Shown here piece after piece: positions 1-64,000 of a stretch of DNA of 64,000 bases. A program made the translations under genes and the position numbers. The DNA comes from an uncultured Desulfofustis sp. (GTDB lineage: Bacteria; Desulfobacterota; Desulfobulbia; Desulfobulbales; Desulfocapsaceae), in assembly GCA_905479735.1 (NCBI GenBank), contig CAJQNS010000072.1, positions 1-64,000 of the forward strand, written 5' to 3'. Each line of letters opens with the position of its first letter. Position 1 is the stretch's first letter. The notes below the pieces were generated by a model. That model did not search any database, was not told where the DNA came from, and saw only the letters and a program-made list of their open reading frames with translations.

Positions 1-1028
1 AGATTTTCGGCTCCAATGAAATTCAGCTCACTGCGTTCAGCTTCGGTGGTGCCGGCACGGACCGGACCTCCCATATATTTCTGAGCTGCCTGCAGGGCAT
101 TGTCCTTGTCACTGGTAGTGATTACCACCTGATCGGCGAAAGCGTTTGCAGCGCTGAGCCGTTCGAGAAACACGTCGATTTCCACATCAGCGGCAGCAAA
201 AATCACCGCACCTATGCGGAATTCTTTTTTTAACTGCTCGGTATCCAGGTGGGCGAATCTGCGACGCAGTTCAGCGAGCGCCTTCGAGGCGACCCGGCCC
301 CCGGCACTGTAGGAGAGAATATTTATTTTTTTAGCATTGGTCTGTTGGGCAAGCAGAATGATTACCTCAGTCAACCCTGTGCTTGAGTCACGCGCTCTTT
401 TCACGTCGGTGCCGAAAAGATAGCTGAGAATGTTCTGGTGCGACGGCCAGGCGTAAGCAACGCTGACGAAATCTCTGCCGGCGAAATGTTCGACCTCGGC
501 GGTCAGGACCGCGGCATTGGTGAAATCGACCTTGGTGCCGTGTATGTAGACCATGATTTCCTTATCCACCACTTTGGCAAGCTCGTTATTTATCTGTTTG
601 AAGAAATCCTTCAGTTCAGCGGGGATCTGCTTGCCCTGGATATTGTCCGACTGGGGGAGCACGGCCGTCTCCTCTGTTTGTTCCAGTGAGATGAGGATGG
701 GTTCGGACCGCTGCGCCGATAAGGATGATCGGTGAAGTGTCTCCCAATCGGTGTTCTGGCCACCCATTCTGACCGTTGCCGAACCGAAGCGAAGCATCTC
801 AGAGATACTGTTTGAATAGGGCGTAGAGGAGCCCGCCCCCGAGGGGGTACGATTGGTGGCATAATATATCGTCGATTGGGGGTTTTTCAGTTCTTCGGGA
901 AGATGGGCGAAGGGGTCGAGAGGGGAATCCACATAGAGTATCGGCGTCTGCATCAGGTCGTAGGTGAGGGGAGCCGCACAGCCCGTTGCCAGCAGGCAGG
1001 AAATGATAAGATAGACAAGGCTTCTCAT
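1..1028 (-). CDS. DUF900-type alpha/beta hydrolase lipoprotein (3' end outside window)
   Basis: The frame stays open from an ATG at 1028 to the window edge, so the C-terminus is missing. The N-terminus MRSLVYLIISCLLATGCAAP is a lipoprotein signal peptide with the lipid-anchored Cys at residue 17, suggesting an envelope location. The central sequence has the hydrolase pattern IMVYIHGTKVDF (oxyanion strand) followed by INILSYSAGGRVASKAL, where S of SYSAGG is the predicted nucleophile. It ends in FRIGAVIFAAADVEIDVFLE, typical of the DUF900 esterase/lipase-like family. Substrate unknown. It lies upstream of nothing else on this strand; the secreted protein at 1124-2293 is on the same strand, 95 bp upstream. 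The family call is from memory of motifs; the fold is fairly certain. Confidence 0.8.
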   Translation of the reverse strand, partial: MRSLVYLIISCLLATGCAAPLTYDLMQTPILYVDSPLDPFAHLPEELKNPQSTIYYATNRTPSGAGSSTPYSNSISEMLRFGSATVRMGGQNTDWETLHRSSLSAQRSEPILISLEQTEETAVLPQSDNIQGKQIPAELKDFFKQINNELAKVVDKEIMVYIHGTKVDFTNAAVLTAEVEHFAGRDFVSVAYAWPSHQNILSYLFGTDVKRARDSSTGLTEVIILLAQQTNAKKINILSYSAGGRVASKALAELRRRFAHLDTEQLKKEFRIGAVIFAAADVEIDVFLERLSAANAFADQVVITTSDKDNALQAAQKYMGGPVRAGTTEAERSELNFIGAEN

Positions 1029-1123
1029 GATGTAAGTCGGGAAAACTGAGTCTCCAAAGGGGTATGCACAGTGGTTACCTGAAGCAAGCAAAACCCGGCT
1101 GGTGGCAGATCAGCATAGATCCT

Positions 1124-2293
1124 CTAGCCCCGGTCGTGTCTTGAGGGCCCCACACCAGCGGTTTCCGAGCTTCTATCTCCTATTTGAGTTTTGATGTATT
1201 CCAACAACAGGATGCGAATCATTTCCTCGCTGCTCATCTGCTCGAGATACTCACCGGAAGCCACGCTGCTGATAAAGGAGGAGGGGCAGGTTCCGGCATC
1301 TTCAGTGCTGCTGATCAGATCCAGATAGGGGGTGACCAGATGGCGCAGCTCTTCTGCGTCTTTTTCCTTCAGCTCCAAGTGTTTATCAACGATCTCTGCA
1401 ACCTCCGGCAGATCCGGAGATTCCAGCACACCTTTGAGATCCGCGGCAAAACGTTTGATGCCGCCCAGTATATGGTATGACTTGACCATATTGATCTTCT
1501 GCCAGCCGGCGTTGAGCCACTTGAAAATTCCTAATTTGATCGTTTTGGTGACCGGATCAGGAATATAAATAATCACCGAATAGGCTCCATACATATAACT
1601 GTCAACCCAGCCGAGCCCCATCTTGTTGAGCCCGGTTTTTTCCGAGTAGAGATAATCCCAGTTTCCGTCTTCACCGACGATGCAGCCTCTTCTGCCGATA
1701 TCCGAGATCTGATCCTGGAGGGTTACCGATATCATGATTGGGGCAGAAGATCCGGGCAGCAAGGAAACCAGTCTGACTTGGCTGTACGAGTAGTAACTGC
1801 CGGTGTTGGTGTCGGGAGTGATGGTTTCGCTCTCCTGGCCGCGCAGAGAAATAGTCGTTCCCGTTTCTTCAGCTGCATCGATCAGACGGCGAAGTTCTTT
1901 GTCGATCTCCGGGGTGATCCATTGATGGCTCTGCAGCGAAGAAGGCCTGGTGATATAGGCGGGCATATCAGGATTGTATAAGTAATCAAGCAGATCAGCA
2001 AAGGATCTGTCGATCTCAAAAGTGTGAAGTACTCCTTTCATGCCGTTTCGTTCTTTCAACTTCAGGCTGGTATCACTTGGTGTGGTAACGACAAAATCGG
2101 TCAGGGCTGCTACCTGAGCCGGATTAATCTCTTCTCCAGATTCGATCAGCGAAGAGAGGTACTCGAGTTCCTGGTATACCTGGTCTGATACCTGGTCTGA
2201 TACCTGGTGCTGATCCTGGCTAAAGGAAGGGCCGGTCGCTGCCAGTAAAAAAGCCAGGTTGGTGATGAAAATCGTCAACCATCTTATTGTCAT
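1124..2293 (-). CDS. hypothetical secreted protein, 389 aa
   Basis: I do not recognise the family. The ATG at 2293 gives a clear Sec signal peptide (MTIRWLTIFITNLAFLLAAT, ending near TGPSFSQ), so the protein is probably periplasmic. Just after the signal there is a short in-frame tandem repeat, DQVSDQVSDQVYQ, encoded by three copies of a 12-bp unit at about 2173-2213. The middle part (about residues 150-260) is rich in beta-strand-like Tyr/Ser/Gly segments; the C-terminal third is acidic and helical. There is no obvious catalytic motif and no Cys pattern. It is on the same strand as the lipoprotein hydrolase at 1-1028 and may be co-transcribed with it. Real gene: long, codon use like its neighbours, plausible signal peptide. 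Confidence 0.75.
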   Translation of the reverse strand: MTIRWLTIFITNLAFLLAATGPSFSQDQHQVSDQVSDQVYQELEYLSSLIESGEEINPAQVAALTDFVVTTPSDTSLKLKERNGMKGVLHTFEIDRSFADLLDYLYNPDMPAYITRPSSLQSHQWITPEIDKELRRLIDAAEETGTTISLRGQESETITPDTNTGSYYSYSQVRLVSLLPGSSAPIMISVTLQDQISDIGRRGCIVGEDGNWDYLYSEKTGLNKMGLGWVDSYMYGAYSVIIYIPDPVTKTIKLGIFKWLNAGWQKINMVKSYHILGGIKRFAADLKGVLESPDLPEVAEIVDKHLELKEKDAEELRHLVTPYLDLISSTEDAGTCPSSFISSVASGEYLEQMSSEEMIRILLLEYIKTQIGDRSSETAGVGPSRHDRG

Positions 2294-2604
2294 ATCGATA
2301 TGCCTGGTAAGTAATTGATTTGTTAATCAATTTGTAGATTAAGGATGTTTCCGCGGATGTTAGCACATTAACTCCTATCTTTTTGGTGGCAATAAAAATG
2401 TTAACAGGATGGCTGAATCTTCTCAAACCTTCTTCTTCTATCTTGCCCATTGGCGGCACCGCATTCACAGACGTAAGTTCACTAGAGGAATTGTAGCGGA
2501 TACGAAATTTATTACAGAAAACTATTGGCTGCGAGTGATTACTATATGTTGATAGATCTCATCAAGCCGTACTGGGCTGTACTCCTAATCCTGAATGGAG
2601 GTGC
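2294..2604. other. intergenic region between divergent genes
   Basis: About 310 bp between the divergent secreted-protein gene and ggt. It must contain both promoters, but I see no convincing -35/-10 pair. It is AT-rich near 2310-2345. A short minus-strand frame (2220-2468) overlapping the signal peptide region is not gene-like. Confidence 0.6.
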
Positions 2605-4344
2605 ATGTTGTCTACAATAGTCTCTTTTTTGCGTTACAGGGCTGCGGCAGTCATTCTGGGCGGAATGATGCTGTTTCTGGACCAGACAGCCAATTCAGCT
2701 GCCATCATCGAGGGTGAACGGATGCATCCGGTCGAAGCCAGGAACGGGATGGCCGTCACCAGTCATTTTCTCGCCACCCGATCTGCCCTGGAGGTACTTG
2801 AACAGGGAGGCAACGCCATTGACGCGGCGGCAACGGCAGCTTTTTCCCTGGCCGTAACCCAGCCAAGATCGGGCAATATAGGCGGCGGCGGTTTTATGCT
2901 GATTTCATCGGAACAAAAGGGTGAGGTGATTGCCATCGATTATCGTGAGAAAGCTCCATCAGGAGCGGCTGTTGACATGTTTCTCGATGAAAGTGGGGAG
3001 GTCGACACCAATCGTTCACGCTTTTCCCACCTGGCAGCCGGTGTTCCCGGAACAGTTGCGGGCCTCGCCCTGGCTCTCGAAACGTACGGAACCATCTCTC
3101 TGAAGCAGGCGCTGGCCCCTGCGATCGCCTTGGCCGAGGAAGGCTTTGTCGTTACCCCACGATTCAGCCAAGGGCTCAAGGCGGCAGAAAAGCGCTTAAA
3201 GAAATGGGAATCATCCAGGAAAATCTTTTATAAAGCCGACGGTGGCTACTATGAACCTGGCGATCGCTTTGTGCAGAAGGAGCTGGCCGAGACCTTAAAA
3301 CGGATAGCAGCCAATGGGGTTAGAGAATTCTATGAGGGGAAGACCGCCGAACTGCTGGTTGCCGAAATGAAACGACATGGCGGGCTGATTTCCATGGCCG
3401 ATATGAAAAGCTACGAGCCGTTAATCAGGGCCCCTGTGCAGGGATTGTATCGGGGATACGATATCTATTCAATGTCGCCGCCAAGTTCCGGCGGAGCCCA
3501 TATCGTGCAGATCCTCAACATCCTGGAGGGCTACGATATCGGTGGTTCCGGGCACAACTCCGCCCGGACCATTCATCTCATGGCTGAGGCAATGAAGCGG
3601 GCCTACGCAGACCGCTCCAAATATCTTGGCGATGAGGATTTCGTAAAAGTTCCGCTTGAGGGGATTACCTCTAAAAAATATGCGTCTGAATTGGCCAAGG
3701 GAATCGATATAGAAGAGGCTGCGGTCAGCCAGACCATCGCACCGGGTGAGCCTCAACCCTACGAGTCCGATGAGACCACCCACTTCTCCATAGTCGACCG
3801 CTACGGCAACGCTGTATCCAACACCTATACCATCAACTTCAGTTACGGATCGGGAATAGTGGTTGATGGTGCCGGCTTCCTGCTCAACAATGAGATGGAT
3901 GATTTCTCCTCTAAACCCGGTGCTCCCAATGCCTACGGACTTATCGGGGGAGAGGCCAACAAGGTTGAGCCGAACAAACGGATGCTGAGCTCGATGTCAC
4001 CGACGATCGTTAAAAAAGACGGAAAAAACTTCCTGGTGACGGGCAGCCCGGGAGGCTCACGAATCATTACCACTACGCTGCAGGTGATCATGAACGTTAT
4101 CGACCACGGGTTAAATATTAAGAGTGCGGTGGCCGCCCCCCGGATCCATCATCAGTGGCTCCCGGATGAGCTGCGCGTGGAGGAGGGGCTGAGCCCGGAT
4201 ACGATAAAAATCCTCAAGGACATGGGGCACAATGTTGTCCGTAAATCATCCATGGGAGCGATTCAATCGATCATGGTTGTTGATGGAATGGTGTACGGCG
4301 CAGCCGATCCTCGCAGGTCAACCGCATTGGCAGCGGGGATGTAG
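2605..4344 (+). CDS. ggt: gamma-glutamyltransferase (glutathione hydrolase)
   Basis: 579 aa, the usual length for bacterial GGT. It cleaves or transfers the gamma-glutamyl group of glutathione and related peptides, normally in the periplasm after autocatalytic cleavage into two subunits. Visible features: N-terminal hydrophobic signal (about residues 1-32); the GGNAIDAAATAAFSLAVTQP block; and DETTHFSIVDRYGNAVSNTY, in which Thr391 is the expected autoprocessing site and nucleophile. Downstream are GSGIVVDGAGFLLNNEMDDF and TGSPGGSRIITTTLQV, the oxyanion and substrate-binding loops. ATG at 2605 is preceded by GGAGGTG at 2597. Stand-alone transcription unit; a glutathione synthetase and a glutaredoxin occur elsewhere in the window. 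Confidence 0.95.
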   Translation: MLSTIVSFLRYRAAAVILGGMMLFLDQTANSAAIIEGERMHPVEARNGMAVTSHFLATRSALEVLEQGGNAIDAAATAAFSLAVTQPRSGNIGGGGFMLISSEQKGEVIAIDYREKAPSGAAVDMFLDESGEVDTNRSRFSHLAAGVPGTVAGLALALETYGTISLKQALAPAIALAEEGFVVTPRFSQGLKAAEKRLKKWESSRKIFYKADGGYYEPGDRFVQKELAETLKRIAANGVREFYEGKTAELLVAEMKRHGGLISMADMKSYEPLIRAPVQGLYRGYDIYSMSPPSSGGAHIVQILNILEGYDIGGSGHNSARTIHLMAEAMKRAYADRSKYLGDEDFVKVPLEGITSKKYASELAKGIDIEEAAVSQTIAPGEPQPYESDETTHFSIVDRYGNAVSNTYTINFSYGSGIVVDGAGFLLNNEMDDFSSKPGAPNAYGLIGGEANKVEPNKRMLSSMSPTIVKKDGKNFLVTGSPGGSRIITTTLQVIMNVIDHGLNIKSAVAAPRIHHQWLPDELRVEEGLSPDTIKILKDMGHNVVRKSSMGAIQSIMVVDGMVYGAADPRRSTALAAGM

Positions 4345-4569
4345 CCGGTGATTGACAAAATAGTGTCAGAGGCGCCGCAGTTGAGCTTCAGCTGAACCCT
4401 TGGTGCAGGAAAGCGGGCAGTAAATTGCGAGTGTAGACCAGTTCAGAAAAACTGCCCGATCCTCAGGGAGCGTATAGATTATCGTCGTTTACATCTTATG
4501 ATGTGCAGGAAGGTTGAAATTTGAACTCTAAATCACACACTATGCGCTATTCAACAAAGGCTTGACCAG

Positions 4570-5718
4570 ATGAAACCTGTATCTAAACGATTGACTACCC
4601 AGAGTGTACAGATCGGAGTGGGGCACGACGATCAAACCGGAGGCATCAGCTTCCCTATCTATCCCAGTGCCACTTATCGGCATCCCGGCGTTGGCCAAAG
4701 CACCGGATACGACTATACCCGTTCCGGGAATCCCACTCGTGAAGTTCTGGAAGATGCACTCGCCAAACTTGAGGGAGGCGCCCGAGGTTTGGTTTTCTCT
4801 TCCGGGATGGCGGCGTTGACGACTCTTTTGCTGCATTTCTCAAGCGGCGATCATCTGCTGGTTTCTGAAGATCTCTACGGAGGGACTTATCGACTACTTG
4901 AGCAGGTTTTCACCAAGTTCGATGTCAGAGCATCTTATGTTGATACCACCTCCACCACTGCTGTAGAGGCAGCCCTACTGCCTCAGACCAAAGCACTGAT
5001 GATTGAAACCCCAGGCAATCCCCTGCTTGGCATATCAGATATCAGTGCGCTTGCAGAGATCTGCAAGTCGGCACGAATTCTTTTTATCGTCGATAACACA
5101 TTCTTGACACCAGTGTTGCAGCGCCCTCTTGAACTGGGTGCAGATGTGGTTGTCCATTCCGCCACCAAATATCTGGGTGGCCACAGTGATCTTTGTGCCG
5201 GGGTATTGGTGTCAAAAGACATCGAGCTGGGAGAGCAATTATATTTCCTCCAAAACTCGACCGGCGCAGTGCTGCCGCCTCAGGATTGCTGGTTGTTGAT
5301 ACGCAGCTTGAAGACCCTCCCGCTGCGAATGGAACGGCACTCCGCCAGCGCCCTGCAGATAGCAACATGGCTGCAGAACCATTCGGCAGTTGAGAGGGTA
5401 TACTACCCAGGGTTGCCCGAACATTTTGGCCACGCTCTGTTTCAGCAGCAGGCAGAAGGTTTTGGCGGCATGCTTTCCTTCCGTGTCAGAAGCCCGCATT
5501 TAGCAGTGCAACTTCTGGATAGATTACGACTGATTTCGTTTGCCGAGAGTCTCGGTGGAGTTGAAACGCTGATCACCCTGCCTGCAGTGCAGACACATAG
5601 CGACATCCCTGCCGCGGATCTAAAGCGTTTGGGGATCTGCAATAGCTTGTTACGATTGTCGGTGGGGCTGGAAGAGCCTGAAGACATCATCGCCGATCTG
5701 AATCAGGCGCTGGCCTGA
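4570..5718 (+). CDS. PLP-dependent cystathionine gamma-synthase/beta-lyase family enzyme
   Basis: 382 aa, full length for the Cys/Met metabolism PLP family. Characteristic motifs: YDYTRSGNPTREVLEDALAK, the VDNTFLTPVLQRPLELGAD segment, and VVHSATKYLGGHSDL, in which Lys200 should form the Schiff base with pyridoxal phosphate. The C-terminal SLGGVETLITLPAVQTHSDI is typical. The family includes cystathionine gamma-synthase, beta-lyase, gamma-lyase and O-acetylhomoserine sulfhydrylase; sequence alone does not let me choose, so no gene symbol is given. Cytoplasmic, homotetramer in known members. The 225 bp upstream shows no SAM riboswitch that I can recognise. Flanked by ggt, with no sign of a shared operon. 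Confidence 0.9.
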   Translation: MKPVSKRLTTQSVQIGVGHDDQTGGISFPIYPSATYRHPGVGQSTGYDYTRSGNPTREVLEDALAKLEGGARGLVFSSGMAALTTLLLHFSSGDHLLVSEDLYGGTYRLLEQVFTKFDVRASYVDTTSTTAVEAALLPQTKALMIETPGNPLLGISDISALAEICKSARILFIVDNTFLTPVLQRPLELGADVVVHSATKYLGGHSDLCAGVLVSKDIELGEQLYFLQNSTGAVLPPQDCWLLIRSLKTLPLRMERHSASALQIATWLQNHSAVERVYYPGLPEHFGHALFQQQAEGFGGMLSFRVRSPHLAVQLLDRLRLISFAESLGGVETLITLPAVQTHSDIPAADLKRLGICNSLLRLSVGLEEPEDIIADLNQALA

Positions 5719-6014
5719 GCCCCCAAATCCCATTCGAATCGAAATGTTTAGCTGGCTATTTGAGCCCGCGCGAATGTGATCGAATTGAGATAATAACCCA
5801 CGACAATCCATCTACTTGATTTAAAATTTGTAGGTTGGGAAATTTCCTGGTAATCTCGGTCCTATTCAAAATTGATCGGGATCAAGGATCGTCCTGCCTA
5901 TCTGTGGTCTATCTGGTCTGATATGTCTCGAGTCTATTGGCGAATACATTGATTGCATATCAATCTACATCGGGTAGATTGGTTTTTCTTACTAATTCTA
6001 ACAAAGGTGATTTT

Positions 6015-6278
6015 TTGCAAACGGTAGTAAAAAAATGGTTTCGTGAGAAAGACTATGGCTTCCTCGAAAACGGACAAGGGCCAGACATAAAGGTGAGTAA
6101 GGCAGATCTTGTTAACTGTCAATTCCTGAAGATTGGAGCAACCGTAGAGTTTGAGTGCCACCCGGATAACCAGGGTCTGATGGCTAAAAAGGTCAAACTT
6201 CTAAGTCAGAAAAAATTTAAAAACTCAAGAAATAGAAACCCTGGCGGCAAGAAATCTCCTTTTGGTGTGATGACCTAG
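6015..6278 (+). CDS. cold-shock-domain protein
   Basis: 87 aa from a TTG start. The core VKKWFREKDYGFLENGQGPD is a variant of the cold-shock RNP1 strand (KWFNxxKGFGFI), followed by a beta-barrel continuation ending GLMAKKVKLL and a basic tail (KKFKNSRNRNPGGKK). It is likely a nucleic-acid-binding RNA chaperone. Start choice: TTG at 6015 lies 4 nt after AAAGGTGA (6003-6010), a good ribosome binding site. The frame is also open upstream to a TTG at 5937, but those extra 26 residues do not resemble the family. The long AT-rich leader is consistent with cold-shock 5' UTRs but I cannot show regulation. Confidence 0.75.
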   Translation: MQTVVKKWFREKDYGFLENGQGPDIKVSKADLVNCQFLKIGATVEFECHPDNQGLMAKKVKLLSQKKFKNSRNRNPGGKKSPFGVMT

Positions 6279-6673
6279 ATCCTACATTTTTTGAAGTCTG
6301 TAATTGCGATCTTTGAATCGCAGCCCCAACCACCGGGTACAGCTTTTTCCAGCATGTCCAATTTCTGCCCCAACATATATTTGTTTCAGCTTAAGCCTTG
6401 AATTTACAGGGACAGTCTTAACCCCAGCGTACTTCAGGGAAAGGTTGTGTAAGCGGCTGGCACTATAGCTAATTTTTTGTGCGGCAGTTTTTTATTCCAG
6501 CTCAATGTCAAAAGCCTGAAAGTTTACTTTATCCTCTCAGTCTGTCGTCGCCGAGAAACGATTGAGAGTAGTTCACCCGCCCGTTTAAGCCTGCCGCCAT
6601 CCCCGTTTCGATAGAAAATAACAGGACGGAGAATCAGTTGCAGGGACGCTGTTCGAGCATGGATAGGCAGGTC
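6279..6673. other. intergenic, no recognised feature
   Basis: About 395 bp between convergent genes (cold-shock protein and MFS carrier). No open frame of substance, no hairpin with a clean T-tract, and no repeat shared with the rest of the window. Confidence 0.6.
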
Positions 6674-7900
6674 TTATTTGAGTGGTTTTAATAGATAAAG
6701 TATCCCCAAGCTGCAGGTACTGATAATGATGAAGGCCAAAAACGCGGGAGCATAGCTTCCTGTCATATCGAAAAGCTGACCAGTGAAAATTGGCCCTATT
6801 GCCCCTCCAGTTGTTCCAAAGCAGACGACAATACCAAGAATAGTGCCATGGGCCTTGATGCCAAAGATTTCAGCCACAATCGGCGATACTGCGGTAAATA
6901 TGCCCCCGTGAGCCAAACCGTAGATAAAGGCAAAGAGGAAAAGCATCCAAAGTGTCTCGGCAATCTGCAGCCACAGTAGTGAGATGATCAAAAGCAGTAG
7001 ACAGGCACCCATGATTGCCCTGCTGCCATATCGATCGATGGCCAGGCCAGAAATAAATCGACCTAGCATGCTCACCCCCCCGATCGTTGACAGAACTCCT
7101 GCCGCCTGGCCGGCAGACAAACCGATATCACGAGCATGCGGTACAATGTGAATGATGATGCTTATCAGGCAGAAAATAACCAGGAAGTTGACAATGCAAA
7201 GATTCCAGAACTGATAGGTCTTTCTTGTTTTTTCAAAGCTTAAGCTCCTGGATTCATCCGGGTCAATCTGTCGCCCCGAGGTTGTATCTCCTCTGCTCGC
7301 ACGCTGAAATTCATCAGGGTCTCTTTTGAGAATCTGGGCCACGCCGAATAGTATTAGGGATGCTGCCACACCGATGATGAGATAAGTATGTCGCCAGCCT
7401 ACCAAGCCGATGAGAAAACTGGCGATCAGCGGTATAGTGAATTGACCTGCACCTGTTCCAACCTTAACAAGGCCGGTCATCGCCCCCCTTCTGAGAGAAA
7501 ACCAGCGGGCTATGGTGGTGAGGGCAATAACATCAATTGAACTCAAGCCAATGCCAAGCAGAACACCATAAAAAATATAGAGTTGCAGGACCGAATTGAG
7601 CTGGGACATCAACATAAGCCCCGCTCCGAAAAAGAGAGAAGTGACTGACATCAATAATCGAGGCCCATACCGGTCATTAAGGCGGCCAATCAGCATGCCG
7701 ACAAAACCCATCATAAAAAATGCCAAAGACGAGGCCCCAGAAATAGTAGCTCTCGACCAATGAAACTCTGACATCAGTGCATTAAAGAAAACACCGTAAG
7801 CCACGTAAGAGCCAATCCCCACAGCCTGGATCGTAAAGCAGGCCGCGAATATGGTATATCCATATGATTTTATTGTGGTGTTACTATCGCGTATCATCAC
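6674..7900 (-). CDS. MFS transporter, monocarboxylate/oxalate-formate antiporter type
   Basis: 408 aa with about 12 hydrophobic segments and a central hydrophilic loop (about residues 195-225, RDPDEFQRASRGDTTSGRQ). The N-terminal half carries GMLIGRLNDRYGPRLLM, the MFS motif A between helices 2 and 3, and the second half a matching GRFISGLAIDRYGSRAIMG. The pattern YVAYGVFFNALMSEFHWSRATISGASSL resembles the OFA/monocarboxylate carriers. Substrate unknown, presumably an organic anion. The first codon at 7900 is GTG followed directly by ATG at 7897; either could start translation. It is divergent from the riboswitch-controlled gene at 8502. Confidence 0.88.
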   Translation of the reverse strand: MMIRDSNTTIKSYGYTIFAACFTIQAVGIGSYVAYGVFFNALMSEFHWSRATISGASSLAFFMMGFVGMLIGRLNDRYGPRLLMSVTSLFFGAGLMLMSQLNSVLQLYIFYGVLLGIGLSSIDVIALTTIARWFSLRRGAMTGLVKVGTGAGQFTIPLIASFLIGLVGWRHTYLIIGVAASLILFGVAQILKRDPDEFQRASRGDTTSGRQIDPDESRSLSFEKTRKTYQFWNLCIVNFLVIFCLISIIIHIVPHARDIGLSAGQAAGVLSTIGGVSMLGRFISGLAIDRYGSRAIMGACLLLLIISLLWLQIAETLWMLFLFAFIYGLAHGGIFTAVSPIVAEIFGIKAHGTILGIVVCFGTTGGAIGPIFTGQLFDMTGSYAPAFLAFIIISTCSLGILYLLKPLK

Positions 7901-8249
7901 TGTCCAAGACCATCAAAACCTCAATCAATAGAGAGCAAATCAAGTACAACTGTCCTGCTGTTGCATTTGCACCCGTACATATCGAAGTGGCAGGTTTTCG
8001 ACTGGGAAATCCACCTTGTTGTTCACTATATAAATAATTGCCCATTCGAACCTCAGTTAAATTTAGAATTTTGCAAACAGCCGCAGGCGATGCCGAGTGC
8101 AATAGTTCCTTTATACTTCTTTCGGAATTCATAAGAGACTGGCGCTGAGGCTCAAAAAAGTCTCTTTTTCAATATTTTATATGGACCTGGGTGCCACATG
8201 GTTCCATTGACTTGGTTCCGATAAATTTAATAAAATTAAGTAGGAACAA
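7901..8249. other. intergenic region upstream of riboswitch
   Basis: About 350 bp between the divergent MFS gene and the c-di-GMP riboswitch. It holds a minus-strand frame (7884-8132, 82 aa) that overlaps the MFS start and has no recognisable domain; I do not call it. The promoter for the riboswitch transcript must lie here, probably in the AT-rich part near 8160-8245. Confidence 0.5.
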
Positions 8250-8326
8250 ATTGAAACGAGACAAAGCCAAACTTGTTGAGAAACAGGGACGGAAAGCCAC
8301 GGATCTGAGTAGACAGCCGGGTTGCC
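8250..8326 (+). promoter_or_regulatory. cyclic-di-GMP-I (GEMM) riboswitch aptamer
   Basis: The sequence matches the GEMM-I core in order: GCCAAACUUGUU (5' side of the tetraloop helix), a GNRA loop GAGA at 8277-8280, AACAGGGACGGAAAGCC (8281-8297), then CACGGAUCU, a short variable hairpin (UCU...AGA) and AGCCGGGUUGCC at 8315-8326. The Vibrio Vc2 aptamer has the equivalent blocks GGCAAACC, GAAA, GGGACGCAAAGCC and GGGGUUACC. The 3' strand of the aptamer is also the 5' arm of the adjacent terminator, so ligand binding should block termination (an ON switch). That direction is inference. It controls the gene at 8502-8990. Confidence 0.88.
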
Positions 8327-8356
8327 TATAATATGGCAACCCGGCTTCTTATTCTA
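8315..8356 (+). terminator. riboswitch expression platform: intrinsic terminator
   Basis: Perfect 12-bp stem: AGCCGGGTTGCC (8315-8326) and GGCAACCCGGCT (8335-8346) around an 8-nt AT loop, followed by TCTTATTCT. The 5' arm is the last segment of the c-di-GMP aptamer, so the two structures exclude each other. Confidence 0.85.
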
Positions 8357-8501
8357 AGGATACCATTAAGAGGATGTTTCTGATGCCATTAATCCCACCG
8401 GAGGATTCACGGCATGGTAGGTGGTTGGTTTGCAAGGGTATTCTTGGGTCGCGAAGCAATCTCGAAACCTTCTGGTGGGTACACCCATAGGAGGATGGAT
8501 T

Positions 8502-8990
8502 ATGTATATCAAACAGTCGGAATTGTTGTGGGGGTTGGATAATCATTTCATCAAAGAGTTTATTGACTCTGCCATGAAAAAAACCTACCCGGAAGGGTAT
8601 AAGTTGTTCGATGCAGGAGATCCCGCCGAATATTTCTACATTTTGAGGAGGGGATCCATTCGCTTGAGCGTGGGCGAGGAGGACAAGACCACCTATATCG
8701 TCGAGCATGGGGGAGAAGCTTTTGGCTGGTCAGGTCTTGTCGGCATGCCGAAATACTCAGCATCAGCTGAATGTGTGAAGGAATCCACGGTTTTGATCTT
8801 CGCTAAAGACTTTGTCCAAAGCGTCGCCGATGTCGATCCGGAAAACGGCATGAGATTTTACAGAAGGTTGGCACGCATGCTTGGCAAGAGACTTATTTAC
8901 AGCTACGGCGTTGAAATGGAAGGAGTGACTGATGATTTACACTATAGTTTTGAAACAGAGGAAACACCAAAGTCGCTTCAGCCTGCCTAA
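8502..8990 (+). CDS. stand-alone cyclic-nucleotide-binding-domain protein under c-di-GMP riboswitch
   Basis: 162 aa, one CRP-type beta-barrel domain and no DNA-binding helix-turn-helix. Diagnostic segments: YPEGYKLFDAGDPAEYFYIL, RRGSIRLSVGEE and HGGEAFGWSGLVGMPKYSAS, then ECVKESTVLIFAKDFV and a C-terminal helix. In cAMP-binding members the phosphate pocket reads roughly GE...PRxAT; here it reads PKYSAS, so the usual Arg is not in place and the ligand may not be cAMP. ATG at 8502 follows AGGAGG (8489-8494); the same frame is open upstream to 8421 but without a site. The leader carries a cyclic-di-GMP riboswitch, so synthesis should respond to c-di-GMP. Role unknown: perhaps a ligand-sensing regulatory subunit. 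Confidence 0.88.
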   Translation: MYIKQSELLWGLDNHFIKEFIDSAMKKTYPEGYKLFDAGDPAEYFYILRRGSIRLSVGEEDKTTYIVEHGGEAFGWSGLVGMPKYSASAECVKESTVLIFAKDFVQSVADVDPENGMRFYRRLARMLGKRLIYSYGVEMEGVTDDLHYSFETEETPKSLQPA

Positions 8991-9005
8991 ACAAACACGC
9001 TAAAC

Positions 9006-9048
9006 AGAGGGGTGATAGCAAATTGCGGTTGTCACCCTTCTGTCATTT
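9006..9048 (+). terminator. possible terminator after cNMP-binding-domain gene
   Basis: A 10-bp stem (9006-9015 with 9032-9041, one G-U pair) around a 16-nt loop, 15 bp after the stop codon. The following GTCATTT is a poor T-tract, so termination strength is doubtful. Confidence 0.4.
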
Positions 9049-9125
9049 CCGCTCTCCTCTCTAGAGATTCAGATGTCTTGCTTCTTTAAGGGGCCTCTCA
9101 ACTAGGCCTGCACTGCAGCGACTGA

Positions 9126-9332
9126 TGTCGTCGGTTAAAGACATTGCTGCTCATGATGGTGGCGGTTGGTGCCTCGGCCGCTTTCCTCAGTCCTATAAGT
9201 TCGACGACCAATTTAATGGTCTTGACGCCGGGTGGCTATCGCTTTAATGACTACCTCAAAGTGGGGTTTCCGCTGATGGTACTTTTTCTGCTGGTCAGCC
9301 TGGTAATCGTTCCACTTGTGTGGCCAGTGTAG
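9126..9332 (+). pseudogene. SLC13/DASS sodium-dicarboxylate or sulfate symporter, C-terminal remnant
   Basis: The frame encodes VAVGASAAFLSPISSTTNLM, then LTPGGYRFNDYLKVGFPLMV and a last transmembrane helix ending in a Trp-Pro-Val terminus. This is the well-known C-terminal end of SLC13-family carriers (SAAFLTPIGxxTN ... PGGYRFxDFxRVGxPL). A stop at 9123-9125 precedes it in frame and there is no start signal or room for the other ~400-500 residues. It is a leftover of a deleted gene, on the same strand as and just after the cNMP-binding-domain gene. Confidence 0.8.
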
Positions 9333-9360
9333 TGCTCAATTTCCCGAAAGCTTTTCTAAG

Positions 9361-12153
9361 CTAGTTTCCAGCTTCTTTGATATCGCCGGCCGAGGTAGCG
9401 TTACTGCTCATTTGCATGTGCACCGCTTTGCTGTCAAACTGGTCAAATTTTTCTCTGGCATTGAATATGTCAAGATTACGCTTGCCGTCGTTGATCTTGA
9501 GAATGCCATGGAGTTTACGAAAGCGAACATAGAGTACACCGTTACGTTGATCTGCGGTGATAACGCCTTTAGCGCCGACATCGATCTTGTCACTGGTTGC
9601 AAAGGCATAGGGAATAATTAAGCGGTTCTGGGCCATATCTATTTTTGCTTCGCCCTGCACATCATCTATGGTAAGCGCTTTCTCGAGCCAGCCGTGCTTG
9701 CCTCGCTGATTAGCCAGGGCGGCTACGATGGGTTTTGAGTCCGTCATATCAAGATCTGCTTCCAAAAGAACTGAGATTGGCCGCTTCCAGACGGCATGTG
9801 CTTTCTTCAGGTGGAAATGAGCCGCCCAGTTTTCATCATTGTGGCTTTTTTCTGTGCCTGCCACTCTGACATTGTCCAGGGTGAGTGATGATCCGGAGAT
9901 ATCAAATTCCATATTTTCTGGAACACCATCTCTGAGAGTTATGTCAGCCTGCAATTCTCCCTCGACAGCCTGCTGGTCTACAAGTGCTGTTATATCGGTT
10001 GTCCTCAGCCTGACATAACCATCAGCTGTTTCTGGGGTCATCTTGATATCAGCCGATAATTGTGCCTTACCACCGGTAAACTCCATGGGTGAATTGGGCG
10101 GCAGGTACTGATTATAGGCTGACATATCCTTGACATCTGCCTCGGGAACCTGGAGGTGAAGCTCCATGTCCATTCCCTGTTCTCCGATAGTTATGTCCTT
10201 CACCTGTGCCTGCAGAATCATCCGGACGTTTTCAATAAACGCCTGTGTCTCATCTTTCCGCCGCATTACCCCCTGTTCTAATTCGACCACTAGGTTCGCG
10301 TCCGGGTGCTCCCCGCCCTTTTCCACCAGCAGAGAGGCTTTTCCATCACCTTCGGCACTATAGTCAAGGACATCGACACCAAGTGTCTGGGGAAGAATCT
10401 CAAGCTTGCTGCCTGCCCCTAACCAGCCCTGGCTTAAAACAACGGTTGCCTCTACTTCTCCGGAACCTGTGATGGAAAGTCCAAGGCGATTTTCAAACAG
10501 AACACTGAGCCACGACAGGTCCGAAATTGATCCGCTAATTATTATATTTTCGTCGCCGGAGTCCAAAAGTGTAACGATCTCTTTTCCTTTAATAAGCTCG
10601 TAAAATTCGAGGAACCCCGCCTCACTCGATATGTCTTCAGGAAGAAGCAGGCTTATTTTGCCTTGCTTTATATCTACGCCTGCATGCCATGGTTTGGAGT
10701 TCTGCTGTTCATCATTGCTAAGCCTGGCTCCACTCAAGTGCAGATAGCTCCCTGAAACATCTAGACCTTCTGTTATTGCCGGGCTGTCAGCTTTGAGTGC
10801 CATATCGAGGTTGGAGGTAAAGCGGTATTCTTTGAATCCAACATCGGCAGCTTCGGAAATCAATTGCAGATCAGTTTTCAAGCCTGTTTGCGTTACCTCG
10901 GCAAGACCTTGCAGCTTCCCCATGCCAGCGTACAGTTTGAATAACCATTTTTCTGGAAGATAGGCCTGATAGGCTGCCAGATCAGGGACCTCAACTGCGG
11001 GTATGGATATTGCCAATCGCTGTGCCAGAAAGGGGCTTTCGTCTGAAGGTATAATTGAACGATTGCCCCGGGCCTCCACTGCGACGCCATCACCGCTGAA
11101 CAGCAGGACATCTCTGGTGAGGTCGAAAGCCTTGAGGCTGGCAAAACTAATCAAAACATCTGTATCTTCAGAGGTATCGGATGTTTCGATACTGACCTTA
11201 CCTTCTCCTTCCAATCGATGATCCAGCAGCTCAAGTGACAGTTTCCGGGCACTAACCTCAACATTACTACCATCCTCCAGACGCCCCTGACGCATATGTA
11301 CTCGGCCCTGCACAAAACCCGTGCCATCAGCCTTGAGGCCCTGAAAGTTGGTAAGGTAAACATTCAGAAAAGCCAGACTCTCCGTCTCGGTCTCAATTTT
11401 CATATCAAGGTTAAGGAAATCGACAATCTTAATCCCCTTGTTTTCCTTGGGCACAAACGGTAGAAATCCAATACTTCCCTCCAGCTGACCTTCCCGCAAT
11501 ACTTCATTGTTTCCATTGATGATCAGTGAACTGAGGTCGACATCATATTCACCATTGCTCAAGGAAAATGGTCCGCCGCGGGTTTGAACGCTAAGGTCGG
11601 TTCGTAATTCTCCGGCGATCTTTCCCTGAACCTGAAAAATCCAGATTTCATGATTGCCATGAGCATAGATATCATTAATGAGGATGCTCCAGGGTTTTTT
11701 GTCTTTTTTCAATGAAGGCTGGAGAGGCGGGACTACAGCTTCGGTTTCCAATTTTCGGTTATCAATGGGGGGAAAATAGGGGCGGATGGCACTATAGTTT
11801 TTATCCGGTTTGGGACGAGGCCGCTGCTTATAAGTGACATCCTCAGCCTCAACATTATCCAGCTTGACCGCGCGCCATAGGAGGGATATCAGGGAAATCG
11901 ATGCACTTGCCGCCGGAGCTTCCGCCTGCCACTGTTGTGAGCTGGATTGTCCGTTTGCAAAAATGGTTCGAGCATGAACGCGAAAAGGGTAAAAGGACCA
12001 GGCTCGGCCCCAGCTTACAGTGAATTTCTCCGGTTTTATGCTGTTTACAATGGTCTGAGTCAAAGGTAGGTTCAGAGCAACATTGATCAATAAAAGGTAA
12101 ATTATCTCTGCTATAAGGAGATATTTAATGATACGGATCAGCCAGGATGTCAT
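9361..12153 (-). CDS. large AsmA/YicH-like envelope protein, 930 aa
   Basis: One N-terminal membrane helix (about residues 8-28, IIKYLLIAEIIYLLLINVAL) is followed by about 900 residues of repetitive, Gly/Asp/Leu-rich beta-strand sequence. Recurrent units such as LDNVEAEDVTY, LTRDVLLFSGDGVAVEARG, LDNVRVAGTEKS and LTIDDVQGEAKIDM are typical of AsmA-like (bridge-like lipid-transfer related) proteins anchored in the inner membrane with a long periplasmic part. Members are linked to outer-membrane lipid homeostasis; a role here is inference. The ATG at 12153 sits just upstream of the hydrophobic stretch. It is monocistronic on the minus strand, facing an SLC13 remnant at its 3' end. Confidence 0.75.
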   Translation of the reverse strand: MTSWLIRIIKYLLIAEIIYLLLINVALNLPLTQTIVNSIKPEKFTVSWGRAWSFYPFRVHARTIFANGQSSSQQWQAEAPAASASISLISLLWRAVKLDNVEAEDVTYKQRPRPKPDKNYSAIRPYFPPIDNRKLETEAVVPPLQPSLKKDKKPWSILINDIYAHGNHEIWIFQVQGKIAGELRTDLSVQTRGGPFSLSNGEYDVDLSSLIINGNNEVLREGQLEGSIGFLPFVPKENKGIKIVDFLNLDMKIETETESLAFLNVYLTNFQGLKADGTGFVQGRVHMRQGRLEDGSNVEVSARKLSLELLDHRLEGEGKVSIETSDTSEDTDVLISFASLKAFDLTRDVLLFSGDGVAVEARGNRSIIPSDESPFLAQRLAISIPAVEVPDLAAYQAYLPEKWLFKLYAGMGKLQGLAEVTQTGLKTDLQLISEAADVGFKEYRFTSNLDMALKADSPAITEGLDVSGSYLHLSGARLSNDEQQNSKPWHAGVDIKQGKISLLLPEDISSEAGFLEFYELIKGKEIVTLLDSGDENIIISGSISDLSWLSVLFENRLGLSITGSGEVEATVVLSQGWLGAGSKLEILPQTLGVDVLDYSAEGDGKASLLVEKGGEHPDANLVVELEQGVMRRKDETQAFIENVRMILQAQVKDITIGEQGMDMELHLQVPEADVKDMSAYNQYLPPNSPMEFTGGKAQLSADIKMTPETADGYVRLRTTDITALVDQQAVEGELQADITLRDGVPENMEFDISGSSLTLDNVRVAGTEKSHNDENWAAHFHLKKAHAVWKRPISVLLEADLDMTDSKPIVAALANQRGKHGWLEKALTIDDVQGEAKIDMAQNRLIIPYAFATSDKIDVGAKGVITADQRNGVLYVRFRKLHGILKINDGKRNLDIFNAREKFDQFDSKAVHMQMSSNATSAGDIKEAGN

Positions 12154-12698
12154 TGACTATACTCTTTTTTTCTTGTTCATCTTTGAAAGGTCTTTTTATG
12201 TAACACGATAGTGGACCGATTTAATGTGGGAAGTCCACGGATACGCTCTGTTATAGTCCGGACGGCAACCCGCGCGCTCTTAGGAAAATAATCATATTCT
12301 CAGGCAGTGCCGGGACAATAATCCTCAGCGATGTTAATCCATGGGTACTGGACCTGGGGGGACAGGTGCCTTTGGAATCAGCCCCGCTGATCTGCCATTG
12401 TCCGAAAAGTACCTGTTCCTGGTGATCTAGAGTTTTGCTTGGGGATAGAAGAGCCGGCAGGCTGAATTAGTATAAGGGAAGGTACGGGAAACATCTTAAA
12501 ATCAATCAAATCCTAACTGAAAAATTTCCGCACCGGTCGGATTGAAATTCAAATAACCCTGACGGTAATTTGTTGACCTACCGTCTTGACACTACCACAA
12601 TGTGGCAGTACTGATTAGTTAGTAATGATGAATCAGTCATTGCACCTTCAGCTTCTCGCATTATTGATGCACATTAAAATCTAAAGGGAGAAGAATAG
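12154..12698. other. intergenic, possible promoter only
   Basis: 545 bp between divergent genes. TTGACA occurs at 12586-12591, and 17 bp later TACTGA, a weak -10. Between them lies a short inverted repeat, CCAC-AAT-GTGG (12595-12605), which could be an operator for the DUF3303 gene. No convincing gene or RNA is seen in the rest. Confidence 0.4.
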
Positions 12699-12962
12699 AT
12701 GCTGTTTCACATAACATACGAGTTCTCGCCTCAGGAGCGTAACCAAGCACAGCAAAGATTCAGGGATACTGGAGCGCCGCCGCCCGACGGTGTAACCATG
12801 CAGGGCAGGTGGCACAGTGCTGGTGGGTGTAAAGGCTTCATGCTGGCCGAATCATCTGACGCCGTTGCAATTTCTAAATGGACACAGGGGTGGACCGATC
12901 TGCTTTCTTTTGAGATCACCCCGGTGCTGACTGACGAAGAGGTTGCTGAAGTCATCGGCTAG
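12699..12962 (+). CDS. DUF3303 domain protein
   Basis: 87 aa, a complete small protein: MLFHITYEFSPQERNQAQQR, a central GVTMQGRWHSAGGCKGFMLA, and KWTQGWTDLLSFEITPVL. This is the pattern of DUF3303, a ferredoxin-like (dimeric alpha-beta barrel) fold of unknown function. ATG at 12699 is preceded by AAAGGGAGAAGA. No obvious operon partner; the next gene on the strand is mreB, beyond a tRNA and a repeat element. Confidence 0.85.
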   Translation: MLFHITYEFSPQERNQAQQRFRDTGAPPPDGVTMQGRWHSAGGCKGFMLAESSDAVAISKWTQGWTDLLSFEITPVLTDEEVAEVIG

Positions 12963-13273
12963 CTCAGTTAGGGTCAGATTGAGACTGCGCTTTTAAGGTT
13001 ACCGCTATCGAGAAGATTGCTGTAGTCTGTCTCGACTTCTGTAAAACCATTGGTTTTGGCCACCTGCAATGGGTAGCCATTTGAGTCGAGGCTCACAGAG
13101 TAAGTTTGCCTCGAGTCTGGAATATCTCCATTGGTACTTGTCAATTGGACCTGAAGTTCACCCTTGTCTTTGGGCAGGGCGATCAGTCAGAGACCACATT
13201 TTTTCATCCTTCGGCTTCATCCTGGAGCCAAATAAAAAGACGGCTATTTCAATTTTTCAAGGTAGCCTGATAT
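12963..13273. other. intergenic, no gene
   Basis: About 310 bp. An open frame (13069-13389, plus) runs through this stretch into the inverted-repeat element but has no recognisable domain or ribosome site. The 19-mer CAATTTTTCAAGGTAGCCT (13250-13268) recurs exactly at 58565-58583. Confidence 0.5.
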
Positions 13274-13417
13274 TATACATAGCCGAAATAAGTACGCTAT
13301 ATCTTGCCAGGCTGCGTCACTCGTTGCCTTACCTGCTCACAGCGCTACAAGGCTGGTCTGCCGGCTACTCGCCATCCTTTCCTGATTAAGCGCCTTGAAC
13401 TTATGTCGCTATGTATA
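13274..13417. repeat. MITE-like element with near-perfect terminal inverted repeats
   Basis: The left end TATACATAGCCGAAATAAGT (13274-13293) and the reverse complement of the right end, TATACATAGCGACATAAG (13400-13417), match with few differences. They bound about 144 bp with no coding capacity and a G+C-richer centre. The size and structure suggest a non-autonomous element or a long intergenic palindromic repeat. I cannot see a target-site duplication with certainty. Confidence 0.55.
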
Positions 13418-13453
13418 GTTTTCGGCAGGTCCCGGTTTGCAGTAAAATTGTTT

Positions 13454-13491
13454 TTAAAAAAAAAGGACTTAAGGCGAAAGCCCTAAGTCCT
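13454..13491 (-). terminator. intrinsic terminator of tRNA-Ala
   Basis: On the minus strand AGGACTTAGGGC-TTTC-GCCTTAAGTCCT (13491 down to 13464) forms a stable stem and is followed by a run of ten T. It starts 10 bp after the tRNA CCA end. Confidence 0.9.
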
Positions 13492-13500
13492 CAATATTGT

Positions 13501-13576
<76 letters not shown>

Positions 13577-13601
13577 ACACGGTAAGCAGTCAAAGGAATT
13601 T

Positions 13602-13630
13602 TAATTACCAACCTTTACTCTAGGTGTCAA
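13602..13630 (-). promoter_or_regulatory. sigma-70-type promoter of tRNA-Ala
   Basis: On the minus strand TTGACA (13630-13625), 17-bp spacer, TAATTA (13607-13602), ending 25 bp before the mature tRNA 5' end at 13576. Confidence 0.65.
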
Positions 13631-13783
13631 TAAAAATAAACACCGAATGAGGTCTGGTGCATTCCATTAATCTTGCCATTAAAGCAGTGCTCTGGTATCC
13701 TTCTCACTTTTACTGACACCATATTTTTCCAGACTTCCTGCCATATACCTAACTGCTTGGAAATCTGAATAAATTTCACATAA

Positions 13784-14848
<1,065 letters not shown>

Positions 14849-14889
14849 GGCCGCTTCTGCCCTGCAGCGGGAGAGCTGCCGTTCTAATA

Positions 14890-15768
14890 GTGAGTAAACA
14901 GTCCAAGGACAGAAAGACACGTATCGGGACCTTGCGTCTCCGCTCCGTGCTGCTTGCCGTATCTCTGCTGCTGGGAGGGCTCATCCTGCTGGCCTATACC
15001 TTCGGTGGCAGGTTCGGTGTTTCCCACCAGATTACTCTGGAAATCCTCGGGCCCCTGCAGTCCATCTCAGCCAAAGCAACCTCAGCCGCCCGCAACTTCT
15101 GGGATGACTATCTCGATCTTCTCTCTGTCCGGGAAGAGAACCAGCGTCTCAAAGCAGTGCTCAAATCCTATGAGGAGGATCTGGCAACCTACCGTGAGGC
15201 CTATACTACTTATCTGAGACTGCAGCAGGAACTCGATTTCAGAAAAGGTACAGATTTTCCCCCCTTGACCGCTCGGGTCATCGGCAAGGATCCAAGCTTC
15301 TGGTTTCATACTATCATCGTCGATCGCGGTGAGAATGACGGCGTTGTCGAGGGGATGGTGGCCCTGAACTCCAACGGAATTGTCGGGCAGGTGATCCACG
15401 TCTCTAACAATTACAGCAAGGTGCTTCTGGCCATCGCACCAAGCAGTGCCATAGATGTCTTCGTTCAAAAGACCAGGGTTCGGGGAATCCTGAAAGGTGT
15501 TGGTGAAAATGGCTACCAGCTCCATTATGTGCTCAAGAACGCCGAGGTAAGCAGGGGTGATCATATCGTAACAGCCGGAATCGGCGGGGTCTTTGCCTCC
15601 GGAATTCCGGTCGGCACCGTATCTGCCGTGCACCGAAAGACAAGAGGCATGTTTCTCGAAATTGAGGTGGAGCCCACTGTCGATTTCCAGCGGTTGGAAT
15701 TCCTGCAGCTCAATCTCTCCCTTCAGCAGTCGCTGATCCAGGGTAAAATCGATTCGTCGGGAGGCTGA
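14890..15768 (+). CDS. mreC: rod-shape-determining protein MreC
   Basis: 292 aa. One membrane helix (about residues 18-39, VLLAVSLLLGGLILLAYTF), a coiled coil (about 70-110, VREENQRLKAVLKSYEEDLA) and a periplasmic double beta-barrel with GKDPSFWFHTIIVDRGENDG and GVVEGMVALNSNGIVGQV, the conserved MreC signature. It bridges MreB, MreD and the PBP2-RodA synthase. The start is GTG at 14890, 41 bp after mreB; an ATG alternative is not available nearby. Confidence 0.95.
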   Translation: MSKQSKDRKTRIGTLRLRSVLLAVSLLLGGLILLAYTFGGRFGVSHQITLEILGPLQSISAKATSAARNFWDDYLDLLSVREENQRLKAVLKSYEEDLATYREAYTTYLRLQQELDFRKGTDFPPLTARVIGKDPSFWFHTIIVDRGENDGVVEGMVALNSNGIVGQVIHVSNNYSKVLLAIAPSSAIDVFVQKTRVRGILKGVGENGYQLHYVLKNAEVSRGDHIVTAGIGGVFASGIPVGTVSAVHRKTRGMFLEIEVEPTVDFQRLEFLQLNLSLQQSLIQGKIDSSGG

Positions 15769-15774
15769 TCGGAG

Positions 15775-16311
15775 ATGAGAGTCACCATTTTTCTGCTCAT
15801 TGGAATTTTCCTGATAGTCATGCAGACCACGATTCTGCAGGTCCTCCCGGCCTGGTTCGGCTTTCCCGACTTCGTCTTTATCCTGATTGCTTTTCTGGCC
15901 TTTCGATTCGACTGGCTGAGCGGCTGTCTGCTGGCATTCATGCTGGGTTGGATGATGGATGTGGTTTCAAGCATCTACCTGGGAATGTTCGTGGTAAAAT
16001 ACCTGATTGTCTTTTTTGTCCTCAATATGCTCACCCAGAACAGCCCGGTCAAAGAGGCCGCCTATCAGGTACCGCTGGTGGGCATCAGCTATTTTCTTAT
16101 CCAGTGCGGCTTTTATGCGGCGCTAACCTTGGCGGCTGCCGATCTGGTTTCCCCCTGGTCCTGGCACCGGGTGGGAAGAGAGACCATTATCCTGATGATC
16201 GTCACCGTCCCCTGTTTCCTATTGTTCAACAACCTCTATGAGTATCTACTCAATAGACGTGTAGTTCCCAGGGTGATAAGAAAGAAGGGGGGAAACCGTT
16301 TCAGGCCTTAA
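15775..16311 (+). CDS. mreD: rod-shape-determining protein MreD
   Basis: 178 aa, about five to six transmembrane helices, the expected size for MreD. It contains FPDFVFILIAFLAFRFDWLS and GWMMDVVSSIYLGMF, matching the family pattern in which a G-(L/W)-x-D segment follows helix 3. ATG at 15775 follows CGGAG, 6 bp after the mreC stop. Integral membrane partner of MreC. Confidence 0.9.
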   Translation: MRVTIFLLIGIFLIVMQTTILQVLPAWFGFPDFVFILIAFLAFRFDWLSGCLLAFMLGWMMDVVSSIYLGMFVVKYLIVFFVLNMLTQNSPVKEAAYQVPLVGISYFLIQCGFYAALTLAAADLVSPWSWHRVGRETIILMIVTVPCFLLFNNLYEYLLNRRVVPRVIRKKGGNRFRP

Positions 16312-16312
16312 G

Positions 16313-18226
16313 ATGGAAAAGAAACTGTTCATAGAAGATATCGAAGAGATCACAGAGCATGATGAAGAAGCGGTAAACATGCTCAAAAGAAGGGCGATGG
16401 TCGCCGTGGGTGTCGTCATTCTCTTTCTGCTGATCATTATTTCGCGTTTCTGGTACCTGCAGATCAATCTCGGTGAGCACTATCGCGATCTGGCTGAAAA
16501 CAACCGGGTTCGAATCCGCTCGGTTCCACCTCCCCGCGGCCATATTTTCGACAAGTACGGCCGGGAAATCGTTACCAACAGACCGTCGTTCAATGTCTCT
16601 CTGATCAGAGAAGATTCGTTTGATATCCAGGATGTGCTGAAAAGGCTCTCGGTGGTGCTTGACGAAGATATTGAGGAGCTCTGGGAGAGGATCAGAAAAG
16701 GTGCCGGAACGCCCCGTCATCTTCCTATCACGCTCAAGGAGGATGTCGACTGGGAGACGCTCGCCTATCTGGAGAACAATAAGTACAAGTTCTCAGGAAT
16801 CAGAATCGAGGTGCAGCCTGTCAGGATCTATCATTACGGTGATTTGGGGGCAAATATCATAGGCTATACCGGCTCGATCAGCCCCAAGGAGTTAGAGGCC
16901 GATAAAGAGGGGGTCTACGAAGGCGGCGATCTGATCGGCAAACGAGGTCTGGAACGTATCCGGGAGGCGGATCTGCGTGGTGGAAAAGGCAGCAGTTCGA
17001 CCGAGGTCAATGCCCGCGGCTTCGAGCAGCAGCAACTGAAACATGAGGATCCGCTGCCTGGTAGGGATCTCCAGCTGACAATTGACGTTGAACTGCAGAA
17101 GGCGGCCGAGCAATATCTTGCCATTAGCGACAAAGCGGGTGCCGTGGTGGCGCTGGAGGTGGATACCGGAAGGGTCCTTGCAGCGGTCAGTTCTCCGACC
17201 ATCCACCTGGAGGATTTTATCGGCGGTATTTCCTTGAAAAACTGGAATGCGCTCCTTGAAAACAAGAGAAATCCGCTTCTCAATAAAGCGGTTCAGGGGG
17301 TCTATCCACCCGGTTCGACCTACAAGATTGTCACCGCCCTGGCAGGATTGAGCGAAGGGGTCATTACCGAGAACACCACTTTCTACTGTCCCGGCCACTA
17401 CTATTTCGGCAGGCGCCTTTATCGCTGCTGGAAGCACAGCGGACATGGGACGGTGGACATCAGGCGGGCGCTCACTGAATCCTGCGATGTCTTTTTCTAC
17501 CAGGTCGGGCAACGGCTCGGGGTCGACCGGCTGGCGGCTTATGCAAAAAAACTTGGACTGGGCACCAGATCGGGCATCGAACTGGAAAACGAGAAAGTAG
17601 GTATCGTCCCTACCAAGGACTGGAAGAGGAAACGGTTCAAGGAGAAATGGCATGAGGGCGAGACCTTGTCGGTGGCCATCGGCCAGGGGTTCAACAACAT
17701 GACGCCGCTGCAGATCTGCCTGATGACAGCAGCCATCGCCAACGGCGGCAGGATCTATCAGCCCCAGATAGTGGAGATGGTCAAGACCACCGACGGAGAG
17801 ATAATCGAACAGCTCACCCCGAAACTGCTCAGCGAACTGTCCAACCGGGATAAATCATACCTTCATATCGTCCAGGACGGGCTGTTCGGAGTGGTACAGG
17901 GCAAAAGGGGTACGGCCCGTAATGTGCGCATCGAGGGATTGACCGTAGCCGGCAAGACCGGTACTGCCCAGGTGGTTCGCCTGGCTGTATACAAAGGTTT
18001 AAAAGAGCAGGATATTCCCTACAAATACAGGGATCATGCCTGGTTCACCTGCTATGCGCCGGCTGATAATCCTAAAATTGCCGTAACCGTGCTGGTTGAG
18101 CACGGACTGCACGGCGGTTCAGGGGCGGGGCCGATTGCCCGGGTGGTGCTGAAAAAGTATTTCGAGCAGTATCTGTTGGAGCAGGCCAGGAAAGAGGCCG
18201 AGGAAGAAAAAGATGGCCAGGCATAA
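16313..18226 (+). CDS. mrdA: penicillin-binding protein 2 (elongasome transpeptidase)
   Basis: 637 aa class B PBP that crosslinks peptidoglycan during elongation. One N-terminal membrane helix (about residues 27-47, AMVAVGVVILFLLIIISRFW), the PBP dimerisation domain starting VPPPRGHIFDKYGREIVTN, and the transpeptidase domain with all three active-site motifs: PGSTYK (S-x-x-K, about residue 335), SCD (about 392) and KTGTAQ (about 546). ATG at 16313 begins one base after the mreD stop, so the two are probably translationally coupled. It works with RodA encoded next. Confidence 0.97.
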   Translation: MEKKLFIEDIEEITEHDEEAVNMLKRRAMVAVGVVILFLLIIISRFWYLQINLGEHYRDLAENNRVRIRSVPPPRGHIFDKYGREIVTNRPSFNVSLIREDSFDIQDVLKRLSVVLDEDIEELWERIRKGAGTPRHLPITLKEDVDWETLAYLENNKYKFSGIRIEVQPVRIYHYGDLGANIIGYTGSISPKELEADKEGVYEGGDLIGKRGLERIREADLRGGKGSSSTEVNARGFEQQQLKHEDPLPGRDLQLTIDVELQKAAEQYLAISDKAGAVVALEVDTGRVLAAVSSPTIHLEDFIGGISLKNWNALLENKRNPLLNKAVQGVYPPGSTYKIVTALAGLSEGVITENTTFYCPGHYYFGRRLYRCWKHSGHGTVDIRRALTESCDVFFYQVGQRLGVDRLAAYAKKLGLGTRSGIELENEKVGIVPTKDWKRKRFKEKWHEGETLSVAIGQGFNNMTPLQICLMTAAIANGGRIYQPQIVEMVKTTDGEIIEQLTPKLLSELSNRDKSYLHIVQDGLFGVVQGKRGTARNVRIEGLTVAGKTGTAQVVRLAVYKGLKEQDIPYKYRDHAWFTCYAPADNPKIAVTVLVEHGLHGGSGAGPIARVVLKKYFEQYLLEQARKEAEEEKDGQA

Positions 18227-18271
18227 ACGACTCGGACATAGAGGGACCGACTTACTAGACGGCCTAAAGAA

Positions 18272-19393
18272 ATGATTCGTTTCGACAGAAGACTTCTGGC
18301 CCATTTTGACTGGTGGCTGCTGATTATGTTTCTGCTGGTCTGCGTCATGGCGCTGTTCAATCTCTACAGCGCCTCCTATCCACCGAAACCGGGTGGCATA
18401 CCTCCTTATCTGAAGCAGCTCTATTTCTTCCTGATGGGTTTTGGGGCTATTCTGGTGCTCCTTGCCGTCGACTACCAGGAGCTGCATTTCTGGAATTATT
18501 TCTTCTACATATTCGTGGTCGGCCTGTTGGCCGCCATTCTTATCATCGGCAAAACTGCCGGCGGCGCCCAGCGCTGGATCAATCTCGGCTTTTTTAATCT
18601 GCAGCCTTCAGAACTGGCCAAACTCATGCTGGTGATAACCTTGGCCAGTTACTACTCGCGCAAAGAGGTTACCGACGGTTATACCATCAGGCAGCTGGTG
18701 GTCCCGATCGGTCTGACTCTGGTGCCGTTCGTCCTTATCCTCCTGCAGCCCGATCTGGGAACGGCCCTGATGCTTGGCTTTATTTTCGTTTCGATGACCG
18801 TCTTTGTGAAACTGCGGTTTTCCGTCTATGCGATTTTGGGGAGCACCGGCGTGGCCATGGTTTTTCTGGCCTGGGACAAACTGCTCAAACCTTACCAGAA
18901 GCAGCGCATTAAGACTTTTCTCAATCCGGAAGGCGATCCGATGGGGCATGGCTATCAGATCATGCAGTCAAAGATTGCAGTGGGCAGTGGTGGAAGGTTC
19001 GGCAAAGGCTACCTTGAAGGTACCCAGGGCCATCTCCATTTTCTGCCCGAGCGTCACACCGATTTCGCTTTTGCGGTCTGGAGCGAGGAATGGGGTTTTT
19101 TCGGCAGCCTGTTCTTTATCTCTATCTATTTTCTGATGTTGCTCTGGGGGCTCTACTCAAGCGCTTTCGCCCGCGACAGGTTCGGCATGCTGCTGTCGTT
19201 TGGCATTGTCATGCTGATCTTCTGGCAGGCGGTTATCAACCTGCTGATGATCCTCGGCTTTCTGCCGGTGGTCGGGATTCCTTTACCACTTGTCTCCTAT
19301 GGTGGATCGTCGCTGCTGACCACCCTGCTGGCCTTTGGCATCCTGCTCAATGTCAGGATGCGGCGCTTTCAGATCGGCCAGAATGGCGACTGA
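18272..19393 (+). CDS. rodA: peptidoglycan glycosyltransferase RodA
   Basis: 373 aa SEDS-family polytopic membrane protein (about ten helices). Signatures: GGAQRWINLGFFNLQPSELAKL, the LLQPDLGTALML block, GYQIMQSKIAVGSGGRFGKGY, LPERHTDFAFAVWSEEWGF and the C-terminal LPLVSYGGSSLLTTLLAFG. It polymerises lipid II glycan strands together with PBP2. Last gene of the mre operon, 45 bp after mrdA; it meets hemH end to end, with no clear terminator in the 58-bp gap. Confidence 0.97.
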   Translation: MIRFDRRLLAHFDWWLLIMFLLVCVMALFNLYSASYPPKPGGIPPYLKQLYFFLMGFGAILVLLAVDYQELHFWNYFFYIFVVGLLAAILIIGKTAGGAQRWINLGFFNLQPSELAKLMLVITLASYYSRKEVTDGYTIRQLVVPIGLTLVPFVLILLQPDLGTALMLGFIFVSMTVFVKLRFSVYAILGSTGVAMVFLAWDKLLKPYQKQRIKTFLNPEGDPMGHGYQIMQSKIAVGSGGRFGKGYLEGTQGHLHFLPERHTDFAFAVWSEEWGFFGSLFFISIYFLMLLWGLYSSAFARDRFGMLLSFGIVMLIFWQAVINLLMILGFLPVVGIPLPLVSYGGSSLLTTLLAFGILLNVRMRRFQIGQNGD

Positions 19394-19451
19394 TAAGGCC
19401 GGGGAGACCACCTCTCTGTTTTTTAAAGGTCGGATTGCCTCGATGGACGGA

Positions 19452-20438
19452 TCAGGCCTTACTCAGGGCCTGCAGGACGATGTCTTTCAGGGCTCCAATG
19501 AAATCGGCATCATCGTTGAATGATTCGGTGGTCTCAAGACGGATGCCGCACTCGGCAGCCAGTTCTCTATATTCGATGTTTATTTCGACCAATGTTTCTA
19601 CGTGATCGGAAACAAAGCTGATCGGCACCATGAGGATGTTGGTGCAGCCCTCAGTCCCGAGCATACTGATGGTCTCTGGCGTTGAAGGCGACAGCCACTC
19701 AACCGGCCCGGATCTGCTCTGATAACATATTCTGCCCTGCACCCCAGTAATTTTCTCCACCGCACCAATGGTACGCCGCAGGTGATCGACATAGGGGTCT
19801 CCCTCCTCGATGAAGGATACCGGCAGGCTGTGGGCGCTGTAGACCAGTTCCACCGGATTGTTGCCGAACGGCTGCAGCCCCTGGGTTATTTTTGCTGCCA
19901 GGCAGGAAATGTATCCGGGATGATCGGGCCATGAGCCGATCTCGATGAGTTCTTCCCCAATCGGGTTTTCCAGCAGGCAGCGCTTCAGCTCGTTCAGCGA
20001 TGAGCCGCTGGTGGCGCAGGAATAATGGGGATAGAGACTCAGAGCAACAAGCCGATCGATGGCAGTGTTTCTCAAACTTTTCAGCGCTTCCTGTGTGGTT
20101 GGGTGCCAGTAGCGCATGGCTGTGGCGACGACGAAGTTTCCTTCCTCGCTAAGTCGCTTCTGCAGGGCCTGCTGCTGGTCCCTGGTGATTCTGGAAATCG
20201 GTGACCCACCGCCGATCCGACCATAGGTCTGCTCGCTTTTGGGTGCTCGTTTTCTGGCGATAAGCCAGGCCAATGGTTTCTGAAGAAAGGACGGTCCCAG
20301 CCTGATGATTTCCCGATCTGAGAAAATATTATAGAGAAAGGGCCTGATATCCCGAGGTTTTTCAGGACCACCCATGTTGAGGAGCAGGACGCCGGTGGAG
20401 CTGTTTCGATCGTTGAAATCGTGCTGATCTGATTTCAT
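19452..20438 (-). CDS. hemH: ferrochelatase
   Basis: 328 aa from the ATG at 20438 (an upstream in-frame ATG at 20459 would add MCYGLVI). Typical features: GVLLLNMGGPEKPRDIRPFL at the N-terminus, then YGRIGGGSPI, then LVYSAHSLPVSFIEEGDPY with the catalytic His, and FVSDHVETLVEINIEY with the conserved Glu region. It inserts ferrous iron (or another metal in some anaerobes) into the porphyrin ring in the last step of haem synthesis. No neighbouring haem genes, so it stands alone here. Confidence 0.95.
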   Translation of the reverse strand: MKSDQHDFNDRNSSTGVLLLNMGGPEKPRDIRPFLYNIFSDREIIRLGPSFLQKPLAWLIARKRAPKSEQTYGRIGGGSPISRITRDQQQALQKRLSEEGNFVVATAMRYWHPTTQEALKSLRNTAIDRLVALSLYPHYSCATSGSSLNELKRCLLENPIGEELIEIGSWPDHPGYISCLAAKITQGLQPFGNNPVELVYSAHSLPVSFIEEGDPYVDHLRRTIGAVEKITGVQGRICYQSRSGPVEWLSPSTPETISMLGTEGCTNILMVPISFVSDHVETLVEINIEYRELAAECGIRLETTESFNDDADFIGALKDIVLQALSKA

Positions 20439-20810
20439 AATCACCAATCCATAACACATTCCCAGAAGGGTGAAAATAAAAGAATATGAAATCGCAACCT
20501 TGGCATTGAATAGGGCTCAGGTGGCAGTAAAAAAATTGACGAAAACTTGATTATGGGCAGGTGGACCATATATTATTAAAACAGGAAGTCAAAAGAATTG
20601 ATACGTATAAGAGCTTCAGAGAGTCTTTGTGTTGATACCTCGGTTATTTCTTACCAAACCCCAATCCCTGCAAAAAATAGAGTTGTTGGCTTTCATCCGT
20701 TTTCATACTGAAATCAGGAGGATTCAGAACAACGGATTTGTCGAGGCGCGTCCATAGGGACGTATGTTTTTGGCAGTAATTGCTGCCTGAAAACCAGATG
20801 GAGGAAATAT
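20439..20810. other. intergenic, no recognised feature
   Basis: About 370 bp between divergent hemH and the HPF-CSD gene. Near 20772-20800 a short inverted repeat (GGCAG-TAATT-GCTGCC) precedes the GGAGGAAA ribosome site; it may be chance. No gene seen. Confidence 0.5.
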
Positions 20811-21344
20811 ATGGAACTGAAAGTCGAAGCCCGGAATGTTGAGTTGAAAAAAGGCTGGCAGATGAAAATCGACGATGAGAAGGAGAAACTGCTTAAACAC
20901 TACGCAGGTTTCGTTCTGCATCTCAGAGTGACGATTGAAGCCACGACTCACCATAAAGAGGGTGGTTACGAAGTCAAGGTCGTGGCTTCGGTACCAAACG
21001 ACACAGTGGTAGTAACCAGAAAAGGGGAGATGGTGCGCCCCTTGCTCATCGAAGCATTCGATGTTCTTTCATTACAACTCAAGGAAATTCTCAGAAAGAA
21101 GAGAAAAAGTAAGAAGCAGGCTGAAGCTGCCGCCGTCAGCGACAGTGTCGGTGTCATAAACAAAGTCTCCCCGCATGAATCGTATGGATTCATTACCACC
21201 TTTGACGACCGGGAGATCTATTTTCACGAAAACGCACTGAAAAATGTCGAGATTGACGACCTCGTCGAGGGCGACAGCGTCATCTACGGAGAATCACTGG
21301 GGGATAAAGGACCCCAGGCATCCTGGGTGAGAGTGGCCAAGTAA
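20811..21344 (+). CDS. HPF/RaiA-like ribosome-associated protein fused to a cold-shock domain
   Basis: 177 aa, two domains. Residues 1-100 have the hibernation-factor-like alpha/beta pattern (MELKVEARNVELKKGWQ ... HLRVTIEATTHHKEGGYEVKVVA). After a basic linker (KKRKSKKQAEAAA), residues about 120-177 form a cold-shock domain: GVINKVSPHESYGFITTFDD and REIYFHENALKNVEID, with ASWVRV at the end. Such HPF-CSD fusions are known in proteobacteria and probably bind ribosomes in stress or stationary phase. ATG at 20811 follows GGAGGA. Ends 23 bp before a strong terminator. Confidence 0.85.
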   Translation: MELKVEARNVELKKGWQMKIDDEKEKLLKHYAGFVLHLRVTIEATTHHKEGGYEVKVVASVPNDTVVVTRKGEMVRPLLIEAFDVLSLQLKEILRKKRKSKKQAEAAAVSDSVGVINKVSPHESYGFITTFDDREIYFHENALKNVEIDDLVEGDSVIYGESLGDKGPQASWVRVAK

Positions 21345-21366
21345 ATCTATCTCAACTGAAGAGTTC

Positions 21367-21404
21367 AAAGCCCCCGGAGCAGTTTTTGCTTGGGGGCTTT
21401 TTTA
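21367..21404 (+). terminator. intrinsic terminator of HPF-CSD gene
   Basis: AAAGCCCCC (21367-21375) pairs with GGGGGCTTT (21392-21400) and is followed by TTTA; 23 bp after the stop codon. Confidence 0.9.
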
Positions 21405-21408
21405 TTCC

Positions 21409-21471
21409 GGGGACACAATACCTATCGTGTCCCCGCCCATACAATGGGGACACGATAGGTATTGTGTCCCC
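21409..21471. repeat. long palindromic repeat, copy 1 (GGGGACACAATACC family)
   Basis: Arms GGGGACACAATACCTATC... (21409 on) and ...GATAGGTATTGTGTCCCC (to 21471) are perfect reverse complements over about 25 bp, with a 13-nt spacer. It lies between the terminator of one gene and the 3' end of the convergent KamA gene. Two more copies are at 31415 and 33923. Confidence 0.9.
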
Positions 21472-21480
21472 TCAAGACAG

Positions 21481-23064
21481 CTAATATTTCCTGAAACAGA
21501 ACTGGTCGCTCTTATAGAGTTCAGGGTCGGCATCAGGATAGTTGACTTCCTCGCCGTTCCACGGCTTTCTCAAGGTGTAGTTGTTGTTTTCTTCAGTGAC
21601 CACATTCGAGCGGTGCAGTGGAATCTTTCCACCGGCGGTGGCGATATATCGGGGAATTGCATCACCCGAGATATTGCCGTACATCGACTCAACGATGTCC
21701 CGGCCGACCTCGAGCGGAACCCGGAAATGGGTGAACTGTGGATTACGATAGCTGCAGTTGAAGATGTAATAGGGCCTGACGTAAGCTTCCTGGATTGTTT
21801 CGCAGAGCTTCCACATCTTCACCCGGCTGTCGTTGATGCCCTTGAGCAGGACGGCCTGGTTGAGAACGGTGAAGCTGCGTTTGGAGAGGCGGCGGAAGCT
21901 GTCGCGTGATACCGGGGTTATTTCCTGGGCGGTATTGATCTGGGTAACCACCCTGATCGGTTTTCTGTCGTTGCTCTTTTCGATAATGTCGAGCAGCTCG
22001 TCATTGACCCTCATCGGCACGGTTACCGGCACCCTGGTGCCTAGGCGCTTAACTTTCACATGGTCGATTTCGTCGAGCTGTTCGAGCAGCCAGTCGAGCA
22101 TCGAGTTGGGCAGCACGAAGGCATCGCCGCCGGTGACCAGCACATCCCTTATACGTTCATTGGCCCTGATATAGTCGAGTGCTTCTCGATACGCTTCTCG
22201 TGAATAGATCTTGTCCTTGCGGCCGATGTGGGCGATGCGCAGGCAGTGGGTGCAGTACATGGCGCACATATTGGTGGCCTTGATGGTTACCACCCGGGGG
22301 TAGAACTGATCGATGAGTCGGGCCGGAGAATGATCGGCAGCCACAGGTGGAATTTCGATGCCGGCATTGTCGATCATTTCCCCGGTGGGGATTGACTGGA
22401 GCATTACCGGGTCATTTAATCTACCAGGCATGATCAGGCTGGTGTAATAGGGGGTCAGCCGCATCCGGTATTCTTTGGTGACCTGGGCAACCGAAGCCGC
22501 TGCCGCGGGGGGCAGGTCAATCAGCTCAGCCAGGGTCTCAATGGAGTCGACGGCATGTCTGATCTGGCCTGGAAAAGAATTCCAATCCTCATCCGACATC
22601 TTCAGCTTTCGCTTGATTCGGGCCTGGTTTTCCAGGATGGTTTCCCACAATTCAATGCCGCTGGGAGCGGCCTCGTCCTTTTCTTTCAGGTACGAATCGA
22701 CCCGGTTGTTGGCTTCACCCGCAATGGGCAACGCCTGGGTCAGCCGCCCGCCTATGCTGACCATATGCTCGTCGATCTGCTGGTGCTTAAGGGCAAGGCT
22801 CTCAAGTGTTTCCGGGCGGATGCCGAAGGCCTCCGGGGAAAAGCGATGCTGCCGCCGGCAATGCAGCAGAAAGGTGAAAAGCTCGACGATCGGCTCGGTC
22901 AGTTCCGCTTCGCTGGCCCTGGCCAGCAGTTCATCAGCTCTGAGGCGGGCTTCCTCTCCCGGGTCTCCGATCTGCTCACCCGAAGGCTGCAAGGCTTCCA
23001 GCAGTGTTCTCGTATAGTTGTCCAACGCCGGCTCAGATGAAGCGGCGCCATCATTGTAGTTCAT
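21481..23064 (-). CDS. KamA-family radical SAM aminomutase-like enzyme
   Basis: 527 aa, longer than typical lysine 2,3-aminomutase because of about 120 extra N-terminal residues. The radical SAM cluster motif is CAMYCTHC (Cys-x3-Cys-x2-Cys) near residue 268, followed by VLVTGGDAFVLPNSMLDWLL. The C-terminal ATAGGKIPLHRSNVV carries the Lys expected to bind PLP. Family members interconvert alpha- and beta-amino acids (lysine or glutamate 2,3-aminomutase); the substrate cannot be read from the sequence. It overlaps the upstream ATP-grasp remnant by 14 bp, so the pair once formed an operon, suggesting a beta-amino-acid-containing compatible solute or peptide. Confidence 0.85.
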   Translation of the reverse strand: MNYNDGAASSEPALDNYTRTLLEALQPSGEQIGDPGEEARLRADELLARASEAELTEPIVELFTFLLHCRRQHRFSPEAFGIRPETLESLALKHQQIDEHMVSIGGRLTQALPIAGEANNRVDSYLKEKDEAAPSGIELWETILENQARIKRKLKMSDEDWNSFPGQIRHAVDSIETLAELIDLPPAAAASVAQVTKEYRMRLTPYYTSLIMPGRLNDPVMLQSIPTGEMIDNAGIEIPPVAADHSPARLIDQFYPRVVTIKATNMCAMYCTHCLRIAHIGRKDKIYSREAYREALDYIRANERIRDVLVTGGDAFVLPNSMLDWLLEQLDEIDHVKVKRLGTRVPVTVPMRVNDELLDIIEKSNDRKPIRVVTQINTAQEITPVSRDSFRRLSKRSFTVLNQAVLLKGINDSRVKMWKLCETIQEAYVRPYYIFNCSYRNPQFTHFRVPLEVGRDIVESMYGNISGDAIPRYIATAGGKIPLHRSNVVTEENNNYTLRKPWNGEEVNYPDADPELYKSDQFCFRKY

Positions 23065-23857
23065 TGTTTTCTGCCTCGATTACGGTTTGTCTGATAAAGC
23101 CGACCCCCTGGCACAGCCCTTCGTCAACGTCATCCCTGTTTTTGGCCACCGACACAACCCGGGCCAGAAAACTCCCCGGCATGACCAGAAAATTGGTGCC
23201 CGGGTGTTCGAGTATGACAAAATCCTTGATCAATTCACCGTTCGCGACCTTTCTGAAGGTTTCCCGTTCGTAGGGATTCTGAGGGATGTAGCCGGTAGTC
23301 AGTTTCTTGGCCTCTATTTTGTAATTATAGGTGCCCCAATGAATATTTCTAATATTGCCGTTCATTTCCATGAAGTGCGGTGGAAAACGATTTTCGGTCA
23401 CCGCATAATATTCCAGCTCCGTCAGCATGGGCGAGCCTTCGGGGAGGGACTGTTCCAGGGTGAAGCAGAACTCCAGGGTGGTCTCCTGTTTCCTGGCGTT
23501 TATCTCAAGAAAAAATACCTCGCCGTCGTTGTCGACCAGGTAATCGCAACCGAAGATGCCACGATATCCTTTCCTGCCGAGCATCTTGCCGACCTCTATG
23601 GTGTAATCGTAGAGTTTCGTGCGTTGCTCATCGTTGACCGTTGAAGGAAATTTAGAGCCGATGAAGCGGTTGCCGTCGACAATGACCTGATCGGCCACTC
23701 CGGCGATGTAAACATCGTCTTCGTTGGCGACGACGGCCAGCACCGTCGGGTCGAGTTGATGCGGAATGAAACGGGAGATCAGGTAGACATCGTTGGTGTT
23801 GCCGAATTTCAGGTCACCGGTCCAGGGTTTACAACAATTCGCATCCCGCCGCCTGTC
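23051..23857 (-). pseudogene. ATP-grasp protein, 5'-truncated
   Basis: The frame is open from a TAA at 23860-23858, yet homologous sequence begins at once (TGDLKFGNTNDVYLISRFIP) without any ATG and with only GTG at 23743 far inside the domain. The C-terminal half of an ATP-grasp fold is clear: GYRGIFGCDYLVDNDGEVFF followed by LEINARKQE, containing the metal-binding E and N. The N-terminal half of the ATP-grasp domain is missing. Either the gene was truncated by a deletion or the 5' part is frameshifted beyond recognition; I saw no homologous sequence upstream. It is translationally overlapped with KamA (14 bp). Confidence 0.7.
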
Positions 23858-24267
23858 TTAAAAATATGGGGATGCTGAACTGGTCAGATTAGGCTCTGAT
23901 TACCTTCAGGATCTGTCTTTGTCAAGCAAATGGTTGCCCCTAACAGAAGTTTAAGAATTTTTTGCAGAAGATGTCAAAATGATTATGGTTTTATTTGTTA
24001 AGCGGTCTCCTCGAGTCAGTGCTCTCCGAAGGGAAATGGCTTGACTTATGGGGTAAATTTTGTGATTTATATTTACACCTTAGTGCTTTTCCGATGGAGG
24101 TGTGGAGATCTCAATTGGAAACAGGTGAAGGCAATCGATGCCGTTCACTGCGGCATTTCGTCTTTCAGCCACTATTCAAACGGTTCAAATGGTCACCTTT
24201 GGTGGCCGACCAGTGTCTCTTGGGTATCTAATTGAGAGATAGTCTTTAAAATCAAACAGGAGGGAGT
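23858..24267. other. intergenic, divergent promoter region
   Basis: About 410 bp between the truncated ATP-grasp gene and the TAXI gene. Short plus-strand frames at 23995-24235 have no domain. TTGACT at 24041 could be a -35 element for the transporter but the matching -10 is unclear. Confidence 0.45.
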
Positions 24268-25248
24268 ATGAGTATGAAAAGAAAAGCATCATTATTGGCG
24301 GCCCTGACCCTGGGCTTTGTCATGGCGTTCAGTTCTGCTGCGGTCAGTGAAACCACCTTTGTAACCATCGGTACCGGCGGTGTAACAGGTGTTTATTATC
24401 CGACCGGTGGCGCCATTGCCCGTCTGGTCAACAAGGGTAAAAAAGAGCACGGTATTCGCGCTTCTGTCGAGAGTACCGGTGGGTCAACCTACAACCTCAA
24501 CGCCATTGCCTCAGGTGAGCTGGAAATGGGTGTTGCCCAGTCAGACTGGCAGTATCACGCCTGGAACGGCACCTCAAAATTCAAGGAAAAGGGACCGAAT
24601 AAAGACCTTCGGGCCGTATTTTCCGTACATCCCGAACCTTTCACCGTCGTTGCCCGTGCCGACTCCGGCATTAAGAATTTCGAAGATCTCAAAGGCAAGC
24701 GTGTAAACATTGGTAACCCGGGATCTGGACAGCGCGGAACCATGGAAGTTGTCATGGAGAAAATGGGCTGGACCAAGGACGACTTCAAACTCGCTTCTGA
24801 GCTCAAGTCTGCTGAGCAGTCAAAAGCTCTGTGTGATAACAAGATCGATGCAATCGTTTTTACGGTTGGCCATCCCAGCGGCTCGATCAAGGAAGCTACA
24901 ACCTCCTGTGACTCCGTTATTGTTAACGTCCAAGGCGAGGTGATCGACGCACTGGTTGAAGAAAATGATTACTACAGGACAGCGACCATTCCAGCTGGAA
25001 TGTATCGCGGCAACGATCAGGACGCCATGACCTTTGGTGTCGGGGCTACCTTTGTAACCTCCGCCAAAGTTCCTGAGAATGTTATCTATGTGGTAGTTAA
25101 GTCGGTTTTCGAGAATTTCGATGACTTCAAAAAACTGCATCCCGCGTTTGCCGTTCTGAAAAAAGAGGAAATGGTCAAAGACGGTCTTTCAGCTCCGTTG
25201 CATGACGGTGCTGCCAAGTATTACAAAGAAGTCGGCCTGATCAAATAG
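24268..25248 (+). CDS. TAXI-type TRAP transporter substrate-binding protein
   Basis: 326 aa periplasmic protein with a Sec signal peptide (residues about 1-28, [20 protein letters not shown]). The mature start [20 protein letters not shown] and the following [20 protein letters not shown] are the hallmark of the TAXI family, as is [14 protein letters not shown]. It captures a solute (organic acids or glutamate in known cases) for the fused permease at 25481. ATG at 24268 follows GGAGGGAG. A strong terminator lies between it and the permease gene. Confidence 0.93.
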
Positions 25249-25268
25249 TTCGAGGCCGATCATATCAG

Positions 25269-25312
25269 GGTTGTGCACACTCGTATAAAGTGTGCACAAC
25301 CTTTTCTTTTTT
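25269..25312 (+). terminator. intercistronic terminator between TAXI protein and permease
   Basis: GGTTGTGCACAC (25269-25280) and GTGTGCACAACC (25290-25301) form a perfect 12-bp stem followed by TTTTCTTTTTT. Its position inside a transporter operon would give more binding protein than permease. Confidence 0.9.
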
Positions 25313-25480
25313 GTCCGGCCGGACAGGGGACTTCAAAGAGTTCATTGCCTGCCGAGCCTGGATTGCGGCAGGTGACTCACTGAACTTAAACCGCCCCACA
25401 AGAATTCTCATGGTGATCGTTGGAATGTAACTCACTTCACTGAACAATCGTTTGCCAGCTATGGAGAACAGGAGTCGATC

Positions 25481-28063
25481 ATGACTAAGCCCACTGAAAA
25501 GCCCCTTAGCAACGATAACGTGCATGATATGATTGCCGAGGTCGATACCGGGGCTCGCAATCCCAAAGGAGCGATTCCTAAACAGGTGCTGTTCTACGTA
25601 CCACTTATCTGGACTATGTTTCAGTTGTGGTATGCCTCACCACTTCCGTATATATTCAACTTGTTCGTGCTCAATTCGACCGAGGCCAGGGCGATTCACC
25701 TTGCCTTTGCAATGTTCCTTGCCTACACCGCTTTTCCCACCTTCAAATCTTCACCCAAGAGCTACATTCCGATCCAGGATTGGGTGCTGGCACTGGTGGC
25801 CTCGCTGAGTTCGGCCTATATTTATCTCTTCTACGAAGGTCTCTCAGAACGACCCGGAGATCCGACCAACCTAGATCTGGTGGTCGCCGTGATCGGTCTG
25901 GTCCTGTTGCTGGAAGCAACCAGAAGGGCACTGGGACCGCCGCTGATGGTGGTTGCCTCGATTTTTATTCTCTACACCTTTGCCGGACCGCAGATGCCCG
26001 AAGTAATCGCCCACAAAGGTGCCAGTCTGGTCAAAGGGATGACCCACTACTGGCTGACCACTGAAGGTGTGTTCGGTGTCGCTCTGGGTGTTTCCACCGG
26101 TATGGTGTTTATGTTCGTGCTCTTCGGCTCACTGCTTGAGTCGGCCGGAGCGGGCAACTACTTTATCCGGACGGCTTTCGCCGGTCTGGGCCACATGCGT
26201 GGCGGTCCCGCCAAAGCTGCGGTGGTGTCATCGGCAATGACCGGGCTGGTGTCAGGGTCGTCGATCGCCAATGTGGTGACCACCGGCACCTTTACCATAC
26301 CGCTGATGAAAAAAGTCGGGTTTTCCGCGGAAAAGGCCGGTGCGGTAGAGGTTGCCTCATCGACCAATGGTCAGCTTACTCCGCCGGTTATGGGGGCGGC
26401 CGCATTTCTGATGGTCGAATATGTAGGTATTTCCTATATCGAGGTCATCAAGCATGCTTTTTTGCCGGCCATCATTTCCTACATCGCTCTGGTCTATATC
26501 GTTCATCTCGAGGCCTGTAAAATGGGACTCGAAGGGCTGCCCAGGCGGCAGACCAAAACTTTGGCTCAGAGCCTGCTCTCTTTTGTCGGGACCATTGTCT
26601 TTCTGATCGTTATCGGCGCGGCCACTTATTACGGGCTGGGCTGGATCAAGACGGTGGCCGGTGGAGCAACCATCTATATTGTCTGTGTACTGCTCTTTGT
26701 CGCCTACCTGGCGCTGCTTATGCTGGCCTGCCGGGTTCCCGAACTGGAACTGACCACCGAAATCACCGAGCTGCCACCACTGGGGCCGACTGCCCAGGCC
26801 GGTTATTATTTTCTCTTGCCCATCGTGGTGCTCATGTGGTGCCTGACGGTCGAACGTTTGTCACCTTCTTTGTCAGCTTTCTGGGCAACAGTACTGATGA
26901 TTTTTATCGTTTTGACCCAGCGTCCGCTGAAGGGCTGGATGCGGAAAATGTCCGGCGACGACTTCAGCATCAGAAGAGGCTGGCAGGATCTTATAGATGG
27001 CATGGTCTCCGGGGCCAAGAACATGATTGGTATCGGCGTGGCCACGGCGGCGGCGGGTATCGTCGTAGGCACCGTGACCCTCACCGGCATCGGCCTGGTA
27101 ATGACCGAATTCGTTGAATTTATCTCGGGAGGCAATCTGGTTCTGATTCTTCTGTTTACCGCCGCCATCAGTCTGCTGCTGGGTATGGGGCTGCCGACCA
27201 CGGCCAACTATATAGTTGTCTCCACCCTAATGGCGCCGGTCATTGTCGCGCTGGGCGCCCAGAACGGCTTGATCGTGCCGCTCATCGCCGTCCATCTCTT
27301 TGTCTTTTACTTCGGTATCCTGGCTGATGATACCCCGCCGGTGGGGCTGGCTGCCTTTGCGGCAGCGGGGATATCGGGCGGCGACCCGATCCGAACCGGT
27401 ATCCAGGGCTTTACCTACGACATCAGAACGGCGATTCTTCCCTTTCTCTTCATCTTCAACACAGAGCTGTTGATGATCGGGGTCAGGAATCCGCTCCATC
27501 TGATCATCGTCATTATCACAGCGATTATCGCCATGCTTGTCTTCGCTGCCGCCACTCAGGGCTACTGGCTGACCAGGAGCAAAATATGGGAGACTGCAGC
27601 CCTTCTGCTGGTGGCCTTCACCCTGTTCCGACCTGGATTTTTCTGGAATCAAGTTTATCCGGAGCTCAACGAGCAGCCGGCTGACAACCTCGTCCAGTTG
27701 GTCGAGGAGATGGAACCTGGATCGCAGTTGCGAATGACGCTTAAAGGTGAAAAGCTCGACGGCACCGAGTTTACCATGGCGGTGATGCTGCCGGTCGGCG
27801 ATGAACCAACCGGAGCCGAACGTATCCAGGCGATTGGCTTTGAGATGCGCGAGGAAGAAGGCAAAATACTGATCGACAACGTAATGTTTGCCAGCTCTGC
27901 AGAGAAGGCCAATATCGATTTCGATCAGGAAGTGCTCAATGTCCAGGTGCCCAACCCGAGGCCTCCGAAACAGTTGATGTTCATACCGGCCCTTATGCTT
28001 CTCGTTCTGGTCTGGTTCCTCCAGAAAGGCAGGATCAAGAAGCAGCAGACAGCCGCAGCCTGA
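25481..28063 (+). CDS. TRAP transporter fused DctQM permease (4TM/12TM) with DUF3394 tail
   Basis: 860 aa inner-membrane protein, full length for TAXI-TRAP fused permeases. The N-terminal part (about residues 30-170) is the small-subunit-like four-helix region. The large DctM-like part contains GPAKAAVVSSAMTGLVSGSS, STNGQLTPPVMGAAAFLMVE, LGMGLPTTANYIVVSTLMAP and FGILADDTPPVGLAAFAAAG, all diagnostic. The C-terminal part (about 715-845, PGFFWNQVYPELNEQPADNL onward) is a soluble DUF3394-like extension followed by a last helix. Transport is driven by a Na+ or H+ gradient. ATG at 25481 follows GGAG. Followed by a universal stress protein, a common partner of TRAP systems. Confidence 0.93.
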   Translation: MTKPTEKPLSNDNVHDMIAEVDTGARNPKGAIPKQVLFYVPLIWTMFQLWYASPLPYIFNLFVLNSTEARAIHLAFAMFLAYTAFPTFKSSPKSYIPIQDWVLALVASLSSAYIYLFYEGLSERPGDPTNLDLVVAVIGLVLLLEATRRALGPPLMVVASIFILYTFAGPQMPEVIAHKGASLVKGMTHYWLTTEGVFGVALGVSTGMVFMFVLFGSLLESAGAGNYFIRTAFAGLGHMRGGPAKAAVVSSAMTGLVSGSSIANVVTTGTFTIPLMKKVGFSAEKAGAVEVASSTNGQLTPPVMGAAAFLMVEYVGISYIEVIKHAFLPAIISYIALVYIVHLEACKMGLEGLPRRQTKTLAQSLLSFVGTIVFLIVIGAATYYGLGWIKTVAGGATIYIVCVLLFVAYLALLMLACRVPELELTTEITELPPLGPTAQAGYYFLLPIVVLMWCLTVERLSPSLSAFWATVLMIFIVLTQRPLKGWMRKMSGDDFSIRRGWQDLIDGMVSGAKNMIGIGVATAAAGIVVGTVTLTGIGLVMTEFVEFISGGNLVLILLFTAAISLLLGMGLPTTANYIVVSTLMAPVIVALGAQNGLIVPLIAVHLFVFYFGILADDTPPVGLAAFAAAGISGGDPIRTGIQGFTYDIRTAILPFLFIFNTELLMIGVRNPLHLIIVIITAIIAMLVFAAATQGYWLTRSKIWETAALLLVAFTLFRPGFFWNQVYPELNEQPADNLVQLVEEMEPGSQLRMTLKGEKLDGTEFTMAVMLPVGDEPTGAERIQAIGFEMREEEGKILIDNVMFASSAEKANIDFDQEVLNVQVPNPRPPKQLMFIPALMLLVLVWFLQKGRIKKQQTAAA

Positions 28064-28116
28064 CGACCAGGCAGAACGATAATGAGTTGTTCCTAGTAGT
28101 TTCAGAGGAGAATAGG

Positions 28117-28614
28117 ATGATAACCAAAATAATGGTTCCCGTGGCCTTTTCAAAGTATTCCCTGGGTATTCTCGATTTTGCCGCCGAAATTGCCAAACCG
28201 CTGGGGGCCGAGCTTCAGGTAGTCAACGTTATCAGCGACAGGGACCTGGAAGCGGTCAACAAGATCACCGAGTTTGGCTACAAAGTGGACAGCGACAAGT
28301 ACCTCAAAACCATCAAAAAGGAACGGCGCGAATCGATTACGGCCATGGCCGATCACCTGACCCTGCCGGATGACAAGGTTTCCTTCACCTTTCTTATCGG
28401 TGATCCGACCTCAGAGCTGCTGCGCTTCGTGGTTGAGTCAGAAGTTGATCTGGTGGTCATGGGAATTAAAGCGCGGGACCTTAAGCACATGTTCGCCGGA
28501 TCAGTGGCTGAGCGGATGTTCAGAAGATGCCCGGTGCCAGTTCTTTCCTATCGCGGAGACGATATTGCCGAACGTTTGCGTAAACGGGTGTACAGGCATA
28601 TTGGTGATCATTGA
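28117..28614 (+). CDS. universal stress protein, TRAP-associated
   Basis: 165 aa single UspA domain: MITKIMVPVAFSKYSLGILD at the N-terminus and DLVVMGIKARDLKHMFAGSV near the C-terminus, then AERMFRRCPVPVLSYRG (the G-x2-G-x9-G ATP loop is only partly kept). I start it at ATG 28117, which follows AGAGGAGAATAGG, rather than the upstream TTG at 28087. It lies 53 bp after the permease and probably belongs to its operon; UspA proteins next to TRAP systems (such as TeaD) modulate transport. Confidence 0.9.
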   Translation: MITKIMVPVAFSKYSLGILDFAAEIAKPLGAELQVVNVISDRDLEAVNKITEFGYKVDSDKYLKTIKKERRESITAMADHLTLPDDKVSFTFLIGDPTSELLRFVVESEVDLVVMGIKARDLKHMFAGSVAERMFRRCPVPVLSYRGDDIAERLRKRVYRHIGDH

Positions 28615-28644
28615 TCAGTGCTGAACATTGAAGGAGTAGGAGCG

Positions 28645-28671
28645 AAGGAGAGGCGCCGCCTCTCCTTTTTT
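28645..28671 (+). terminator. terminator of the TRAP operon
   Basis: AAGGAGAGGC-GCC-GCCTCTCCTT (28645-28667), a perfect 10-bp stem, followed by TTTT. Confidence 0.92.
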
Positions 28672-28735
28672 GTGTGCAGAATATGAACCTGGATGATCAC
28701 GGCGCTGATGGTCACTACTTATACAGAGGTGCAAG

Positions 28736-31408
28736 GTGGCAGATGAGATATATCTAATTGACGGCAGTGCCTTCATTTACCGGGCCTTTCACGCCGTCGC
28801 ACCATTGACCAATGCGGAAGGGTTCCAGACCAATGCGGTGTTTGGCTTCATCAGTATGCTCAATAAACTGCTGAAGGACAAAACTCCCTCGCATCTGGCC
28901 GTCGCTTTCGACAGCAGGGGCAAAGTGTTCAGGCATCATATGTACCCCGAGTACAAGGCCAACCGTCCACCGATGCCCGATGAACTGGCGGCCCAGCTGC
29001 CCTATATAAAGGAAGTGGTAGAGGCCATGGGCCTGGTAAGTTTTGAGCAGGCTGGAATCGAGGCCGATGACATCATCGGCACCGCAGCCCTGGCTCTTGG
29101 CGGCAGGGGTAACAAGGTGGTCATCGTCTCCGGGGACAAGGACCTGCTGCAGCTGGTGGATGAAAAAATCACTATGTGGGACCCGATGAATGACCGGGTG
29201 ATGGATTCTGCCGGGGTGGAAAATAAATATCAGGTGGGCCCCGACCGGCTACTCGACTGCTTCGCCCTGATTGGCGACAGCTCCGACAATGTGCCCGGTG
29301 TCCCCGGTATCGGCCCTAAAACTGCTTCAAAATTGATCGTCGAGCACGGCTCCCTGGATGGGCTCTATGAACAGATTGGCAGCCTGAAGAAATCAAAGAT
29401 GAAGGAGCGGCTGATCGAGAACAGGGAAGCGGCTTATTTGTCCAGGGATCTCATCCGGCTCAAAACCGATGTGGAGATAGAGTTGTCACCTGAGCGCTAC
29501 ACCGTGGGTGAGAGAGACGAGGAGGCACTAAGGCGGATCTATACCGAGCTCGGTTTTACCTCGCTGCTCAAAGAGCTGGACGGCAGTGGTCGGGCAATTC
29601 CAACAGACCATTTTAGCATCGTTACCAATCAGGATGAGCTGAAGAAGATGCTGGTGGAACTCCGCCAGGCAAAGCTTCTGGTCATCGACACGGAAACGAC
29701 CTCGCTGCAGAGCAGAAGTGCTGAAGTGGTGGGGATCTCAGTCAATGGCGGCACCGATGACTGCTGGTATATTCCCCTCGGTCATGTCGACCAGGATGGC
29801 AGGCTGGTCGAGTTCCAGCTTCCCGTGGATCTTGTCAGGCAGGAACTTTCTGTGCTTCTGGAATCAGAGACGCTGCCCAAACTGGCCCACAATTTCAAAT
29901 ATGATTTATCGGTACTCAAGCATGGTTTTGAGGTTGAACTCAAAGGTCCGTTGCTCGATACCATGATCGCCGCCTATCTGGCGGAGCCCTCACGACGGTC
30001 GTTCAAGCTCGATGATCTCTGTCTGGAACTTGGTCTCAAACTCACCTCATATAAGGAAGTGACCGCTGGCGACAAACGCCAGGATGGCTTTGCCTATGTC
30101 GACATAACCCGGGCTGGCCATTACTCTTGTGAGGATGTATTTGCCACCCTGCAGCTCTGGAACCATTACCAGCCACTGCTTGAAGAAGGAGGGCAGGAGG
30201 CGCTGTTCAGCGGGGTGGAGATGAAACTCGTGCCCATCCTCGAGGAAATGGAGGCAGTCGGCATCAAAGTTGATCCGGTCCATCTAGAGAAATTGTCGGT
30301 GGAATTTCGCCAAAAGCTTGATCAACGCGAGAAACAGATATATGAGCAGGCCGGTCGCGAGTTCAATATCAACTCACCCCAGCAGCTTGGGACCATCCTC
30401 TTCGAGGAGCTGGGGCTGCCTCACGGCAGAAAGACCAAGACCGGTTACTCCACCGATATAAAAGTACTTGAAAAACTTGCTCCGCAGCATGATCTGCCAG
30501 CCCTGATCATCGACTACCGAAACCTGGCCAAGCTCTTATCGACCTATGTCGACAAGCTGGCACAGCTGATCGATCCCCAGACCGGTCGGGTTCACACCTC
30601 GTTCAATCAGACGGTAACCGCCACCGGCAGGCTGTCGAGTTCCAATCCGAATCTTCAGAATATTCCAATCAGAGGGGAAGAGGGGGCTCGAATCCGGGAA
30701 GCCTTCGTGCCCGAACCGGGGAAGCTCTTTCTGTTCGGAGATTATTCTCAGATTGATTTGCGGGTACTGGCCCACTACTCTCAGGACCCCGCGCTGATAA
30801 AGGCCTTCAAGGAAGGAGATGATATTCATACCAGAACGGCGGCTGAAGTGTTTTCGGTATCACCGCTGCTGGTGACATCGGAAATGCGCAGGGTCGCCAA
30901 GAGCATCAATTTCGGCATCGTCTACGGCATGAGCAGCTTCGGTCTGGCCAACCAGCTCCAGATAAGCAGAAGAGAGGCATCGCTTTTCATCGAGCGCTAC
31001 TTCAACCTCTACACAGGGGTAAAGGAGTTCATGCATGAAATTGTCGAACAGGCGAGAAAAGACGGCTATGTGACCACCCTGTTGAACCGCAGGAGATACT
31101 TGCCGGAGATTGGAGCATCAAACAAGATGCGTCGCGAATTTGCTGAACGGGCCGCCTTGAACACGCCCATTCAGGGGACCGCAGCGGATATTATTAAACT
31201 GGCTATGCTCCGGGTTGATGAGCTGCTGAAAAGGAACAAGAGCTCCTGCAGTATGCTGCTGCAAATCCATGATGAACTGGTCTTCGAGTTGACAGAGGAA
31301 CAATGCCTGGAGCTGCAGCCGCAGATTAAGCAGACCATGGAGCAAGCCATGAAACTCGATGTTCCCCTGGTGGTTAATATGGAGACGGGGACTGATCTGG
31401 CTAAATAA
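28736..31408 (+). CDS. polA: DNA polymerase I
   Basis: 890 aa, three domains. The 5' nuclease domain (about 1-290) has YLIDGSAFIYRAFHA and GIEADDIIGTAAL, then VPGVPGIGPKTASKL (helix-hairpin-helix). The 3'-5' exonuclease domain keeps its catalytic acids (LLVIDTETTSLQSR), so proofreading is probably active. The polymerase domain shows LSSSNPNLQNIPIRGEEG, FLFGDYSQIDLRVLAHYSQD (motif A), RRVAKSINFGIVYGMSSFGL (motif B) and LLQIHDELVFEL (motif C). The start is GTG at 28736 after GAGGTG. Replication and repair enzyme; single-gene unit ending 6 bp before a palindromic repeat. Confidence 0.97.
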   Translation: MADEIYLIDGSAFIYRAFHAVAPLTNAEGFQTNAVFGFISMLNKLLKDKTPSHLAVAFDSRGKVFRHHMYPEYKANRPPMPDELAAQLPYIKEVVEAMGLVSFEQAGIEADDIIGTAALALGGRGNKVVIVSGDKDLLQLVDEKITMWDPMNDRVMDSAGVENKYQVGPDRLLDCFALIGDSSDNVPGVPGIGPKTASKLIVEHGSLDGLYEQIGSLKKSKMKERLIENREAAYLSRDLIRLKTDVEIELSPERYTVGERDEEALRRIYTELGFTSLLKELDGSGRAIPTDHFSIVTNQDELKKMLVELRQAKLLVIDTETTSLQSRSAEVVGISVNGGTDDCWYIPLGHVDQDGRLVEFQLPVDLVRQELSVLLESETLPKLAHNFKYDLSVLKHGFEVELKGPLLDTMIAAYLAEPSRRSFKLDDLCLELGLKLTSYKEVTAGDKRQDGFAYVDITRAGHYSCEDVFATLQLWNHYQPLLEEGGQEALFSGVEMKLVPILEEMEAVGIKVDPVHLEKLSVEFRQKLDQREKQIYEQAGREFNINSPQQLGTILFEELGLPHGRKTKTGYSTDIKVLEKLAPQHDLPALIIDYRNLAKLLSTYVDKLAQLIDPQTGRVHTSFNQTVTATGRLSSSNPNLQNIPIRGEEGARIREAFVPEPGKLFLFGDYSQIDLRVLAHYSQDPALIKAFKEGDDIHTRTAAEVFSVSPLLVTSEMRRVAKSINFGIVYGMSSFGLANQLQISRREASLFIERYFNLYTGVKEFMHEIVEQARKDGYVTTLLNRRRYLPEIGASNKMRREFAERAALNTPIQGTAADIIKLAMLRVDELLKRNKSSCSMLLQIHDELVFELTEEQCLELQPQIKQTMEQAMKLDVPLVVNMETGTDLAK

Positions 31409-31414
31409 TATGGA

Positions 31415-31469
31415 GGGGACACAATACCTATCATGTCCCAAAAGGGGACATGATAGGTATTGTGTCCCC
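31415..31469. repeat. long palindromic repeat, copy 2 (GGGGACACAATACC family)
   Basis: GGGGACACAATACCTATCAT (31415 on) against its reverse complement ending at 31469, with a 5-nt centre. It fills the gap between the convergent polA and citrate synthase genes, where it could also act as a bidirectional hairpin at RNA level. Confidence 0.9.
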
Positions 31470-31482
31470 GTATAACCACCTG

Positions 31483-32781
31483 TCAGGGGCGTTCCTCTAT
31501 CGGTGCAAACGACCGTTTGGCCACTCCCTGATAAATCTGGCGCGGTCTACCGATGCGGTTGTTCTCTCTGTCCATGTGCATCTCCTGCCAGTGGGAAATC
31601 CAGCCGGGTAGGCGACCCAGGGCGAACATCACAGTGAACATGTTGGTTGGAATGCCCATGGCCCGATAGACGATACCCGAGTAAAAATCCACATTGGGAT
31701 AGAGGTTTCTGGAGACGAAGTAGTCGTCTCTGCCGACCCGGTATTCCAGTTCCTGGGCAATATCCAGCAGCGGATCCTCGATATTCATCGTTTCCAGGAT
31801 CTCATGGGTGACCTCTTTAATTATCTTGGCCCTTGGGTCGTAGGTTTTATAGACCCGGTGCCCGAAACCTGTGAGCCGGTATGGATTGTCCGGATCCTTG
31901 GCCATCTCGATATACTTATCGAAATTCATTTCGTCGGCGTAGATCGTCTCCAGCATCCTGATCACGGCCGCGTTGGCCCCCCCGTGCAGAGGTCCCCAGA
32001 GGGCCCCGACCCCGGCCGAGATCGATGGATAGAGCTTGACCCCCGAACTGCCCACCAGCCTGACCGTGGAGGTGGAGCAGTTCTGCTCGTGGTCAGCATG
32101 TAAAATCAGAAGCTTATTCAATGCCGCGGTCATCAGCGGTTCGATCTTGTAAGGTATATTGGGACGCTCGAACATCATGTTGAGAAAGTTGGAGCAATAG
32201 TTCAGATCAGCTCGGGGATAAACCAGCGGGTGGCCGATACTCTTCTTGTAGGAAAAGGCGGCGATGGTCCTTATCTTGGAAAGCAGCCGGGCAGTGGCGG
32301 TGGTGATTCCGCCGTAGGGATCTTCATCGAGATCCATTTCCGGGTAGAAGTCGTGCAGGGAACCGACCATGGTCGACAAAATCGACATCGGCGAGGCATT
32401 CGGCGGGAAATGATCGAAAAAGTGGATCATATCCTCATGGATCAGGGCGAAGCGGATCATGTCCTTTCTGAACGTTTCCAGCTCCTTTTCATTCGGCAGT
32501 TCACCGGTGAGCAGCAGGTAGGCTACCTCGATGAAGGTACAGTTTTCGGCCAGATCGGCGATATCGTAACCCCGGTAGCGGAGGATGCCGTTTTTGCCGT
32601 CGAGATAGGTGATACCGGACTCGCAGGAGCCGGTGTTCATATAGCCGCTGTCGAGGGTGATGTACCCCGTATCGCGCAGCAGGCTTCTTATATCAATCGC
32701 TTTTTCTCCGGTGGTACTCTTGACAATAGGCAGATCGTAGGTGTGTCCATCGACGTTTAATTGGGCTGTCTGGTGGGCCAT
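31483..32781 (-). CDS. gltA: citrate synthase (type II, Si-type)
   Basis: 432 aa, the length and pattern of the hexameric E. coli-like enzyme. Key parts: GILRYRGYDIADLAENCTFI, ILHADHEQNCSTSTVRLVGS (catalytic His region), WGPLHGGANAAVIRML and RLTGFGHRVYKTYDPRAKII (second catalytic His). The catalytic Asp is in GIVYRAMGIPTNMFTVMFAL or nearby. It condenses acetyl-CoA with oxaloacetate. Single gene; PEP carboxykinase, encoded at 37236, acts on the same oxaloacetate pool. Many sulfate reducers use a Re-citrate synthase instead; this one is plainly the Si type. Confidence 0.95.
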   Translation of the reverse strand: MAHQTAQLNVDGHTYDLPIVKSTTGEKAIDIRSLLRDTGYITLDSGYMNTGSCESGITYLDGKNGILRYRGYDIADLAENCTFIEVAYLLLTGELPNEKELETFRKDMIRFALIHEDMIHFFDHFPPNASPMSILSTMVGSLHDFYPEMDLDEDPYGGITTATARLLSKIRTIAAFSYKKSIGHPLVYPRADLNYCSNFLNMMFERPNIPYKIEPLMTAALNKLLILHADHEQNCSTSTVRLVGSSGVKLYPSISAGVGALWGPLHGGANAAVIRMLETIYADEMNFDKYIEMAKDPDNPYRLTGFGHRVYKTYDPRAKIIKEVTHEILETMNIEDPLLDIAQELEYRVGRDDYFVSRNLYPNVDFYSGIVYRAMGIPTNMFTVMFALGRLPGWISHWQEMHMDRENNRIGRPRQIYQGVAKRSFAPIEERP

Positions 32782-33223
32782 AATATCCTCGTAATTGGGT
32801 TTTCTCTGCCGCCGTTGGGTCCTGTTCAGTAATGTCGGTATTACCGTCCGTGATGTGCCGACCTGCAGATTGCTGGTAAGCGTGCAGTTCAGCGACAGGA
32901 CCGGGCCTGGTAGAACCAGAAGATTGATCGCCTAACAGGATTTGTGTCGTACAGCGGTTGTTGCAGACGGATGACTGGAGCAGGAGTGCTGAAGTCATAT
33001 CGTAAAACCATCACAATATAGCCGAAAATCGTATTTTCGGCAATTTCTCTTTTGTTAATTCCCCAAGGCCGCCGTAATTCAGCGGTATCGATTGTTGCAC
33101 CGTTTAAAATTTTGCCTCAAGGGTACAGAGTAATTATAGGTGAGAAAAGGCAATGGTGAGGCTTGCTGTAACTTCGGAGGGCGATGGTTCAGCAGGCCGA
33201 TGCACGATGGAGCAATACTGGCT
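32782..33223. other. intergenic region with a short palindrome
   Basis: About 440 bp between the divergent gltA and an unrecognised gene. GCCGAAAAT-CGT-ATTTTCGGC (33021-33041) is a perfect 9-bp inverted repeat and could be an operator or a weak terminator. An open frame from GTG 33140 leads into the next gene but has no ribosome site. Confidence 0.5.
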
Positions 33224-33922
33224 ATGACAGAGTTGAAAGAAGAGATGGCTCAATTGGAACTCCCGCTGCTGATCGAGTACGGGGTGCTTACTGAAGAAAA
33301 AGAAAAGGCGCTGGCAGTCTATGAGAGATACCAGCACAGTCCCGCCGCCGTGTCACTTTTGCGCTGCTATTATTCGGATCTGCCCGAGGCCCGGGAAGAG
33401 ATGGCAGTCGACCTCAAAATCGTTGCTTCGAGGCAGGGCAGTGATCTTGTCGTCCTGCAAGCGACCAGCCACGATTATCTCTACCTCCACTCGGATAATC
33501 AGGTACTGCTGCTGGGAGAGTTCAAGGACGGAGTCGAGGATGAATCGATTCTGCACTATTTCCAGTTCAAGAATCGAGAAGATTTCTGGGAAAAGACCGG
33601 TGCCCAGGCGGCTGATCTGCCTTCCATGCCTGTCCCTGAAGCCCCTGCCTCGCCGGTAGTCTGTGTGGCCTGCGGCGTTGGCATCGGCGATGTTCATATC
33701 TTGGGATGTCCGGTCGAGCAATGCCCCTGGTGTGAGGCCCAGTTGAACCGCTGCAACTGCAGGTTCGATCAGCTCGGTATAAGCGCCATCGAAGAGGAGG
33801 AACAGCTGGAGCGTTTCGAACTACTTCTCGAACGCAAGGGGCGCATACCTTTCAAGGCCGGACATAATCCTTCCTATCCAACGGCTGGAGACGATCCGCT
33901 GCCTTTCTCGGAACCGAGTTAA
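33224..33922 (+). CDS. hypothetical protein with C-terminal Cys cluster
   Basis: 232 aa from ATG 33224; in-frame starts at 33200 and GTG 33140 are possible (up to 260 aa). I do not recognise the family. The N-terminal half is acidic and mostly helical; a middle part (about residues 60-125) has alternating hydrophobic strands. The C-terminal third carries CVACGVGIGDVHILGCPVEQ followed by CPWCEAQLNRCNC, a Cys-rich cluster that looks like a zinc ribbon pair. No signal peptide, so likely cytoplasmic. It is followed at once by copy 3 of the palindromic repeat; no operon partner. A real gene by codon use and the ordered Cys pairs. Confidence 0.7.
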   Translation: MTELKEEMAQLELPLLIEYGVLTEEKEKALAVYERYQHSPAAVSLLRCYYSDLPEAREEMAVDLKIVASRQGSDLVVLQATSHDYLYLHSDNQVLLLGEFKDGVEDESILHYFQFKNREDFWEKTGAQAADLPSMPVPEAPASPVVCVACGVGIGDVHILGCPVEQCPWCEAQLNRCNCRFDQLGISAIEEEEQLERFELLLERKGRIPFKAGHNPSYPTAGDDPLPFSEPS

Positions 33923-33976
33923 GGGGACACAATACCCATCATGTCCCTTAAGGGAGACGATGGGTATTGTGTCCCC
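33923..33976. repeat. long palindromic repeat, copy 3 (GGGGACACAATACC family)
   Basis: GGGGACACAATACCCATCAT (33923 on) and the matching arm ending at 33976, with a 4-nt centre and a couple of mismatches. It begins just after the stop codon of the preceding gene and abuts the terminator of the convergent hflC. Confidence 0.9.
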
Positions 33977-33982
33977 AGAATG

Positions 33983-34019
33983 AAAAACCCCCGGCCGCAC
34001 CGAATGGCGCCGCCGGGGG
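33983..34019 (-). terminator. terminator of hflKC
   Basis: On the minus strand CCCCCGGC (34019-34012) pairs with GCCGGGGG (33995-33988), followed by TTTTTCA. It begins 30 bp after the hflC stop. Confidence 0.88.
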
Positions 34020-34049
34020 ACATTGGCTCAATTTACAAACCGGCTGATC

Positions 34050-34982
34050 TTAGTTGGGATCCACCTTTTTCAGATATTTGTAGATATCCGAATCGGAGGA
34101 GATGACCAGAGAGGTGTTATCACCTACTATTGTATCGTAGCTTTCCAGAGTCTTCATAAAAGAGAAAAATTCTGGATCCTGGTTGAAGGCCTCGGCGTAA
34201 ATCCTGGTGGCCTCGGCGTCTGCTTTACCTTTTATTTCAAGAGCTTCCTTGTTTGCCCCAGAGGTAATTTCCCGGAGTTGCCTGTCAACGGTACCAAGTA
34301 TTCTGGCTTTCTGGCCCTCACCCATCGAGCGTTTCTCCGCGGCTATTCTCTTTCGTTCCGAGATCATTCGGTCATAGACCCGCAGCCTGACCGATTCAAT
34401 GTAGTTGACCCGGCGGAACATGACATCGACCAGTTCGATTCCATATTGCGGCATGGCCCTGGAAGATATCTCAAGAACCTGATTGGAGATCACGTCTCTT
34501 CCCCGTATGGGTTTAGTTCCCGGTTCCTGATTGGAAGGCGTCATGGTATCGAGTGACCAGTCGGAGCTCCTGATGATCTCGATCAGGTTGTTCTTGTTGA
34601 CCATATCACGAACGGTACCGCCGATGATATCGTCGAGAAGCGACTGGGCCCGGGATTCCGTTCTCACGGCCTGCATGAACCTGAGAGCGTCGACGATCCG
34701 CCAGCGAGCAGTGACATCGAGATAGACAAAGGTCTTGTCGTTGGTGGGGATCTGATTTGGATCGCCGTTCCAGATGACGATCCGCTTGTCGAACTCGTTG
34801 ACCTGCTGCAGAAAAGGCATTTTGAAGTAGAGCCCTGCCTCTGTTTTCGGTTCACCAATTGGTTTACCGAACTGGGTGATCATCACCTGCCGACCCTCCT
34901 GGACAATGAAAAAGCCGTCGTAGACAAGCACGATACCGAGCAGGACAAGACCGATCAGGAGAAAATTTGCAATTTGTTTCAT
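34050..34982 (-). CDS. hflC: HflC, prohibitin-family regulator of FtsH
   Basis: 310 aa from ATG 34982, which follows GAGGAATACACC; the longer upstream frame is out of character. One N-terminal membrane helix (IANFLLIGLVLLGIVLVYDG), then the SPFH/band 7 domain beginning FFIVQEGRQVMITQFGKPIG and including GLYFKMPFLQQVNEFDKR. A long helical region contains RKRIAAEKRSMGEGQKARI and KGKADAEATRIYAEAFNQDP. In known bacteria HflC and HflK form a membrane cage around the FtsH protease. It follows hflK by 19 bp. Confidence 0.95.
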   Translation of the reverse strand: MKQIANFLLIGLVLLGIVLVYDGFFIVQEGRQVMITQFGKPIGEPKTEAGLYFKMPFLQQVNEFDKRIVIWNGDPNQIPTNDKTFVYLDVTARWRIVDALRFMQAVRTESRAQSLLDDIIGGTVRDMVNKNNLIEIIRSSDWSLDTMTPSNQEPGTKPIRGRDVISNQVLEISSRAMPQYGIELVDVMFRRVNYIESVRLRVYDRMISERKRIAAEKRSMGEGQKARILGTVDRQLREITSGANKEALEIKGKADAEATRIYAEAFNQDPEFFSFMKTLESYDTIVGDNTSLVISSDSDIYKYLKKVDPN

Positions 34983-35001
34983 GGTGTATTCCTCTCGTAA
35001 A

Positions 35002-36114
35002 CTATTGTCCTTGCGGGACCGGTTGATTGTTCTTGCGGAGGTTGAGCAGCGGCAGCGGTCCCTGCTGTGCTTCATCCATGATGTAAATGGTTTCTACCTG
35101 CGGTAGTATGGACTGCATTTTTTCCAGATACATGCGCTGCCGGGTGACATCGGGAGCGTTTTTATATTCGCTTAAAATTTCGACGAAACGGCTCGTCTCA
35201 CCCATCGCGTTGTTGATCCGCTCCGTGGCGTAACCGCGTGATTCCTCAACGATCTTCAAAGCATTACCGCGGGCGGCGGGGATTACCCGGTTATAGGTTT
35301 CCTCGGCTTCGTTTACCAGCCGTTTCATATCCTGGTCGGCCTCGTTGACTTCGTTAAAGGCAGGCTTGACCTGCTCCGGCGGGTTGATGTCCTGAAACTG
35401 CACCGTGACAAGACCGACGCCAGCTTCTAGAAAATTCAGCTGTTCCTGCAGCTCCTGCTTGACGTTTGCGGCCAGAATCTCACGGTTACTAAGGACGTAA
35501 TCGAAATCCATGTTGCCGACGACCCGCCTGGTAACCGCTTCTGAAAGGTCATGTACCGCCTGCTTGACGTCCTGGACCTTGAACAGGTAATTGATTGGAT
35601 CTGCTATGCGATACTGAACGATCCAGGCCACGTTGATAACGTTTTTGTCAGCGGTCAGCATCAGCGACTCCATGTCGTAACCGCGACTGTCAAAAGATGT
35701 TTTTTGGCCGGGATTTCGGGTCCTGAACCCAAATTCCTGTTTCTGAATCTGGAGAATGTTGACTTTGGCCAGCGACTCCATATACGGAATTTTCAGATGC
35801 AGACCCGGTTGGGCGGTACGGTTGTATTTTCCAAAGCGCAGCACCACGCCGACTTCGTTGGGAGCAACCTTGTAAAATGATTGGTACACCCCTTGGAAGA
35901 GGATGATGATCAGCGCTAGGATGAGCACTTTGGAGATGATCGAAAAGGGACTCGTCGGCGGCCGCTTCGAGGGCGACTCACCATCGCCGGAATCCGGCTT
36001 TTTCTTATCAGTGAATAGATCCTGTAGTTTCTTGATCAGTTGAGCGACAATCTCCTCTGGTGTTTGAGGGCGTTTCTTGCGCCCCCACGGAGGTTGTTGA
36101 TCTTGGTTAGACAT
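35002..36114 (-). CDS. hflK: HflK, prohibitin-family regulator of FtsH
   Basis: 370 aa. The first 20 residues (MSNQDQQPPWGRKKRPQTPE) are the typical HflK N-terminus, followed by a charged cytoplasmic stretch, a membrane helix (about 58-77, ISKVLILALIIILFQGVYQS) and the band 7 domain (VAPNEVGVVLRFGKYNRTAQ, PGLHLKIPY). The tail QQGPLPLLNLRKNNQPVPQG is also usual. Upstream gene of the hflK-hflC operon. Confidence 0.95.
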   Translation of the reverse strand: MSNQDQQPPWGRKKRPQTPEEIVAQLIKKLQDLFTDKKKPDSGDGESPSKRPPTSPFSIISKVLILALIIILFQGVYQSFYKVAPNEVGVVLRFGKYNRTAQPGLHLKIPYMESLAKVNILQIQKQEFGFRTRNPGQKTSFDSRGYDMESLMLTADKNVINVAWIVQYRIADPINYLFKVQDVKQAVHDLSEAVTRRVVGNMDFDYVLSNREILAANVKQELQEQLNFLEAGVGLVTVQFQDINPPEQVKPAFNEVNEADQDMKRLVNEAEETYNRVIPAARGNALKIVEESRGYATERINNAMGETSRFVEILSEYKNAPDVTRQRMYLEKMQSILPQVETIYIMDEAQQGPLPLLNLRKNNQPVPQGQ

Positions 36115-36275
36115 GTGGGGCTCCAGTGAGTTTAACTTAAATAAAAACAGACCGCCGCTGAATGCCAGCCTGCGAATCTGAGCGTCTGAAATCTGACTAC
36201 AGAAGTAAGTATTAATGCTTACAAATCAAGCGCTACAAAGTAATTCATAGAGTTAATAAAGACAAGCAGAAGCTG

Positions 36276-37178
36276 TCAGGCGGCCAGAGCCATGTTCCAG
36301 CAGGTCAATACGGTGAAGATCGAGATCAGCAGGCAGCAGGTCTGCACGAAAGACGAAGTTTTGAACCGGCGGGTCGGCAGCAGGCCGAAGAAAATTCCCA
36401 GGATGAGGCCGGCAATGAGACCGAACAGGTGGGCGCCGAGGTCGGTTCTGACCCCTGAACTGCCAAGCATGGCCAAAAGTCCGGCGCCGCCCATCAGGGG
36501 GACGAGCATCCTGACGCCTGGAACCCGTTTGTGTTCAATAATCTGATGGGCACTCAGCAACCCTATCATTGCAAAAACGGCGGTGGAAAAGCCGATTGAA
36601 ATATGGCCGGGGCCATGGATCAGGGCGTTGATATAGTTGCCGGTCGCAGCGCTGAGCAGCAGTGACAGCATGCCGATGCCGACGCCGCTGATCTGCAGAA
36701 AGAAATGAAGCAGAAAACCGCCGATGAGTACATTGCCGGCCAGGTGGGAGAAGTCGGAATGCAGACAAAGGGCGGTAACCAGACGGAAATATTGACCCTG
36801 CTGGAGCACCGCCCCACTGTTGCCGGCACCCCCCGAAAACCACACCGACTCGGGATTGTAGGGACCGGTCACCGAGTAGAAGAGCGCCAGCGCCGCCATG
36901 GTCAGGATCACCGGCAACCCGGTCGATAGCGGCTCGATCCGATTGTCGACCAGCAGCGGCGGCCAGTTCCGGTTTTCCCGAAAATAGGCCCTCAGCTGTC
37001 CTGCGGCTTCCTGCTGCTTGTCAACCGCCACCGATATCGAAGCCGATCCATCAGCGCTGCGCTCGATACGATGGGTGATGTTCTTGGCCGAGAGAACCAG
37101 CGAACAGGTATCGACCAGCATCATGTCGTCTGAGGTATAGACGACCGTTTCAGTGCCGGACTGCGATTCAGTTTCCAT
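36276..37178 (-). CDS. rhomboid-family intramembrane serine protease
   Basis: 300 aa from ATG 37178. The first ~70 residues form a soluble domain (VVYTSDDMMLVDTCSLVLSA) resembling the small DUF2007-like modules. The membrane part has six or more helices with ALCLHSDFSHLAGNVLIGGF (H-x-x-x-N), HISIGFSTAVFAMIGLLSAH with the catalytic Ser in G-F-S-T, and DLGAHLFGLIAGLILGI with the catalytic His. The dyad is complete, so it should be active. Upstream in-frame start codons fall inside the pckG terminator and are rejected. Substrates unknown. Confidence 0.9.
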   Translation of the reverse strand: METESQSGTETVVYTSDDMMLVDTCSLVLSAKNITHRIERSADGSASISVAVDKQQEAAGQLRAYFRENRNWPPLLVDNRIEPLSTGLPVILTMAALALFYSVTGPYNPESVWFSGGAGNSGAVLQQGQYFRLVTALCLHSDFSHLAGNVLIGGFLLHFFLQISGVGIGMLSLLLSAATGNYINALIHGPGHISIGFSTAVFAMIGLLSAHQIIEHKRVPGVRMLVPLMGGAGLLAMLGSSGVRTDLGAHLFGLIAGLILGIFFGLLPTRRFKTSSFVQTCCLLISIFTVLTCWNMALAA

Positions 37179-37182
37179 AAAA

Positions 37183-37213
37183 TAAAAAAGGCCGCCCACA
37201 GTTCAGGCGGCCT
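37183..37213 (-). terminator. terminator of pckG
   Basis: On the minus strand GGCCGCC (37212-37206) pairs with GGCGGCC (37196-37190), followed by a T-rich tract (TTTTTTATTTT). It separates pckG from the rhomboid gene. Confidence 0.9.
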
Positions 37214-37235
37214 TGATTCCTCAAAAAGCTGACTG

Positions 37236-39191
37236 TCAGCTCAAATCGTCAACGCTGACCACCGGCCCGTATTTCTCTTTGAGGGCCAGAAGTTCGCTTT
37301 TCTGTTTTTCATAAACAGCAAACAGCTGGGGCGGAATATCGTTTTCCTTTTCATAGGCCTCGGTCTGCATATCGATCCGGTTCAGGATGTTGTCGACGTA
37401 GAGGGCAAATTGCATGTCGTAAAGGGATTTGGGATATTCTTTGTCGATGCCGCCAAATAGTTTTTTGAGATCCTCGTAGTAAGGCAGCCAGCCGATCGGT
37501 GAGTCGATGGCCTTGACATCGCCGTTGGCAAAAAGCTCGAGCCAGCCGAGCCACACTTTTACATCTTTTTTCTCTCCCAGCAGGCCCGATCCGGAGCCAC
37601 CGCGATTCTCGTAGGTGAGAAAGTAGTTGAGACCGGCCATTATCGGTCTGCCCTGGTCCGAGATCTGCTCGGAATTGAAAAACAGGAACTGGGCATCCAT
37701 ATAGTCGGCCAGCGCCCCGGGGATAAAGGGAGCGTTGGCCCAGGGCTGCCTGCGAACACCGGTCACGCCAATTTCGGTGGCCGTGGCCTGGGAGACGATC
37801 GAGGCGCCAATGACAACGCCTTCGTCCATGGATTTTGCCGCCCAGACTGGAGGCATGGTGTCGCTGTCCCGGCCGGAATAGGTGATGACCTTGACAGGAA
37901 CGCCGGCCGGATCCTCGGCCGCCTCGGTGTTGTGGTTGGCGATGGCCTCGGCCAGCAGCGTACAGCGAGAGTTTTTGTGTGACATGGGCACCAGGTTGCC
38001 GTCGGCATCGGTCTTGCCGGTCCACCATTCTCCCTGAAAGTTCACACCTTTTTCGGGTGGGGTTTCACCGTTGCCCACCCAGTGAGGAACGTCATGTTCA
38101 TCGATCAGCACGTTGGACCAGATCACTTCGGTGCCGTCACCTCTGAGGCAGTCCATCAGATAGGGATCACCCTCGCGGTTGACGTCCTCGACAATGCCGA
38201 AAATGCCTTTCTCGGGGTTAATTGCCCGAACAGTCCCGTCGGCGGCAATCCACAACTGGGCGAGATCGTCGCCGATGAAATCGGTACCGACCATTGCCGT
38301 TGTCGTTTTTCCGCAGCCGGAAGGGGCTGCGCCGGCCATAAAGGTTTTGCGGCCGTCCAGTCCCGTCATTCCAGTGATGAACATATGCTCGGAGAGGTGT
38401 TCACCAGTCTTGTAGTAAGTTGCATAGTCGACGCAGAAGCGATGGTTGCCCTTTTTCATCAGCAGGGTGTTGCCGGCGTAGGTGCAGTAGCATGAAAAGG
38501 TGGTCAGCCAACTCCGGTCCATGAAAATTCTGGCGTTGGGCACATCCTCGGGCCGGTTGGCGCCTTCCGAGTGGACATTGGTAAAGAAGACCCCGACCCG
38601 GTCGGCCTCGCTGTCAAACTTGTCGTAACAGTTGCGGTACAGTAGTTCGGCGGAGTGGAGCACGTAGGTGGAGGAGGAAATCTCGATGGCCGGTATGGAG
38701 GCTTCGGCGCCGACGGGACCGCGACTGTAGAAGCCGATCATCATGGTCAGCCCCTTCATGATGCCGTCCATATAGGTGCGAACGTAATCGGTGCCCTCGT
38801 CTCGCAAAATGGATTTTGCCAGTGAACTCATTTTCTCGCCTTCATTGATGATATAGAAGGTCTGGTTCACCAGCCGAGCCTGATCCTGGGGCAGATCAAA
38901 ATGAATGGTGTGGCCGTCTTTGGCGAGTTTTCGCTCTTCACCTTTGTCGAGACTGTAGTGCCTGATCCAGTCAAGATCTTCTGCGCTGCCACTATTTAAG
39001 AAGACCGAGTCCGGTTTGCAGTGGACGATGGCGTTGGCGATTTTGATCAGGGCGTCAGCATTGGTGATGACTGACAGTTTTTTGAGATTGGCTTCATCAA
39101 GGTTGTCACTGAGGACGTTCTGCGCCTCGGCAAGTGAACTGATTCCTCCGACCACAGCCAGGATGTCGGAGCCTTTGGATAACTCGAGCAT
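37236..39191 (-). CDS. pckG: phosphoenolpyruvate carboxykinase (GTP)
   Basis: 651 aa, longer than most GTP-dependent PEPCKs (about 600-620) but with the family signatures: MTGLDGRKTFMAGAAPSGCG and KTTTAMVGTDFIGDDLAQLW, containing the nucleotide P-loop and the hypervariable Cys loop. Also visible are NPEKGIFGIVEDVN and the GTP-site region near QFLFFNSEQISDQGRPIMAG. It interconverts oxaloacetate and phosphoenolpyruvate with GTP, linking the citrate cycle to gluconeogenesis. Single gene with its own terminator. The N-terminal ~70 residues are less conserved. Confidence 0.92.
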   Translation of the reverse strand: MLELSKGSDILAVVGGISSLAEAQNVLSDNLDEANLKKLSVITNADALIKIANAIVHCKPDSVFLNSGSAEDLDWIRHYSLDKGEERKLAKDGHTIHFDLPQDQARLVNQTFYIINEGEKMSSLAKSILRDEGTDYVRTYMDGIMKGLTMMIGFYSRGPVGAEASIPAIEISSSTYVLHSAELLYRNCYDKFDSEADRVGVFFTNVHSEGANRPEDVPNARIFMDRSWLTTFSCYCTYAGNTLLMKKGNHRFCVDYATYYKTGEHLSEHMFITGMTGLDGRKTFMAGAAPSGCGKTTTAMVGTDFIGDDLAQLWIAADGTVRAINPEKGIFGIVEDVNREGDPYLMDCLRGDGTEVIWSNVLIDEHDVPHWVGNGETPPEKGVNFQGEWWTGKTDADGNLVPMSHKNSRCTLLAEAIANHNTEAAEDPAGVPVKVITYSGRDSDTMPPVWAAKSMDEGVVIGASIVSQATATEIGVTGVRRQPWANAPFIPGALADYMDAQFLFFNSEQISDQGRPIMAGLNYFLTYENRGGSGSGLLGEKKDVKVWLGWLELFANGDVKAIDSPIGWLPYYEDLKKLFGGIDKEYPKSLYDMQFALYVDNILNRIDMQTEAYEKENDIPPQLFAVYEKQKSELLALKEKYGPVVSVDDLS

Positions 39192-39468
39192 GCTCTACTC
39201 CTTGGTTAAGTTGATATGCGGAAAACACGGTCTTACGGTGATTTCCAAGTCAGGAAGCTGGATTATTGATCGCGCAATGATAAGTATTAATTAAAACTCA
39301 GTCAAGGATGCCCGGATGATGAGCTTTTTCAAACACCGTCCGCAAATCTACTTTATTTTCATGCGTTTTCAAGGAAAATGCCGTAAGCTTTGGAGCGATT
39401 TTATCTCACGCCTTTAGGGCGCGTATCATCATCTATAATTACTGCCTGGCAATATAAGGAGGAAAAAC

Positions 39469-39774
39469 ATGATTCATGTCATTGCATCGGTGTCGATCAA
39501 GCAGGGTAGTCGGGGCGAATTTCTGGAAATATTCAAGGCCAATGTGAGAAAAGTCCTACAGGAGCAGGGCTGCATCGAATATCGGCCGGCTGTGGATTTA
39601 GCCACCGGGCTCGATCCGCAGGTTCTCGATGAAAACCTGGTGACCGTCATTGAAAAGTGGGAAAGCCTCGAGGATCTTCACGCCCACCTGTCGGCTCCGC
39701 ATATGCTCGCCTACAGGGAGAAGGTCAGTTCCATGGTTGAAGGTGTGAACTTGAAGGTGCTCGAGGACGCCTGA
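39469..39774 (+). CDS. antibiotic biosynthesis monooxygenase-fold (YgiN-like) protein
   Basis: 101 aa. MIHVIASVSIKQGSRGEFLE, QGCIEYRPAVDLAT and VTVIEKWESLEDLHAHLSAP define the dimeric alpha-beta barrel ABM family, in which YgiN acts as a quinol monooxygenase. The usual N-terminal strand, the conserved Glu-Lys-Trp and the His-rich helix are in place. Activity in an anaerobe is uncertain. ATG 39469 follows AAGGAGGAAA. Confidence 0.9.
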   Translation: MIHVIASVSIKQGSRGEFLEIFKANVRKVLQEQGCIEYRPAVDLATGLDPQVLDENLVTVIEKWESLEDLHAHLSAPHMLAYREKVSSMVEGVNLKVLEDA

Positions 39775-39882
39775 GAAAAAGGAGTCGTCGCCCTTCTTTT
39801 CCTAAAAACCTGACTTAATATATCGCTCAACGTGAAATGCTCTGCCGGGAAGGCAGCAAAAGGAAATCAAAGAGGAATGCAG

Positions 39883-40758
39883 ATGAGATGGCTTGTGGTG
39901 CTCGATCCGCTTGACGGGTTGATCTCGAAGACCGATACATCGCTGGCGGTGATTAACAGAGCTCGGGTGGAGGGAATCGAGGTCGATACCGCCACCATTG
40001 AAGAGCTCTATTTCGAAGAACAGGCAAGGGTCCTGGCCACTGGTGCCGACGGCTCGACTGAGCCGAAGGTCCTGGGCGGCTACGACCTGATCTTCATGCG
40101 CAAGGAGCCTCCCTATGACATGCGCTTTCATTACGCCACCCACCTGCTCTCGCTGAGCAATACGCTGGTACTCAACAGTCCCTCCGCCCTGCGTGATTTC
40201 AATGAGAAGTTGATTGTTCTGCCGTTTGCCAAGTATATGCCGCCAACACTGGTGGCTGCAGATCTATCGGTAATCGGGGGGTTTATCAGCCGCCAGGGGC
40301 GGGTGGTGGTCAAATCCCTGGACAGTTTTCAGGGTAAATCCGTACAGCTGCTCGCCGAAAATGATACGGAGCTGCTGCAATCTTTTACCAACGGTGGGAC
40401 CAAGCCGGTGATGGTGCAGAAATTTCTTGAAGATGTTTACGACGGTGATAAGCGGGTAATCACCATTGGAGACCAGGTGGCAGGGGCCGCCTTGCGCAAG
40501 CCGAAACAGGGCTATCACGCCAATTTTGCCAACAGCGAGGCGCTGAAAAGTCCCCTGAGCGCACGTGAACAGGCTGCTATGGATGAACTTTGCCCCTGGA
40601 TGGTTTCCCAGGGCATTCATTTTTCCGGGCTCGACTTCATCGGCGGCTATCTGACTGAGATTAACATCACTTGTCCAACCGGAATCGTCCAGATCTCCGA
40701 ACTCGAAGGCAGGGATCTGGCCGGCGAAATCGTCGACTATTTCTCACAACTGGTGTGA
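39883..40758 (+). CDS. gshB: glutathione synthetase-like ATP-grasp ligase
   Basis: 291 aa, slightly shorter than E. coli GshB (316). Order of motifs: MRWLVVLDPLDGLISKTDTS (N-terminal domain), GYDLIFMRKEPPYDMRFHYA, NSPSALRDFNEKLIVLPFAK, VVVKSLDSFQGKSVQL, and the metal-site LDFIGGYLTEINITCPTGI. The enzyme would add glycine to gamma-glutamylcysteine. ATG at 39883 follows AGAGGA; ATG 39877 is also possible. It starts an apparent cluster with a two-gene ABC transporter and a glutaredoxin on the same strand. No gshA is seen in the window. Confidence 0.85.
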   Translation: MRWLVVLDPLDGLISKTDTSLAVINRARVEGIEVDTATIEELYFEEQARVLATGADGSTEPKVLGGYDLIFMRKEPPYDMRFHYATHLLSLSNTLVLNSPSALRDFNEKLIVLPFAKYMPPTLVAADLSVIGGFISRQGRVVVKSLDSFQGKSVQLLAENDTELLQSFTNGGTKPVMVQKFLEDVYDGDKRVITIGDQVAGAALRKPKQGYHANFANSEALKSPLSAREQAAMDELCPWMVSQGIHFSGLDFIGGYLTEINITCPTGIVQISELEGRDLAGEIVDYFSQLV

Positions 40759-40771
40759 TGCTCCTACTCCG

Positions 40772-41677
40772 ATGAATGCTTTATCGATCAAAGATCTGAG
40801 AAAAAGATACAACAGCGGCCTCGAGGCGCTCAACGGCATCACCCTCGATGTCAAAGAGGGCGAGTTTTTTGGCCTGCTCGGTCCCAATGGTGCCGGAAAA
40901 ACCACGACCATCGGTATTATTACTTCGCTGGTGACTAAGACGGACGGTAAGGTTACCGTGTTCGGCATCGATATAGATGTGGATTTTTCCGCAGCCAAGC
41001 GAATGATTGGCGTTGTTCCCCAGGAATTCAACTTCTCGATTTTTGAAAAAGTTGAGGATATTGTCTGCCAGCAGGCCGGCTATTACGGGATCGGCCGTGA
41101 TCAGGCAGCGGCGAGCAGCGAAAAATATCTCAGACAACTCGGTCTCTGGGAAAAACGGCGAACCACCGCCCGGGAGCTTTCGGGAGGAATGAAGCGCAGA
41201 CTGATGATCGCCCGGGGTCTGGTCCATGAACCCAGGCTGCTCATTCTCGACGAGCCGACCGCCGGCGTCGATGTTGAACTGCGGCGCGGCATGTGGGATT
41301 TTCTTGAAAAGCTGAACCGGAAAGGCAGGACAATCATCCTGACCACCCATTACCTCGAGGAGGCAGAACGGCTCTGCTCTCGAATCGCTATCATTTCCGA
41401 CGGCAGGATTATCGAAAATGCCAGCAAGAGGGAGCTGCTTAAAAAGCTCGATAAGGAGACTTTTGTTTTGGATGTCAGGGACAGCAATAGAGAAATTGCG
41501 CCACTGGAAAAGGTGAGCTTCCTTGCCGTAGACGAAACCACCCTGGAGGCGACCATCACCAAGGGGCAGTCACTCAACCTGGTGTTCGAGCATCTCGGCC
41601 GTCATGGGATAGAGGTCGATTCTATGCGCAGCAAAACGAATCGACTGGAAGAAATATTCATGGGGATGGTCGAGTGA
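40772..41677 (+). CDS. ABC transporter ATP-binding protein (YadG-like)
   Basis: 301 aa. Walker A GPNGAGKTTT (about residues 37-46), Q-loop VVPQEF, signature ELSGGMKRR, Walker B LLILDEPTAGVD and switch His in LTTHYLEEAERL are intact. The C-terminal ~70 residues are an accessory domain usual in ABC-2 exporters. It overlaps the permease gene start by 4 bp. Pairs with 41674-42444; the substrate is not known. Confidence 0.95.
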   Translation: MNALSIKDLRKRYNSGLEALNGITLDVKEGEFFGLLGPNGAGKTTTIGIITSLVTKTDGKVTVFGIDIDVDFSAAKRMIGVVPQEFNFSIFEKVEDIVCQQAGYYGIGRDQAAASSEKYLRQLGLWEKRRTTARELSGGMKRRLMIARGLVHEPRLLILDEPTAGVDVELRRGMWDFLEKLNRKGRTIILTTHYLEEAERLCSRIAIISDGRIIENASKRELLKKLDKETFVLDVRDSNREIAPLEKVSFLAVDETTLEATITKGQSLNLVFEHLGRHGIEVDSMRSKTNRLEEIFMGMVE

Positions 41678-42444
41678 TGCAGGAAAGCCTGATCTGCCTT
41701 TATACAATTGCCCGGCGGGAAACCACCAGGATTTTCAGGATCTGGGTACAGACCCTGGTGCCCCCGGTGATCACCATGACGCTCTATTTCATCGTTTTCG
41801 GGACCTTTATAGGTTCCCAGCTTTCCGGTATCAATGGCTTTGAGTACATGGCCTTTATCGCCCCCGGCCTGATCATGATGTCGATTATCACCAACTCCTA
41901 TACCAATACCGTATCGAGCTTCTTCTCTACTAAATTTCAGAAGAACATCGAGGAAATGCTGGTCAGCCCGACCCCGAACTGGGTAATCGTTCTGGGGTTC
42001 GTCTCCGGCGGTGTAGTCCGGGGACTGAGTGTTGGTTTTCTGGTCTCCATGGTCAGTCTCATATTTATCCGGCTGCCGCTCTACAGCATCGTCATTACCT
42101 CACTGTTCGCCTTTCTGACCAGTTTCGTCTTCGCTCTGGCCGGTATGATCAACGGTATATTCGCCAAGAAATTCGATGATATCTCTATCATCCCAACCTT
42201 CGTAATCACACCGCTCACCTATCTCGGCGGGGTCTTCTACTCGATCTCGCTGCTGCCGGATTTCTGGCAGATGATCTCCAAAGCCAACCCGATTATTTAC
42301 ATGATCGATGGGTTTCGCTACGGATTCCTGGGCATCGCCGACATGAGTGTGATGACCGGTCTGGGCATGCTTATATTTTTTGCAGTGGTATTATTCTCGA
42401 TCAATATCTATCTCCTCAAAAAGGGGATCGGTATAAGGACCTGA
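41674..42444 (+). CDS. ABC-2 type permease (YadH-like)
   Basis: 256 aa with six hydrophobic helices. TRIFRIWVQTLVPPVITMTL, GFEYMAFIAPGLIMMSIITN and IPTFVITPLTYLGGVFYSIS followed by LLPDFWQMISKANPI are the ABC-2 membrane family pattern. It starts at GTG 41674 (or ATG 41677), overlapping the ATPase stop. Likely an exporter. Its placement between gshB and a glutaredoxin is suggestive but proves nothing about the substrate. Confidence 0.93.
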   Translation: MMQESLICLYTIARRETTRIFRIWVQTLVPPVITMTLYFIVFGTFIGSQLSGINGFEYMAFIAPGLIMMSIITNSYTNTVSSFFSTKFQKNIEEMLVSPTPNWVIVLGFVSGGVVRGLSVGFLVSMVSLIFIRLPLYSIVITSLFAFLTSFVFALAGMINGIFAKKFDDISIIPTFVITPLTYLGGVFYSISLLPDFWQMISKANPIIYMIDGFRYGFLGIADMSVMTGLGMLIFFAVVLFSINIYLLKKGIGIRT

Positions 42445-42449
42445 AAAAA

Positions 42450-42695
42450 ATGGTAGAACTCTATGTGACTTCAACCTGTCCGTTCTGTATCAAAGTGATA
42501 CGGGCGGCCGAAGCAATAGGACTGCTGGAAGGACAAGATTATCTCATCGTCGAGGCCGGTCATGGTACGCCAGGACGAAAGAAAGTGGTCGATACCGGCG
42601 GCAAGTCCATGGTACCGTTTCTCCTGGACGGTGACTCGTGGATGTATGAAAGTGATGATATTATCGACTATCTCAGAGACAAATTTTCATCCTAG
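42450..42695 (+). CDS. glutaredoxin-family protein
   Basis: 81 aa thioredoxin fold: MVELYVTSTCPFCIKVIRAA with active site CPFC at residues 10-13, then GGKSMVPFLLDGDSWMYESD containing the cis-Pro (VP) and a DDIIDYL helix. The length suits a small glutaredoxin or NrdH-like redoxin. It starts 6 bp after the permease and is probably co-transcribed with the gshB cluster. Confidence 0.88.
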   Translation: MVELYVTSTCPFCIKVIRAAEAIGLLEGQDYLIVEAGHGTPGRKKVVDTGGKSMVPFLLDGDSWMYESDDIIDYLRDKFSS

Positions 42696-42909
42696 TTTTA
42701 AGACAACAATTTCCAGTCTTTTACACACAACTATACTGCAGCAATTTCATGGTTCGGCAGGTTATTACCAGCCAGTGCTATTTTGATCCCTTTGATCGAA
42801 TATTCACGCTTGATAAGACTGCAGGTGCATGAGGGCCGGTGGCGGTCGATTGTCAATGGGTTGTAGGTTGAAAGCGGGTCTTCGAGATGCGGGAATTGGT
42901 CAACTGAAT

Positions 42910-45095
<2,186 letters not shown>

Positions 45096-45250
45096 AATCT
45101 CTCCTTGTGGGTCTGATTTTTTAATCTTGCCCGAAAATGCACATCGGACTAAGGTGCGGCGTACGCCAGCGGATTTGCTGTCAATCATGCGTACTGAAGC
45201 AGAATAATTTTGATTTCCACCCGAGTCAATGACTGAAGGAGTATTTGAGG

Positions 45251-46267
45251 ATGAAACATATACTGGTGACCGGCGGGGCAGGGTATATCGGCAGCCATAC
45301 CTGCCTGGAATTGCTCGAGCAGGGATATGAGATTACCGTTGTCGACAACCTCGGCAATGCCAAGAAAGAATCGCTGAAGCGGGTCGAACGTCTGAGCGGC
45401 GGGCGGATAAACCTGGTCGTCATCGATGTGCGTGACCGGGAGAGGCTGGCTGCAGTCTTTGCTGGGGCCGAACGCCCCATTGAGGCGGTCATCCATTTTG
45501 CCGGTTTAAAGGCGGTGGGTGAATCGGTCCAGAAACCGCTGCTCTACTATCAGAATAATCTGATTTCAACCCTGGTGCTGACCGAGGTGATGCTCGAGCA
45601 TGGCGTTCATAATCTTATCTTCAGCTCTTCGGCCACCGTCTATGGTGATCCGGAAAATAGCCCCATTCCTGAGGAGGCGCCTCTTTTTTGTACCAACCCC
45701 TACGGCCGCACCAAACTGATGACCGAGGAGATCTTGCGCGACATCAATCGGGCCCACCCGCAACTCAATGTTGTTCTGCTGCGCTATTTCAACCCGGTGG
45801 GTGCTCATCTTAGTGGTGAGATTGGTGAAGATCCCAATGGCATCCCGAATAATCTGGCGCCCTATATCACCCAGGTGCTGATCGGCAAGCTTGACGAGCT
45901 TTCGGTGTTCGGTGATGACTATCCAACCCCTGATGGTTCAGGAGTCAGAGACTACATCCATGTCGTGGATCTGGCTCGGGGTCATGTCAAGGCCCTGGAC
46001 AAACTGGCTGAGAATCCCGGAGTCGTGGCTTATAATCTGGGAACCGGACGGGGCTATTCGGTGCTTGAAGTCATTCAAGGGTTTGAAAAGGCCAGCGGCA
46101 GAGCAGTGGCCTACCGGGTCGCTCAGCGACGCCCGGGAGATGCGGCAAGCTGTTATGCAGATCCGGCCAGGGCCGAGCGGGAATTGAACTGGAAAGCCGA
46201 GTTTGATCTCGATCAGATGTGTATTGACAGCTGGAACTGGCAGCGGAAAAACCCGGAAGGCTATTAA
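45251..46267 (+). CDS. galE: UDP-glucose 4-epimerase
   Basis: 338 aa short-chain dehydrogenase. MKHILVTGGAGYIGSHTCLE holds the G-x-x-G-x-x-G NAD site; LIFSSSATVYGDPENSP and NPYGRTKLMTEEIL give the catalytic Ser/Thr and Y-x-x-x-K. LRYFNPVGAHLSGEIGEDP and DGSGVRDYIHVVDLARGHVK are GalE-specific. It interconverts UDP-glucose and UDP-galactose for surface polysaccharide. ATG at 45251 is preceded by GAAGGAG 10 bp upstream. Single gene. Confidence 0.96.
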   Translation: MKHILVTGGAGYIGSHTCLELLEQGYEITVVDNLGNAKKESLKRVERLSGGRINLVVIDVRDRERLAAVFAGAERPIEAVIHFAGLKAVGESVQKPLLYYQNNLISTLVLTEVMLEHGVHNLIFSSSATVYGDPENSPIPEEAPLFCTNPYGRTKLMTEEILRDINRAHPQLNVVLLRYFNPVGAHLSGEIGEDPNGIPNNLAPYITQVLIGKLDELSVFGDDYPTPDGSGVRDYIHVVDLARGHVKALDKLAENPGVVAYNLGTGRGYSVLEVIQGFEKASGRAVAYRVAQRRPGDAASCYADPARAERELNWKAEFDLDQMCIDSWNWQRKNPEGY

Positions 46268-46502
46268 TTACAGCTGGTTTGATGTGCTGGAAAACAGTAT
46301 TTGAGGCGTTGGATCTGTCCTGGTTCCAACCACTCCTCTACATTGTCGTACCTCCTCTTTTCTTTGGTGATTTCAGACGTTTGATTGCTATTCATCAGAT
46401 TCTGTTTAAAAAACAATAAATTTTTCTTGAATTCGACTGGTCCGGGTGCTAGTTTTGTGCCTTCGTTTTACGTTATGCAACTTTTGCACAACTCGACCAG
46501 GT

Positions 46503-47006
46503 ATGAGTTCAACGATAATTTTTGGCTGTGGTAACACCCTCATGGGCGATGACGGTTTTGGCCCTGCAGTGGTTGACAAATTGAATGGTGGGGGCACCCT
46601 GCCCGATGGGGTTGAAGCCATCGATGCGATGACCGGTGTCCGTGAGTATTTGTTCGACTACCTGCTCAGCGAAGAAGGCCGCCCTGAGCATATTATTATT
46701 CTTGATGCGGTTGATTTTGAGGAACGGATTCCCGGTGAACTGTTCTGCATCGAATCCTCCTCGATCCCGGCCAAAAAAATCCATGACTTTTCCCTCCATC
46801 AGTTTCCCACGGTGAACCTTCTGCAGGAGTTGGAAGCACACACCTCCATCCGGGTAACCATACTGGCCGCCCAGGCCGAGTACATCCCGGCGGAGATCGA
46901 GCCGGGGCTCACGAAGTCGATGAAATCAGCCGTTACTAAGGCATGCGAGCAGATATTGCACATTGTTCAAAATCAGCAAAACGAGGTGACCATCAATGAT
47001 GTATGA
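46503..47006 (+). CDS. hydrogenase maturation protease (HycI/HyaD family)
   Basis: 167 aa. IIFGCGNTLMGDDGFGPAVV holds the family signature G-x-G-N-x-L-x-x-D-D-G with the metal-binding Asp; a second acid is in IILDAVDFEERIPGEL, and FSLHQFPTVNLLQEL gives the third ligand region (His). It removes the C-terminal peptide of the NiFe hydrogenase large subunit after metal insertion. The large subunit at 53049 has a 25-residue extension after U-x-x-C-x-x-H, a fitting substrate. It overlaps the next gene by 11 bp, so it heads the hydrogenase/Hdr operon. Confidence 0.92.
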   Translation: MSSTIIFGCGNTLMGDDGFGPAVVDKLNGGGTLPDGVEAIDAMTGVREYLFDYLLSEEGRPEHIIILDAVDFEERIPGELFCIESSSIPAKKIHDFSLHQFPTVNLLQELEAHTSIRVTILAAQAEYIPAEIEPGLTKSMKSAVTKACEQILHIVQNQQNEVTINDV

Positions 47007-48486
47007 GTTTAGAGTCAGCGAAATGGCTGAAGAATTTGGTGTTCATCGAAATACCATAAGGAACTGGATAAATTCCGGTACCCTTGCCGCCAAGGAAGGG
47101 CCCGGCCGCAAGTACCTTATGAAGTTCGAGGACTACCAGCTTCTGTGCGAAAAATTCGGGCGGCAGGCGCACATAAAACCATCGAGCTATGTGGATCCGG
47201 ATAAGGTTCGCAAGCTCGAGGAAGATGCTCACCGGCCAGAACCGATGGTGCTCGGTTTCACCGAGAAGACTATCTGTGCCGACACCAGTTGGGCCGATAC
47301 CTGTCTGACCTGCGGAACCTGTGCCAGCGCCTGCCCGATCGCCGGGGTTGATGGATTGGATCCCAGAAAAATAGTCAGGATGGCTGTGCTCGGACTCGAA
47401 GATGAACTCAAAGACACCAACTGGCCATGGAAGTGCACCATGTGCGCCAAGTGCGAAAATGCTTGTCCGGCCGGGGTTGAGATCATGGCGCTGATGCGGC
47501 GACTGCGTGGTCTCAGAGATCGCGACCTGGTACCGGGGCCGATTCACAAAGGTGTGGTAACCTGCCTGGAGCGGGGTAATAACTTAGGCATTCCCAAAGA
47601 CGACTTTGTCTTTCTCTGTGAGGAACTGGGGGAAGAACTCGAGGAAGAAGGACTTGAGGGCTTCAAGACCCCAGTCGATGTGGTCGGCGCCAAAGTTCTG
47701 GTGACGGTCAATTCCAAAGAGCCCTTCGCTGAACCGGACGATATGAAATACTGGTGGAGGATTTTCCACGCCGCCGGTGAGTCCTGGACCATTTCCTCGG
47801 AGAATTGGGAGGGGGTCAACTGGGGGTTGTTTTCCGGTGACGACGAATCCATGAAGACGGTGGTCGGGCGCATCGTCGATAATATGAGGCGCTTGAAATG
47901 CGAGGTGCTGCTCTTACCCGAGTGAGGCCACGCCTACTATGCAACCCGGGTCGGGTTGAACAAATGGTACCCAGAAGCGCTGAACGAATTCAAGATTGTC
48001 TCGGTCTTCGATCTGCTGATGGAATACGTCGAAGAGGGCCGCATCGAGCTTGATAACAGCAGGCATCAACTGCGTGCCACCTATCACGATCCCTGCAACT
48101 ACGGGCGCAAGTCCATGAAGGCCTTTGGCGTAGCCTATTACGAGGAAGGCCGGATCATTACCCAGAAATGCTGCACCGACTACAAGGAGATGGAGCCCAA
48201 TCGGGAAAGCAATTATTGCTGTGGCGCCGGCGGTGGTGCCTGGGCCATGCCGTTTGCCCCGGAACGGGTCTTCTACGGCCGCATCAAGGCCCGGCAGATC
48301 CAGGAGACCGGTGCTGAGCTGGTGATTGCCCCCTGTCACAACTGCAGGGACCAGATGATGAAATCTCTCAATCAGGAATACGATCTCGGTATTGAAGTAA
48401 AGTATCTCTGGGAACTCGTTGCCGACTCCCTGGTCCTCCCTGGTCAGAAGCAGAAAGAGATGGAAACCGAGGAGGCCGGTGAGTAA
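46996..48486 (+). CDS. selenoprotein: HTH-fused HdrD/DsrK/TmcB-like Fe-S oxidoreductase (Sec310)
   Basis: 496 aa when TGA 47923-47925 is read as selenocysteine. Residues about 5-55 (VSEMAEEFGVHRNTIRNWIN, GRKYLMKFEDYQLLCEKFG) form an excisionase/MerR-type helix-turn-helix. Two ferredoxin sites follow: CLTCGTCASACP (about 102-113) and CTMCAKCENACP (about 147-158). The Hdr-type cysteine-rich region has LLLPE-U-GHAYY, DPCNYGR, CCGAGGG (about 408) and CHNC (about 448). In DsrK/TmcB/HdrD-like proteins the U position is Cys (PECGHA). Homology continues without a break across the TGA and a hairpin lies just behind it. It probably passes electrons to a disulfide or DsrC-like substrate; that is inference. 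The HTH fusion is odd. Confidence 0.9.
47923..47958 (+). promoter_or_regulatory. putative bacterial SECIS of the HdrD-like gene
   Basis: TGA 47923-47925, then 22 nt to a loop GGGTC (47948-47952) closed by CAACCC/GGGTTG, a perfect 6-bp stem (47942-47958). The loop contains GGU, as in E. coli fdhF SECIS. Confidence 0.7.
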
Positions 48487-48566
48487 CCGGACCTAGAATC
48501 AGGACTACAAGGAACTGGTTCCGGAGAATCCGGAATCTCAAGAATTTATAAGAGGAGACACCCACC

Positions 48567-51500
48567 ATGCTGGATACGAAAAAAGTCGGGTCGGTGATGA
48601 TAGTCGGCGGCGGTATTACCGGTATGCAGGCAGCACTGGATATTGCCGATGCGGGCTATTACGTCTATCTGGTCGAAAGGTCCGGAGCCATCGGTGGAGC
48701 AATGGCCCAGTTGGATAAGACCTTTCCGACCAACGACTGCTCGATGTGAATCATCGCGCCAAAACTGGTTGAGTGCGGTCGGCACTTAAATATACAACTG
48801 ATGACCCTGAGCGAGGTTGCCGCTATCTCTGGAGAAGCAGGCAATTTCGAGGTTACCGTAAAAGAACATCCACGTTATGTGGATATGGAAAAGTGCATTG
48901 CCTGCGGAGAGTGTGCAGCCAAATGCCCGAAGAAAATCGACAGCGAGTATGATGCTGCCACCGGCAAGCGCAAGGCCATTTATGTCAAATACGCCCAGGC
49001 GGTACCGTTAAAGTATCAGATCGATGCCGACAGCTGCATCCGCTTCAGAAAAGCGGGAGCTTGCGGTTTCTGTGAAAAGGTCTGTCCGGCCGATGCCATC
49101 AATTTCGATGACACCGAAAAGATGCACAACCTCAACGTCGGGGCCATCGTCATGGCGCCCGGGTTCGAACCTTTCGATCCGGCCACGGCCGCTGTCTGGG
49201 GGTATGGCCGATATCCCAATGTCATAACCTCCCTGCAGTTCGAGCGTTACATGTCCGCCTCGGGCCCCACCGAGGGACATCTTATCCGCCCCTCTGACGG
49301 CAAGGAAATAACCAAGGTCGCTTTCCTGCAATGCGTCGGCTCGCGTGATGAAAATAAATGCGGCAACGGTTACTGCTCATCGGTTTGCTGTATGTATGCG
49401 ATCAAGGAAGCGGTGATGGCAAAGGATCATGTGCCGGGACTGCGTACCTCGATTTTCATGATGGACATGAGGACCCATGGCAAGGATTTCGACCGCTATT
49501 ATCAACGGGCCAAGGAAGAATCCGGCGTACGTTTCGTCCGCTGCCGGGTGCACGGGGTAGAACCGGAAGGCGGTAGCGGTGATCTGCGCCTGCACTATAT
49601 CAATGAAGAGGGACGTCAGGTGGAGGAGTATTTCGACCTGGTGGTGCTCTCTGTTGGTCTGCAGATTCCCGAGCACGTCAAAAAACTCAGCAGTATGGCC
49701 GGAGTCAGACTGACCAGCGACAGCTTCGCCGCCACCTCTGACTTTTCTCCGGTGTCGACTTCCAAGAAGGGGATCTTCACCTGCGGGGCGTTTGCCGGTC
49801 CCAAGGATATTCCCCAGTCGGTACTCGAAGGGTCCGCCGCTGCCGCCGCCGTTGCCGATATACTGGCCCCCGCGCGTGGAGAACTGACCCAGGAAAAGAG
49901 TTTCCCGGAAGAACGTGAGATTGGCAGTGAAGATCCCCGGGTGGGCGTTTTTGTCTGTCATTGCGGTTCAAATATTGCCGGAGTCGTCGATGTCGAAGCG
50001 GTTGCCGATTACGCCCAGGAACTGCCGGGAGTTGTCCACGTGGAGCGAAATCTGTTCAGCTGCTCCCAGGACACCCAGGAGCAGATGATCCAGACCATCA
50101 AAGAAAAAGGGCTGAACCGGGTGGTGGTCGCCGCCTGTACACCACGAACCCATGAACCGCTGTTTCGGGAGACCCTGAAATCGGCGGGCTTGAATGAATA
50201 TCTGGTGGAAATGGCCAACGTCAGGAACCAGAATTCCTGGGTCCATGCGGCCACCCCGGATACCGCCACTCTCAAGGCCAAGGATCTGGTGCGGATGGCG
50301 GTGGCCAAAGTGGCCAGACAGTTTTCACTGCAGCCTATCTCGGTGCCGATCAAACAGAAGGGTCTGGTGGTTGGCGGTGGCATCGCCGGCATGACCTCGG
50401 CGCTGAATCTGGCCGAGCAGGGCTTCGAAGTGCATCTCGTCGAAAAGACTCAGGCGCTGGGCGGCAATGCCATCTTTCTGGGCCATACCTGGTCCGGTGA
50501 AGCGATCTCTGCCCGGACTGTCAAGATCATCGAGGAAGTCGCCAAAAATGAAAAAATCATCCTTCATACCGGATTTGAAGTAACCGCTGCCGAGGGGTTT
50601 GTCGGCAACTTCCGCTCCACCATCGGCACCAAAGACGGCCTGACCAAGACCATCGATCACGGCATTGGTATCGTAGCCACCGGCGGTCAGCCGCTGCGTC
50701 CCAAGGAGTATGGCTACGGGCGAATCCCCAATGTGGTCACCTCCCTGGAATTCGATCGGCTCTTCAAACTCAAGGAACAGCACGCGGTCAAAGCAAAGTC
50801 GATTGTCTTTATCCAGTGTGTCGGTTCCCGTGAGAAGGAGAGGATGTATTGTTCGAAGGTGTGCTGCACCCATTCGGTACAGACCGCCATCGACCTCAAA
50901 CAGGAAGATCCGAACAGGATGATATATATTCTCTACCGCGACATGCGAACCTACGGTCAGCGGGAGGCGTTGTATAAAAAAGCACGTCAACTCGGCGTCA
51001 TCTTCATCAACTACGAGCTGCACGGTAAACCAGAGGTAGACGTCAAGCACAAAAAAGCGCTCATCGAGGTCTGGGACCATGTCCTGCATCGTCCGCTGGC
51101 AATAGAGGCCGACATGGTGGTGCTGGCTACCGCCATCGTGGCTAATCCGGACAGTGATAAACTCCACAAGCTCTATAAGGTGTCAGTTGATGGTGACGGC
51201 TTTTTTCAGGAAGCGCATGCCAAGCTGCGACCCGTTGATTTTGCCACCGACGGCATGTTCGTTGCCGGCTTGGCCCACTATCCGAAACCGGTGGAGGAAT
51301 CGGTCGCCCAGGCCCTGGCTGCTTCGGCCCGGGCGGCGACCCTGCTGTCGAGGTCCGAGGTCAGCCTTGATGCGGTCAAGGCGGAACCCGATCTCGACTA
51401 TTGTGATGGCTGTGCTCTGTGCCTGGACGTCTGTCCCTATCACGCTATAACCCTGGTTGAGGAGAGTGGCGATGAGGGCCGGATTTCTAAATATATCACG

Positions 51501-51626
51501 GTCAACAAGGCGCAATGCAAGGGCTGCGGACTGTGCCAGGGAACCTGTCCAAAACGTGGTGTCGTCGTACAGGGTTTTACGATGGATCAGATCAGCGCTC
51601 AGATTGAAGCGGCGCTGGTCGTCTGA
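48567..51626 (+). CDS. hdrA: selenoprotein HdrA, double-module (Sec61)
   Basis: 1019 aa reading TGA 48747-48749 as Sec. Module 1: [20 protein letters not shown] (FAD site), [18 protein letters not shown], where HdrA has Cys or Sec, ferredoxin sites near residues 110 ([12 protein letters not shown]) and 157 (CGFCEKVCP), and [11 protein letters not shown] with a CC cluster. Module 2 begins about residue 460 ([12 protein letters not shown]), with a second FAD site [20 protein letters not shown] (about 598), [12 protein letters not shown], and two C-terminal ferredoxin sites [12 protein letters not shown] and [12 protein letters not shown]. HdrA is the flavin electron-bifurcating hub of Hdr-Mvh complexes. 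ATG 48567 follows AGAGGAGA. It receives electrons through MvhD. Confidence 0.93.
48747..48786 (+). promoter_or_regulatory. putative bacterial SECIS of hdrA
   Basis: After TGA 48747-48749 a 5-bp stem AGTGC/GCACT (48772-48786) closes the loop GGTCG at 48777-48781. The loop starts 27 nt after the TGA, farther than in the other three. Confidence 0.6.
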
Positions 51627-51674
51627 GAATTCGGGTAAAAGGGAATTGTCCCATAACTACAGAGGAATCGAGTA

Positions 51675-52091
51675 ATGAATTTTGAACCCAAAATCATTGC
51701 ATTCTGCTGCAACTGGTGCTCCTATGCCGCCGCCGACCTGGCCGGTACTTCGAGGATGCAGTACCCGCCCAACGTCAGAATCATCAGGGTTATGTGTTCG
51801 GGCATGGTGCATCCGGAGTTTATAACCAAGGCCCTGGACCAGGGGGCCGACGGCGTCATGGTTCTGGGCTGACACCTGGGTGAATGTCATTACCTGGATG
51901 GTAATTATAAAGCACTGTCGCGTTCAGATATGATCGTCGAGTTGCTGGAAGACTACGGCTATGAACCAGAACGATTTGCCATAACCTGGGTATCGTCGGC
52001 CGAACCCGATAAATTCGTCAAGGCCGTCACTCAGATGACCGAGAAGATCAAGAAACTCGGTCCCATTCAGGACCAGGCTCAAGCCGTATAG
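51675..52091 (+). CDS. mvhD: selenoprotein MvhD, hydrogenase-Hdr linking subunit (Sec66)
   Basis: 138 aa across TGA 51870-51872. [20 protein letters not shown] supplies Cys for the iron-sulfur cluster; [11 protein letters not shown] follows; then [19 protein letters not shown], where methanogen MvhD has GCHPGDCHY. Sec at this site is known in VhuD. The small protein carries a [2Fe-2S] cluster and passes electrons from the hydrogenase to HdrA. ATG 51675 follows AGAGGAA, 48 bp after hdrA. Without read-through only 65 residues would be made, lacking most ligands. Confidence 0.93.
51870..51905 (+). promoter_or_regulatory. putative bacterial SECIS of mvhD
   Basis: TGA 51870-51872, then 22 nt to a loop TGGAT (51895-51899) closed by ATTACC/GGTAAT (51889-51905), a perfect 6-bp stem. 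The same loop occurs behind the mvhA TGA. Confidence 0.7.
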
Positions 52092-52102
52092 AGGAGGTAG
52101 AG

Positions 52103-53047
52103 ATGGGAGTTACGACTGCTTTAGAATGGCTGAGTTCCTGCTCCGGATGCGAGATAGCCATCCTCAATATAGGAGAGGATCTGGTAGAGCTGCTGACCGA
52201 GCATCTTGACATCGTCCATGCCCCGGTCATCATGGATCATAAATATTTCGGCCAATGCGGGGATGAAGGTACGGAGTTGGAGATCCCCGAAGCGGCAGTC
52301 GGTATCGTTACCGGAGGTGTGTCGAACGAGGAACACCTCGAAGTGCTCGAGGAAATGCGCAAGAAATGCAAGATCCTGATTGCTCTCGGTTCATGCGCCA
52401 CCCAAGGCGGCATCCCGGCCCTGATGAATGGTCAGGATTCGGCCCGAAGTTTCGACGAGATTTATCAGACCCCGTCGACTGATGAAGGGGCGACGCGGCC
52501 GGACCAGGGTGTTCCCGATCTGCTTGATCGCACCTACGCTCTCGATGAGAAGGTCAAGATCGACTTGATGCTCCCCGGCTGCCCGCCGAATCCGGCCCAT
52601 ATCGCCGAACTGATCACCGCTCTGCTCGAGGACAGAGAGCCTGACTTGCCGACCAAGAGTGTCTGCGACAGCTGTCCCACCAGAAGGGAAGGCAAGGGCA
52701 GTGTGTCCACGGTCAAGCGCTATACCGAGAATGCGGAGTTCGACCCGGAGAAACCGGTCGGCGAAATGCGCTGTCTGCTCGAACAGGGGTTCATGTGCAT
52801 GGGGCCGGTCACCGCCGCCGGTTGTGCCAAGCGCGGCGCCCCGAGCTGCATCGAGGCCCGGGTTCCGTGCCGCGGCTGTTTTGGTTCGGTTATGCCGAAA
52901 GGCAACCAGATGCTTGATATGATGAATGCGCTGGCCAGCAACGGCATCGATTTTAAATCTGTGGTGGATCGCCGGTCCATGCTGAGGTTCAGCGGCGCCC
53001 ATGGTAATCTGCGGCCCCCACGCAAGGTCGCTGTGAAGGAGGAATAA
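52103..53047 (+). CDS. mvhG: F420-non-reducing hydrogenase small subunit MvhG
   Basis: 314 aa, no Tat or Sec signal, so cytoplasmic as in group 3c hydrogenases. The proximal cluster site is EWLSSCSGCEIAILNI, followed by GIVTGGVSNEEHLEVLEEM, LIALGSCATQGGIPALMNG and LPGCPPNPAHIAELI. The C-terminal half holds FMCMGPVTAAGCAKRGAPSC and RVPCRGCFGSV, ligands of the medial and distal clusters. It takes electrons from the active site in MvhA and hands them to MvhD. ATG 52103 follows AGGAGG; it ends 1 bp before mvhA. Confidence 0.95.
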   Translation: MGVTTALEWLSSCSGCEIAILNIGEDLVELLTEHLDIVHAPVIMDHKYFGQCGDEGTELEIPEAAVGIVTGGVSNEEHLEVLEEMRKKCKILIALGSCATQGGIPALMNGQDSARSFDEIYQTPSTDEGATRPDQGVPDLLDRTYALDEKVKIDLMLPGCPPNPAHIAELITALLEDREPDLPTKSVCDSCPTRREGKGSVSTVKRYTENAEFDPEKPVGEMRCLLEQGFMCMGPVTAAGCAKRGAPSCIEARVPCRGCFGSVMPKGNQMLDMMNALASNGIDFKSVVDRRSMLRFSGAHGNLRPPRKVAVKEE

Positions 53048-53048
53048 G

Positions 53049-54497
53049 ATGGGTAAGGTATTGCAAATTCAACCGGTTACCCGAATCGAGGGACATGCCC
53101 GAATCTCGGTGCATCTCAGCGACGACGGTAACGTCGAGGACGCCTACATGAGCCTGATGTCTCTGCGCGGCTTCGAAAAATTCATAGAGGGGCGGCCCGC
53201 CGAAGAGGTGCCCCGGATCGTCAACCGGATATGCGGGATCTGTCCGTGGATGCATCACACCGCCTCCAATAAAGCAGTTGACGGCTGCTTCGGTGTGACG
53301 CCGACACCGACCGGCCATAAGCTTCGGGAACTGCTACAGGTGATGGCACACATCAATGACAAGATCCTCCATTTCTTTTTCCTGGCGGCTCCCGATTTTG
53401 TGCTGGGTCCCGATGCCGACTACTCGGTGAGAAATGTGATCGGGGTCGTCAAGGCTGCCCCGGAACTGGCTTCGAAGGTCGTCAAGATGCGCCAGCTCGG
53501 TCAGATGATGATCGACCGCTTTGCCGGAAAGGCGATTCATCCGATCGCCGCGGTCGTCGGCGGCTTCTCCAAACCGATGCTCGAGGCGGAGCGTCAGGAG
53601 TTGCTCAATGATACCCGGACATTGCTGGATTTCTCTCAGTATGCGCTCGAGTTCGCCAAGGAGAACGTGTTCAGCAAATACATGGACGTAATCGGCGAGC
53701 TCGGCGTGATCACCACCGGCTTCCTCGGCACCGTCGATCGTGCGGACGGCTCCTTCAGAATATATGACGGTACACAGCGTCTGATGAAGGCCGACGGCAG
53801 CTACGTCGACTTCGAGGGGGAGGATTATCTCGATTTCCTCGGCGAACATGTCGAGCCGTGGGGCTACGGTAAGATGCCTTATGCCAAGTCCTGGGATGAA
53901 GGGTTCTCCCTGAACCTGGATGAGCCCAAAGGCATCTATCGGGCTAACACGCTGGCCAGACTCAACGTCTGCGAACAGATGTCCACCCCCAAGGCTCAGG
54001 CAGCCTTGGAGGAGTTCCGGCAAGCTTTCGGCCGCCCGGCTCAGGCAACCCTGCTCTATCACTATGCCCGCCTGATCGAGCTGGTGTACGCCTGTGAGCG
54101 GACCATCGAACTGCTCGAGTGGGACGGCATTACCGACACCGATGTGCGAGCCAAGGTGAATCCTGGGGCCGGTCGGGGCGTCGGAGTGGTCGAGGCGCCT
54201 CGCGGCACGCTGATCCATGATTATACCACCGATGCCAACGGCTGTATCGAATCTGCCAATCTCATCGTCGGTACTACCCACAATATCGGGCCGATGAATA
54301 TGAGCGTCAAACAGGCCGCTACCTCACTCATTAAGGATGGTGTCTACGATCAGGGGATACTCAACAAGGTGGAGATGGCCGTCAGGGCCTATGACCCGTG
54401 AATGTCCTGCGCTACCCACCGCCTGGATGGCGGAATCCCCCTGGCTTTGGAAATCATCGACTCGGAAGGAAAACTGGTTGAGACGATAACCAATTGA
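53049..54497 (+). CDS. mvhA: selenoprotein MvhA, [NiFeSe] hydrogenase large subunit (Sec451)
   Basis: 482 aa across TGA 54399-54401. N-terminal metal ligands sit in RIVNRICGICPWMHH (C-x-x-C); the C-terminal pair is DP-U-MSCATH, in which Sec451 replaces the first Cys of D-P-C-x-x-C-x-x-H, as in [NiFeSe] hydrogenases and VhuU. After His457 a 25-residue tail (RLDGGIPLALEIIDSEGKLV...) is expected to be removed by the protease encoded at 46503. H2 oxidation at the Ni-Fe site feeds MvhG. ATG 53049 follows AAGGAGGAA; homology continues without interruption over the TGA. Confidence 0.95.
54399..54433 (+). promoter_or_regulatory. putative bacterial SECIS of mvhA
   Basis: TGA 54399-54401, then 22 nt to a loop TGGAT (54424-54428) closed by CCGCC/GGCGG (54419-54433). 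Same spacing and loop as mvhD. Confidence 0.7.
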
Positions 54498-54499
54498 TG

Positions 54500-54540
54500 A
54501 TATCGGACGCTGACGCAGACTGCGGTGCCGTCCGATACTC
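54500..54540 (+). repeat. inverted repeat after mvhA
   Basis: ATCGGACG near 54502-54509 is mirrored by CGTCCGAT at about 54530-54537, with an inner GC-rich loop and no T-tract. It could be an mRNA-stabilising hairpin or weak attenuator between mvhA and the downstream genes. Confidence 0.5.
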
Positions 54541-54635
54541 TTGACGGCGGATATAATTTTGAGTATCACACTAGTGGCTGAACCCCGGAGCAGTGGAAAA
54601 GGAGTTCTGCTGCGATTCTTGGAAACGGAGTTGCT

Positions 54636-54887
54636 ATGACTGCAAAAGCAAAACGGTCTGCCAGATCACGGGTGCGAGCGGAAAATCCCAGCGGCGCCTG
54701 TGGAAATGTGGATCACATGACAATAGACGAACTCAAGGCCCGAGCCGTTGATGAAAGTTTCGACGGCAGCTGTCCCTCCTGCGGAATGTTTCATTTAACC
54801 AGAGCTGATATAGAAGCGATTGAAGCAGAAAAAATCAGCGAATCTAAATATTACACTGAAATGAGAAAGGAGGCTGAGCAAGCCTGA
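54636..54887 (+). CDS. small Cys-containing protein between mvhA and hypD
   Basis: 83 aa; I do not recognise a family. A basic N-terminus (MTAKAKRSARSRVRAENPSG) is followed by NVDHMTIDELKARAVDESFD, then SCPSCGMFHLTRADIEAIEA and a charged helical C-terminus. C-P-S-C plus Cys23 could bind zinc or an Fe-S cluster. No signal peptide. ATG 54636 sits 139 bp after mvhA and 66 bp before hypD on the same strand, so a role in maturation or control of the hydrogenase is suggested only by position. AAGGAG-type signal weak (GGAAACGGAG). Confidence 0.7.
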   Translation: MTAKAKRSARSRVRAENPSGACGNVDHMTIDELKARAVDESFDGSCPSCGMFHLTRADIEAIEAEKISESKYYTEMRKEAEQA

Positions 54888-54953
54888 TAATTCTTTTCCT
54901 TTTTGTGTGTCCCTGCCTCGCGACTATGTCGCTGCAGGGTGCAGAGGTGAGCC

Positions 54954-56045
54954 ATGGCAAGTCCTCAAAACCTGAGTGAACTGCAATTTCCGATAGCCCT
55001 TGTGGATGAACTCCACGAACTGGTGGATCGGCCGATCCGGGTGATGGTGATCTGCGGCACTCAGACCCGAGCGCTGTTGAAGTACAGTGATGAGGATATC
55101 CTGCCGGAGGATCTCGAAATCGTTACCGGTCCCGGTTGTTCAATCTGTGTCATGCCGGCTGGACATATTGACGCTTTCGTGAAAATTGGCAGGCAACCGG
55201 ATGTCATCACCGCCACCTGCGAGGATTTGCTGCGGGTTCAAGGTACCAAGGAATCGCTGGGGACCATAAAAGAGAAGGGAGCTCTGGTCGAGGTTGTCGA
55301 CTCGCCAATGGAAGCGCTGGATCTGGCGCGTAAAAATCCTGGGAAAATAGTGGTCTTTACAGCGGTCGGCTTTGAGGGAGCGGCGCCGGATGTGGCTGAG
55401 ACCATCCTCGAGGCGGCCTCGGAAGGGATAGACAATTTCTGCGTAATTCCATCCATCAGACTGCTGCCCCCGTCGCTCGACTCTCTGATGAGCGACCCCG
55501 AGCTCAATATCAGAGGGCTCCTCTGCTCCGCCCATATTCAGAGTATCACAGACAGTCAGGCCTATGCCGACCTGGCCAGGCAGCACCACCTCTCCTGTGC
55601 CGTTGTAGGTTTCGGCATCAGAGACATTCTCGAAGGCCTGATTTCCATCGTAAAGCAGATCAGATCTGAAAAACCGGTTACCACCAACCCATTCAACGGT
55701 GTAGTCCAGACCGAGGAAACGATCCGCAACAGCAGAATGATGTCGGAAGTGTTTTTTGCGGTGGAGACTGACTGGCGAGGGCTCGGCTCTATTGAAGGCA
55801 GTGGGTTCGTGATCAGAGATGAACTTTCGATCTATGATGCCATCAAGCGATTTAACGTCAGATTTATAAAGGGACAAGAGGAAATTAAGTGCCAGTGTGC
55901 CGACGTCCTCTCCGGACGCCTCACTCCAGATGAATGTCCCTCATTCGGTATTTCCTGCACCTCAAAGCATCCGATCGGGCCCTGCATGGTCGCCCAGGAA
56001 GGACTCTGCGCCTCATATTTCCGGCACATCTTCGGCAGATTTTAG
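54954..56045 (+). CDS. hypD: hydrogenase formation protein HypD
   Basis: 363 aa, full length. The signatures are VMVICGTQTRALLKY (C-G-T-H-like motif, here Cys-Gly-Thr-Gln), VTGPGCSICVMPAGHIDAFV (G-P-G-C-x-x-C) and VFTAVGFEGAAPDVAETI. The C-terminal Fe-S site is built from KCQCADVLSGRLTPDECPSF with FGISCTSKHPIGPCMVAQEG. HypD assembles the Fe(CN)2CO unit with HypC and HypE. The common motif C-G-[TS]-H has Q here. ATG 54954 follows GAGGTG. It is the only hyp gene in the window, at the end of the hydrogenase cluster. Confidence 0.95.
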   Translation: MASPQNLSELQFPIALVDELHELVDRPIRVMVICGTQTRALLKYSDEDILPEDLEIVTGPGCSICVMPAGHIDAFVKIGRQPDVITATCEDLLRVQGTKESLGTIKEKGALVEVVDSPMEALDLARKNPGKIVVFTAVGFEGAAPDVAETILEAASEGIDNFCVIPSIRLLPPSLDSLMSDPELNIRGLLCSAHIQSITDSQAYADLARQHHLSCAVVGFGIRDILEGLISIVKQIRSEKPVTTNPFNGVVQTEETIRNSRMMSEVFFAVETDWRGLGSIEGSGFVIRDELSIYDAIKRFNVRFIKGQEEIKCQCADVLSGRLTPDECPSFGISCTSKHPIGPCMVAQEGLCASYFRHIFGRF

Positions 56046-56080
56046 GCGAGCTCTAATAACTCTCTTTTGTGGGGGCTTTT

Positions 56081-56410
56081 CTAGGCGGTGAGCTCGTTGG
56101 CGAGGCTCTCCTGACGCATGACGAACTCGGTCCAGGTCCAGGGACTGTTTTCAATCCTGGCCCCGATGGTTTTTGAGATTCCGTCATTCTGTTCCCATAT
56201 CGGCCTGACCAGAAGCTTGAAATGGTTGCCGGGTCCGTCCAGGATCACCGAATAGATATCTGAACTGTTGTCAAGATCGATGGGGATGTCGGTAATCGAC
56301 AGCCCGAAGCGGGAAAGATTTTTCACCTCTCCGCTAAAAAATCCTTTGCCGTCAGATACATCAGCCTGGATATGGGGAATTTCCAGGCGTGGGTATTCCC
56401 GATTCTGCAT
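56081..56410 (-). CDS. PilZ domain protein
   Basis: 109 aa from ATG 56410 (a TTG at 56425 is also in frame). Both c-di-GMP contacts are present: R-x-x-x-R as REYPR at the N-terminus and the N-x-S-x-x-G motif as NLSRFGLSI about 30 residues on. The rest is a six-stranded barrel pattern ending with a helix (FVMRQESLANELTA). Single-domain receptor, partner unknown. Converges on hypD. Confidence 0.85.
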   Translation of the reverse strand: MQNREYPRLEIPHIQADVSDGKGFFSGEVKNLSRFGLSITDIPIDLDNSSDIYSVILDGPGNHFKLLVRPIWEQNDGISKTIGARIENSPWTWTEFVMRQESLANELTA

Positions 56411-56742
56411 CCTGATTCCTGACAATTTAAGTTCGTCCCAACTGCCAGCTCTCGTACATTAAGGTTTCTGCGACGGAGCTGCTCTTTGTCACAACATAAT
56501 TCAGAAAGGCAATTATCGTCAAGGTCGATTCTTGTTACCCTTTTGATCGCTTATTATACCAGTCACTTAGGGAGCAGCAGCAGATGCTGTTTTTTAGGGT
56601 CGGTAGAGGATATCTCTCTTCGATGAATAGATTGAATCCTGTGCCGGGCTGAAATGAAGAGCGTTGCTACCGCCCTGCAGCGCTTCAGCATAAGGGGGTT
56701 AAGGTATACCGGAGTGTGGCACTGAGCTTGCCGAAGGTGCGT
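56411..56742. other. intergenic, no recognised feature
   Basis: About 330 bp between the PilZ gene start and the 3' end of the FAD oxidase gene, both on the minus strand. It must hold the PilZ promoter. No hairpin or repeat I can defend. Confidence 0.5.
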
Positions 56743-58131
56743 CTAGCTGAATATCTTTCCAGGGTTCATCAGTCCTTTGGGATCGATAAGATCCTTTATT
56801 CTTTTCATCAGGATGAAGCTCTCTCCGTGCTCCATCGCCATGAACTTGCGCTTGCCGATTCCGACCCCGTGCTCACCGGTACAGGTGCCGTTCAAGGATA
56901 TCGCCTTTTCAACGACCAGATGATTGACCGTTTCAAGTCTGCTCCACTCTCCCTGATCCTCGGGATCTCCGGCCATCACCACATGTATGTTGCCATCGCC
57001 TGCGTGGCCGAAAACATAGCCGTCGACTCCCTGCTCTCTGACCGCCTGATTGGCGAAAACAACGACTTCTGGATAGCGGGAGATGGGTACTGCGGCGTCG
57101 ACGATCAGCGTGTTCTTGCCGGGATGGGCCCGATTTATTGTCTCCCAGGCGTCGTGCCGGGCCCGCCAGAGGTTTCGGCGCTCATTGTCATCTGTCCCGT
57201 AGTGGAAAGAGAGTGCTCCGCAGTCCTCGCAGATCTCACGTGCCAGGGTAGCCACTTCCTCGAGACTGGCGCGGCTGATACCGTGGAATTCGCAGAACAG
57301 AGACGGCATGACGTCAAGATTAAGCCCGTTTTCCACGTTCATCAGCTCGATGAGGCCCTCGGTGAGCAACTCGAGTGCCGCCGGCTCCAGCCCGGTACCG
57401 ATTATCATGGCCACCGCATCAGAGGCCGACCCGAGGTCGGGAAAGGTTACGGTAGCCGCCAGCTGATTTTCCGGTACGCCACTGAGTCGCAGGGTCGCCT
57501 CGGTAACGATTCCCAGGGTTCCTTCAGAACCGATGAACAATTTTCCAAGATCATAGCCCGATGAGGATTTGTGAGCCCGATTGCCGGTGGTGATGATCTC
57601 GCCGTTGGGCAGGACGATGGTCATCTGCATCACGTAATCCTTAGTCGCCCCATACTTCACCGTTTTTACTCCCGAGGCGTTGTTGGCGATCATCCCTCCG
57701 ATGGTGGCATCGGCGCCCGGGTCGACTGGGAAGAAAAGACCACTGCCGCTGAGCTGCCGATTTAGTTCTCGCCTGAAAACACCAGGTTCGACATCAACCT
57801 GCAGGTCCTCAGGGCGAATGGCAATGATCCTGTTCATTTTGGTCAGGTCTAGCACCAGCCCCCCCTCAATCGGCAAAGGGTTGCCTTCGGTACTAGTGCC
57901 GGCCCCCCAGGGGGTGATGGCAATCTCTTCCTGATAGGCCCAGGCCATTACCTTGGCAACCTCTTCGGTGGTTTTCGGCCAGACAACCCCCGAGGGCGGA
58001 GGGCAACGGTGCGGGGATATGTCATGAATGTGCAGTTCGCAGGCGGAAGCGCCGGTGGAAAATTGGTCCTGACTAAACCACTCAAGCAGCTGGTTTCGTT
58101 GACTTTGCGTAAGTGGTTTTCCCATTTTCAT
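56743..58131 (-). CDS. FAD-binding oxidoreductase, GlcD/D-lactate dehydrogenase family
   Basis: 462 aa. I take ATG 58131 (MKMGKPLTQSQRNQL), preceded by GAGGAGC, over the frame extension to 58191. The FAD-binding PCMH domain shows AITPWGAGTSTEGNPLPIEG and PVDPGADATIGGMIANNASG, then KSSSGYDLGKLFIGSEGTLG. The C-terminal cap includes VFGHAGDGNIHVVMAGDPED and the ending NGTCTGEHGVGIGKRKFMAM. It oxidises a 2-hydroxy acid such as D-lactate or glycolate, giving electrons to an unseen acceptor. No Fe-S partner gene (GlcF) is next to it. Confidence 0.92.
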   Translation of the reverse strand: MKMGKPLTQSQRNQLLEWFSQDQFSTGASACELHIHDISPHRCPPPSGVVWPKTTEEVAKVMAWAYQEEIAITPWGAGTSTEGNPLPIEGGLVLDLTKMNRIIAIRPEDLQVDVEPGVFRRELNRQLSGSGLFFPVDPGADATIGGMIANNASGVKTVKYGATKDYVMQMTIVLPNGEIITTGNRAHKSSSGYDLGKLFIGSEGTLGIVTEATLRLSGVPENQLAATVTFPDLGSASDAVAMIIGTGLEPAALELLTEGLIELMNVENGLNLDVMPSLFCEFHGISRASLEEVATLAREICEDCGALSFHYGTDDNERRNLWRARHDAWETINRAHPGKNTLIVDAAVPISRYPEVVVFANQAVREQGVDGYVFGHAGDGNIHVVMAGDPEDQGEWSRLETVNHLVVEKAISLNGTCTGEHGVGIGKRKFMAMEHGESFILMKRIKDLIDPKGLMNPGKIFS

Positions 58132-58228
58132 GCTCCTCGCCGGCTGCAGTTCGGCGTCAAAGTTGACTGTCAAACAAGGCTGAGAATTCAAAATGATCCA
58201 GCCCTTATCATCAGTGGTTACTCTTGAT

Positions 58229-58693
58229 TTACCTGATCATGTACTGCCAGCGCAATTCGTTTTTTATGCCATTTCGGATTGCCTGGCACCCACACTCATA
58301 GCCCTTGGTCAACTTGGCCTGGGTCAGTGATTCATAGGCGTTACACTTACTGCCGGTCCAGGTGGGGGTGCTGCCCTCGATTACCATCGGTTCGTGGATA
58401 TACATGTCGTCGATAAAGCAGGTTTCCCATATCTTCCTGAAAATCACCACCAGGTCTTCGATTGAGTCAGGCCGCTGAATGGTCCGCGATTCAAGCAGCA
58501 TCAAGGTCGTTTCTGAAAAATCGTTCGTTGGCCTCGAGGTTTAATCTGCTGGCTATCTCAGGGCCAATTTTTCAAGGTAGCCTTTAGTTATGGTTGCATG
58601 CCAGTAAGAATCATGCAGCCACCAGAGTTTTTTGGTCGTATTGAGCTGTTCTTTCACGGTGTCCCTCTTCCTTAATCCCATGGCCTGATTCAT
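58229..58693 (-). pseudogene. L-2-amino-thiazoline-4-carboxylate hydrolase-like (DUF6125-type) gene, two frameshifts
   Basis: Three frames join into one protein: MNQAMGLRKRDTVKEQLN ... LWWLHDSYWHATITKGYLEK (58693-58567), then IGPEIASRLNLEANERF (middle frame), then LMLLESRTIQRPDSIEDLVV ... YECGCQAIRNGIKNELRW (to 58229). The first shift sits in an A-run (58568-58572 on the plus strand TTTTT), the second near the T-run about 58513-58518, both typical indel sites. In a working gene the parts would form a ~150-residue protein. Either it is a decaying gene or the assembly has homopolymer errors. Confidence 0.7.
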
Positions 58694-58871
58694 AAAAAAC
58701 TCCCGGATTGTCCTCTTCTGCTCTGCAAACTGGCTGCAGAGGTGCACTATACGTCAGCGAATCATTTCTGAGTGATGTGAACCAAGTAGTGTGGTATCTA
58801 TCCCAGTAAAGTTCGCAATTCTCGACCACAACAGCAAGTTTCCCTAACTCAACCTGGTGGGGCTCAAGCCC

Positions 58872-59789
58872 ATGCAGCTTATTGTTCAGACCTTTCTCAA
58901 CCCGGTCTTTCCCGTTTTTGCTATCATGCTTCTGGGCATCGTACTGGGGAAGCGAAAGGTCTTCGATTTCAGAGATGCGCAAACGATAAACAGGTTTGTT
59001 TTTTACGCGCTGGTGCCTCCTGTAATCTTTTCTCTGATTGTCTCGGCGCCGCTGGGCCAGATTAACTACACCGTTATTACTCTCTGGGCTATCTCTGAAG
59101 CAACCATTTTCTCCATAACGGCTTATACCGTGAGAACCTGGCTGAAGCGAAGTAAACTCGAATCGATGCTGCTCGGTATGGCCGCCTGTTTTGTAAATCA
59201 TGTCTTTTTTATTCTCCCCATCGTCACGGTGCTCTATGGGGAACGCGGCGTTCTTCCTTTGTCGGCGATCATTTCCATCGACACGGTCATCTTCTTCTGC
59301 GGCATGGTCATGGCCCTGGAGGTTGTTGCCCACCGGGGGGACTCCTACCTCAAGGTGGCTGCTTCTTTTCTGCGTAATCCGGTTCTGGTTGCCATGGCCC
59401 TGGGTCTGGTTGTCAATCTCGTGGACCTGAAACTGCACGACGGCGTCAAAACGTTTCTCTCTTTTACCGGCAGCGCCGCCGCCCCTGCCGCCTTGTTCTC
59501 ACTCGGAGTCATCATGGCGGATGTGAAGATCAGCCGGATTGACGGCGCCGCCCTGGCGGTCACCGCCATAAAAACAATTGTCCATCCTCTGTTCATATGG
59601 TTCCTTTTGTCCTCGACGAACGGCCTCGACAGCAATTGGACCAAAACGGTACTGGTGACCGCGGCGGGACCCTGCGGAGCAATGCCCTTTGTTCTGGCAC
59701 TGCAGTATAAGATCAAGGCGGACAGTATCGGTACGGCCATTATCTATTCGACGGTTGCCTCTCTTTTTACAATTTCAGTGCTTGCCTGA
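58872..59789 (+). CDS. auxin efflux carrier (AEC) family transporter
   Basis: 305 aa (ATG 58872; GTG 58857 possible), about ten helices in two halves. FPVFAIMLLGIVLGKRKVFD, then AQTINRFVFYALVPPVIFSL, and FVNHVFFILPIVTVLYGERG are typical; in the second half FTGSAAAPAALFSLGVIMAD and GPCGAMPFVLALQYKI. Members export or import weak acids such as malate or malonate. Substrate not decidable. It stands alone, downstream of a frameshifted gene on the other strand. Confidence 0.88.
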   Translation: MQLIVQTFLNPVFPVFAIMLLGIVLGKRKVFDFRDAQTINRFVFYALVPPVIFSLIVSAPLGQINYTVITLWAISEATIFSITAYTVRTWLKRSKLESMLLGMAACFVNHVFFILPIVTVLYGERGVLPLSAIISIDTVIFFCGMVMALEVVAHRGDSYLKVAASFLRNPVLVAMALGLVVNLVDLKLHDGVKTFLSFTGSAAAPAALFSLGVIMADVKISRIDGAALAVTAIKTIVHPLFIWFLLSSTNGLDSNWTKTVLVTAAGPCGAMPFVLALQYKIKADSIGTAIIYSTVASLFTISVLA

Positions 59790-59886
59790 AAGAAGTGAGC
59801 ATCGTCAAAGAACTTCAATGGAAAAAAAGGACAGAAGGAAACAGCTGAGATCGAGAAGTTGAAATGGTTTATCAAAACAGAGCGAG

Positions 59887-60297
59887 ATGACGATGGAAGG
59901 AGAGACGAACCAACCTGAACTGAAAATTATCGGTATCGTTGAAGGCGATATTCTGAGTCTGGGTGATGCACCAAAAGGTTACGGTGAATCTGAAAGGACG
60001 GGTTATCTGGAGATCTTTGCCGAATTTCACGAGGGTTTGGACGGGGTGGAAGCGGGGCAAACCATCCTGGTGCTGTTCTGGCTGCATGAATCGTCCCGGG
60101 ATATACTCAAGGTACACCCCCGTGGTAAAAAAGAGAATCGCCTCAGAGGGGTGTTTTCAACAAGAAGCCCGGTACGCCCAAATCCCATTGGGGTGTCCGA
60201 ACTGAAAGTACTTGGTATAGATGGCAACCGTCTTCATGTGCAGGGCCTCGATGTACTCGATAAAACCCCGGTCATCGACATCAAGAAGAAAATCTAG
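59887..60297 (+). CDS. TrmO/TsaA-like tRNA (N6-threonylcarbamoyladenosine37) methyltransferase
   Basis: 136 aa, the UPF0066/TsaA fold. Diagnostic segments: YLEIFAEFHEGLDGVEAGQT, LVLFWLHESSRDILKVHPRG and GVFSTRSPVRPNPIGVSELK, then VQGLDVLDKTPVIDIK. Full-size TrmO is about 235 aa; this short form has only the catalytic N-terminal domain, as in many bacteria and archaea. ATG 59887 and ATG 59893 are both possible. Confidence 0.88.
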   Translation: MTMEGETNQPELKIIGIVEGDILSLGDAPKGYGESERTGYLEIFAEFHEGLDGVEAGQTILVLFWLHESSRDILKVHPRGKKENRLRGVFSTRSPVRPNPIGVSELKVLGIDGNRLHVQGLDVLDKTPVIDIKKKI

Positions 60298-60322
60298 AGG
60301 ATGGAGCACGGCAATTCCGTTC

Positions 60323-60640
60323 CTACCTCAAGGTGATCACCGAAGAATAGAGGCGTTGAGCCCTGTCCATAGCGTCCCGGGACTGCAGTGCGGCCTGATA
60401 GGCCTGGCGCCAGCGGTTCTGGTTCCAGAGGTTCTTGGCCCGGCCCAGCAGAGTACTGGAAATCTCCATCTGAGCTTCCATGCCGAAAGGGAACCTGCTT
60501 CTGGTTCGAGCCCAATCCAGGCGCGCTTCGATGTCGAGAATCGCATCTTCATATTCGTCCTGAATCTCTTCCTGCCGGCCAAACTGCACCAGTAAGTAGA
60601 CAAGCAATGCGGAAAAAACAAGTGCCAGAAAGACGTGCAT
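60323..60640 (-). CDS. small single-span membrane protein
   Basis: 105 aa from ATG 60640, preceded by GGGGATGGT. One helix at the N-terminus (MHVFLALVFSALLVYLLVQF) is followed by an acidic, strongly helical cytoplasmic or periplasmic part (EEIQDEYEDAILDIEARLDW) and a basic end. I do not know the family. Convergent with the TrmO gene, 25 bp apart. Confidence 0.6.
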   Translation of the reverse strand: MHVFLALVFSALLVYLLVQFGRQEEIQDEYEDAILDIEARLDWARTRSRFPFGMEAQMEISSTLLGRAKNLWNQNRWRQAYQAALQSRDAMDRAQRLYSSVITLR

Positions 60641-60693
60641 ACCATCCCCTTTGTGTTTTATCCCGGAACACTTGGAGTCCGAGGTGAAGTAGT

Positions 60694-60882
60694 ATGGATG
60701 GGTTCTGGATTGGACCTGTGGGCAGGGCAGGCAGAAACCTTTCACCAGTACCCATGTCGCAGATGGGCGAACAATGCCACTCCGGCTGTCACAAGCTTTC
60801 TCCAGAGAGCTATGGCGACAGAAGGGAATGGGTTGAGGCCCAGCACCCTAAATTACATCACTACCTGCACTCTTGCCACTAA
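60694..60882 (+). pseudogene. possible Cys/His-rich gene remnant
   Basis: A 62-aa frame with MGEQCHSGCHKLSPESYGDR, then a His-rich HPKLHHYLHSCH end at a TAA (60880-60882). The spacing C-x3-C-H is not a haem motif. It runs in the same frame as the USP remnant that follows, and looks like a broken piece of a metal-binding protein. Weak. Confidence 0.3.
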
Positions 60883-61083
60883 AAGAACTTTTTCCTCAAT
60901 ATATCCGAATGGCAATGTGGAGGAAAGAGACCGATCCCGCCAGTTTCGATATGGGTTATTAAATATGACTCGGCCGATTTCAAGCGCATCCTCGCGGCGG
61001 TGGATGTGGGAGCTGACAATGAAGAAACCGCTGCTCTTAACAAAAAAATCATCGAACTGGCCCATCCTCTATCTGCGCGATGA
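60883..61083 (+). pseudogene. universal stress protein remnant
   Basis: The frame encodes PVSIWVIKYDSADFKRILAA, then VDVGADNEETAALNKKIIEL, which is the junction between two UspA domains in UspE-type proteins (C-S-x-W-V-V-K ... F-K-R-I-L-A-A-V-D). It has no start and breaks off at TGA 61081. About 45 of an expected ~300 residues survive. Confidence 0.7.
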
Positions 61084-61286
61084 CCTCATTCAGGTGAAAA
61101 TAGTATTGGCCACCGTCCTGATGGCGATCGCCAGAAAGGTGATAATTCTCAATTACCAACCACTCGAACCGATGTATATTTTTGCCGCGGGTGTTGTGCT
61201 GGTTTGCCACCGGAATCACCTATTATTTCGTTCATAAATTGCCCCCTAAATCGCAGAGCGAACCGCTGGAGCAGCAGCAAAGCTGA
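61061..61286 (+). pseudogene. PsiE-like phosphate-starvation protein, C-terminal remnant with frameshift
   Basis: ILYLRDDLIQVKIVLATVLM and AIARKVIILNYQPLEPMYIF match the end of PsiE (Y-L-R-x-x-V-x-H-V-E-V-V ... A-I-A-R-K-V-I-I). At about 61200 the frame shifts by one base to continue FATGITYYFVHKLPPKSQSE to TGA 61286. It is fused out of frame to the USP remnant, indicating a deletion joining two genes. Confidence 0.7.
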
Positions 61287-61360
61287 ATTCCCATAAACAG
61301 GTGTAATTGACCAGTCGGAGACCGAGTTTGCTAGGGGGGACAGGCTCAGCGGTGCAGGCG

Positions 61361-61930
61361 CTAATAAAGCCTCTGTTTTTTCCTGCGTTTGTCCAGGATC
61401 AGGTGAATGATGCCGATGGCGGCCAGGTAGGTGAGAGCGGCGCTGATCAAGCCAACCACGACACTGCCGATCAGCAGCGGAATGGCCATGGTGCCGGAAA
61501 GTCCAAGCATGATTTCAAACTGTCTGCCAAATTCCCAGAAATCCATCTTGACCAGTTGGGTACCTATGGACACAAAGGTTTTGTAGACCTCGGCAACCGG
61601 CGGGCCGGACCAGAACAGACTGCCCACCCAGTAGTTGAAGGTGTAAATAGGTGCCATGGTTGCCAAGTTGGTAATCCATACCGTTATGACGGCTGCAGGC
61701 CGGTTGAGATTGAGAAAGGTGGCCAGGAAAATGGCTATCACTATCTGAAATCCCATGGTTGGGGTGAAGGCAATAAACACACCCAGGGCAAATCCTCCGG
61801 CCACCGCCCGGGGGGATCGCCTGAGACGGACAAGCCATTTGAATAGCGCCCGAAAGGGAATGATGATGCGTTTTTTTCTACCAGGCGTAGAGTCGTTGCC
61901 CTTGGATTGAGAATTGTTGTCGGAGGCCAT
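61361..61930 (-). CDS. DUF2062 membrane protein
   Basis: 189 aa. A basic N-terminus is followed by RSPRAVAGGFALGVFIAFTP, TMGFQIVIAIFLATFLNLNR and PAAVITVWITNLATMAPIYT, the DUF2062 pattern (often next to glycosyltransferases or USP). About four hydrophobic helices. Function unknown. ATG 61930 lies 30 bp after the USP stop on the same strand, so the two could form an operon. Confidence 0.85.
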   Translation of the reverse strand: MASDNNSQSKGNDSTPGRKKRIIIPFRALFKWLVRLRRSPRAVAGGFALGVFIAFTPTMGFQIVIAIFLATFLNLNRPAAVITVWITNLATMAPIYTFNYWVGSLFWSGPPVAEVYKTFVSIGTQLVKMDFWEFGRQFEIMLGLSGTMAIPLLIGSVVVGLISAALTYLAAIGIIHLILDKRRKKQRLY

Positions 61931-61960
61931 GTGGGTAGGCTCGGGAAATCTTTGCTGGGT

Positions 61961-62842
61961 CTACGGACAACACCACAGAGAGATTTTCTCTGCCCGCTCT
62001 ATCAGTCCAGTGGTCGTACCGCCGGCTAGATGCATGCGCTTCAGGATTCCCTGATCGATACCTTCGAGGCCGACGGCAATGGCGGCAAAACCAGATTTCT
62101 CCGCATAACTGGTAATCGTACCAGCAACATTGAGCCCCCAGGCCGTTTCTTGGAGAATGCGCTCGTCCACAAGCCGGTGGTCATGCAGAAGACGAGTGGA
62201 TTTCTGAAAAATCAGATCACTGTCGAGGCCGGCCCCGTTTTCCACATGCAACAGGGTGACCGTATGCTGGTCCTGGCGGGAAAGGATATAGCCGACATGG
62301 TCCACCGCCCGTAATGATCCCTCTGAGCCATCGACACCGATGACTACATTTTTTCTGCCATGTTCGGGCTCCGGGCAGATCCATAAGGGAGAACTGAGGG
62401 AACTGTCCTGGATGATCGCCTTGGCAGTCTCCTCCGCCGGTCGCTCGAAAGCCCATTGGAGGGCATAGCTCGCCCGTTTGCCGAGTACGATCGCGTCATA
62501 GAGCCCGGAGGCAGCCTCCCGGAGTATGTCGTTTATTTTGCCATAGCGCTCCGGAACGGTCTTGGTGATCATCTGGTCGACTGACATGTTCGATTTGCCC
62601 AACAGGCTTCTGGACTTTTCCAGCGCTTTCCTGGCGCCGACAGTGAGGGGACCGGTGACCCCTTCTTCGGGCTTGTCCCACATTTTCATGAGGGATTTGT
62701 TCATGTCGGCGGCGTCCAGTCGGTTGATATGCAGCAGGGTAATTTGGTGCTCTGAGAACTGCTTGAAAAACGAGCAGATAAATTCCACTCCGGTGAGGTG
62801 GTCGTAGTCGTTGCTCACGGTAACCAGGAAGTGCTTGTTCAT
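61961..62842 (-). CDS. tandem universal stress protein
   Basis: 293 aa, two UspA-like halves. The first (MNKHFLVTVSNDYDHLTGVE ... YDAIVLGKRASYALQWAFER) is divergent; the second begins GRKNVVIGVDGSEGSLRAVD and ends GFAAIAVGLEGIDQG. The ATP-binding glycine loop in half two is altered (G-L-E-G-I-D-Q-G). Upstream of the DUF2062 gene; ATG 62842. A stress or energy-status role is assumed from the family. Confidence 0.88.
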   Translation of the reverse strand: MNKHFLVTVSNDYDHLTGVEFICSFFKQFSEHQITLLHINRLDAADMNKSLMKMWDKPEEGVTGPLTVGARKALEKSRSLLGKSNMSVDQMITKTVPERYGKINDILREAASGLYDAIVLGKRASYALQWAFERPAEETAKAIIQDSSLSSPLWICPEPEHGRKNVVIGVDGSEGSLRAVDHVGYILSRQDQHTVTLLHVENGAGLDSDLIFQKSTRLLHDHRLVDERILQETAWGLNVAGTITSYAEKSGFAAIAVGLEGIDQGILKRMHLAGGTTTGLIERAEKISLWCCP

Positions 62843-63014
62843 TGTTACGGGCCTGTTTTTTTTGATTAATCATATCAGTTAGATAGTTGTAGCAGATAAT
62901 AACAACTATTCGTCGATGAGCAATGCGATGTCACTGATTTAGACGGGAAGGCTCCTCTCTAAATAATAGTTCTGGCTGAGCAGTGGCGCTGGGTAGAAGA
63001 GGGAGAGGAGCGGC

Positions 63015-63521
63015 CTAGACCAACTTCTGGGACTGGATTTCCATTTCGCCGACACACCGTTCACAATCCTGGTCGGTGCAGCCGTGTTTGCAGTAATAGC
63101 CGAATCCCGATTCCCAGCTTACCCCGCCTCGGGGGCAGTGGTCGACATACTCTGCGTACTTGACCAGACGCTCGATAATGGCCTTGGGGACATGGTGTTC
63201 CATCTTGCAGGCTGCCGCATCGGCATCCTCACGTTCAATACCCAGGACCTTGACCAGGAATTTTTCCAGGGCACGGTGCCGATAGACTATCTCCTCGGCG
63301 ATCACCCTGCCCTTGTCGGTGAGGGTGATGAGATCGTAAGGGGCATAATTTATCAGCTCATGTTTGCCCAATATGCGCAGCGCGCCAGTAACCGATGAGG
63401 CCTTGACATCGAGATACTTGGCAATGTCTTTGGCCCGGGCGGCCATTTTTTCTTCTGAAATATGAAAGATTGCCTCCAGGTAGTCTTCCTGGCTGGCGCT
63501 GAGATCGTCTATTGAAACCAT
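63015..63521 (-). CDS. DtxR/IdeR/MntR-family metal-dependent repressor
   Basis: 168 aa. N-terminal winged helix LSASQEDYLEAIFHISEEKM, then KDIAKYLDVKASSVTGALRI and LITLTDKGRVIAEEIVYRHR; the metal-binding dimerisation domain has HRALEKFLVKVLGIEREDAD and CKMEHHVPKAIIERL with the usual Cys/Glu/His ligands. A Cys-rich tail YCKHGCTDQDCERC is unusual. It probably represses feoA, which is divergent, in response to Fe(II) or Mn(II). Confidence 0.92.
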   Translation of the reverse strand: MVSIDDLSASQEDYLEAIFHISEEKMAARAKDIAKYLDVKASSVTGALRILGKHELINYAPYDLITLTDKGRVIAEEIVYRHRALEKFLVKVLGIEREDADAAACKMEHHVPKAIIERLVKYAEYVDHCPRGGVSWESGFGYYCKHGCTDQDCERCVGEMEIQSQKLV

Positions 63522-63665
63522 TAGAATTATTGTAAAAATTAAAATATTGATGATGTCCTAAAATTTTACGGCATAACTAACAAAAGTCAACAACTCTTTT
63601 TAAATCGACGGGTACAGGCCGATGGGATGGCTCGGCCGTCGAGAAGTTCACTACGGGGTATTTTT

Positions 63666-63679
63666 TTAGGCACGCCTTA
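63666..63679. promoter_or_regulatory. putative DtxR-family operator
   Basis: TTAGGCACGCCTTA is an imperfect palindrome (10 of 14 positions symmetric) resembling the TTAGG...CCTAA boxes of IdeR/DtxR. It lies between the repressor gene and feoA, 9 bp upstream of a good -35 element. Confidence 0.5.
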
Positions 63680-63688
63680 CTTATTATG

Positions 63689-63717
63689 TTGCATCATACT
63701 TTCTTCTCATTTATAAT
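63689..63717 (+). promoter_or_regulatory. sigma-70-type promoter of feoA
   Basis: TTGCAT (63689-63694), 17-bp spacer, TATAAT (63712-63717), about 100 bp before the feoA start. Confidence 0.65.
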
Positions 63718-63816
63718 CGCCACTGTTCTAGGAGCGCTTTTATAAAAAACGATGCCGTCTGTCCATTATCCTGGGTAGGTGGCTGCAGATACAATATTTA
63801 GGTACTAGAGAAATTC

Positions 63817-64000
63817 ATGGTAAGAAATATTAACCTGGCTGATATCAGCAAAGGTATCTCCTACGAAGTTGTCGGCTTCGAGCCTGAAAATTCACCGTAT
63901 GCCGAAAAACTCTACAAGATGGGATTTGTCAAGGGAACGCCCGTTGAACTGGCCCCGGTCAAGTTGTCCGATCCGATGATCGTGCAAATCAGGGGCAGCA
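63817..64000 (+). CDS. feoA: FeoA-domain protein (3' end outside window)
   Basis: 61 codons are visible from ATG 63817. LYKMGFVKGTPVELAPVKLS and DPMIVQIRGS are the FeoA SH3-like signature (L-x-x-M-G-F-x-x-G-x-x-V-x-x). The N-terminus NLADISKGISYEVVGFEPEN fits. FeoA is the cytoplasmic accessory of the FeoB ferrous iron transporter. Divergent from the DtxR regulator. Confidence 0.9.
   Translation, partial: MVRNINLADISKGISYEVVGFEPENSPYAEKLYKMGFVKGTPVELAPVKLSDPMIVQIRGS

Follow-up and report, generated by a model that had tools for sequence, protein, structure and literature searches.

A selenocysteine-containing HdrD-like subunit with a BldC-like winged helix-turn-helix domain and a putative cognate operator in hydrogenase operons of Desulfobacterota

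Described systems and the operon in Desulfofustis

Zhang et al. (2006) have described a selenoprotein operon, glpC-hdrA-frhD-frhG-frhA, in Syntrophobacter fumaroxidans and Desulfotalea psychrophila (PMC1794560), and the five-gene operon is also named in a 2026 review (PMC13188914). In a separate field, studies of the Streptomyces regulator BldC have revealed that each protomer binds one 9-bp direct repeat, with the recognition helix in the major groove and the wing in the minor groove, and that the repeats are bound head-to-tail using only the winged helix-turn-helix (wHTH) of the protein (PMC5859096).

The window analyzed here is a stretch of 64,000 nucleotides from contig CAJQNS010000072.1 of an uncultured Desulfofustis sp. 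(GCA_905479735.1). It contains, on the forward strand, an operon in the order hycI, HTH-hdrD, hdrA, mvhD, mvhG and mvhA, followed by hypD. The first gene (46503–47006) encodes a hycI/frhD-like hydrogenase maturation protease (TIGR00072, 4.4e-34; HycI, 1.4e-19), and its end overlaps the start of the gene for HTH-HdrD (46996–48486). The hdrA gene (48567–51626) encodes a tandem HdrA (NF040770 HdrA2, 2.6e-297) with selenocysteine (Sec) 61 in NDCSMUIIAPK, and its stop is most likely the TGA at 51624–51626. It is followed by the mvhD/frhD delta subunit (51675–52091; FlpD, 8.6e-57) with Sec66 in VLGUHLG, the small hydrogenase subunit mvhG (52103–53047; VhuG, 2.6e-61) and the large hydrogenase subunit mvhA (53049–54497; NiFeSe_Hases, 1.9e-29), in which the TGA in RAYDPUMSCATH is read as Sec. 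The table-11 reading frame of mvhA ending at 54401 is too short and lacks the C-terminal maturation tail, which read-through of the TGA restores. The hydrogenase maturation gene hypD (54954–56045; HypD, 5.7e-111) lies 3' of the operon. Four operon genes, those for HTH-HdrD, HdrA, MvhD and MvhA, carry an in-frame TGA at a typical Sec site, and the Hdr-Mvh gene set is complete in one operon, with hdrA (FAD), mvhD, mvhG and mvhA beside the HdrD partner.

The operon matches the description of the Sec-containing 'GlpC' five-gene operon, several genes of which encode selenoproteins (PMC1794560). It shares with that operon the gene order and a Sec-containing Fe-S subunit encoded beside hdrA and Mvh/Frh-type hydrogenase genes and, on that description, the window gene encodes 'GlpC', the selenoprotein of the known Hdr-Mvh operon. 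Unlike the present account, the available part of Zhang et al. describes no HTH, operator or regulation; this comparison is with the published description rather than with the sequences of those genomes. The accessible operon descriptions in PMC1794560 and PMC13188914 make no mention of an HTH on 'GlpC'. The first-pass annotation had put the protein forward as the strongest candidate for something not described; the selenoprotein gene and its operon have been known since 2006. The selenoprotein, the operon and BldC-type binding are already known. An HTH on a heterodisulfide reductase together with a direct repeat had no match in the literature searched, which covered only a minority of subscription papers, and the same search returned no Hdr-type subunit that carries a BldC-like domain and has a putative cognate operator.

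Domains, fold and distribution of HTH-HdrD

With TGA read as Sec, positions 46996–48486 form an open frame of 496 residues comprising a wHTH, two [4Fe-4S] motifs, a degenerate CCG domain and a canonical CCG domain. The wHTH occupies residues 1–56 (46996–47163), and Pfam HTH_17 matches residues 6–46 (2.5e-8; 34.5 bits against a cut-off of 27). Residues 100–161 form a 4Fe-4S dicluster domain (Fer4_8, 2.2e-11), the in-frame TGA at 47923–47925 places Sec310 in the degenerate CCG domain within LLPEUGHAY, and residues 362–453 are the canonical CCG domain (PF02754, 4.4e-10). Its cysteines C367...C408 C409...C447xxC450 are invariant in the alignment and match the CX31-39CCX35-36CXXC type, with spacings of 40 and 37 that slightly exceed the textbook pattern. 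Two [4Fe-4S] motifs followed by CCG domains with PE(C/U)GHA are shared with HdrD, DsrK, HmcF and TmcB. Unlike these proteins, HTH-HdrD carries the N-terminal wHTH and scores far under the curated cut-offs (HmcF, 221 of 750 bits; TmcB, 189 of 735; DsrK, 164 of 400). The motif PE(C/U)GHAY itself is not invariant, with Thr in place of Sec/Cys in L048 (LLPETGHAY) and Leu in place of Glu in L096 and L097 (LLPLUGHAY).

The start MMYEF is conserved among relatives, and in comparisons of the first 58 codons of the window gene with those of 10 Desulfofustis relatives the changes fall mostly in third positions (e.g., 4/3/27), which indicates that the HTH is translated. Judged by these two sequence features, the start codon as annotated is right. 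Two AlphaFold2 models, one of the whole protein and one of the first 61 residues, both give a winged HTH with a strand at 2–5, helices at 7–14 and 18–27, wing strands and a helix at 44–53 (pLDDT about 84–91 over the fold; 86 for the AF2 model). The first-pass annotation had read the first ~55 residues as an HTH fused to a Sec-containing HdrD/DsrK-like Fe-S protein. Pfam domains and structure prediction bear this reading out, and a start downstream of the HTH and an N-terminal part of another fold, either of which would have undone it, are both contradicted by these data.

The closest solved fold is BldC (6amk_B, Z 6.2, rmsd 2.2 over 51 residues; 6ama_A, Z 6.0), and other MerR/Xis folds lie about 1 Z below; a sequence search of the PDB with the HTH alone returned weak matches only. 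HTH-HdrD and Streptomyces BldC (PMC5859096) have in common the wHTH fold, 9-bp direct repeats, the missing MerR coiled coil and the recognition-helix Thr and Trp (T20 and W24 here; T27 and W31 in BldC). They differ in that the base-contacting Lys26 and Arg30 of BldC are Asn19 and Asn23 here when aligned on Thr27/Trp31, in the repeat, YGCACAA here vs CAATTCGGA in BldC (PMC5859096), and in that BldC is a stand-alone protein of 68 residues whereas the present domain is joined to Fe-S and CCG domains that together span about 430 residues. The HTH is a BldC-like domain and not a member of the stand-alone BldC family. Its recognition helix, HRNTIRNW (residues 17–24), shows a mean pairwise identity of 94% vs 50% for the remaining HTH. 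In the last HTH helix, Cys51 and Gly55 are invariant in 28 of 28 aligned domains and may contact the Fe-S part; from this conservation, Cys51 is a possible candidate for a redox switch.

Sec310 is in all likelihood real, because orthologues without the in-frame TGA (e.g., L034 and L041) carry Cys at this position and the source genome contains a tRNA-Sec (75 bits vs a cut-off of 47). The selB gene was found only in part, and a bacterial SECIS for codon 310 was not demonstrable, the hairpin 3' of the TGA having a non-significant z of -1.67. Sec is not specific to the HTH form, as Cys versions retain the HTH and Sec is also present in the HTH-less sister clade. In some genomes a Sec and a Cys version of the operon occur together, both with HTH (L032/L040 and L026/L041). 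L040 and L041 are Cys-type HTH-HdrD-HdrA-MvhD operons without hycI or mvhGA that occur beside a Sec-type hydrogenase operon, and their recognition helix is the same as that of the Sec-type operon of the same genome.

Orthologues from several families and orders of Desulfobacterota mostly retain the HTH. Most of 47 relatives taken from GTDB contigs have it, and GVHRNTIRNW is nearly unchanged from Desulfobulbales to Syntrophobacteraceae and Desulfarculaceae. A scan of 297 Desulfobacterota genomes recovered the full HTH form from 13 and the HTH-less form from many more, and 87 of 243 Desulfobulbales genomes have a match, most of them with HTH; the HTH-HdrD architecture is not a one-off. In a tree built without the HTH, 14 HTH-less rows group in a single clade (100/100), and one nested loss, L105, falls within the HTH clade beside L051 (100/100). 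L047 appears HTH-less in the tree only since its contig begins inside the gene; it was left out of the count of losses together with L049 (contig edge) and L167 (apparent frameshift). The HTH form lies almost always directly 5' of hdrA-mvhD, usually with hycI and mvhGA, whereas the HTH-less form is mostly apart from hdrA, and the HTH-less sister clade lies outside the glpC-hdrA-frhD-frhG-frhA operon. The earlier remark that DsrK/TmcB/HdrD relatives normally lack a DNA-binding domain agrees with this close sister clade.

A putative operator of 9-bp direct repeats

Relatives share a conserved block 5' of hycI. In the window, the putative operator is TGCAACT-TT-TGCACAA-CT-CGACCAG (46476–46500, forward strand), three direct repeats spaced by 9 bp, of which one is good and two are degenerate; alone it would not stand out, and the case for it is comparative. 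The Desulfobulbaceae counterpart is GGCACTG-TT-TGCACAA-TG-CGACCAA. The window repeat lies at about +15 of the transcription start predicted from a putative sigma-70 promoter, TTGAAT - 17 bp - TAGTTT (46427–46455, forward strand). This promoter has aligned counterparts, TTGAAyT ... TGnTAG in Desulfofustis relatives and TTGACA-N17-TAnnnT in distant families. Across families, the operator consists of YGCACAA-N2-YGCACAA direct repeats with a period of 9, in two to four copies, and in many families it is placed just 3' of TTGACA-N17-TAnnnT promoters. In Desulfobulbaceae and Desulfofustis the repeat lies in the 5' leader, near or overlapping the hycI start; in other families it is found 36–210 bp 5' of the first start codon, still just after the promoter. 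It precedes the HTH gene even where hycI is missing (L092, L095–L097). In L038, L087 and L034, the opposite strand carries another 9-bp direct repeat some 90–125 bp upstream of the main operator (90–175 bp upstream of hycI), as if for looping or a divergent promoter.

In a uniform test of the 900 bp upstream of HdrD, with a threshold of 13/14 or better, the repeat was present in 10 of 14 distant discovery HTH loci and 12 of 19 held-out HTH loci, counts that come from related species and are therefore not independent events, for a motif defined on part of the clade. The same test gave none in 15 HTH-less HdrD loci and none in 2264 random windows. Of 33 HTH loci, 22 reached the threshold at period 9, and no other period between 7 and 21 did so in more than two. 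When whole loci were scanned at 13/14 or better, matches fell almost only on operon promoters of HTH loci, with one off-target (L012) and none in the 12 HTH-less loci L099–L110. When single loci were shuffled, p did not exceed 0.01 for 13 of the 14 distant loci; L051 failed owing to an 18-bp distance between its two good repeats. An inverted-repeat reading, TGCAA-n3-TTGCA, drawn from Desulfofustis alone was rejected, as distant loci show period-9 direct repeats. The site of Rex-type regulators is TTGTGAAnnnnTTCACAA. A Rex-type site was likewise rejected as the identity of the operator; its left half does not fit.

Copies of the site in trans were found in several genomes. In G162 and G187, the gene for HTH-HdrD is accompanied by hdrA-mvhD alone, and a second operon, hycI-hdrA-mvhD-mvhG-mvhA without HdrD (L117 and L116), has an array of three to four repeats just 5' of hycI. 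In G211, AGCACAATTTGCACAAAATGCACAA lies 5' of an hdrA-mvh operon (L112), and in G281 two sites lie 5' of another hdrA-mvhDGA operon (L118). G089 has an exact site after the promoter of hynBA, which encodes a periplasmic [NiFe] hydrogenase; this hyn site is missing in G118 of the same genus. Matches with one mismatch numbered 80 for the pattern vs 40 for the reversed pattern, and those examined were mostly intragenic and chance-like. Regulon candidates inside genes (L119, L120, L121, L124 and, in the source genome, L182–L184) were rejected as chance matches in coding sequence. The exact 16-mer of the window operator occurs once in its own genome. An apparently intergenic sequence resembling a triple repeat, TGCTCGA-TT-TGCACAA-TA-CGAACAA, is also present there (L185:2473; C247:19472, minus strand).

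Regulatory reading and alternatives

The reading preferred here, with a probability of about three in four, is that HTH-HdrD is an Hdr-type subunit of an HdrA-MvhDGA hydrogenase that also regulates its own complex via the putative 9-bp-repeat operator. The fusion, the fold class, the putative operator, its co-occurrence with the HTH and the sites in trans come from sequence comparison; DNA binding, the sign of the regulation and the signal are what we infer. The protein would be the electron-accepting subunit of a cytoplasmic, presumably electron-bifurcating complex, and its wHTH would bind YGCACAA-N2 repeats head-to-tail in two to four copies. A head-to-tail oligomer on DNA is suggested by the solved complexes of BldC. 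The repeats sit at about +1 to +35 of the operon promoter, where binding would most likely repress, and in some lineages HTH-HdrD may act in trans on other hydrogenase operons. The signal is probably the enzyme's own state: a free, unassembled or oxidized subunit would bind DNA, and a subunit that is reduced or assembled with HdrA/Mvh would leave it and release the operon. The broader proposal, in which the complex uses HdrD to sense whether it is assembled or in which redox state it is, forms cooperative arrays on 9-bp repeats and exerts BldC-type control over a small hydrogenase regulon, has about even chances of being right.

The first-pass annotation had left the choice between a regulator and a docking module. 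In the docking version, the HTH contacts HdrA or Mvh and binds no DNA, and the repeat belongs to an unlinked transcription factor. The position of the HTH form directly 5' of hdrA-mvhD, with the HTH-less form mostly elsewhere, would suit such a role, and wHTH folds also make protein contacts, CbpM being among the weak structural matches. The repeat, however, follows the HTH and not the operon. In L105 the HTH is lost and the operator is absent even though hdrA-mvhD-mvhG remain; a second copy in the same genome (G255), L090, has the HTH and a perfect operator. The repeat is also lost or degenerate where the helix has changed: L042/L132, with TQTVIKNW, have no site, and the site of L169, whose helix reads RRNTIRDW, is degenerate, in contrast to the good one of L170, a paralogue from the same genome with the normal helix. 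The repeat is present where MvhGA and HycI are missing, and the strongest constraint falls on the helix that would face DNA. The pairing with the HTH is further favored because BldC binds 9-bp direct repeats, matching the observed period. L040/L181 have a normal helix, yet no recognizable site was found upstream, and sites are weak in some Desulfobulbaceae (L145, L156 and L160). A DNA-binding regulator is well supported by the putative operator, because of its position and its covariation with the helix, and docking alone is an unlikely explanation of these sequence patterns.

Equally doubtful is a variant in which the same DNA-binding regulator activates transcription, or senses selenium through termination at TGA 310, leaving a repressing fragment of HTH and ferredoxin domains. 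Such termination would spare the HTH, the operon encodes four selenoproteins, and the HTH is borne by both the Sec and the Cys operon versions that share some genomes. HTH and operator are nevertheless both retained in Cys-only members (much of family f2), which excludes selenium as the general signal; termination at codon 310 is conceivable in Sec members only. A site just after the -10 element favors repression over activation. That the conserved repeat is an RNA element or a translation signal of hycI, as its place in the leader of Desulfobulbaceae and Desulfofustis might suggest, is highly improbable, since elsewhere it keeps to the promoter at a distance from the start codon and precedes genes other than hycI, including hynB in G089.

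Trigger enzymes such as PutA and BirA are enzymes that carry a DNA-binding domain. By analogy, HTH-HdrD would be expected to regulate its own operon. It differs from them in belonging, as one subunit, to a presumably bifurcating hydrogenase made up of several proteins and in having a BldC-type domain rather than an RHH or BirA-type HTH. If the preferred reading is true, a flavin/Fe-S hydrogenase complex would join the self-regulating enzymes, and the recognition of direct repeats known from BldC would extend to a domain of a metabolic enzyme. Hydrogenase switching in sulfate reducers and syntrophs is poorly known, and the present loci offer an enzyme subunit, a putative operator and a short list of targets. 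Overall, a BldC-type regulator inside an electron-transfer enzyme would, if the reading holds, govern a small hydrogenase regulon in these organisms.
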